Virus record (IMG/VR): IMGVR_UViG_3300005827_000012
Span: 1-30,362 of that record
Reading direction: 5' to 3' (one strand)
Source: a virus
DNA: 30,362 nucleotides
Shown: one piece after another, positions 1 through 30,362 of the stretch
How the letters are laid out: each line of letters opens with the position of its first letter
Numbering within the stretch: the first letter of the stretch is position 1
Notes under the pieces: model-generated
Told to the model about the DNA's origin: nothing
Seen by the model: only the letters and a program-made list of their open reading frames with translations
Databases searched by the model: none
Program-made: the position numbers and the translations under genes

Positions 1-1707
1 CCGACCTCAAAAGAGGGGTATATCGATAGTGCTATCATCGGCGGCAAACGTGTGTACTTCGAAACCAAAGACGCAGGGTTGATCGATGCTATGACTTCGT
101 TCAAGGGTCAAAACTACGGGACGCTCATGGCGGGGCTTATGGCAGTTAAAAATATCATGACATGGAACATTACCAATAACCCGCTGTTTTATCTCACCAA
201 CTTTGCCCGTGATACGGTGAGTGCCGGAGTGTTGAGTAAAAACGGTTTTGTCCCTGTACTCAATAGCGTAAAGGGGATGTATCACTTTATCACGCAATCC
301 AAAATCTATAAAGATTTTATGGCAAGCGGCGGAGGGTATGGGACGATGCGATCCAGTTTAGGCGGAGATGTTCACGCTATGGAGATGCTGAAAGTCAATC
401 GCGGGTTCGATGTTTTCAACAAAGTGATTAATGCTATGGCGTATGGGGCGGATGTGTTTGAATACGGCACACGATTAGGAGAGTTTGAACTCGCGCAAAA
501 AGCGGGTAAATCAAACTGGCAAGCAGCGTTCGAGGCGAGAGAGGTAAGTACCGATTTTGCTATCAAAGGGAGCGATAGCGACATCACCGGATATATGGCT
601 ACAGTTCCGTTTATGAAAGCGGCGATCAACGGTATCGATAAAACAGCCCGTCGTATTTTCTCGCTCAATGGAGAGATGAAACTATCTAATATCGGGAAGT
701 TTCGCAATGCTCACGGGGAGATGATCGGGCATAAGATCAAGTTTTATGCTGCCGGAGGAATGATTATCGCTGGAACACTCGCGCTGTTTTTTCAAAACAA
801 GGATGATGAGCGATATCGCCGCCTCACACGGGATCAGAAACTCATGTACTGGAATATTTTTGTAGGGGATCAACATATCAAGATCCCGCGCCCGTATGAC
901 ATCGGGTTTATGTTTTCTTCATTACCGGAGATCATAGCAGATTTGATCTATACAAAACACGGGGAAGATGCTCTAAAAGATTATATGTTCGGTATGAAGA
1001 TGATGTTTAGTATCGGGGATATCAGCGGGTTATTCCAACCGATCATGGATCACATGACAAATACGAACTGGATGGGAAGCCCTATCATACCTGCACAAGT
1101 GCAGAACGTCGATGATAAAGCAGATCAGTATAGCGATAACACGGCACTACTCTATAAAGAAGTCGGGAAAGCTACAGGGATCAGCCCGATACTGATGCAG
1201 CACTATATCGATGGATATCTCGGACTCACCGCAAAGATGATCGAAGAGACAGCGGAAAATATGCTTTGGGATACGAAGCAGTGGGGGGATCGTCCGTTTG
1301 CTCAGAACCCTATCGAGTTTTTAACGTATCGCTTTCGTGGTAAAGAAGAAGAATCACGTACTGCATGGAGTGAGAAATATTATGATCTATCCAAGAGAGC
1401 GGCGGCAGTCAAAGCAAGCTATGACGCAAAGTATAAAAAAGCATATCTCGACGGAGGGGCAGATATCACCGAGTATATGAATAATGCAGATAAACAAGCG
1501 TATATCGGGATAGAAGAAACAACTACTGATTTAAACAGCCAACTCAGTGATATGAAAAATAATCTTGAAGCCGTGATCTACAGTAAGGATTATACGGCAA
1601 AACAAAAAGAGGAGATCATCAACGGTGCGTACAAAGCAAAACGTGAAGCATTGCAGAATGTTGTGACTCAGCTCGAAACCCAACTCGACAAGATAGAGGA
1701 TAAGTAA
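1..1707 (+). CDS. C-terminal part of a large polyvalent-type phage protein (LPD38-like), cut by the window start
   Basis: The reading frame is open from base 1, so the true start lies upstream; a GTG at 52 is only an internal codon. About 568 residues are visible. Near the start is a segment containing NPLFYLTNFARDT, which resembles the NPxFxxxNxxRD signature found near the C-terminus of very large phage polyvalent proteins (LPD38 and relatives). A hydrophobic stretch (AGGMIIAGTLALFF) lies near residue 240 of the GTG-numbered ORF, and the last 120 residues are charged, helical and probably coiled coil (QLSDMKNNLEAV, VTQLETQLDKIEDK). Such proteins are carried in virions of Bcep22- and BPP-1-like podophages and may be injected with the DNA. 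The family call is from memory of the motif and is moderate; phage origin is much more certain. It is followed one base later by the next gene. Confidence 0.6.
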   Translation, partial: PTSKEGYIDSAIIGGKRVYFETKDAGLIDAMTSFKGQNYGTLMAGLMAVKNIMTWNITNNPLFYLTNFARDTVSAGVLSKNGFVPVLNSVKGMYHFITQSKIYKDFMASGGGYGTMRSSLGGDVHAMEMLKVNRGFDVFNKVINAMAYGADVFEYGTRLGEFELAQKAGKSNWQAAFEAREVSTDFAIKGSDSDITGYMATVPFMKAAINGIDKTARRIFSLNGEMKLSNIGKFRNAHGEMIGHKIKFYAAGGMIIAGTLALFFQNKDDERYRRLTRDQKLMYWNIFVGDQHIKIPRPYDIGFMFSSLPEIIADLIYTKHGEDALKDYMFGMKMMFSIGDISGLFQPIMDHMTNTNWMGSPIIPAQVQNVDDKADQYSDNTALLYKEVGKATGISPILMQHYIDGYLGLTAKMIEETAENMLWDTKQWGDRPFAQNPIEFLTYRFRGKEEESRTAWSEKYYDLSKRAAAVKASYDAKYKKAYLDGGADITEYMNNADKQAYIGIEETTTDLNSQLSDMKNNLEAVIYSKDYTAKQKEEIINGAYKAKREALQNVVTQLETQLDKIEDK

Positions 1708-1708
1708 A

Positions 1709-2380
1709 ATGGCATACGATAAAGAGATCCGGTTTAAATGTCGCGCCCTCTTTGAGGTGCTTGATATGACACTATCAGAAATATCTGATAAAGAGGAAAT
1801 TCCAGTAGCCACCCTGAGCGATTGGAAAAATGATGATCGTGAGATATATGGGGGGATATGGGTCAAGGGGTCTAAGGCATCGAACATCAAGGAAGCACAA
1901 GATCGATTACGTGAAGAACTGAGAGCTACTTCCGTATATGATGAAATGAAAAAAAATGTCACTCAGTTTCATGGAGTCAATGATAAAGGTGCTCTTGATG
2001 TAAGCGGTCTATTGGATGTAGGAAGCGACAATGCTCAGCTCCAAGCGGCTATCGATGCAGATGTTATCATGTTGGCGTGTGTCAATGCAGATTGGTTTGA
2101 TACGCAGCTTTTTAAAAATGCGATGCTATCCAGTATATTGTTATCCAACCAAGCCAAAAAAGATGTGACTAAGATTCGTCAATCGGATATCAAACAATCG
2201 AGCGAGATTCATAAGATGGCGAAAGAGGCACGATTCGGGAAAAGTCCTGAGACAATCATTTTCAATAACAATGGAAATTATACGCCGGAAGATTTGGCAA
2301 ATATGTCGTTTGAGCAGCTTGAACAGTTAATGAAGCAAGAGAAACAGAAAGCATTGTTGGAGATTGAAGCTACACAATGA
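1709..2380 (+). CDS. HTH phage protein, DUF1804- or small-terminase-like
   Basis: A 223-residue protein that starts one base after the upstream stop. The first 45 residues form a helix-turn-helix of the type that opens DUF1804 proteins and many small terminase subunits: KEIRFKCRALFEVLDMTLSE followed by EEIPVATLSDWKNDD. The rest is helical, with an Asn-rich patch (IIFNNNGNYTPEDLANMS) and a Glu/Lys tail. It may recognise packaging sites, but the large terminase is about 17.5 kb away at 19932, so pairing with it is only an inference. Its stop codon directly abuts the 3' end of the convergent tRNA gene. An alternative is a DNA-binding regulator of late genes. Confidence 0.6.
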   Translation: MAYDKEIRFKCRALFEVLDMTLSEISDKEEIPVATLSDWKNDDREIYGGIWVKGSKASNIKEAQDRLREELRATSVYDEMKKNVTQFHGVNDKGALDVSGLLDVGSDNAQLQAAIDADVIMLACVNADWFDTQLFKNAMLSSILLSNQAKKDVTKIRQSDIKQSSEIHKMAKEARFGKSPETIIFNNNGNYTPEDLANMSFEQLEQLMKQEKQKALLEIEATQ

Positions 2381-2456
2381 TGGTGGGTCATGCAGGACTC
2401 GAACCTGCGACCAATCCGTTATGAGCGGATGGCTCTAACCACTGAGCTAATGACCC
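2381..2456 (-). tRNA. tRNA with CAT anticodon, probably tRNA-Ile2 (reads AUA)
   Basis: The reverse complement folds into a complete cloverleaf: a 7-bp acceptor GGGTCAT/ATGACCC, D stem GCTC/GAGC, anticodon stem ATCCG/CGGAT with loop CTCATAA, a 5-nt variable loop, T stem GCAGG/CCTGC with TTCGAGT loop, discriminator A and an encoded CCA. CAT anticodons belong to initiator Met, elongator Met or Ile2 (C34 changed to lysidine by TilS). The pattern TTAGCTCAGTGGTTAGAGC with TTGGTCGC resembles E. coli Ile2 tRNAs more than Met tRNAs, so Ile2 is preferred. Phage genes lie on both sides, so this copy appears to be phage-borne. Its anticodon arm is partly copied at 2550-2561, inside the attP-like site. 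Confidence 0.93.
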
Positions 2457-2465
2457 AAGTAAAAA

Positions 2466-2492
2466 CAAAGTGAACACCCAAGTGAACACCCA
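2466..2492 (+). repeat. Left arm-type repeat of the putative attP
   Basis: A 27-bp segment made of two tandem copies of AGTGAACACCCA (2469-2480 and 2481-2492) preceded by CAA. The same 27 bp recur without mismatch at 2663-2689. Tandem direct repeats flanking a core are what arm-binding domains of tyrosine integrases recognise. Confidence 0.75.
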
Positions 2493-2662
2493 ATAAAAAA
2501 ATAGACTGTTTTAAGCCCTATCTATCGGCGTTTTGTAGGTTTTAGTTTTTCCGTTATGAGCCAAGACTTCCATTATCTACATCTCTATACATAGCTATCA
2601 AAACCCCTATTTATCGCGGGTACAATTCTATATTAATCTACATTAAACTATACTTCTCTATG

Positions 2663-2689
2663 CAAAGTGAACACCCAAGTGAACACCCA
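2663..2689 (+). repeat. Right arm-type repeat of the putative attP, at the integrase promoter
   Basis: Exact copy of 2466-2492. An AT-rich element, ATATATAAAT, follows at about 2691-2700 and could be the integrase -10 region. Integrase bound here might therefore repress its own gene; this is an inference from position only. Confidence 0.7.
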
Positions 2690-2713
2690 CAATATATAAA
2701 TTAGGGATTATAT

Positions 2714-3832
2714 ATGGCGATAGACAAAAATGATTATCCGAATGTAATTGAAAGCAATTTATGGGCGGATAAAAATTACACGATTTACTTTTACAATTTC
2801 ATGTTTGAAAAGAAGCGGCATAGAGGGATTATCGATCTCAGCGATAAGAGTGCATGGGGGAAGAAAGATAAGATCGCGTATGCTAAAACAGAGTTGGCAG
2901 CGATTAAGAGCGCGAAGCGGGAGACGATATTAAATACAAACGTCACACTCGATGCTTTCATGGAAGATCATTTCAAGTTGCAGCCGGATACGGATTACAC
3001 CAAATATCGAAAACGGTTTTATGAGCAGTATGTTTCACCGTATTGTGGGAAAAAGAAGGTGGTGGATCTGCGACAGCTGCATATCCTCCATGCCATCAAG
3101 AAGCAAGAGGAGTTAGGGTTAAAGGAACGAACCCGAAAACAAACGCTCGAAGCCCTCAACCCTGCTATGAAAAAGGCGATAGCAAACAGGCTCATAGCGT
3201 TCAACCCGTGTGACGGGGTGAAGATCAAACTACCTCCGGTGAAAAAGATCGTCGTTAATGCGACTGATAAACTGGTGATGATGCACAATGCGATCTATGA
3301 GGAGTTCAAAGACGATCCGTTTTATACGGCATTTTTCCTGTTCGCCCTCCAAGGTCGCCGTAAAGGTGAGATATTGACGCTACGGTGGGAGGATGTCGAT
3401 TTTAAGAACGATCACTATGTATTGCGTAAGACCAAGAACAATGAGGAGCAGAAAATCTATCTCCCCGAAGCGATCAAGGTTCAGTTAGAGCAGTTCAGAG
3501 AATCAGAGGGATGGGTGTTCACCTCGCGGATCACCGGATCACACATCATCAACATCGATAAGGTCGTGGAGCGGATGCGTAAACGGATCGGGGATAATAA
3601 CTTCGGGATTCACTATCTGCGTAACGTGATGGTATCGGCTATGGCTGAGGGTGGGCTAGAGAGTATGCACCTCTCCGGTGCGTTGGGGCATAACGATCCC
3701 AATACGATCAAGAAGTATCTAACGATGAATTATTTAAACAGCTCCCGTCTCGCCAGTACCGTGATCGATACGGCGGTGATAGAGAGCAATAAGAAAAAGG
3801 ATGAGGGAGAGGTTTTAGATTTTTGTATCTGA
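2714..3832 (+). CDS. int: Phage integrase, tyrosine recombinase family
   Basis: A 372-residue protein of normal phage integrase length. Residues 1-70 form an arm-binding-type N-terminal domain (KNYTIYFYNFMFEKKRHRGI), 75-170 the core-binding SAM-like domain, and 180-355 the catalytic domain. The catalytic set is visible: R216 in GRRKGEI, H300-x-x-R303 in IHYLRN, H326 in ALGHNDP and nucleophile Y335 in TIKKYLT. It should catalyse integration and excision at the neighbouring attP-like site. The start is supported by AGGGA six bases before the ATG. The 3' end overlaps the convergent minus-strand operon by 18 bases. Confidence 0.95.
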   Translation: MAIDKNDYPNVIESNLWADKNYTIYFYNFMFEKKRHRGIIDLSDKSAWGKKDKIAYAKTELAAIKSAKRETILNTNVTLDAFMEDHFKLQPDTDYTKYRKRFYEQYVSPYCGKKKVVDLRQLHILHAIKKQEELGLKERTRKQTLEALNPAMKKAIANRLIAFNPCDGVKIKLPPVKKIVVNATDKLVMMHNAIYEEFKDDPFYTAFFLFALQGRRKGEILTLRWEDVDFKNDHYVLRKTKNNEEQKIYLPEAIKVQLEQFRESEGWVFTSRITGSHIINIDKVVERMRKRIGDNNFGIHYLRNVMVSAMAEGGLESMHLSGALGHNDPNTIKKYLTMNYLNSSRLASTVIDTAVIESNKKKDEGEVLDFCI

Positions 3833-4060
3833 TACGGTGTGGGGATTGAAAGACCCGCCGCCTCTTCTAAAAATCTCATCGACTACTGAATCGTAAAGTG
3901 CTTTTAGTGCCTCATCCGGAAGAGCTGCCATGAGTGCTGCATCTTTTGCTTTTGATACATCATTGTAGAATTCAACTTCGGATGGTTTGTTATCGATGTG
4001 TTTTTCAAGTTTGATCTGATCGAGGGTTGGTTCGTAATAGCTTCTAAATTCTACTCTCAT
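3815..4060 (-). CDS. Small hypothetical protein, last gene of the minus-strand operon
   Basis: An 81-residue protein not recognised as a known family. It is mostly helical and acidic, with a run of alanines (AKDAALMAALPDEALKALYD), and ends in GGGSFNPHTVSDTKI. Its ATG overlaps the stop of the upstream gene by four bases (ATGA), so it is probably translated by coupling. The 3' end overlaps the integrase tail on the other strand. Confidence 0.7.
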   Translation of the reverse strand: MRVEFRSYYEPTLDQIKLEKHIDNKPSEVEFYNDVSKAKDAALMAALPDEALKALYDSVVDEIFRRGGGSFNPHTVSDTKI

Positions 4061-4434
4061 TTTGTATCCGATCTATGTGGCATATAAGGATCATCGATAA
4101 TCATCATCATTGGGCTATGCTTTGGATTGAACTCTATTATTGACCCCCCTGATGTTATTGCATTCAAAAATGCTTCATTGCAAACGTCCTTATTTTTTTC
4201 TATAAGTTTCTTTATAAAGTCTGTATGCTTTGGACTAGAAGTAGGTCTCATAGGTATAAGTTGAAGCTTTTTAATTTTACCATTAGTGATAAGTTTGATA
4301 ATGTCTTTTTGATATGGCTGTGGTTTTCTTTTCAAAGAAATTTTAATACTTGGATCACCTACTGGTACTTTTAGATATGCCTTTTTAAAAACCTCATAGG
4401 CTTTGGTTTGTTCAAATGTTTCTCGTTCCATCAT
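4057..4434 (-). CDS. Hypothetical phage protein after the primase gene
   Basis: 125 residues, basic, no recognised domain. The N-terminus is helical (ETFEQTKAYEVFKKAYLKVP); the middle has many lysines and a motif KKLQLIPMRPTSSPKHTDFI; the C-terminus is rich in Met and Pro. It starts inside the stop of the primase gene (ATGA overlap) and ends in the same way into the next gene, which places it in the replication operon. Base composition is more AT-rich than the primase gene, as in several other small genes of this operon. Confidence 0.7.
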   Translation of the reverse strand: MMERETFEQTKAYEVFKKAYLKVPVGDPSIKISLKRKPQPYQKDIIKLITNGKIKKLQLIPMRPTSSPKHTDFIKKLIEKNKDVCNEAFLNAITSGGSIIEFNPKHSPMMMIIDDPYMPHRSDTK

Positions 4435-6050
4435 GCTACCCCTTTTAGTTCGGTTTGCAGTTTAGCTATTTTAGCATTTAACTCATTTAAGAGCGTTCTT
4501 TTTTGGTTGAAATCCCCTGTCATGTTTTGAACCGACGTGAGCTGTCGCCTGTAGTGATCCATGAGGAAGATTTTGATTTGTCTCGTGAACTCATCGTCAC
4601 TGTAGATCGATAGCTCATCTCGGAGCAATAGCCCATCGAGGATAGGATCACTGTGTAGGAGCATATCGTATTCTCTCGGGTGAGAGATGAAACACTCTCG
4701 ATCAACGGTGTCGATCAGGTAGGTGAGTGCGTTATCGTTTTCGAGTGCGGTTTTGATAAGGTTGAGTTCACACACGTTTATCGGCGGGAGTTTCGCGTCC
4801 GGTATCGGAGGTGGAAGTTTCGCATCTGCGACGTGCGCCGGATTGATTCTCAGGGTAGCGGCTATGAAGTTTTTGTACTCGTCTTGGATCAACGGCGGCA
4901 AGGTTTTCATGTATGCCTCTATCTCGATCAGGGCTTCGAGCTTTTGGTTCGGGATCTCTATGTCGAATGATGCCGCGATATGACGGATAACGAATTTGAT
5001 AAGCGGGGTCGGGTTTTTCATAAGCTCGAACAGCTCTACCGTTTTCCCATCCCGTACCATATCGGCGGGGTCTTTTCCCTCGGGAAAAAGTACCACTCCC
5101 CCGTAGATGCTGTGTGAGGATAGAAGCTTGGACGCTTTGAACGCGGCGGCTATCCCTGCACGGTCTCCGTCATAGCATAGGAGCACTCTGAGGTTGTTCT
5201 TTTTGATAAATCGGCAATGCTCTTCCGTCAATGCCGTACCCATCGTCGCTACTGCGGTCTTTACCCCTACTTGGTGAAACATAACGACATCGAGATACCC
5301 CTCGGTCACTGTAATCGTACCTTTGTCATGGATCGCTTTTTTCGCTAAGTGGTATCCGTATAAGACTCTCGATTTATCGAAGAGCACCGTTTGGGGTGAG
5401 TTGATATATTTTGCACGTTCACCGCACTGGATGCACCGACCGCCAAAACCGATGAGTTTCCCCGTATGGCTACGGATCGGGAAGCTGATACGATCAGAGT
5501 TCCGCGCATAGGTTCTACCGTTGTCTGCTGAGCAGATCCCGCACTCTATCGCCTCGGCGGTGTTGAACGCTCCGGCTTTGAGGTGGGAGAGCTGAACGTA
5601 TGATGATGGGGTGTACCCGATCTCGAACTCCTCGATGCTCTCCATGCTCACGCCGCGCTCCATGAGGTAGACTCCGATATCAGCATGACGCTGTGAGATA
5701 TAAAAGCGGTTCATGTGCTCCATGAGCTTTTTATAATCCTTTTTTGCCTCACCGCTGTTATCGTACTGGAGGGTGAAGTTCATATCGTTGGCGATGTCCT
5801 CTATCGCTTCAGGGTATGTAAGCTTTTTATACTCCATCACGAAGTCTATACCGTTCCCATGAACACCGCACCCGAAGCAGTGATATATCTGCTTTTGGGG
5901 ATTCACAACGAACGAGGCTGATTTCTCATCGTGGAACGGGCACGGGGCTTTGTAGTTGCTCCCTGCCTTTTTAAGTTCAAGATAGGAGCCGATGATATCA
6001 ATGATGTCTATACGGGCTTTTAGGGCTTCTATGGAGGATTGGGAGATCAT
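4431..6050 (-). CDS. DnaG-type DNA primase
   Basis: 539 residues. The N-terminal CHC2 zinc-binding domain shows C37-x2-H40-x17-C58-x2-C61. The central part has the primase catalytic core with the TOPRIM signatures VTEGYLDVVMFHQVGV (catalytic Glu) and CYDGDRAG (Asp pair), followed by LFPEGKDPADMV. The C-terminal 150 residues replace the helicase-binding domain of cellular DnaG and end in a probable coiled coil. It should make RNA primers for phage replication, probably with the DnaB-like helicase encoded at 17533. AAGGGGG precedes the ATG at 6050, which lies in an ATGA overlap with the methyltransferase gene. One of the four TTTCCCTCGGGAAA sites (5074-5087) lies inside this gene. Confidence 0.95.
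   Translation of the reverse strand: MISQSSIEALKARIDIIDIIGSYLELKKAGSNYKAPCPFHDEKSASFVVNPQKQIYHCFGCGVHGNGIDFVMEYKKLTYPEAIEDIANDMNFTLQYDNSGEAKKDYKKLMEHMNRFYISQRHADIGVYLMERGVSMESIEEFEIGYTPSSYVQLSHLKAGAFNTAEAIECGICSADNGRTYARNSDRISFPIRSHTGKLIGFGGRCIQCGERAKYINSPQTVLFDKSRVLYGYHLAKKAIHDKGTITVTEGYLDVVMFHQVGVKTAVATMGTALTEEHCRFIKKNNLRVLLCYDGDRAGIAAAFKASKLLSSHSIYGGVVLFPEGKDPADMVRDGKTVELFELMKNPTPLIKFVIRHIAASFDIEIPNQKLEALIEIEAYMKTLPPLIQDEYKNFIAATLRINPAHVADAKLPPPIPDAKLPPINVCELNLIKTALENDNALTYLIDTVDRECFISHPREYDMLLHSDPILDGLLLRDELSIYSDDEFTRQIKIFLMDHYRRQLTSVQNMTGDFNQKRTLLNELNAKIAKLQTELKGVA
5074..5087. repeat. parS-like 14-bp site 1 (in the primase gene)
   Basis: TTTCCCTCGGGAAA, an inverted repeat of TTTCCC around two central bases. 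It is identical to three other copies at 9636, 11004 and 19464 and in the same orientation. Here it encodes FPEGK on the minus strand, which is also a conserved primase segment, so this copy alone could be explained by coding. Confidence 0.6.
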
Positions 6051-6541
6051 CTCATCCCCCTTGCTCCGATTACAATTCCAAGCCCACTTTCAATCAGGGC
6101 TATTTTATTCCAGTACCCATACGCTACCAAGCATATCGGAGCACCGCTATTAAATGGCGCACGTGTACCATCTGCATAATGAAAGTGTGGTCGTGATTTA
6201 ATGAAACAAACCGCATCCGCTTTTCCCCATACATAATCAAAAAACATTTTTGTTTCAGTCCGTGCTGGTATGAGAGCGATGCCATTTCCATGTTTCGCAA
6301 TCTTATCCATCCATTTCGATGCTTCTTTTCCGAATGGAGGGTTCATCCATACTCTACCGTTCCACGGTTGTATCAAACCGTCGTCTAGTTTTGTATATCG
6401 TTTTTTTGCAGTTTCCCACGGCATAACTTCGGGGGTACATGGATCTAGATCGAACTCTCCGAGAACTTTTAGGATCTCGGGGGGTGTTAGCCATGTATCG
6501 CTTTGATCGGTTGTTGATCGTTGGTGCGCTGAAAGATTCAT
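6047..6541 (-). CDS. Phage DNA N-6-adenine methyltransferase (phage Dam family)
   Basis: 164 residues, the usual length of the small phage Dam family (PF05869 type). TDQSDTWLTPPEIL near the N-terminus is the family hallmark, followed by FDLDPCTPE and the catalytic N67-P-P-F70 motif (DPPY-like). It should methylate adenine in phage DNA, either to protect it from host restriction or to mark replication or packaging sites; the target cannot be read from sequence. No cognate nuclease lies nearby, so this is an orphan enzyme. It sits in ATGA overlaps with the primase gene downstream and a 21-codon ORF upstream. Confidence 0.9.
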   Translation of the reverse strand: MNLSAHQRSTTDQSDTWLTPPEILKVLGEFDLDPCTPEVMPWETAKKRYTKLDDGLIQPWNGRVWMNPPFGKEASKWMDKIAKHGNGIALIPARTETKMFFDYVWGKADAVCFIKSRPHFHYADGTRAPFNSGAPICLVAYGYWNKIALIESGLGIVIGARGMR

Positions 6542-6603
6542 CTATTCCCCCTAATTAATTCTGTTCTCCAGTCTTTTTTACCAAGATTTAATACGTTTGT
6601 CAT
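6538..6603 (-). CDS. Predicted 21-residue microprotein between two operon genes
   Basis: MTNVLNLGKKDWRTELIRGN plus R. It fills the only gap between the 6600 gene and the methyltransferase. Its ATG overlaps the upstream stop (ATGA) and its TGA overlaps the downstream ATG in the same way, exactly as in the larger genes here. That tiling is the main evidence. It may be a real peptide or only a translational coupler. No family is recognised. Confidence 0.45.
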   Translation of the reverse strand: MTNVLNLGKKDWRTELIRGNR

Positions 6604-6806
6604 GATAAAGCCTCCTGTATTACAGAATCAAAAGTGTATTCATTCAAAATCTTAGGAGCCATGCCAAACATACGCTTTCGTTTACAGATTACCATGTCGC
6701 CTTCGATTACAAAGTATTTATCGTAATCGCCAATCTCTTTAAGAAACCTATTATAGGTTGCTACTAGCATCTCTACGACTTCACATTTTGTAAATGTGTC
6801 TTTCAT
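6600..6806 (-). CDS. Small hypothetical protein
   Basis: 68 residues with no recognised domain. The N-terminal half is a likely amphipathic helix (KCEVVEMLVATYNRFLKEIG), followed by a short beta-rich part (YFVIEGDMVICKRKR). The start overlaps the stop of the YopX-like gene (ATGA), and the end overlaps the 21-codon ORF. It is locally AT-rich. Confidence 0.65.
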   Translation of the reverse strand: MKDTFTKCEVVEMLVATYNRFLKEIGDYDKYFVIEGDMVICKRKRMFGMAPKILNEYTFDSVIQEALS

Positions 6807-7183
6807 GGTTGATCCTTTTTAAAAACATTGCCTACGATTTCCACTTCTAACTCATAGCTGAAATTTATGACTTCATTGTCTTCATCTGTAATGATCCGAA
6901 AGGAACAAGTATCCTCATCAAAATAGACTAACCCAATAAAATCTTTCCAATATCCGCAAAGAATTTTTACTTTATAGTTAGTGTAAATATCTACACCGTT
7001 TTTATCTTTTCGACCTATGAAAAAGCAAGGTATAAAAACCAACTCATCCATGTTGCTTGAGTAAACCATGTTTCCATATTCAAAAACTGTTTCATCTTCT
7101 TCGCTTTGTGACAGTTCAATATCAAAGTCATTATCACACCATTCTTCTTTGACTTTATTCCAAAATCTATATTTAATATCCAT
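6803..7183 (-). CDS. YopX-like phage protein
   Basis: 126 residues from the ATG at 7183. YopX-family signs are the N-terminal IKYRFWNKVKEEW (like the usual IKFRAWD) and GRKDKNGVDIYTNYKVKIL (like GLKDKNGKEIYEGDIV). YopX proteins are common in phages of Gram-positive and Gram-negative bacteria and have a small beta-barrel; their function is unknown. A GTG at 7186 could add one residue, but the TGATG overlap with the upstream 23-codon ORF favours ATG at 7183. Confidence 0.75.
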   Translation of the reverse strand: MDIKYRFWNKVKEEWCDNDFDIELSQSEEDETVFEYGNMVYSSNMDELVFIPCFFIGRKDKNGVDIYTNYKVKILCGYWKDFIGLVYFDEDTCSFRIITDEDNEVINFSYELEVEIVGNVFKKDQP

Positions 7184-7254
7184 CACATCACCTCTCTCAT
7201 AATTGAAACCATCTTCTGTGCTTCGAGTGCGTCGTAATAATCATCTGCGCTCAC
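7183..7254 (-). CDS. Predicted 23-residue microprotein upstream of the YopX-like gene
   Basis: GTG-started ORF encoding a short acidic-to-neutral helix (SADDYYDALEAQKMVSIMRE). The GTG overlaps the stop of the 7251 gene (GTGA), and the TGA overlaps the next ATG (TGATG). It exactly fills the gap between two operon genes, like the ORF at 6538. Whether a stable peptide is made is unknown. Confidence 0.4.
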   Translation of the reverse strand: MSADDYYDALEAQKMVSIMREVM

Positions 7255-7760
7255 GAAATCACTCCGGTTGATTTCTTCTTCCGTGCTCTGCGTCTCGATG
7301 CTTCCTCTCGTCTGCGTTCGCGGTTCTCCTCGGGGTGATCTTCCCTCCATTTCTTTACCGACTGGTATGCCAATGATGGGTGAAGCTTCCGATACTTTTT
7401 CATGTAGGTTGTTTTGTAGGCTCTCTTCTCTTCGAGAGTCATGGGAGGTTTCTTCGGCTTTTTCGGTCGCGGCTGTCTCGCCGCTTTCGGCTTTGGGGGC
7501 GATATATCCTCCGTACTTTTTGGAATATCCAAAAGATTCACCTTTAAAATCGGCTTCGATTGTTTACCCTCATGATTATGTAATGACGGCTCTATCTTTC
7601 GTGCCGTTGCGCTTTTGCGTGCAACGAACGGTATATGCTCCTCTTTCTCGATCTCTATCCCTGCTGATTCGAGTACCTGAGCTTGGCTCATGTATGGTGG
7701 TGTTGCGCCGAGTCGTTTCATATCTGCTAGATAGGCTGCATAGATTGGGTGGTGGGTCAT
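7251..7760 (-). CDS. Basic hypothetical phage protein
   Basis: 169 residues, strongly basic in the C-terminal 80. The middle is a disordered Pro/Lys linker (PKPKAARQPRPKKPKKPP), followed by a helical segment rich in Arg, Glu and Lys (KKWREDHPEENRERRREEA) ending in RRRARKKKSTGVIS. The HPSLAYQSVKKWREDHPEE part resembles short helical repeats in phage DNA-binding or HNH-associated proteins, but no catalytic motif is present. DNA or RNA binding is plausible from charge only. It overlaps its upstream neighbour by four bases. Confidence 0.65.
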   Translation of the reverse strand: MTHHPIYAAYLADMKRLGATPPYMSQAQVLESAGIEIEKEEHIPFVARKSATARKIEPSLHNHEGKQSKPILKVNLLDIPKSTEDISPPKPKAARQPRPKKPKKPPMTLEEKRAYKTTYMKKYRKLHPSLAYQSVKKWREDHPEENRERRREEASRRRARKKKSTGVIS

Positions 7761-8179
7761 GATGATTGATCCTCTAGCCCAACATCAACACTGATGCTGA
7801 TGATCTTATGCACGTAAACCAAATCACCCGTTTTATAATAGTCGGCATAGTAACCCCACATTACAATGCTTGAATCAAACCCAAATTGCTCAGGGGTATA
7901 AAATCCATTATTAAATAACGATGTAAAGGCGGATTGTGTCATAGCGATTTCAAACTCAGCTTTGAATTGCTCATCTTTGATGGTAAACCATCCCGACTTG
8001 TCCCGCTTTCGTGCGGTGCGTATTTTGGTACGATCTAAGATTTTTTGATGGTGATAGGGCGCAAACTCTATAGGCTTATCTTGATTCATTTCCTGTGCAT
8101 ACATATTCGTTGCTAAATTGTTTTGATGTAATTCATCAAAACCATCTAATGGCAGTTCAAAAAAATCTGTATTACTCAT
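7757..8179 (-). CDS. Hypothetical protein, possibly ASCH/PUA-like
   Basis: 140 residues. The pattern PYHHQKILDRTKIRTARKR followed, near the C-terminus, by TGDLVYVHKIISI recalls ASCH-domain proteins, in which a TxRR-type motif precedes a GDxVxV strand. The match is loose and I hold it weakly. It sits in the middle of the unknown-gene stretch of the operon, overlapping both neighbours. Confidence 0.6.
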   Translation of the reverse strand: MSNTDFFELPLDGFDELHQNNLATNMYAQEMNQDKPIEFAPYHHQKILDRTKIRTARKRDKSGWFTIKDEQFKAEFEIAMTQSAFTSLFNNGFYTPEQFGFDSSIVMWGYYADYYKTGDLVYVHKIISISVDVGLEDQSS

Positions 8180-8645
8180 CTGAATGCCCTATCATGTCAT
8201 ACCCATACGGACACGACATCTGATACGGTTTATGTGAAAACGTATCGCACTCATAGACGTTATCATTCCCTACGCCTGTACCAAATTTATGATTTGATTT
8301 ACAGTTATGAAAAGATAAATGACAATCATCACAAAGATGTACTGTTGCTTTTTTATCAATACGATCTAACCGCTCCCACTCAGCCATGAGCATTGCACAC
8401 GCAGTGATGATTTGATCTTGACGGGATTTCTCTTCTTTTTTGAAATACTGAGGTTCCCAAGGGAATAAATAACGAAAATCTCCGCTGCAAACTTTCATAA
8501 GTTCGGCTTTAGTATTTGCCGCATAACACGCCGCCGCATCCGCTATCGATCCGTCCGTATGCTCATCGTCATGTTCAGGTGTATACCCATGCTTGTTGAT
8601 TTGCTTTAGGCGTTCAGCTCTTACCAATTCTAAAAACTTTTCCAT
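8172..8645 (-). CDS. Phage protein with ERxxQIxxxGYTxEHDDxH motif and a Cys-rich tail
   Basis: 157 residues from the ATG at 8645, preceded by GGGAG at a spacing of seven. The first 95 residues match a widespread phage family: AERLKQINKHGYTPEHDDEH, then IADAAACYAAN, FPWEPQYFKK and ACAMLMAEWERLD. Homologues are often left hypothetical or called MazG-like; the conserved Glu, His and Asp residues suggest metal binding, but an NTP-pyrophosphatase role is not proven. The C-terminal 50 residues carry CDDCHLSFHNC and further Cys, which may bind zinc and are not usual for the family. Confidence 0.75.
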   Translation of the reverse strand: MEKFLELVRAERLKQINKHGYTPEHDDEHTDGSIADAAACYAANTKAELMKVCSGDFRYLFPWEPQYFKKEEKSRQDQIITACAMLMAEWERLDRIDKKATVHLCDDCHLSFHNCKSNHKFGTGVGNDNVYECDTFSHKPYQMSCPYGYDMIGHSDE

Positions 8646-8863
8646 CACTTCGCTCCCACTAAATAATATTTTTTCCCGCGTAACTCACGCTCAGATGTCT
8701 CGGTAATCGAATCGACGTATACCGTTCCGCCTGTATAGTATGCCTCATGCACCGCTGACTCTGCTTCGCGTTCTGTCGGTTCTCTATCACATTGCATAAC
8801 TACAAGCTTTCCATCTGATGGATGAAACGTAGTGATAAAATCAATAATCCATAATTTAATCAT
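8645..8863 (-). CDS. Small hypothetical protein
   Basis: 72 residues, not recognised. It looks like a compact alpha/beta fold (IKLWIIDFITTFHPSDGKLV, then EREAESAVHEAYYTGG and KKYYLVGAK). GAGGGGG lies five bases before the ATG at 8863, which overlaps the upstream stop (TGATG); a GTG three bases earlier is possible. The stop overlaps the next gene's start. Confidence 0.65.
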   Translation of the reverse strand: MIKLWIIDFITTFHPSDGKLVVMQCDREPTEREAESAVHEAYYTGGTVYVDSITETSERELRGKKYYLVGAK

Positions 8864-9000
8864 CACTTCCCCCTCTTAAAAAAACTCAACAACTTCGGCG
8901 GGTTCTCGCCGTATTTTCTGAGCTTGCAAATTACATAATCGATTAATCCAATCAGCCCTATGACTACCGCCCCTATTTCAAAAATATCAATCGCATCCAT
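8863..9000 (-). CDS. Single-pass small membrane protein
   Basis: 45 residues from the ATG at 9000, chosen because AGGA lies five bases upstream; a longer frame to 9051 would overlap the previous gene by more than 60 bases. The sequence has one hydrophobic helix (FEIGAVVIGLIGLIDYVI) followed by a basic tail (KLRKYGENPPKLLSFFKRGK), so the C-terminus should face the cytoplasm. Function unknown; small membrane proteins in early phage operons sometimes act in superinfection exclusion or host takeover, which is only a guess here. Confidence 0.6.
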   Translation of the reverse strand: MDAIDIFEIGAVVIGLIGLIDYVICKLRKYGENPPKLLSFFKRGK

Positions 9001-9496
9001 CTCGATCCTTTCTGATCCCATAGAATACAAATTTATACTGTCCGTCCTCACTCAATAGTTCTCCGATACGATCATGAACACTGGAGTGATATTGCCCTTT
9101 TGAATATTCCAACATAGACCATATCCCGTCAACTCTCTCGTATGATAGAACAATGATAGTCTTCGGTTTATACTCATCGAGATTGACACAAAGATTCTTT
9201 ACCCCTCCAATCTTTTTGAGGGATTGTGTCGCGTCTTTTTTCTTTTGTCGGTTGATCCGTTTGTAATACTTGTCAATAGCATCTCGAAGTGCTCTAAAGT
9301 GTTTTTTCGCAAAACGGGATGATTTGGTTAGGATTTTATGTACGGCGATACGGCGTGCGACATCAACCGTTAATCCGATTTCCACATCTACCCCCCCCAC
9401 GAGTGATAGATACCAGTTAAGCTGAGAGTATAAGTAATCCAGTCGCTCACCATTAAACCCAAACTCAGAGAGTTTTTCATACGTTAGCGGTTCCAT
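8987..9496 (-). CDS. Hypothetical protein downstream of parB
   Basis: 169 residues with no recognised family. The first half is helical and basic in the middle (FAKKHFRALRDAIDKYYKRI); the second half is probably beta-rich (TIIVLSYERVDGIWSMLEYS, QYKFVFYGIRKDRD). It follows parB after one base and overlaps the small membrane protein gene by 14 bases. Position next to parAB does not by itself indicate a partition role. Confidence 0.65.
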   Translation of the reverse strand: MEPLTYEKLSEFGFNGERLDYLYSQLNWYLSLVGGVDVEIGLTVDVARRIAVHKILTKSSRFAKKHFRALRDAIDKYYKRINRQKKKDATQSLKKIGGVKNLCVNLDEYKPKTIIVLSYERVDGIWSMLEYSKGQYHSSVHDRIGELLSEDGQYKFVFYGIRKDRDGCD

Positions 9497-9497
9497 G

Positions 9498-10301
9498 TCA
9501 TTGATCCTCCTGTACTATCATAAGTCTGTATTTTGCTTCCGGTTTACAATGTAGCCCTAGCAGTGAGTTTAAATCAGACCCTTTGCACCATACTGTTAGG
9601 GTAATGTCCTGATCTTTTGATTTATCTACTTCTTTTTTCCCTCGGGAAACTTTCGCCTCCGGTTTGAAGCATACGAAATCATCACGCTTGATCTCTCCGG
9701 CGATGTATTTGGTATAGACTTCGCGCTGCGTCTCTTTATCCTTGAACCGTCCGATCTCTTCGAGAACCGATAGCCCTATGTCATGTTTCGCGCTTTCTAA
9801 GTCGGCAATGATCGCTGCATCGAGTTTCAAACAACTAAACGCTTTTGAGATATAAGGCGGTTCTTTTCCTAATGCACTGGCTAAGTCTGATTTTAGTTTG
9901 TATTTCCCGCTCGCCCATAGTGTCCCTATGAATTTGGCTATCTCAAAATCGCTTAGGTCTTCGCGCTGGATGTTCTCAATCAGGGCGAGTTCTTGGATAG
10001 CGTTGTCAGATGAAGCCATTACGTAGGCTTTGATCGTTCGTGCTGCATTATGCAAGTGAGCACGCCATCGTCGCTCTCCGCTGATAATCATGTACCCATC
10101 TTCCCGACGCTCTACGACGATGGGCTGAAGTAATCCATACTCTGCAATCGTTCCCGCAAGCTCTTCGATGTTTTTGAACTCTTTACGCGGTTGGTTAGGG
10201 TTCGGGTATACCGTGGATAGCTCAAGTTCTACATAGGGGCTGATACCGGATGTACGAACTGGGGTCTTTTCTATGGCTTTATTTAGGTCTTTTAAGTTCA
10301 T
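9498..10301 (-). CDS. parB: ParB-type partition (CTPase/DNA-binding) protein
   Basis: 267 residues from the ATG at 10301, preceded by GAGGGG; a longer start at 10325 is possible. The N-terminal ParB/Srx domain shows VYPNPNQPRKEF, LLQPIVVERREDG, the GERRWRA box and ENIQREDLSDFE, which are diagnostic. A helix-turn-helix follows (LASALGKEPPYISKAFSC), then a charged linker and a beta-rich C-terminal dimerisation part. ParB loads at parS sites, spreads as a clamp and works with ParA to segregate replicons. The gene overlaps parA by 23 bases. A perfect TTTCCCTCGGGAAA lies inside this gene at 9636. Confidence 0.95.
   Translation of the reverse strand: MNLKDLNKAIEKTPVRTSGISPYVELELSTVYPNPNQPRKEFKNIEELAGTIAEYGLLQPIVVERREDGYMIISGERRWRAHLHNAARTIKAYVMASSDNAIQELALIENIQREDLSDFEIAKFIGTLWASGKYKLKSDLASALGKEPPYISKAFSCLKLDAAIIADLESAKHDIGLSVLEEIGRFKDKETQREVYTKYIAGEIKRDDFVCFKPEAKVSRGKKEVDKSKDQDITLTVWCKGSDLNSLLGLHCKPEAKYRLMIVQEDQ
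9636..9649. repeat. parS-like 14-bp site 2 (inside parB)
   Basis: TTTCCCTCGGGAAA, identical to the other three copies. On the coding strand it encodes VSRGK, a different reading frame from the copy in the primase gene, so coding constraint does not explain the identity. Confidence 0.65.
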
Positions 10302-10908
10302 CACGTACCCCCTCGATCTCTTCACGTGCGGCTAACATCGCAGTATCAAAAACGCTCTTTCCGTGCCCCATCGTCGCTCTGTAAACTTTGCGTGAACGTA
10401 TTACCGTATCCAGTAAAACGATGTTTGTATCTTGGATGGCTTCACGGATCACGTCGAAATTTCGGGTGTTGGGGTGGATGTTGTTGAGTACGATGTAAAA
10501 ATCTGCACCGGTATTGATCTCTTTTAAAATCTCTCGGAATGTTTTGAACCCTAAGACCTCCGTAACGCTATCGCTTACGGGGATGATAATCTTGTCGCTG
10601 TAGCGTAATGCGGTGCGGTTAATGTCGCTGTCAAATCCACCGACATCGATGATAACGAAGTCATATTGTGAACGTGCGTTTTCGATAATCCCGATAAGAT
10701 CGGATGGGTTCTGAGGTTGGATCACGGTGAGTCGTTCACCGCCCATGAGGTTTAGATAATACAGGGTTTGTTGGAAATCGAGATCGATTACCAAGGTTTT
10801 CTTATTTATCAGGCTATGTGCCAAGTGCCATGCAAGAGTGGATTTACCTACCCCTCCTTTTGTATGCGCGACGGTTAATACCGTGCAATCTTGATTTTTT
10901 TGTGTCAT
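10279..10908 (-). CDS. parA: ParA-type partition ATPase
   Basis: 209 residues, the short (type Ib-like) ParA without an N-terminal HTH. It shows the deviant Walker A box K17-GGVGKST, Walker A' region VIDLDFQQ and Walker B FVIIDVGG near residue 85. With ATP it should bind DNA non-specifically and pull ParB-parS complexes apart. In an integrated prophage such a system would be unnecessary, so parAB argues that the element spends time as a low-copy plasmid. The upstream 77 bases hold two AACATTGT repeats (10931-10938, 10941-10948) that may be an operator. Confidence 0.95.
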   Translation of the reverse strand: MTQKNQDCTVLTVAHTKGGVGKSTLAWHLAHSLINKKTLVIDLDFQQTLYYLNLMGGERLTVIQPQNPSDLIGIIENARSQYDFVIIDVGGFDSDINRTALRYSDKIIIPVSDSVTEVLGFKTFREILKEINTGADFYIVLNNIHPNTRNFDVIREAIQDTNIVLLDTVIRSRKVYRATMGHGKSVFDTAMLAAREEIEGVRDELKRPK

Positions 10909-10927
10909 TTCCTATCCCTTAATAGTT

Positions 10928-10948
10928 GTTAACATTGTAAAACATTGT
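10928..10948. promoter_or_regulatory. Possible parAB control region
   Basis: Upstream of parA lie GTTAAC (10928-10933) and a direct repeat AACATTGT (10931-10938 and 10941-10948), which reads ACAATGTT on the parA strand. Partition operons are usually autoregulated from such sites. I do not see a convincing -35/-10 pair with standard spacing, so only the repeat is supported. Confidence 0.35.
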
Positions 10949-10985
10949 TTTTCTGTAAGCACCCCGAAAAATCCACCCACTTAAA

Positions 10986-11576
10986 TCACCACGCACGATT
11001 ATTTTTCCCTCGGGAAATTTCCTCATGAGTGACGGTCGTATACCGTGCAGTCGTAGCGATAGAGGTATGCCCGATATCAGTACGGATATGCTCTAGGCTC
11101 AAACCCTGCTGATGTGCTGCCGTGATATACCCTGCGCGGAAACTATGAGAACTGTAAAGCTCTCCGAGTATCGTGTGGATAAAACTGTTCATCAAGAGTT
11201 TGAGTGCGCTCGATGTCATGGGACGATCCGCTCCGTTTTTGGCAAATAGGTATGTGCTGCTCATGGGTAAGAGCTGCTTTAACATGGTGATCTGTACCTG
11301 TTTCTCATCGAAGCTGATAAGGCGGGGTGTTTTGGTTTTCGTGTCATTCGTCAACGAGTATTCGTTATCAGAGATCATCTGCTCTAAATCTTCACGGGTA
11401 AAGTTCACGATCTCCCCCGCTCTGCATCCGGTGAGGTACAGCAGAGTGAACGCCCGTGTGAGTTTTAGCTTCGTCGGACTTTTGATCTCTGTGTTCATCT
11501 TGACCGCTTTGATGAGACGGTCAAACTCTTTTTTCATAATAGGCTTTTTGGCTCGTGTGGTTCCGGTGGGTCTCAT
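10986..11576 (-). CDS. Catalytic-core tyrosine recombinase (XerC/D-like, possible dimer resolvase)
   Basis: 196 residues from the ATG at 11576, chosen because GGAG lies eight bases upstream and the ATG forms an ATGA overlap with the previous gene. The catalytic set is R52 in TGCRAGEI, H144-x-x-R147 in HSFRAGYI, H170 in DIGHTSI and Y179 in TARYTTV. An N-terminal arm-binding domain is missing, which distinguishes it from the integrase at 2714. Its place directly upstream of parAB suggests plasmid dimer resolution. Integron-like or inversion roles cannot be excluded, but no inverted invertible segment is seen nearby. The last codons contain a parS-like site. Confidence 0.88.
   Translation of the reverse strand: MRPTGTTRAKKPIMKKEFDRLIKAVKMNTEIKSPTKLKLTRAFTLLYLTGCRAGEIVNFTREDLEQMISDNEYSLTNDTKTKTPRLISFDEKQVQITMLKQLLPMSSTYLFAKNGADRPMTSSALKLLMNSFIHTILGELYSSHSFRAGYITAAHQQGLSLEHIRTDIGHTSIATTARYTTVTHEEISRGKNNRAW
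11004..11017. repeat. parS-like 14-bp site 3 (upstream of parAB)
   Basis: TTTCCCTCGGGAAA inside the last codons of the recombinase gene (ISRGK), about 95 bases upstream of the parA start. Identical to the other copies. This is where a centromere next to its partition operon would be expected. Confidence 0.7.
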
Positions 11577-12004
11577 GGTGTTGGCTCCTTTGGTTTGTGT
11601 AATCCGCACCCACTGAATTTGATATACGCTACGGTGTCCCCGTCGGGAACGTCTTGGTGCATACAAAATGCATCTTCAAAAAATTGGCATGAGTGGCACG
11701 TTTTAGGTGATAGCGCGGATGCTATCTTCTCTTTATGGTTGAATAGAACGGATAACAATACAGAGAGTGCCTCAGATTCTTCATTACCGCGTTCTCCTAT
11801 GATTCCCTGTACCATTCCGCTGTGTGCATCGGCGATAGTAATATGCTCCATCCCATATTCTGTGCCACTTTCTTTCCCTATGATCTTTCCATACCAAACC
11901 CCGAAAGACATTTCCTTGGCATTAATCAGCGGGGAGCTAATTTCAATTGCCTGTATAATTTTGTCATTGCCAAGGTTGCTTAGGCTTATGATTCTGTTAT
12001 TCAT
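11573..12004 (-). CDS. Hypothetical protein with C-terminal cysteine cluster
   Basis: 143 residues. The N-terminal 100 residues are unrecognised and look alpha/beta. The C-terminus has CHSCQFFEDAFCMHQDVPDG followed by a further FSGCGLHKP, giving a C-x2-C-x7-C-x16 or so-C arrangement that resembles small zinc or iron-sulfur binding tails of phage proteins. It overlaps the recombinase gene and the 12001 gene by four bases each, so it is translated in series with them. Confidence 0.65.
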   Translation of the reverse strand: MNNRIISLSNLGNDKIIQAIEISSPLINAKEMSFGVWYGKIIGKESGTEYGMEHITIADAHSGMVQGIIGERGNEESEALSVLLSVLFNHKEKIASALSPKTCHSCQFFEDAFCMHQDVPDGDTVAYIKFSGCGLHKPKEPTP

Positions 12005-12156
12005 TGCATTACCTCCAATTTTTTAGCTACATCTTCTTTAATCTTAACAATCAGCTCTTCACGTTTGCGGCGGTAGAACTCGATCAACTCTTTATTCCCT
12101 GCTTCATCCTCTGCGATGAGAGAGGCGATCATGCGGTTTATTTCTCTAAGGTTCAT
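12001..12156 (-). CDS. Small helical protein
   Basis: 51 residues from the ATG at 12156 (AAGGTGG upstream, ATGA overlap with the previous gene). MNLREINRMIASLIAEDEAG and KELIEFYRRKREELIVKIKE look like two amphipathic helices, probably a coiled coil. Function unknown. Confidence 0.6.
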   Translation of the reverse strand: MNLREINRMIASLIAEDEAGNKELIEFYRRKREELIVKIKEDVAKKLEVMQ

Positions 12157-12314
12157 GCCACCACCTTTTTCAATGTCTCCATCGATCCGGTGCGGATACA
12201 TCCGGTATCGTTACGCGCTACGATGTGATCGTGTTTGATCTCGACGGTGTACCCGCGACGTTTTGCCAGTGCTGCCATTGCTTTTAGATCGATCGGTTGT
12301 TTAGTGCGCCCCAT
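12153..12314 (-). CDS. Small hypothetical protein
   Basis: 53 residues if started at the ATG at 12314, which has GGGGAG eight bases upstream. Starts at 12320 and 12332 are possible, and a longer frame to 12452 would overlap the neighbouring gene almost completely. LAKRRGYTVEIKHDHIVARN suggests a small beta-alpha fold. The general look (short, basic, GYTVE) recalls HicA-like RNA binders, but the diagnostic G-S-H-x-x-F pattern is absent, so I make no such call. Confidence 0.5.
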   Translation of the reverse strand: MGRTKQPIDLKAMAALAKRRGYTVEIKHDHIVARNDTGCIRTGSMETLKKVVA

Positions 12315-12507
12315 TCTCATTGCTCCCCTCATATTTTGGTAATAATGCTCCCATGAAGCAACCACCTTTACCACCTCTTTTATATTTCGGTTTGCTTCCA
12401 GCGGAACAACTCTCATCCCCATTTGCTCCTTTGGTACACTCTGAACAATCAATACTCCAATATCCTCTAGTGTCTTTCTCGCTCCACTTAGGTTTAATAA
12501 GTTCCAT
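12301..12507 (-). CDS. Small cysteine-containing hypothetical protein
   Basis: 68 residues from the ATG at 12507, which has AAGGA about nine bases upstream; ATG at 12546 would add 13 residues but lacks a clear ribosome site. Four cysteines occur in SIDCSECTKGANGDESCSAG and GGKGGCFMG, so a zinc-bound fold is possible. It overlaps the next gene by 14 bases. Confidence 0.5.
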   Translation of the reverse strand: MELIKPKWSEKDTRGYWSIDCSECTKGANGDESCSAGSKPKYKRGGKGGCFMGALLPKYEGSNENGAH

Positions 12508-12579
12508 AGCTATGTTTCCTTTTGGTATGTTTATTTTTAGCTTCATTAAAAGCAACGTGAGTTAAAATACTCAATCAGC

Positions 12580-12597
12580 CGTATGGTGAGACATACG
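12580..12597. other. Small perfect hairpin in a minus-operon gap
   Basis: CGTATG-GTGAGA-CATACG, a 6-bp stem with 6-nt loop between the 12301 and 12614 genes. No T-run follows on either strand, so it is not a typical terminator; it might be an mRNA processing or stability element. Confidence 0.3.
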
Positions 12598-12613
12598 ACT
12601 TGGTGAGGATTTT

Positions 12614-12697
12614 TTAGAAAATCTTGTCTGCCCAGCTTCCCATAGCTTCTTCGAATCGGTCGAAGAGGCTATCTACTTTTTTAATCATCTTAGCCAT
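12614..12697 (-). CDS. 27-residue microprotein with a strong ribosome site
   Basis: MAKMIKKVDSLFDRFEEAMG followed by SWADKIF. AAAGGAG lies seven bases before the ATG, the best Shine-Dalgarno sequence in this operon, which strongly supports translation. The peptide would form one amphipathic helix with a Trp/Phe-rich face. It is too short for usual ORF callers and no family is recognised. Confidence 0.6.
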   Translation of the reverse strand: MAKMIKKVDSLFDRFEEAMGSWADKIF

Positions 12698-12722
12698 TGG
12701 TTTTTTCTCCTTTCATTTAGGT

Positions 12723-13001
12723 TTATTCCCTATTCGGTTCTTTGATCTCATCGAAGTCGATACTTTCAATATCATTTATGACACTATCAGCTGCATAAGA
12801 TACCTCCCGTATTGCATCCGACCATTCAGCATACATTTGACCGTTTTCACTTTCTTGCCATTTATCTGATCGATCTTGATAATATTCATCTGCCTGATCC
12901 GCAAGCTGTTCCAGTTCTATTTTTAATGCGTCCATAGCTTCCTGAGCTGCTGTTCGCAGTGCTTCGAGTTTTTGCATACCGGCTTTAGTAATATTTTTCA
13001 T
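12723..13001 (-). CDS. Helical acidic hypothetical protein
   Basis: 92 residues from the ATG at 13001 (GGAG five bases upstream; ATGA overlap with the gene before). Nearly the whole protein is a predicted coiled coil: KLEALRTAAQEAMDALKIEL, EQLADQADEYYQDR and AADSVINDIESIDFDEIKE. It is strongly acidic, which would suit a DNA mimic or a scaffold, but nothing proves either. Confidence 0.65.
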   Translation of the reverse strand: MKNITKAGMQKLEALRTAAQEAMDALKIELEQLADQADEYYQDRSDKWQESENGQMYAEWSDAIREVSYAADSVINDIESIDFDEIKEPNRE

Positions 13002-13234
13002 AGTGACTCCCATTTCCCATTTTCAAAATATTGGATATCCGTACACCCAAATCCACTTCCAAACTCATCAAGTGGATCAAAAGAACTTGAATTTCCACTC
13101 AATCCCTCAAAATAAATTTCTTCATCATCATCAAGCAGTCGGAATTTATGTTTACATTTGTCTTTATTCCCACTCACCTCACCTGTATACTCTCCGTCAT
13201 TGATGATATCTTCTGTAATAAGCCAACTTGCCAT
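12998..13234 (-). CDS. First gene of the minus-strand operon, hypothetical
   Basis: 78 residues, acidic (pI low by composition), starting at ATG 13234 with AAGGA upstream. Sequence highlights are MASWLITEDIINDGEYTGE, DKCKHKFRLLDDDEEIYFEG and SSFDPLDEFGSGFGC. No family recognised. As the promoter-proximal gene it should be the earliest and most expressed leftward product; small acidic proteins in this position are often anti-host factors, which is only an inference. Confidence 0.65.
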   Translation of the reverse strand: MASWLITEDIINDGEYTGEVSGNKDKCKHKFRLLDDDEEIYFEGLSGNSSSFDPLDEFGSGFGCTDIQYFENGKWESL

Positions 13235-13249
13235 CTCGTTTTCCTTTTA

Positions 13250-13332
13250 GTATCGTATTCGATACGTTATATAAATGACAGTATCGTATGTAATAACTTA
13301 AAAACATATTAATTTGGTATCGAATAAGATAC
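13250..13332. promoter_or_regulatory. Operators GTATC-N6-GATAC in the divergent control region
   Basis: Two 16-bp palindromes with the same geometry, GTATCGTATTCGATAC (13250-13265) and GTATCGAATAAGATAC (13317-13332), plus a half site GTATCGTATG at 13281-13290 and a GATAC at 13368-13372. A leftward -10-like TTATAT/TATAAC lies near 13268-13275 with a TTACAT 16 bases upstream, so the first two sites would cover the promoter of the minus operon. The binder may be the HTH protein encoded at 13382. Confidence 0.6.
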
Positions 13333-13346
13333 GTTTTCACATAAAA

Positions 13347-13375
13347 TTGATTTTATTCGATTTTTTTGATACAAT
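13347..13375 (+). promoter_or_regulatory. Sigma70-type promoter for a leaderless HTH gene
   Basis: TTGATT (13347-13352), a 17-base spacer and TACAAT (13370-13375). The A of the ATG at 13382 is seven bases past the -10, where transcription should begin, so the mRNA would lack a leader. GGGGG directly abuts the ATG and is too close to act as a ribosome site. The -10 overlaps a GATAC half operator. Confidence 0.55.
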
Positions 13376-13381
13376 CGGGGG

Positions 13382-13579
13382 ATGAAAAAAGAAGCAACTT
13401 ATAAAGAAATTGGCGATTTATTGGGTAAAAGTGAGAACACGATCAAGGGATGGAAGCAAAAGTTCCCTGAACTTCTCAAATATGTTAAGATTGGGGTATT
13501 CTGTGCTCAGAACAATCTCGACGAGGAGAAGATCATCAAATTGATCGAGATCAAAGAGCTGATAAAGGGTAAAGAGTGA
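13382..13579 (+). CDS. Small HTH regulator
   Basis: 65 residues. Residues 5-30 form a helix-turn-helix (TYKEIGDLLGKSENTIKGWK) of the type common in Campylobacterota phages; the rest is a helix that may dimerise (EEKIIKLIEIKELIKGKE). It lies opposite the long leftward operon across shared operators, so it probably controls that operon and itself. Its mRNA appears leaderless. The GTG of the next gene overlaps its stop (GTGA). Confidence 0.75.
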   Translation: MKKEATYKEIGDLLGKSENTIKGWKQKFPELLKYVKIGVFCAQNNLDEEKIIKLIEIKELIKGKE

Positions 13580-13824
13580 ACAAAGAGTATATTTTGAAGC
13601 TTATCGCCGTGATCGGAGCGTTGTTTGTTGCTTTTTTGTGGAGCGGTGGCATTTGGGAGCACAGGGTTGTCGGTGATGAAAATGTCAGAATAAACAAGAT
13701 TACTGGAACGATGTATAAGCTCACCCGCAGAGGTGAGTGGCTGAGTTTGGATGATATTGCCAAGCAGATCAGGATCGAGGAGGCAGAAGCCGCCGCAAAT
13801 CCACTTCCCGAAGCGGCTAAGTAG
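13576..13824 (+). CDS. Small inner-membrane protein
   Basis: 82 residues with a GTG start overlapping the upstream stop. One N-terminal transmembrane helix (LIAVIGALFVAFLWSGGIWE) is followed by about 55 residues, probably in the periplasm or cytoplasm depending on orientation, containing KITGTMYKLTRRGEWLSLDD. The family is not recognised; similar one-helix proteins with an MYxLTRxGEW-like segment occur in other bacteria as small membrane proteins. Co-transcription with the HTH gene suggests expression in the lysogen. Confidence 0.65.
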   Translation: MNKEYILKLIAVIGALFVAFLWSGGIWEHRVVGDENVRINKITGTMYKLTRRGEWLSLDDIAKQIRIEEAEAAANPLPEAAK

Positions 13825-14403
13825 CTATTTATCCATAGTCACACTTTTTAAAATATCATTTCTATCCGCGTACATGGAGTTCATTAAGCCTGCTGATAGC
13901 GTTTTAATCTGCAAGCTATTCGACTCTGCTATCACTTGCGATTTATTTGAATACATCCCAAATTCTACCGTGTTGGTAGCGTTTGCTTCGTAGACTTTCA
14001 CTGCTTTTCCATTTTTAAACAATGTCGCCGTCAAATTATGGTGTCCATCCATCGATGATCCGATCATAGAACCGGATACCCCGAGTGTTGCACCGTTTAA
14101 AACTGCACTTCCTATGTTCTTAGCACTGTTCATATCCCATTTTCCGCTCAAATATAGATCGAGAACGGCATCGAGCTTATCATCAGCTCTGTACGGATAC
14201 ACAGTTTCGCTAAAGAAGTTCGATTTTCTTAGCTCTGCAACGATCTTGTTTCCATACGCGGCATCATCTTTGAACGAAACGCCTACGCGGATCGGGATAT
14301 TCTGCCCTGATTTGTATGCTGGAGCCTCAGGTATTTTTTTCCATGTGCAACCGCTGATAAAAAGTGATGATCCGATCATTGCTGCTATGATTATTCGCTT
14401 CAT
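13825..14403 (-). CDS. Outer-membrane-type lipoprotein, probable lysogenic conversion gene
   Basis: 192 residues from the ATG at 14403, with AAGGGG upstream; a longer frame to 14451 puts the signal peptide inside and is rejected. MKRIIIAAMIGSSLFISGC is a classic lipoprotein signal peptide (lipobox ending ISGC). The mature part, with RVGVSFKDDAAYGNKIVAEL and a Gly/Ser-rich region (GSAVLNGATLGVSGSMIGSS) that could insert in or lie on a membrane, is not recognised. A single gene transcribed against its neighbours beside the control region is typical of a moron expressed in the lysogen, for example for surface exclusion; this role is inferred. It ends exactly where the convergent gene ends. Confidence 0.8.
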   Translation of the reverse strand: MKRIIIAAMIGSSLFISGCTWKKIPEAPAYKSGQNIPIRVGVSFKDDAAYGNKIVAELRKSNFFSETVYPYRADDKLDAVLDLYLSGKWDMNSAKNIGSAVLNGATLGVSGSMIGSSMDGHHNLTATLFKNGKAVKVYEANATNTVEFGMYSNKSQVIAESNSLQIKTLSAGLMNSMYADRNDILKSVTMDK

Positions 14404-14478
14404 GTCGTCCCCTTGATTTTGGTATGAGATATTGTAGCTCAAATCATCCATCCTAACTACCTCCAGCTCAAAAACTCT

Positions 14479-14540
14479 TCACCCGTGTAAATGTACGCAC
14501 CGGAGTGAGATCGTGCCTCACAGAGCTTCCTGCGCACGAC
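14479..14540 (+). repeat. 62-bp direct repeat, copy 1
   Basis: Contains GTACGCACCGGAGTGAGATC and then a shared CGTGCCTC and GAGCTTCCT. It matches 14732-14793 at 56 of 62 positions by my alignment. Confidence 0.85.
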
Positions 14541-14633
14541 TTTTTCACCCAAAAAAGCCAAAAACACCCCAAAAAGCGGGTTTTGCCACCGATACGCACT
14601 AAAACACCGATTCGCCGCCATTTGCGATTTTTG

Positions 14634-14663
14634 TACCATTTTACCGACGTTAGCAAAATGGTA
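14634..14663. repeat. 9-bp perfect inverted repeat
   Basis: TACCATTTT (14634-14642) and AAAATGGTA (14655-14663) around a 12-base loop, between the two 62-bp repeats. It may be a protein-binding site or a weak stem-loop; no T-run follows. Confidence 0.5.
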
Positions 14664-14731
14664 TGCAATCGCGGGGCGGGAGCTGATCTATCATCGCTGT
14701 AAACGCATCGAAGCACACTCATGTAAACGCT

Positions 14732-14793
14732 TTACCCGTGCAAGTGTACGCACCGGAGTGAGATCGTGCCTCCTAGAGCTTCCTACGCACGAC
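14732..14793 (+). repeat. 62-bp direct repeat, copy 2
   Basis: Second copy, 253 bp to the right of the first. Sequence between the copies is unrelated to either. Function unknown; such pairs can arise by duplication or mark replication control loci. Confidence 0.85.
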
Positions 14794-15388
14794 CATTTGA
14801 GCTGAAACCGCCCGAAAACCCCGCGCCAGCGCGGTGCGCCCCTCCCGAACCACAAACCAAAATCGCCGCCATTTGAAAATTTTTTGGGGTATTTTTGGGG
14901 TTTTACGGATTTTTCGGAGGGTTTGAGCTTGATCGAGTGAAGCCAATAGTTAAAAAGGTGAGTTGATATGTTCCACGGTCACTTTTCCCCGAGGAAATGG
15001 AGAGGGAGAGGGGAAATTTTAGAAAAATCGGAAATTCCGATATTTTACGGGAAAAGGGGTGACTTCGTGAATAAACATATTAATTTAGATATTTTAATCC
15101 GTTTAGTTTAAGGATAGAGCCGAAATCCTTAATAATCACATACCGTTTAAGGTTAGGAGCGGTTTTAGTTGGAAAATGGCTTAAGGTTTGATGATGTTGT
15201 CCCGTGGCTGAAATGGAGTGATCGGAGTAAAAGCTACAGAGCGATATGTTTTTTCGATCCGTGTTTATTGGGATTTGAGGGGGGGGTACTTCCCCAACCC
15301 CCTACCGCTCCCAGACCCTATAGGGGAGAATTTCCAAATGACTATTTGATTTTTGGTTAAAAAATTTTCAAACGGCGGCGAATTTTTG

Positions 15389-15447
15389 AGGTTATCCGAA
15401 ATCGGTTTAGGTTATCCGAAATCGGACGAGAGGTTATCCGAAATCGG
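15389..15447 (+). repeat. Three 17-bp iterons
   Basis: AGGTTATCCGAAATCGG occurs without mismatch at 15389-15405, 15409-15425 and 15431-15447. The start-to-start spacing is 20 and 22 bases, about two helical turns, so a protein could bind all three on one face. Perfect helically phased direct repeats are typical of plasmid initiator sites. The TTATCC core resembles part of a DnaA box. They sit 67 bp from the end of the CI-like repressor gene. Confidence 0.8.
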
Positions 15448-15471
15448 TCACTACTATAATATTAGTAATCC

Positions 15472-15499
15472 TATAGCATTTTCTAAAGAAAATACTATA
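15472..15499. repeat. 13-bp inverted repeat downstream of the repressor gene
   Basis: TATAGCATTTTCT, two A residues, then AGAAAATACTATA: a 13-bp stem with one mismatch. A shorter palindrome, TACTATAATATTAGTA, lies just left at 15452-15467. It lies 15 bases past the repressor stop, where a terminator could be, but it is AT-rich and lacks a U-tract, so an operator or origin element is equally possible. Confidence 0.5.
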
Positions 15500-15514
15500 C
15501 TAAGCGAAGCCTCT

Positions 15515-15889
15515 TTAGAGCTGTGATAGCTTCTTGAACTCTTCGAGACGGGAAATGACCTGATCGATGAACTCCTTGGGAGCATAGGGCAGTAACTCTA
15601 CGATCCTGATCGAGCGGTTATCACTGAGCAATCCGCTTATCAAGCCTATCTCGTTGAGAGTCTGATCCGCACTTTGAAGCTCCATACTACCAACGCCTGA
15701 TTCAAGCCAGTCTATAGATACGCTCTCATCAACGGATACCTTTCTAAAAACGTCGAGTGGGATGCTCTTGCGTCTTCTCCAAACGCTCACCGTATTTTTA
15801 TCTTTACCAAGCCTCTCTGCGAGGGCGACATCGGTTTTTACACGAAAGACTTTTTTGAGTCTATCAACCTGATCTGCTACATTTTGCAT
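15515..15889 (-). CDS. CI-like phage repressor (HTH)
   Basis: 124 residues. The N-terminal domain (residues 8-55) is a CI/Cro-type helix-turn-helix: DRLKKVFRVKTDVALAERLG, then KDKNTVSVWRRRKSIPLDVF. The DWLESG segment that follows is usual in Bacteriophage CI repressor HTH proteins. The C-terminus is helical and short; there is no S24 autocleavage domain, so induction must work by another route than RecA-triggered self-cleavage. It faces the replication operon across a 111-bp control region and probably maintains lysogeny. Confidence 0.85.
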   Translation of the reverse strand: MQNVADQVDRLKKVFRVKTDVALAERLGKDKNTVSVWRRRKSIPLDVFRKVSVDESVSIDWLESGVGSMELQSADQTLNEIGLISGLLSDNRSIRIVELLPYAPKEFIDQVISRLEEFKKLSQL

Positions 15890-15918
15890 TGGTTCCCCTT
15901 GTATAACTTACATATAAC

Positions 15919-15947
15919 TTGACAAACCTTACAGATTGTACTAGAAT
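15919..15947 (+). promoter_or_regulatory. Rightward early promoter
   Basis: TTGACA (15919-15924), a 17-base spacer and TAGAAT (15942-15947), the best sigma70 promoter in the window. Direct repeats ATAACTT at 15903-15909 and 15914-15920 touch the -35 box and may be repressor operators. It should drive the operon beginning at 16001. Confidence 0.75.
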
Positions 15948-16000
15948 GTCGGTCAAATATGTTTATTATAACACGTTTATTCATACGTGGAGGGAGTGCT

Positions 16001-16237
16001 ATGATCGAGTTTACTGCGAAAAAAGAGTACGAATTGCCTATGACAAAATCAGAGCTTGCAGAGATGTTCAAAGTATCTGAGCGTACCATTAACCGTGAAA
16101 TGTCTGCTGGAAAGATCGGGTTTGTTATGATTGCCGGACGAGCACGTTTTATGGATCATCACATACAGGAGTATATTCGCTCCAATGAAACCGGATATGT
16201 CAGTTCTGAAAACCAAATGGCGGCGAATGCGTCATGA
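16001..16237 (+). CDS. Small HTH protein, Cro/excisionase-like
   Basis: 78 residues from the ATG at 16001, preceded by GGAGG with seven bases between; a longer frame to 15959 has no ribosome site and is rejected. MTKSELAEMFKVSERTINRE and SAGKIGFVMIAGRARFMDHH are a winged HTH of the MerR/AlpA/excisionase class, with the G-K-I-...-R wing pattern. As the first gene of the rightward operon it could play a Cro-like role. A perfect CAAATGGCGGCGAA lies in its last codons. Confidence 0.75.
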   Translation: MIEFTAKKEYELPMTKSELAEMFKVSERTINREMSAGKIGFVMIAGRARFMDHHIQEYIRSNETGYVSSENQMAANAS

Positions 16238-16899
16238 CGTATTTCGGACTGATTAACTATCAAAAAGCGATTGATTGGGATCTTGGGAAAACTACCGTTC
16301 ATCTGATGCCTATTATGGCTGATTTGGAGAGCTGGGCAAATCCGGTAAAATCAAATGACCCCGAAGATAATCGACCGTACTATCTTCTTTACCGCGAAAA
16401 AATTTTAAAAGACGTTCCGTATTTGGGTAGCGTATCCTCCATATCCCGCTCTATTTTAGAGTTGGAGACAAAAGGGATCATAGAGTGCATAAACAAACAC
16501 TACGCCCCAGCCTATCGATTAACAGAAAAGGGATTCACTTGGAAGCGAAAGCCCGAGAGCGAAAACCCAAATGACGGCGAATCTCCCGAACAAACTGCAC
16601 AACCAAAAACACCTTCAAAAGAGCGCAAAAAAAATAAATTCGTCCTACCTTCCAAAAAAAGAGCAGAGGATCTATCTAAAGAATATATGGATGATTTGTT
16701 TAAATCCGCAATTGATATGGCAAACAAACGCAATATTCCAAACGCGAAAGAGGAGTTTGAGAAGTTTTTGGAACATCACTCTAAACATGGGAATAAATGG
16801 GCTAACTGGCTCAGTGCGTTTTCGACATGGTGCCGAAATAACAAAAAGTTCAATGAACCAAATGGCGGAGAAAAAGATGAAAACGGGTTATACCAATGA
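16234..16899 (+). CDS. O-like phage replication initiator (winged helix)
   Basis: 221 residues; the ATG overlaps the upstream stop (ATGA). Residues 1-110 form a winged helix of the phage replication organiser type (KTTVHLMPIMADLESWANPV, YLGSVSSISRSILELETKGI). A disordered linker rich in Pro, Glu and Lys follows (about 110-150). The C-terminus has FEKFLEHHSKHGNKWANWLS followed by AFSTWCRNNKKF, the W-x2-AF-x2-W-xxN motif of helicase-loader or DnaT-like tails. It should open an origin and recruit the helicase encoded two genes later. Two CAAATGRCGGMGAA repeats lie inside it, as expected for a gene that holds part of its own origin. Confidence 0.75.
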   Translation: MTYFGLINYQKAIDWDLGKTTVHLMPIMADLESWANPVKSNDPEDNRPYYLLYREKILKDVPYLGSVSSISRSILELETKGIIECINKHYAPAYRLTEKGFTWKRKPESENPNDGESPEQTAQPKTPSKERKKNKFVLPSKKRAEDLSKEYMDDLFKSAIDMANKRNIPNAKEEFEKFLEHHSKHGNKWANWLSAFSTWCRNNKKFNEPNGGEKDENGLYQ

Positions 16900-17336
16900 T
16901 CCGGTTGCTTGAGGGGCTTGTGTTGCTAAAAGAGATAGACAAAATCGAAGGGTTGGTTTATACCTCGGATGATCTTAGAAAAATGTACCCTGATAAAATC
17001 GTTGTGATCCGCCGTACCTCTTTTATCTATCGATCCGTGTTATGCGAGAGAGCGGCAGCACTGGCGACCAATCTCGATGATTATGTACAGCTAGGGGAAC
17101 TCGCGGAGCAAACGCGGGTTAAGAAAGACCTAATACAAGAGCGTATTTGGTTTATGCAGAAAACAAAAGCCGAATTTTTTGATTATATCACCCTGTGCGG
17201 GATGCACTTTGTCAAACTCGATGATGAGTTTAAATATCTGTTCCAAAACTATATCCCGTTTCACGCAAACTCAGGGGATGTGAATATTATCCGGCATTGC
17301 AAACTGTTGGGCGATATCCGATTGGCGTTTTACTGA
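16896..17336 (+). CDS. Hypothetical replication-operon protein
   Basis: 146 residues, coupled to the initiator gene by an ATGA overlap. Not recognised. It is mostly helical (SVLCERAAALATNLDDYVQL, GELAEQTRVKKDLIQERIWF) with a basic N-terminal third. The segment AEQTRVKKDLIQERI could be a second HTH. Its place between initiator and helicase suggests a loader or accessory factor. Confidence 0.65.
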   Translation: MIRLLEGLVLLKEIDKIEGLVYTSDDLRKMYPDKIVVIRRTSFIYRSVLCERAAALATNLDDYVQLGELAEQTRVKKDLIQERIWFMQKTKAEFFDYITLCGMHFVKLDDEFKYLFQNYIPFHANSGDVNIIRHCKLLGDIRLAFY

Positions 17337-17536
17337 TGGCTACCAATACTGAATGGATCAGTCCAAAAGCATTTTCAGAAGAGTTCGGAATGGCTCTGAG
17401 CACCCAAGCCAAATACCGAAGAGAGAAAGGGTTGCCGTATTCAAAAATCGGAGGGTTTATCCTCTATAGCCGCACAAAGATTTATGAATGGCTGGATAAG
17501 CATACGATCACAAGAACTGAGGGGGTTTTGGGATGA
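17336..17536 (+). CDS. Excisionase-like HTH protein
   Basis: 66 residues from the ATG at 17336 (TGATG overlap); a TTG at 17297 is rejected. WISPKAFSEEFGMALSTQAK, YRREKGLPYSKIGGFILYSR and TKIYEWLDKH form the winged HTH of group 17 (excisionase / MerR-like) proteins, with the typical GLPYxKxGG wing. It may be the excisionase for the integrase at 2714 or a regulator. It is distant from the integrase, which weakens the excisionase reading. Confidence 0.7.
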   Translation: MATNTEWISPKAFSEEFGMALSTQAKYRREKGLPYSKIGGFILYSRTKIYEWLDKHTITRTEGVLG

Positions 17537-18897
17537 ATAACATAGAGACGATACGAGCTTCGATTTTATCATCGATCCTCCGTGCTCATGTCTACAGCAA
17601 CGTTAATCTAAACGTCGTTATGACTAGCGGGTTGGCTAAAGAATGGTTTGAGCATCCGGCTCATGCGTCTATGTTTGAGGTTATGAAGCTGCTTTATGAG
17701 CGGGGAACCGGATTTGATGATATTGTTATCATCGACTACATGGAAAAAAGCGGGAACAAAGACGCTCAGGATGTGATGCTCTCCATCATGGCGCAACCCG
17801 CCCTGCCTCATTCGGTGGTGATGGAGTACATCGGGATACTCAAAGAGCACCATGCTATCAAATTAATTGAGAAGCTAAAGGGAGAAATAGAGAAAATGCT
17901 CCTCGATGATAACCGAAAATCGGATGTAATGATCCAAGTGATCCAAAACTCTATCGATCAGTATGTGTCGGTATCCAATACCTCTGCTACTCGAAGTCTA
18001 CGCGATGTTCGTGAGGATAGATTATCTCCCAATAAACCTCCTATCGAGCGGATAGCAACTCATATACCGTTTATCGATACGGTATTGACCGATAAAAAAG
18101 GTCGTATCGGGTTTAGAAATGAGGGGTTAATATTTATCAGCGGTCTCAAACAATCGGGTAAAACCTTTATCGCTACCAAGATCATCGAAAACGTATCTAA
18201 AGATCATCCGGTATTGTTCGGGTCGATGGAGTTCGGGGAAGATTTGTACGATGAAAATATTGAAGAACAAGAGAATGACGGGTTTTGGGATGGAAACATC
18301 GACAATATCTATACCTTTGACAGTATCTATGAAGTACACGCCATCGCCGCTGAGATACGGCTACAGCATAAGCTGCGCGGAATCAAACTCGCTGTACTCG
18401 ATTCAATGCTACGGATCACCAACAGCAACCCCGATTTAAAGACCGATGAAAAACGGATCAGTGAGACGTTTTCGATACTAGGGAGACTCTCAAAAGAGTT
18501 GAAGATACCTATCATCGTGATCGTGCAAAGCTCTAAAGAGGATTTGAAAAGCTCTATGATCTCCGTCAAGGGATCAATGAGTGCGGATCATGAGGCGTAT
18601 GTGTGGTTCCATCTAACCAAGACCAATCCAAAAGATCACGAGGATGAGTTACGTACCGTTATTTGGAATAAAAACAAAGATACGATGAAACATCCGAAAC
18701 AGCATCTCATGTTCGTTCCTCAAACGTGTGATTTTTACCGTGTGGAGTTTGATGCTCAAAATAATATGACAGCTCTTGATAAAAACTATCGAAGACCTGC
18801 TCCACAAATAGTTTATGAAGAGAAGAAATATACACTACAACCGGAAGAGGAGTCGTTTAGCACTCCATCATTTTTATTTGCAGGAGACGATGATTAA
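17533..18897 (+). CDS. DnaB-like replicative helicase
   Basis: 454 residues. The N-terminal 110 residues look like the helical DnaB N domain. The C-terminal RecA-fold shows Walker A G204-LKQSGKT, the LFGSMEF segment after it, Walker B LAVLDS near 286-291, and VIVQSSKED like the DnaB H3 region. The protein should form a 5'-3' hexameric helicase and work with the phage primase from the leftward operon. It is shorter in the linker than cellular DnaB and has an acidic tail, FAGDDD. Coupled to the previous gene by ATGA. Confidence 0.88.
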   Translation: MNNIETIRASILSSILRAHVYSNVNLNVVMTSGLAKEWFEHPAHASMFEVMKLLYERGTGFDDIVIIDYMEKSGNKDAQDVMLSIMAQPALPHSVVMEYIGILKEHHAIKLIEKLKGEIEKMLLDDNRKSDVMIQVIQNSIDQYVSVSNTSATRSLRDVREDRLSPNKPPIERIATHIPFIDTVLTDKKGRIGFRNEGLIFISGLKQSGKTFIATKIIENVSKDHPVLFGSMEFGEDLYDENIEEQENDGFWDGNIDNIYTFDSIYEVHAIAAEIRLQHKLRGIKLAVLDSMLRITNSNPDLKTDEKRISETFSILGRLSKELKIPIIVIVQSSKEDLKSSMISVKGSMSADHEAYVWFHLTKTNPKDHEDELRTVIWNKNKDTMKHPKQHLMFVPQTCDFYRVEFDAQNNMTALDKNYRRPAPQIVYEEKKYTLQPEEESFSTPSFLFAGDDD

Positions 18898-18980
18898 TGA
18901 CGACAAAAGAGAAAAAGAAGTTGCGTAAAAAGCGCATGGATCGACTTAAAAACAAAGGGGAAAATAATGGCACGAAATAA
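18897..18980 (+). CDS. Predicted 27-residue basic microprotein
   Basis: MTTKEKKKLRKKRMDRLKNK followed by GENNGTK. Its ATG overlaps the helicase stop (TAATG) and its end overlaps the next gene by 14 bases, so coupled translation is likely. The peptide is almost pure Lys/Arg in its first 20 residues and could bind nucleic acid. It may also act only to carry ribosomes to the next start. Confidence 0.4.
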   Translation: MTTKEKKKLRKKRMDRLKNKGENNGTK

Positions 18981-19329
18981 ATTTAGCGGGATGAATCTCG
19001 AAGAGGTTGAAACTAAATATAGAGAATTAATTTCAATAATGAACTCAGGTATAGAACACCCACCACTTGAGGTTGTAAAGTTCAATAGAGATTTTGCAGA
19101 TGTTGTCGAGATGTATTATGCTCTGCAAAATAACATCCCTATCGAAAATATCGAAAATCAGTTTTACGGTGTTTCGGTGCATGATATCGCTATCCGATAT
19201 AACGATCTTGTAGAAGAGTTGGCGGATATGGGTGATGAAACTCCATCGAGCGTATTTGCGGATCGGTATCGAGAGTTGGCGGATTGTTTGGAGATGATCG
19301 GTGAACTCGAAGAGAAGTCGGAGGGTTAA
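18967..19329 (+). CDS. Hypothetical protein with an internal duplication
   Basis: 120 residues, acidic and helical. The two halves look related: KYRELISIMNSGIEHPPLEV with FNRDFADVVEMYYAL near residues 16-55, and RYNDLVEELADMGDETPSSV with YRELADCLEMIGEL near 77-115. Each half would be a helical hairpin. No family is recognised. It lies between helicase and SSB genes, so a replication accessory role is plausible. Confidence 0.65.
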   Translation: MARNKFSGMNLEEVETKYRELISIMNSGIEHPPLEVVKFNRDFADVVEMYYALQNNIPIENIENQFYGVSVHDIAIRYNDLVEELADMGDETPSSVFADRYRELADCLEMIGELEEKSEG

Positions 19330-19331
19330 TC

Positions 19332-19931
19332 ATGGATATCGGGAAAGTCTATAAAGATCAGTACAAGCATAAAGTTAGCGGGGATATGATCGATACGATC
19401 ATTATGGATATCCGTACTATTACCGTGATGAAGAGTTTTACTATCTCAGTGAATGTTCTAAAATTTCCCTCGGGAAAAATAGGATCGGCTATCGCTGAGG
19501 GGAAAGAGGATCACCCTGATTATCATATTTGGGCGAACTTTAGTAAACGTGGTGAGAGTCTGCCGTCTCAAATGGTGGGTAATCTCTATAATAAAAAATC
19601 AGATGATGGGGTGAACTATAAAAAAGGGCATATCTTTGACCCGTTTGTATCGCCTCATAAAATCTATTTTGCGCTGTTCGCCGTTAAAGATGATCGTAAA
19701 ATCAATGATAAGCATATTTTTAATGTCGTTGCAGAGCCTCAAAAAGTTCAAAGGAACACCTATCAAGATCACAATGCAGCAGCCGTTCCGAATTATGGTA
19801 ATGAAGATATGTGGGCAGGTCAAGGCGAAGAGACTCCATCATCGGTTATGACTACCGCAAGCGGAACCAACGTACCCGTATATGTCAATCCTCCTATAGA
19901 TGATATCAAAGAAGATGAGATACCGTTTTAG
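19332..19931 (+). CDS. SSB-like single-stranded DNA-binding protein
   Basis: 199 residues. The best evidence is the C-terminal tip DDIKEDEIPF, close to the DDDIPF tip by which bacterial SSB recruits partner proteins, after a disordered linker (about 140-190). The N-terminal 130 residues are beta-rich, consistent with a divergent OB-fold, but I cannot align them to SSB by eye. It should protect ssDNA at the replication fork. A perfect TTTCCCTCGGGAAA lies within the gene and encodes FPSGK. The terminase ATG follows the stop directly. Confidence 0.75.
   Translation: MDIGKVYKDQYKHKVSGDMIDTIIMDIRTITVMKSFTISVNVLKFPSGKIGSAIAEGKEDHPDYHIWANFSKRGESLPSQMVGNLYNKKSDDGVNYKKGHIFDPFVSPHKIYFALFAVKDDRKINDKHIFNVVAEPQKVQRNTYQDHNAAAVPNYGNEDMWAGQGEETPSSVMTTASGTNVPVYVNPPIDDIKEDEIPF
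19464..19477. repeat. parS-like 14-bp site 4 (in the SSB-like gene)
   Basis: TTTCCCTCGGGAAA on the strand that codes here, whereas the first three lie in minus-strand genes; the orientation relative to the genome is the same for all four. Confidence 0.65.
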
Positions 19932-21488
19932 ATGATCGATGCGATTGCGGAGGCGTTAGCCAAAAAGAAAGCGGAGCCTATACTATGGGAGATGTGCCGA
20001 CGAAACTTTCTATCTTTCGGTCGGTATATCTTTGATGAGCAGTATAAAAACCCGCTCTTAGAGGGGTGGTATCATACCCTCATCTGCAAGGCTATGGAGA
20101 AAGTAGCCAGCGGTGAGATCAAACGGCTCATTATCAATATGCCTCCATCGTATCAAAAAACAGAGTTTGCGGTGCGGTTGTTCGTGCCGTGGTTTTTAGG
20201 GAACTATCCCAAAAAGAGAGTTATCTATACCTCGTACTCCGATGATCTCGCACACAAAACCCCCAGTGAAGTAAAAGATATCATCACCTCCCCCGTCTAT
20301 AAAAACATATTCCCAAACAATAAACTCGGTCGTAAAACAGCCGATACGGAGTGGTATTTGGAATCAAGCGGAGGGATGTACAGTACGACTATCGGAGGGG
20401 CTATTACCGGATTTCACGGGAATGTTATCATCATCGACGACCCGATGAAAGCGGCAGAAAAAAACTCTAAACCCGCCCGTGATACGGTTAAAAACTTCTA
20501 TACCGGAAGTATCCTATCACGGCTGCGTAATGATGATCCGAACAGTGCCATCGTTATCATCATGCAGCGTCTCCATGAAGATGATCTAGTCGGGTATCTG
20601 CTCGAAGAAGAGAAAGGGATATGGACGCATATCAATATCACCGGAATCGAAGATCGAGAGATTGTTTATGAGTTTTATGATTTTTATTATCTCCGAAGAG
20701 CACGGGAACCGCTGAACGACAAGCTCGAAGATGAAGAAGCGTTGGATCTCAAAAAAGCGGGGATGCGGGATGATTGGTATCCGCAGTATCTACAAGATCC
20801 GCGAACGATAGAGACGGGGTATGTTACCGATGCAGATTTTACCTATGTCGCCAAGTGGGAACTCACAGAGGATAATAAGTGTATCAGTATCGATCCGGCT
20901 CAAAGTATCAAAGAGACTTCCGATAATCGCGCCATTAGCTTAGTCGGTGTTTGTTTGAAAGATGAAATAGAGCTTTATAATGTCTATGGTACATGGTACG
21001 GCAAATGGTCAAATGATGAGTTTACCGATATGATTATCACTATTATGGCAGATAACCTAGGGGTTCCGGTGTTTATGGAGAGTTCCGGTGGAGGGATTAT
21101 CACGGAACAAAATCTACGTTTGAAACTCCCAAAGGTAAACGCAAGACGAAAACAAGACGGACTCCCCGCTATAACCAATAAAATCAAACTCTTCAACCCT
21201 AAAACCAGTATCTCCAAAAATCAGAAACTCGATAACAGTATCAGCCTTTATCTCAAAAATCATCAGATACGGTTCGTGATCGGAGGAGCCGGACAAGATC
21301 AGCCGAAGCGAGAGTACAAAGCATTTCATCCTGAGCGAGATTCCAAAGAAGACGACTGTATGGAGACTATCGCCAATGTCACTGAAAATGATTTCATCAA
21401 ACCAAAGGTGATAAAAGAGGCTAAACCGATCAATATCCCACGCCCTAATCAGGTTGGTAGACAGATGCACGGAAAGTACAGAGTTTAA
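19932..21488 (+). CDS. terL: Phage terminase large subunit
   Basis: 518 residues, the usual length. The ATPase domain has the adenine-pocket region FLSFGRYIFDEQYKN, a terminase-type Walker A, P71-PSYQKTE, and Walker B VIIIDDP at 164-170; IVIIMQRLHEDDLVG is the coupling motif region. The nuclease domain begins around CISIDPAQS (metal-binding Asp) and continues to DDCMETIANV near the C-terminus. It packages DNA into procapsids as motor and nuclease. The cognate small subunit is not next to it; the HTH gene at 1709 is a candidate. The gene ends the replication operon and is followed by 78 bases without a gene. Confidence 0.95.
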   Translation: MIDAIAEALAKKKAEPILWEMCRRNFLSFGRYIFDEQYKNPLLEGWYHTLICKAMEKVASGEIKRLIINMPPSYQKTEFAVRLFVPWFLGNYPKKRVIYTSYSDDLAHKTPSEVKDIITSPVYKNIFPNNKLGRKTADTEWYLESSGGMYSTTIGGAITGFHGNVIIIDDPMKAAEKNSKPARDTVKNFYTGSILSRLRNDDPNSAIVIIMQRLHEDDLVGYLLEEEKGIWTHINITGIEDREIVYEFYDFYYLRRAREPLNDKLEDEEALDLKKAGMRDDWYPQYLQDPRTIETGYVTDADFTYVAKWELTEDNKCISIDPAQSIKETSDNRAISLVGVCLKDEIELYNVYGTWYGKWSNDEFTDMIITIMADNLGVPVFMESSGGGIITEQNLRLKLPKVNARRKQDGLPAITNKIKLFNPKTSISKNQKLDNSISLYLKNHQIRFVIGGAGQDQPKREYKAFHPERDSKEDDCMETIANVTENDFIKPKVIKEAKPINIPRPNQVGRQMHGKYRV

Positions 21489-21566
21489 AACTCCCTTTTT
21501 TTCAGCCCACCTACGCGGATTTTACTCGTTAAAATTTTCTCATAATCAAAAAGGGCGTAACGCTGT

Positions 21567-22097
21567 ATGAGAAAAGTATCTTTTAACATTACAAAGCTCG
21601 GTCTTGTGATCGGCAATACTATCAATGTTAAACTCATCGACAGCGTTGGAAAACCTACTATGTCCACTTTTGGATATGTATGCGATCAAAACATCACCCT
21701 TTCCTCAACGACCCAAGAGATAGAGTTGTTGGAAAATGAGTATATGGCTCATCAGACACGCTATAAAATAACCCTACCTAACTCCCTAAATTTTACGTTT
21801 GTTGTTCCAGTATCCAATGATACTACTGCCCCGCATGATCTCCTGTCGCTTTTAAATATCGGCTGCATTTATGGAATTATAGATGTCAGAGAGAGACGCT
21901 TAGCGGATGATTTTGTCGAGAAATTGGAGCTTTATTTCACGGGGGAAAATCCGCATTTCAGCGAATCACAAAAAGCGGTTGTGCAGCTGTATGAATATTT
22001 CGCGGATGATGTGTTCGGAACACCCGCAACCATCGACATCATGCAAATGATGGATGAATACCTAGCAACCCTAACAGGAGACACAACCAATGCCTAA
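21567..22097 (+). CDS. Hypothetical protein upstream of the tail fibre
   Basis: 176 residues, not recognised. The first 90 residues are beta-rich (MRKVSFNITKLGLVIGNTIN, ITLSSTTQEIELLENEYM), as in baseplate or fibre-attached proteins, and the C-terminus is helical (SESQKAVVQLYEYFADDV). It overlaps the tail fibre gene by eight bases, so a structural role in the same tail part is likely. AAAGGG lies upstream of the ATG. Confidence 0.65.
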   Translation: MRKVSFNITKLGLVIGNTINVKLIDSVGKPTMSTFGYVCDQNITLSSTTQEIELLENEYMAHQTRYKITLPNSLNFTFVVPVSNDTTAPHDLLSLLNIGCIYGIIDVRERRLADDFVEKLELYFTGENPHFSESQKAVVQLYEYFADDVFGTPATIDIMQMMDEYLATLTGDTTNA

Positions 22098-25000
22098 GAC
22101 AAGTTTTATCCAAAACGTCAATGCCATAGCCGAAAAGCTTCCTATCATCGTCGAAGCAAACAGCATTTTCGATGAGGGGGTTATCCCCGTTCTCGAAGAT
22201 ATCGCCGCGCTCGATCTATCCGAGGCTATCGTTGATCTTAAAAAAGGGACGTTTTTCGGAAATCGTAAAATCGATATCGATCTCGCCCTGAACAAGCAGG
22301 GGATCACTGAGGGGATGAGCACCGTCGATGCGCTGGCGGTATGGGATACGACGGCTACGACGGTCTATTATAGCTCGGCTACGGTGACGTTTGTGGATGG
22401 TCATATCATCGAAGTACCGTTTGTGAATGATGATGCACAACCGATCAATATCTCCAATCACGGAACGCTCGTATCACAGCTTAATAGCAATACAGCATTT
22501 ACGACCTATCTGACGGAGACGGGGATATTTGACGATATCGGCGGAGCTACTGGGGTATTGGTACGGATGTACGATATCGTCGGGCAAACGTCGAACATCG
22601 AGCGGATACAGCTGCACGCCGTGAGCGGTGCGTATGTCGATCAGAACCCGATCTATTTTTGGGGTAAAACGACGTCGGCGTTTCAGACGCTATCGATGCG
22701 TACCGCCGATATTATCAAGCTCGGAAACGATATCGACAGTATTATCGCACTGGCAAACCGTATCACTGAGATGCTACTGCTTCAAGATAAGATCCCCGAA
22801 CTCGTCACCAATCCTGACAGCCTCTATGCGAATATCTCAAAACTCGTAGCTCTCCATGCTCAGATCGCGGCGATGGTATCGATCTATAACGATATCAAAA
22901 CGGGCGGGACGAACTACATCAACACCGCCGGAGCTGATTTACTCCTCGTAGATTCCAAAATCAAAAAGCTCGCTGATGATCTACAGCTGGGGGCAAATTC
23001 TAAAATATCCATCGTTAAAAGCAATATCGTCAATGTCAACACGGTCGCCAATGCTATCGCCAACGTCAACACGGTCGCTGGGAATATCGCCAACGTCAAC
23101 ACGGTCGCGGCGCAAAATACCAATATCAATACCCTCATCGCCAATCTCACCGCGATTCAAAACGCCTCTGCCAATGCCGCAACCGCAACTGCGCAAGCGG
23201 AGATCGCCACGACGAAAGCGAATGAGATTAAAAACGTCTCGGTAGCTTCTACGACTACGGGTGCTGCCGGAACGGCGGCGAGTGTCGTCTACAACCCGAC
23301 GACCGGAAAGTTTAGTTTTGTCGTACCGCAAGGGGTTAAGGGAGATAAGGGTGACGCATTTAACGTCAACTCGGTCGGACTGTTCGCCGGACGCTCCCTC
23401 TATGATGCTCAGGTAGCGGGGTTTAGTTTTCTCGCGATCGATCAGGCACTCATCTATTTCAAGCTCTCTGCAACGAGCGGGGATTGGTCTATCGGTGCTC
23501 CGTTCGGTAAAGGGGATAAAGGGGATCCGGGAGATACCGGAGTCGGTATCGTCGATATCGTCTTTGAATCCACGACTCATGCGAGCGGATTAGCGGCACA
23601 AAGCGGCGGGGTGGATACTTACACGATCACGTTTACCGATGCGAGTACGTCGGTGTTTTTGGTTCGTAATGGGTTGGATAGCGATGTATTCATGAGCGAT
23701 TTGACGGCACTTGCTGATGCTGTTAATACCGCACTTGGGGATAAGGCGGATAAATCGACGACGTACACGAAAACGGAAGTCAATGATTTATTATTAACTT
23801 CATCGAATCAAATACTAAAACCCTCCATAACCTCCCCCGCCACCGGAGCAATCGATTTCATCGGAGCAGTGACAAGCAGTGCCTATACGACAGGTACTAA
23901 CTACCAAGGAATACACGACTACACCCACTGGCAGTGCGCTACCGATACAGCGTTCACTGCTATCATCGACGAAGAGACGGTCGGGAATCTAACCTCGTGG
24001 ACACCGTCGGTTGGGTTGGCTCTCACTACGGTGTATGTGCGGGTTCGTTACGGTTCGGATAATCATCTCTCTGAATGGTCGGATACGATCAGTTTTACGA
24101 CACCGAATATCTACATCAATACCCCGACACTCACCGTCACAGGAACCCCTACGGATGTGCCTGAGACACCGACGCTTACAACGTCTGCGTTTAGCGTTGC
24201 GAATGGAGCAGATACCCACGCATCTACTGACTGGCAAGTGATTCGTGTATCGGATAGTACGATTATATGGCAGTCGCTTTCAGATGCTACGAACAAACTC
24301 ACGATCACCGTCCCTGCTGGGGTGTTGGCAGTATCAACTGCCTATACGTTCAAAGCACGTCACAATGGGGCTACGTATGGAAGCAGTGCGTATGTATCGG
24401 TGAGCGGTACGACAAAATCCGCGTTTATCATCCCTATCGGTACGGCTGGGGCTATGGATTTCGGTGTGGCTCCCTCATCTGAGGCGTGGGCGGTTATGGG
24501 GCTGTCTGAAATGACGGGGACAACTACCGCTGGGCATGACAACTATGGGAATTATCAGCATACCAACGGATCGATCATGGTTCATGTGCCGAAGTTTTAC
24601 TATCGTATCGGTAATGCCGCCGCACCTCAGTATGCGACGTACGGTGCGAACAGTATCGAGATTAAAGGAACCGAGAGCTACACCACCGAAGCTGCCGCCA
24701 ATGCAGCAGGGTTTGTTCTCCATCGTGCGTTTATCGACGGCGGAGTTGAAAAAGGCGGGTTCTTTATCGACAAGTATATGGCTTCGAAAAAAGTCGGAGA
24801 TACGAATGTCGCCGTCTCGGTTAAGAATGGAAACCCTATCGGGCTTACGACCAACACTACCTATACACCATCGTCAACCATGACAGGATGTACCGGAATA
24901 CTCGCGGATGCCATCACACTATCTCGCGCAAGAGGTAGCTATTTTAACGCGGCATCGGCGTTTATGTACGGAGCCATCGCCCTGCTCTCTATCGCTCACG

Positions 25001-25731
25001 CTCAGCGTGCTACGGGAACTGCTGCGTGTGCATGGTACGACGCGTCGCTCACGACGAACTTTCCAAAAGGGTGCAATAACGGAAGCCTATCTGATGTAAA
25101 CGATACCTCGGTTACATGGAGCGCCTCACCGGACACTGCCGCTAAAGGCTTAACCGGTTCTGCATCAAATTTTGCTAAATCGACGCATAACGGGCAGAAC
25201 AACGGTATCGCCGATGTGAATGGACTAATGTATGAGGTAGGGATCGGGATAACCAACTTCGGAACCAGCGCAACATCGACGACGCAGATTACTACCAATA
25301 CGATCTATGTGCTCAAACAATCCGTCGCCCTCAAAAATCTCACAGCAGGATGGGACGGTGCTACCGACGCATGGGGGAATACAACGAACCTATCTACCCG
25401 ATACGACGCGGTGACCTCCCCGATCACAGTATCGGCAAGCACCACAGAGTACTGGGGAAGCGGAAGCAATCAGGTATTCGATCCGGCATCGAGCGGTGTA
25501 GGTCGTGATCTATGCGGCGTCCTCCCAAAAAATGATGCGTCCGACGATGCGACGGGGACAAATATGTGCGGTAATGACTATATACGTCATTACAATGTTC
25601 AGAATATGCAGCCGCTGTTCTGTGGGTATTGGAGCACTGCCGCCTTTGCTGGGGTGCTGTACCGTAATTTGGTCAACTATCGTTGTAATGATAACCTTTA
25701 TGCTGGCTTTCGGGCTGCCGCCTATGTGTAG
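22090..25731 (+). CDS. Tail fibre with DGR-diversified C-type-lectin-like tip
   Basis: 1213 residues. Residues 1-310 are likely the virion-anchoring and helical shaft part; 315-345 hold three decapeptide repeats of the NVNTVAxxIA kind, a motif common in phage fibres. Short collagen-like triplets occur at 415-422 (GVKGDKGD) and 473-486 (GKGDKGDPGDTGVG). Around 590-800 are beta-sandwich, fibronectin-like modules (TPTLTVTGTPTDVPETPTLT). From about 800 the protein resembles DGR target proteins with a C-type-lectin fold: IDGGVEKGGFFIDKYM, ARGSYFNAAS, CGNDYIRHYNVQN, and the terminal GFRAAAYV. Residues 1176-1213 are encoded by VR; sites 1180, 1183, 1186, 1195, 1203, 1204 and 1211 differ from TR. It should bind the host receptor. 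Confidence 0.92.
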   Translation: MPKTSFIQNVNAIAEKLPIIVEANSIFDEGVIPVLEDIAALDLSEAIVDLKKGTFFGNRKIDIDLALNKQGITEGMSTVDALAVWDTTATTVYYSSATVTFVDGHIIEVPFVNDDAQPINISNHGTLVSQLNSNTAFTTYLTETGIFDDIGGATGVLVRMYDIVGQTSNIERIQLHAVSGAYVDQNPIYFWGKTTSAFQTLSMRTADIIKLGNDIDSIIALANRITEMLLLQDKIPELVTNPDSLYANISKLVALHAQIAAMVSIYNDIKTGGTNYINTAGADLLLVDSKIKKLADDLQLGANSKISIVKSNIVNVNTVANAIANVNTVAGNIANVNTVAAQNTNINTLIANLTAIQNASANAATATAQAEIATTKANEIKNVSVASTTTGAAGTAASVVYNPTTGKFSFVVPQGVKGDKGDAFNVNSVGLFAGRSLYDAQVAGFSFLAIDQALIYFKLSATSGDWSIGAPFGKGDKGDPGDTGVGIVDIVFESTTHASGLAAQSGGVDTYTITFTDASTSVFLVRNGLDSDVFMSDLTALADAVNTALGDKADKSTTYTKTEVNDLLLTSSNQILKPSITSPATGAIDFIGAVTSSAYTTGTNYQGIHDYTHWQCATDTAFTAIIDEETVGNLTSWTPSVGLALTTVYVRVRYGSDNHLSEWSDTISFTTPNIYINTPTLTVTGTPTDVPETPTLTTSAFSVANGADTHASTDWQVIRVSDSTIIWQSLSDATNKLTITVPAGVLAVSTAYTFKARHNGATYGSSAYVSVSGTTKSAFIIPIGTAGAMDFGVAPSSEAWAVMGLSEMTGTTTAGHDNYGNYQHTNGSIMVHVPKFYYRIGNAAAPQYATYGANSIEIKGTESYTTEAAANAAGFVLHRAFIDGGVEKGGFFIDKYMASKKVGDTNVAVSVKNGNPIGLTTNTTYTPSSTMTGCTGILADAITLSRARGSYFNAASAFMYGAIALLSIAHAQRATGTAACAWYDASLTTNFPKGCNNGSLSDVNDTSVTWSASPDTAAKGLTGSASNFAKSTHNGQNNGIADVNGLMYEVGIGITNFGTSATSTTQITTNTIYVLKQSVALKNLTAGWDGATDAWGNTTNLSTRYDAVTSPITVSASTTEYWGSGSNQVFDPASSGVGRDLCGVLPKNDASDDATGTNMCGNDYIRHYNVQNMQPLFCGYWSTAAFAGVLYRNLVNYRCNDNLYAGFRAAAYV
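23035..23108 (+). repeat. 30-bp period repeat in the fibre gene
   Basis: GTCAACACGGTCGC recurs at 23035, 23065 and 23095. It encodes three copies of a decapeptide beginning NVNTVA. Tandem DNA repeats of this type let a fibre shaft change length by recombination. Confidence 0.8.
25616..25727 (+). repeat. DGR variable repeat (VR)
   Basis: 112 bp at the very 3' end of the fibre gene, aligned without gaps to TR at 26177-26288 (offset 561). There are 12 mismatches; ten are at TR adenines (of 25 in TR), replaced by T, C or G. The other two are C to G at 25685 and G to A at 25724, the latter in the last bases where IMH and IMH* normally differ. The last 20 bp before that (25701-25720, GC-rich, starting TGCTGGC) are identical and should act as the initiation-of-homing region. 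Confidence 0.95.
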
Positions 25732-25742
25732 TATCTTCGTGA

Positions 25743-25762
25743 CGCTGTGCGATAGCACAGTG
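25743..25762 (+). promoter_or_regulatory. DGR target-recognition hairpin
   Basis: CTGTGC-GATA-GCACAG at 25745-25760 is a perfect 6-bp stem with a GATA tetraloop; a G-T and a C-G pair extend it to eight. It lies 12 bp after the fibre stop. In the BPP-1 DGR a hairpin or cruciform just past VR, with a GRNA loop, is needed for efficient homing; GATA fits GRNA. Confidence 0.8.
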
Positions 25763-25775
25763 GGAGAGGAGGTGA

Positions 25776-26174
25776 GTGTTGGCTAATCCGGAGGCGAGTT
25801 TGGGGATGAAGATGATCGAGCTATCAAAACTGGCGAACATCCATCTGAACCATTTCCCCAAACATGAGAAGTATGGTCTGTGTCAGACGATCCGTGCTGC
25901 AATGTATGATTTGTTCGAGCTGATCGTGGAGTGTCAAAAGCGCTACCACAAAAAAACAACTCTCACGCAACTGGATATACGGCATGAACAACTGCGTATG
26001 CTTTTCCGACTAGCACACGAGATGGGGTATTTTTCGTATCACAACGGAAAATCATCTCGAAGCGAAGCGGAGAGCGCACGAAGATACATGGCGGTGTCTA
26101 TCCTCATCAACGAGGTAGGCGCTATGATCGGCGGATGGATTAAACATGATCTACAACCTAGGGAGAGTCATTAA
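25776..26174 (+). CDS. avd: DGR accessory variability determinant (Avd-like)
   Basis: 132 residues. A four-helix bundle is expected: MKMIELSKLANIHLNHFPKH, EKYGLCQTIRAAMYDLFELI, QLDIRHEQLRMLFRLAHEMG and ESARRYMAVSILINEVGAMI. The pattern around FPKHEKYGLCQTIR is the hallmark of Avd/S23-type proteins. Avd forms a pentamer that binds the reverse transcriptase and TR RNA and is needed for cDNA synthesis. Start codon is uncertain: AGGAGG is three bases from GTG 25776 and six from TTG 25779. The stop lies two bases before TR. Confidence 0.9.
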   Translation: MLANPEASLGMKMIELSKLANIHLNHFPKHEKYGLCQTIRAAMYDLFELIVECQKRYHKKTTLTQLDIRHEQLRMLFRLAHEMGYFSYHNGKSSRSEAESARRYMAVSILINEVGAMIGGWIKHDLQPRESH

Positions 26175-26176
26175 AA

Positions 26177-26288
26177 TGTTCTGTGGGAATTGGAGCAATG
26201 CCGCCAATGCTGGGGTGCTGTACCGTAATTTGAACAACTATCGTTCTAATGATAACAATAATGCTGGCTTTCGGGCTGCCGACTGTGT
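26177..26288 (+). repeat. DGR template repeat (TR)
   Basis: 112 bp rich in AAY codons (ten AAT/AAC in the frame of VR), which is the usual design: mutagenesis of AAY at the two A positions gives many amino acids but never stop codons. It lies between avd and the reverse transcriptase gene, the BPP-1 arrangement. The TR transcript should span the avd end to the start of the reverse transcriptase gene. TR is open in frame with the reverse transcriptase and has an ATG at 26176. Confidence 0.95.
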
Positions 26289-26331
26289 TTCCACTCCTGA
26301 CATTTCAATGGAAAATACTGGAGACATAGGG

Positions 26332-27330
26332 ATGACTTTTCCTGCGAAAGCGAAATCTGCAGGATATGCGACTGAAATCTATTCGTATACCCCAACACTG
26401 AGTGATGTAGCGCGCATCGATAATCTCTATCAAGGGTTTTTGAACGCTCGAAGAAGCAAACGTAACAAGCGTGCCATTTATGCGTTCGAGAACAATCTCG
26501 GAGAGAATCTAAAAACGATCTCTGAGGCACTGATGAGTAATGCCTACGTTCCGGATACTCCTAGAGCGTTCGTTATCAATGAGAGAAAGCGTCGAGAGAT
26601 AGCCGCACCGTCGTTTCGTGATTCAGTGGTACAACACACGATCTATCTGCTCGTGTATGAGCTGTTTGATCGTGGGTTTATCCATGACAGCTATGGATGC
26701 AGAAAAGGCAAAGGGGCGCACAGTGCGTCCGATAGACTCCAATCGTTTATGCGTCAATGCGATAGCGATGCATATTATCTTCAGATGGATATTCGCAAAT
26801 ACTATTACTCAATACCGCATGATCGTCTGCGTGAACGGCTAGAGCGAAAACTCTCCGATTGTGCGCTAATCGATTTGATGATGGCGTTCTCAGGCAGCGG
26901 TGATCGAGGGCTTTATATCGGGAATCTGTTATCACAGATGTATGGGTTGATCTATCTCGACCGACTCGATCACTGGATGAAGCGGGTAAAAAAACAAAAA
27001 CGATATGTTCGATACGTGGATGATTTTATATCCGTAGGGATGAGCAGAGAAGAGGCGTATACGCTGTTGGGTGAATGTGAGAGATTTTTGGAAAAAGAGA
27101 TGGGGCTATCTCTATCAAAATGGAGAGTTGCGAAGATATCCAAGGGGTGCAATTACGTCGGGTTTAGAACATGGCAGAAAACGAAGCTGGTGCGAAAGTT
27201 CAGTCTCCATAATTTTTCCAAAGCACTCAAACGTAACAAAAACGAGAGTCTCGTTTCTATCGTAGGTAATGCTAAAAATACGGCAACGTACAAACATTTC
27301 CAAACCAAATTAAAGGAGAGAGCAGCATGA
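26332..27330 (+). CDS. DGR reverse transcriptase
   Basis: 332 residues from the ATG at 26332, which has GGAG eight bases upstream and gives the usual DGR enzyme length. Motifs in order: SYGCRKGKGAH (120-130), catalytic D153 in LQMDIRKYYYSI, the DGR-typical IGNLLSQ (197-203) in place of the QG motif of group II intron enzymes, catalytic YVDD (228-231) and NYVGFR (274-279). It should copy TR RNA to cDNA with adenine-directed errors. The frame is open upstream through TR to 26146, so a TR-encoded N-terminal extension is possible but unlikely as the main product. The stop overlaps the next gene by four bases. Confidence 0.96.
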   Translation: MTFPAKAKSAGYATEIYSYTPTLSDVARIDNLYQGFLNARRSKRNKRAIYAFENNLGENLKTISEALMSNAYVPDTPRAFVINERKRREIAAPSFRDSVVQHTIYLLVYELFDRGFIHDSYGCRKGKGAHSASDRLQSFMRQCDSDAYYLQMDIRKYYYSIPHDRLRERLERKLSDCALIDLMMAFSGSGDRGLYIGNLLSQMYGLIYLDRLDHWMKRVKKQKRYVRYVDDFISVGMSREEAYTLLGECERFLEKEMGLSLSKWRVAKISKGCNYVGFRTWQKTKLVRKFSLHNFSKALKRNKNESLVSIVGNAKNTATYKHFQTKLKERAA

Positions 27331-27881
27331 TTTTCAGTTATATCCCCTACGTAAAAGAGGGAGCGGAAGGGTTTACCATCCGTCACCGTGATCCCGATAA
27401 CGTGATGAGTGAGTTGGGAACACTCGGCGGAGTCGTCTATGTGTATGCTCCTGCTACAAGCGAACAAGATACACGTATTCAGTGGGCAGAAGTTATCCCC
27501 GATGAGGATTTGAAAACTAGACTACGCAACAGCTATATGGCACGCACACGCAAAGAATTCACACGCATGAAGATTGAAGAGATCGGAGATGTGTACGACC
27601 TACTCGCCGATGCGATGAAGCTGATCGAGTTTAACATGATGCTCACTTCACGACTTGCGGGTGATCTATGGGGTACTCACCCTATCGATGCTACAACAAA
27701 AGCGGAGTATGCCGCACGAAACGGTGCGTTTTTGGACGCTGTAGGGGCTGGTACTATCACGATGCGCGGTGATTTCGATGATATGAATACCCTGATGTAT
27801 AAGATGATGGCTCGCTATTCTCAGATCAATACTATCGTGAGAGACAGCTATGTGGGTGAGTTACAGAGGGTTGGGCTATGA
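27327..27881 (+). CDS. Hypothetical protein after the DGR
   Basis: 184 residues, coupled to the reverse transcriptase gene (ATGA). The first 60 residues are beta-rich (FSYIPYVKEGAEGFTIRHRD), the middle is helical (DVYDLLADAMKLIEFNMMLT), and the end is rich in Met (DDMNTLMYKMMARYSQINTI). Not recognised. Tight coupling to the DGR raises the chance that it is a DGR-linked factor, but it may simply be a tail or assembly protein. Confidence 0.65.
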   Translation: MIFSYIPYVKEGAEGFTIRHRDPDNVMSELGTLGGVVYVYAPATSEQDTRIQWAEVIPDEDLKTRLRNSYMARTRKEFTRMKIEEIGDVYDLLADAMKLIEFNMMLTSRLAGDLWGTHPIDATTKAEYAARNGAFLDAVGAGTITMRGDFDDMNTLMYKMMARYSQINTIVRDSYVGELQRVGL

Positions 27882-28228
27882 AATCATTTATCCTCATGCT
27901 CATCGCCATGCTGATCGTATCGGTCGCATCGGTTCCGGCTATCGTACTCAACACGATCCGAAAAGTGTATCGACGCGAAAAGCTCAAAGAGTATTTTAAA
28001 ACCATCGCCATCGGGTTCGATCAGGCTGGGGGATCGATCTTATACGGTCAAGAGGATTGGACGGTATCGAGTTGGACGTATTATCTTGTCCGAAGAAGCG
28101 GCGGGGATAACAGAGCGGCGTATTGGTTTATGCGGTTTATTAATACGCTGTTTAGGGATGAGAGCCATTGCGAGGACAGCTTTTATGATGAGGCGCAGAA
28201 GATGAAATTTAAACCGGAGTGGATGTGA
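27878..28228 (+). CDS. Membrane-anchored phage protein
   Basis: 116 residues. The N-terminus is a transmembrane helix or uncleaved signal (FILMLIAMLIVSVASVPAIV). The remainder has FKTIAIGFDQAGGSILYGQE followed by DWTVSSWTYY and YWFMRFINTLF, a pattern I associate with small conserved phage proteins of unknown function near lysis genes. Two Cys pairs are not seen, only one Cys. ATGA overlap with the previous gene. Confidence 0.7.
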   Translation: MKSFILMLIAMLIVSVASVPAIVLNTIRKVYRREKLKEYFKTIAIGFDQAGGSILYGQEDWTVSSWTYYLVRRSGGDNRAAYWFMRFINTLFRDESHCEDSFYDEAQKMKFKPEWM

Positions 28229-28431
28229 TGGCTTCTGATACAGATCATATATTGACGAATGAGCAGATCGATGAGATTGCAGAGAAAGCGGCTAAGAAAG
28301 CAGTGGGGATGATTACGGCAGAACTTTACCAAAATGTCGGAAAAAGTGTTGTTGATAAGGTATTTTGGGTTATTGGTATCGTAGCGGTAGGGCTGTATTT
28401 TTGGCTACAAAGCAAAGGGGTTAAATTATGA
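28228..28431 (+). CDS. Small tail-anchored membrane protein
   Basis: 67 residues from the ATG at 28228 (GGAG eight bases upstream); the frame extends three codons further but TGATG overlap favours this start. A hydrophilic helical part (NEQIDEIAEKAAKKAVGMIT) is followed by one C-terminal membrane helix (VFWVIGIVAVGLYFWLQSKG). It may be a second holin, antiholin or pinholin-like factor given its place beside the endolysin. Confidence 0.65.
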   Translation: MASDTDHILTNEQIDEIAEKAAKKAVGMITAELYQNVGKSVVDKVFWVIGIVAVGLYFWLQSKGVKL

Positions 28432-28880
28432 GATCAAGTGCAAACGCAATAAAGTTAATCGAGGAGTCTGAGACGTTTGAGTCTCACCCATATCTCTGTC
28501 CGGCGGGTATTCCTACTATCGGGTATGGGACAACGATCTATGAAAACGGTGCTCATGTAAAGCTTACCGATCATCCGATCACACAAGAGCGTGCCGTAGC
28601 GATTATGTTTCACCAGCTTGTCGATTATGAAAATGCTGTCAACCGCTATGTCAAAGTACCATTGACACAAAATCAGTTCGATGCCCTTGTCGATTTTGCG
28701 TACAACGCCGGAACCGGAAATCTGCAAAAATCTACTCTACTTAAAAAACTCAATAGCGGGGATTATGAGGGAGCTTCTAAAGAGTTTGATAAGTGGGTGT
28801 ATGGCGGAGGTAAAAAACTCGGCGGACTTGTCACACGACGGGCGGCGGAAAAAGCCCTATTTCTAAAGGATATCGCATGA
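28428..28880 (+). CDS. Phage endolysin, GH24 lysozyme (muramidase)
   Basis: 150 residues. The GH24 catalytic arrangement E-x8-(D/C)-x5-T is seen as E15, C24, T30 in ETFESHPYLCPAG followed by IPTIGYGTT; the Cys in place of Asp occurs in many phage members. FDALVDFAYNAGTGNLQKST and FDKWVYGGGKKLGGLVTRRA are conserved family segments. It cleaves the peptidoglycan glycan strand. There is no signal-anchor at the N-terminus, so export through holin lesions is expected. It overlaps both neighbours by four bases. Confidence 0.95.
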   Translation: MRSSANAIKLIEESETFESHPYLCPAGIPTIGYGTTIYENGAHVKLTDHPITQERAVAIMFHQLVDYENAVNRYVKVPLTQNQFDALVDFAYNAGTGNLQKSTLLKKLNSGDYEGASKEFDKWVYGGGKKLGGLVTRRAAEKALFLKDIA

Positions 28881-29314
28881 AAAAATGGTATCTCAGCAAA
28901 ACGATCCTCGTCGCTATGGCGATGGAGGCGTTGGCGCAAGTAACGATGCACATGGAAGAGGTCAAGACGGCTATCGCGTCGCATACCAATACCGATGCGG
29001 GGCTGGCGTTTGCTATCGCGTTTCCGGCGGTGATGGTCGCTATGCGGTTTGTCACTACAAAACCTATCGAGGGGGTCAAAAATGTTTCAAAATCTGAGCA
29101 GTCCGGTGATCGAGAAGATCAAACTATGGGGGATGATTGTAGTCGCGGTTTGTGTGATGGCTATGGGTGCAACGATTGTAATCCAACGGTATCAGATCAA
29201 AGTGCTGGAGAGCGAGAAAGCAACGCTGGAACAAACGGTAAAAACCAAAGAGTCGCTGGTGGGGATGCAAAACCTCGCGGCAGATCTAAGCGCCGTCGAT
29301 CCCGTAAAGGTTGA
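28877..29314 (+). CDS. Holin-like membrane protein with a long overlap tail
   Basis: 145 residues. The first 70 are holin-like: KKWYLSKTILVAMAMEALAQ, then a second hydrophobic segment (AGLAFAIAFPAVMVAMRFVT) and TKPIEG, similar to phage holins that begin KxWYxSKT and end near RxxTxxPI. The remaining 75 residues are hydrophilic, Gly/Ser/Arg-rich and lie wholly over the Rz-like gene in another frame (29082-29314). Either the tail is real or the ORF simply stays open by chance. Most likely role is timing of lysis. Confidence 0.7.
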   Translation: MKKWYLSKTILVAMAMEALAQVTMHMEEVKTAIASHTNTDAGLAFAIAFPAVMVAMRFVTTKPIEGVKNVSKSEQSGDREDQTMGDDCSRGLCDGYGCNDCNPTVSDQSAGERESNAGTNGKNQRVAGGDAKPRGRSKRRRSRKG

Positions 29315-29486
29315 ACAGATCCCGATCCGTATTACGAAGATCGAAAAAGTATTTGTTCCGGTCAAACAAGAGATTACGAAATGGAGGGATAGCAATGAGA
29401 CGTATGAGTGCAATCGCAGCAGTCGGCTTTATGATGTTGATTTTGCAGGGTTGTTCAACCGCGCAGCCACAGCCGCAGATCGTTAA
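29082..29486 (+). CDS. Rz-like inner-membrane spanin subunit
   Basis: 134 residues from the ATG at 29082, which has GAGGGGG five bases upstream; a longer frame to 29049 is rejected. One N-terminal membrane helix (LWGMIVVAVCVMAMGATIVI) is followed by a coiled coil (IKVLESEKATLEQTVKTKES) and a C-terminal periplasmic part. This is the Rz (i-spanin) plan. It should bridge to the lipoprotein encoded inside its 3' end and fuse the two membranes. Confidence 0.75.
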   Translation: MFQNLSSPVIEKIKLWGMIVVAVCVMAMGATIVIQRYQIKVLESEKATLEQTVKTKESLVGMQNLAADLSAVDPVKVEQIPIRITKIEKVFVPVKQEITKWRDSNETYECNRSSRLYDVDFAGLFNRAATAADR

Positions 29487-29658
29487 AGTCAAACAAAAGT
29501 GTGATTTTAAAGAGCCTCCGCTCCCCGTTATCAAGAATCCTAAAGAGGTGTGTGCGCGGAGCGATCTCGACTGCATCGATGCAGCGGTGATGGAGATCGT
29601 AGCGGATGTGATGGAATATGCGTTGACATTTAAAGAGAATGCGGGGGTATGTAAATAA
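29395..29658 (+). CDS. Rz1-like outer-membrane spanin lipoprotein
   Basis: 87 residues from the ATG at 29395 (GGAGGG six bases upstream). The signal peptide ends in the lipobox LQGC after a hydrophobic core (IAAVGFMMLI). The mature part is short with prolines (QPQPQIVKVK, EPPLPVIKNP), as Rz1 proteins often are, and has further cysteines. Its first 92 bases overlap the Rz-like gene in another frame, the typical embedded Rz/Rz1 layout. Confidence 0.75.
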   Translation: MRRMSAIAAVGFMMLILQGCSTAQPQPQIVKVKQKCDFKEPPLPVIKNPKEVCARSDLDCIDAAVMEIVADVMEYALTFKENAGVCK

Positions 29659-30194
29659 TGGCTATAGATACCACTGAATTAACAGGCGTATTTGATGTGT
29701 TCGTCACAAAAGCCACCGCCGCGCTCAAAGAGCTTCAAGCTGAAACCCAAATGGAAGACGAGTTTCTTTCCAGTGCGATATCGACGACTCTCGTCGGGGC
29801 GATGGATCAAAGTGTCAGGCTTTATCAAATCGATAAACAGATAGCAGCAGAAGCCGCAAATACGCAAGCCAATATCACCGCAGAAGCACCAGTCAGGGCA
29901 GCACAAGCGGCTCTATTAACACAACAAAAGCTTACTGAAGCTGTACGTACTGAGATTGAAGAGTATCGAAATACAATATTGATGGTCGATGAGCATTTTA
30001 AAAATCTAGGGCAAATCACCCTAACGGAAAAACAATCCGCTATGACGATTCGCCAAACTACCGGATTCGATGATAAAAAAGCAACGGATAAAGCGAAACT
30101 CGCAGAAGAACTGGTCAGTGCTATCTACTTAAGCGGAGGAACTATCCCTGAATCAGCATTTACATGGTCTAAGGGGTTAGTAGATAGCCTATGA
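29658..30194 (+). CDS. Hypothetical helical phage protein
   Basis: 178 residues; ATG in a TAATG overlap with the Rz1-like gene. The sequence is Ala-rich and probably coiled coil (KQIAAEAANTQANITAEAPV, RAAQAALLTQQKLTEAVRTE), with a C-terminal part resembling DDKKATDKAKLAEELVSAIY. Similar Ala/Gln-rich helical proteins occur in phage structural modules next to head genes. Virion or scaffold role is inferred. Confidence 0.65.
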   Translation: MAIDTTELTGVFDVFVTKATAALKELQAETQMEDEFLSSAISTTLVGAMDQSVRLYQIDKQIAAEAANTQANITAEAPVRAAQAALLTQQKLTEAVRTEIEEYRNTILMVDEHFKNLGQITLTEKQSAMTIRQTTGFDDKKATDKAKLAEELVSAIYLSGGTIPESAFTWSKGLVDSL

Positions 30195-30362
30195 TAAAGC
30201 TTGATTTATCGAATGGACGCAGTATACCGAGTGCTTATAAGGATTACTATGTCGCCATGCTGATCGCGTCACGAAAGTGGCGGCGTGACCTGATAAACCA
30301 CTGGACGACGCACGGGGGATCGGCACTTAGAACGATAAACGGTAAAACGTATTGGGGTGGTA
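30191..30362 (+). CDS. N-terminal part of an unidentified phage protein, cut by the window end
   Basis: 57 residues are visible before the end of the window, starting at an ATG that overlaps the previous stop (ATGA). The sequence contains SAYKDYYVAMLIASRKWRRD and a Trp-rich segment. No family can be assigned from this fragment; a virion gene is likely from position. Confidence 0.65.
   Translation, partial: MIKLDLSNGRSIPSAYKDYYVAMLIASRKWRRDLINHWTTHGGSALRTINGKTYWGG

Follow-up and report, generated by a model that had tools for sequence, protein, structure and literature searches.

The question raised by this locus is whether an uncultured phage carries a complete diversity-generating retroelement (DGR) directed at its own tail fibre, and whether that element is still at work. 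The sequence analysed, here called the window, is a linear virus record of 30,362 bp. On its + strand the order is target, avd, template repeat (TR) and reverse transcriptase (RT), as in BPP-1, and the target, avd and RT frames are all intact. The original prediction had placed the element at 25616–27330; the whole element exceeds these limits, as the target gene begins at 22090. Each component that it had named, the adenine bias between TR and variable repeat (VR), Avd, a DGR-type RT and a fibre target with a lectin-like tip, is confirmed, and with all four of target, avd, TR and RT present the window almost certainly holds a complete DGR of a tailed phage. The system is a clean further example of the established DGR type, without a new kind of machinery.

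The repeat pair consists of the VR at 25616–25727 (+), which forms the final codons of the target, and the TR at 26177–26288 (+), which carries an IMH* mark, GACT, at 26281–26284. A repeat finder recovered the same pair independently. Of 112 nt, 12 differ between the two, and ten of these mismatches fall at TR adenines (P=2.9e-6 by a hypergeometric test); the counts of 112, 12 and ten are exactly those of the original prediction. A VR adenine is involved in one mismatch. All ten adenine changes lie at codon positions 1 or 2, and nine of them within AAY codons. The 105-nt core contains 24 adenines, nine of which are diversified, and nine of the ten changes in this core are at TR adenines (P=3.7e-6); the sole non-adenine change there, C26246>G, is an unexplained outlier. 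The remaining two mismatches, A26282>C and G26285>A, are both located inside the 3' IMH/IMH* segment. Throughout the branch of the RT tree to which the window belongs, the TR ends in GACT and the VR in GCCT; among the relatives in this branch with a GACT in the TR, the VR reads GCCT in 49 of 50 and GCTT in one. The IMH-like 3' end of the VR (25700–25727, +) contains this constant GCCT mark at 25720–25723. The most plausible interpretation of A26282>C, together with the neighbouring G26285>A, is thus that of fixed IMH/IMH* marks rather than diversification. The VR thus still appears as an already diversified product, as had been proposed, with the count lowered from ten adenines to nine because the tenth is a fixed mark. 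A second VR was sought within the window and not found, and the only other direct repeats of at least 45 nt there are an unrelated 98-nt pair at 14472/14725.

The target gene (22090–25731, +) encodes a 1213-aa tail fibre, assigned on the basis of PHROG matches, relatives and a structural model. Residues 1–780 make up the fibre shaft and attachment part, with collagen-like GDKGD stretches, and residues 781–1213 (24430–25728) the variable tip domain, which the VR completes with the ending AGFRAAAYV before the stop codon at 25729–25731. The N-terminus matches a PHROG tail fiber family (4e-10) and is 36–39% identical to the fibres that occupy the same slot in three related phages (L010, L011 and L012), while the tip domain is 62% identical to that of L019 and 57% identical to that of L042. 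A model of the last 433 residues, built from 38 aligned sequences, has a pLDDT of 86 and a pTM of 0.91. Against the PDB its best match is TaqVP (5vf4, E=1.5e-12), with Mtd variants at E values of about 0.03–0.4; against viral models a Campylobacter phage CP220 protein comes first, followed by many tail collar fibres. No Pfam mtd domain is found in the target. PHROG, the shared N-termini and the tip model agree with the earlier assignment of the target as a phage tail fibre with a lectin-like C-terminus, and they support a modelled tip of the C-type-lectin-like kind.

Beyond the target stop codon, 15 nt past the VR, lies a predicted target-site hairpin at 25743–25762 (+), CGCTGTGC-GATA-GCACAGTG, with a GATA loop and an 8-pair stem that includes one G.T pair. 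Its DNA fold has a stability of -7.6 kcal/mol (z -4.1), equalled by none of 200 shuffles, and no comparable hairpin is seen in the region following the TR. Guo 2011 described DGR hairpins or cruciforms with a 4-nt GRNA loop situated 4–34 bp past the VR, and found that efficient BPP-1 retrohoming requires such a hairpin (PMC3240598). The hairpin in the window agrees with both the loop and the distance rule (PMC3240598), and it belongs to the ordinary Watson-Crick class. This GATA hairpin 3' of the VR had been overlooked in the original prediction.

Downstream of the hairpin, avd (accessory variability determinant; 25776–26174, +) encodes a protein of 132 aa. Three profile libraries recognise the gene that had been called Avd-like: Pfam bAvd (E=6e-19), the PHROG "Avd protein of DGR" (1e-27) and NCBIfam DivGenRetAVD (2e-24, over its cut-off). 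Avd is common in DGRs, although not universal.

Whether such elements are at work in nature can be judged from relatives of the RT and target, for which the original prediction had suggested a search. An alignment scan gathered 80 loci. Of the 86 loci with an RT that were scanned, the window and BPP-1 among them, 82 have a TR/VR pair. The pooled TR-VR mismatch amounts to 55% at TR adenines versus 0.7% elsewhere, with the ends trimmed and with both the search criterion and the trimming favouring this contrast. Three of the loci (L051, L052 and L053) match without a single difference over avd, 900 nt of RT, 120 nt of TR and the 400 nt upstream, yet pairwise comparison of their VRs gives 10, 14 and 18 differences, every one at a TR adenine. 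A second set (L036/L037) has VRs with 11 differences, 11 of 11 at adenines. Near-identical relatives thus carry different VRs, which shows that DGRs of this RT branch are diversifying in the environment. The relatives with differing VRs share about 43–47% RT identity with the window.

A pattern scan for the TR/VR of this particular phage matched no other contig. It is conceivable that the DGR was once functional and is now inactive, the VR being a frozen product and the TR, avd and RT heading to decay; we have one contig and no close relative carrying a different VR, and the RT reads GLYIGN instead of GIPIGN, most relatives having GIPIGNLLSQ where the window has GLYIGNLLSQ. Against this, all frames are open, the TR has kept its AAY codons, the YVDD and SQ motifs, the IMH marks and the hairpin are undamaged, and relatives in the same RT branch are demonstrably active. 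We regard loss of function as improbable, and the DGR of the window as very likely active today.

The region after the TR bears on a further question, namely where the RT begins. Across 40 aligned relatives the sequence that follows the TR is kept as TGGA...AGGGAT...TCC.GC...GCGAAATC, and in the window this conserved spacer of the presumed template RNA, CTGGAGACATAGGGAT...TCCTGC...GCGAAATC, occupies 26318–26364 (+), with TCCTGC/GCAGGA as pairing arms. Such conservation is as expected if the template RNA is functional. An Rfam search of the window yields just the tRNA, so the spacer corresponds to no catalogued family. The spacer also holds the RT start codon, ATG 26332, with a Shine-Dalgarno-like GGAG 8 nt ahead of it; the start lies inside the spacer in the window and in L019 and downstream of it in most relatives. 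The frame itself is open from 26128 through the TR into the RT, as it is in L019, and could in principle encode an RT with a TR-encoded N-terminal domain, that is, a fusion protein. Of 82 loci, however, only 18 have a TR without stops in the frame of the RT, which is not above the number expected if the TR lacks stops in one frame out of three, and the frame is not open in two of the phages with a tip of the same kind (L008 and L014). Given these counts and the GGAG before ATG 26332, a fusion is very unlikely, and we take the RT to start at 26332.

Read from this ATG, the RT (26332–27330, +) has 332 aa and contains both the IGNLLSQ and the YVDD motifs. It matches the PHROG reverse transcriptase family at 1.5e-94. 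Among solved structures the best match is 8ub7 (6e-37), a BPP-1-type DGR RT complex, with group II intron RTs at about 1e-15 or weaker. A maximum-likelihood tree splits the RTs of DGRs, namely BPP-1 and others that bear a TR/VR pair, from three group II RTs at 100/100 support; a plasmid RT (Segatella) that was also included sits on a very long branch, and its placement is uncertain. The RT of the window and that of L019 form a pair (100/98), and their branch is separate from that of BPP-1. A phylogenetic position outside the DGR group had been named beforehand as a possible refutation; the RT falls within the group. There is next to no chance that the locus is an ordinary duplication with chance adenine mutations beside an RT of the retron or group II type that has nothing to do with it. 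The RT is picked up by the group II model TIGR04416 (E=7e-34), but its 117 bits fall far short of the 300-bit cut-off, and the strength of the adenine bias, the presence of Avd, the fully supported split from group II RTs and the same arrangement in about 80 loci all speak against this reading.

The resemblance to BPP-1 (mtd-avd-TR-brt) includes the gene order, adenine-specific TR/VR differences, Avd, a phage tail target, the SQ and YxDD motifs in an RT of 29% identity, and a GRNA-loop hairpin past the target stop codon. The two differ in the branch of the DGR tree in which the RT is placed, in the tip of the target, which is TaqVP-like and without an Mtd domain match, in the GCCT/GACT mark that stands in place of a GC-only block, and in the start of the RT within the conserved spacer. 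Of the BPP-1 layout originally proposed, the gene order stands; the RT belongs to another branch, and the target best matches TaqVP, with Mtd far behind. Membership in the BPP-1/Mtd type was considered and rejected on the RT branch and the missing Pfam mtd domain, a domain that L016 does have. TaqVP of Thermus aquaticus (PDB 5vf4) is the closest fold to the modelled tip over 455 alignment columns, at 16% identity; since the TM-score is only about 0.5–0.57, the kinship is one of fold and not of the same protein family.

The closest system overall is L019 (IMGVR_UViG_3300031631_000037), which has the nearest RT found (54%), the nearest tip domain, an equal layout, the shared conserved spacer and an 8-bp GATA hairpin. 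It differs in being a 20-kb record without a related terminase and in its unlike fibre N-terminus. The nearest annotated records are Pseudomonas phage Bise and a Helicobacter ganmani prophage (BK070120), with RT identities of 42% and 38%; both have the target-avd-TR-RT order, the hairpins being GGTA and GATA ones, and both differ from the window in their fibre N-termini and in that the DGR was left unannotated in both. A search of phage records at the DNA level returned none that is similar.

Comparison of the hairpins across relatives indicates that the stem can be considerably shorter than in the window. The hairpins of 30 out of 76 non-redundant DGRs have at least four Watson-Crick pairs; those of a further 33 consist of two or three pairs and then tandem A.G/G.A, with a GRNA loop as the cap. 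In about 40% of the relatives, the recognition site has a mini-hairpin with two Watson-Crick pairs plus tandem G.A. The corresponding motif, GA-NN-GRNA-N'N'-GA, occurs 38 times in 6.6 kb downstream of VRs, against 10 occurrences in the remaining 860 kb examined (duplicate loci counted). Stem pairs 1–2 show compensating changes (C.G or T.A; G.C, A.T or C.G), and stem pairs 3–4 are A.G/G.A in 35 of 68, nearly all others being Watson-Crick. The motif is present in two RT branches, BPP-1 relatives among them, and was absent from all 15 named phage records inspected. Unusual stability in DNA can come from loops of the GNA type and from tandem sheared G.A pairs; the short forms get little stability from the nearest-neighbour program. 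A literature search, with most subscription journals outside its reach, found no papers on tandem G.A pairs in DGR hairpins. We tentatively suggest that in this DGR branch recognition of the target site may depend chiefly on a GRNA loop (mostly GATA or GGTA) set on its closing pairs, which would allow a stem as short as two Watson-Crick pairs and tandem A.G/G.A, outside the published 7–10 bp rule.

On the basis of the established DGR mechanism, a transcript with the TR and the conserved spacer would be copied by an RT-Avd complex that misreads the adenines of the template. The mutated cDNA would then be installed in the fibre gene in place of its 3'-terminal VR, with the IMH segment and the hairpin close behind the stop codon directing the homing, while the TR would be left unaltered. 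The BPP-1 system has been rebuilt with a reporter target in laboratory E. coli (PMC12875486). The C-type-lectin-like fibre tip would vary at the residues that derive from TR AAY codons, and progeny may bind different receptors; diversification of the fibre may in this way change the receptor range.

As to the phage itself, an integrase, a CI-type repressor, ParA/ParB and Dam are encoded, and because of these genes we consider it temperate or phage-plasmid-like. The closest records to its terminase and primase are Helicobacter prophages, and the primase carries a DnaGprimase_HBD domain, a domain described from H. pylori DnaG. These matches point to Campylobacterota, which include sulfur oxidisers and many others, as the likely host; the host of sulfur-oxidising type named in the original prediction is one possibility within this group. 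Neither the RT nor the terminase had a relative in scans of genome contigs, and the tRNA of the window gave no host clue.

Phages with related terminases (60–74%) share the order DnaB, terminase, small gene and fibre, and they differ in what the fibre slot contains. L008 and L014 have a DGR with a tip of the same kind as the window. L016 has a BPP-1-branch DGR with Mtd-type targets (Pfam mtd_2nd) and two VRs, one of them in a second gene 4.6 kb upstream. In L010, L011 and L012, whose fibres are homologous to that of the window in the N-terminus, no DGR was found, and an RT is missing from the entire records of L011 (28 kb) and L012 (27 kb). According to the RT tree, the DGRs of this phage lineage need at least two origins. 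By these comparisons the DGR cassette appears to behave as an exchangeable module, the same terminase and fibre slot being combined with this type, the Mtd type or none, and the differing cassettes in the same slot support movement of the tip domain and avd-TR-RT as one module. Roux et al. 2021 proposed modular recombination of DGRs (PMC8144416), and the module exchange here is a clear example of that proposal, not a new principle.

With this locus, a well-preserved DGR is added from a phage lineage that is uncultured and probably infects Campylobacterota. A natural comparison is offered by phages that share the terminase, the adjacent gene and the fibre slot but differ in the cassette: one of this type, a DGR of the Mtd type with two targets, or no DGR. 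Finally, if the G.A-clamped short hairpins found among its relatives are functional, they would alter the rule for predicting DGR target sites.

In the regions downstream of the VR in related loci, short target hairpins are seen in which tandem G.A/A.G pairs and two Watson-Crick pairs lie under a GRNA loop. This motif, GA-NN-GRNA-N'N'-GA, is strongly enriched directly after the VR, and it occurs in L014, L016, L021, L028, L047, L051, and approximately 27 other loci. None of the papers found describes short G.A-type DGR target hairpins.

Two of the related loci carry additional repeat copies. In L016, a terminase relative, a second VR (9257–9377) is located within a separate Mtd-type gene (8567–9430, 287 aa) positioned between DnaB and the terminase, and a single TR is common to this VR and the fibre VR (13897–14017). 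In L025, the TR has a second copy that resembles a VR; this copy lies on the minus strand (6712–6833) in inverted orientation, distant from the RT and with 18 adenine differences. The terminases of L006, L007, and L013 are 92–94% identical to that of the window, but these contigs stop within the terminase gene or just past its end; therefore, the comparison of the fibre region leaves out the closest relatives.

Within the window, the frame at 26128–27330 is open across the TR and on into the RT, and the RT start codon falls inside the conserved template-RNA spacer, as it does in L019, the locus with the nearest RT found. A 98-nt direct repeat (14472–14569 and 14725–14822, copies 81% identical) occupies a region without a convincing gene, and a fragment of a large polyvalent protein with an LPD38 domain is encoded at 1–1707. 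A complete tRNA-Met (CAT) gene (2381–2456, minus strand), located between phage genes and the integrase, may mark an attachment site or encode a tRNA carried by the phage. Finally, ParA and ParB are encoded in the same record as a CI-type repressor and two tyrosine integrases (jointly at 9498–10908, 10986–11666, 2714–3832, and 15515–15889), a combination that suggests a temperate phage or phage-plasmid.
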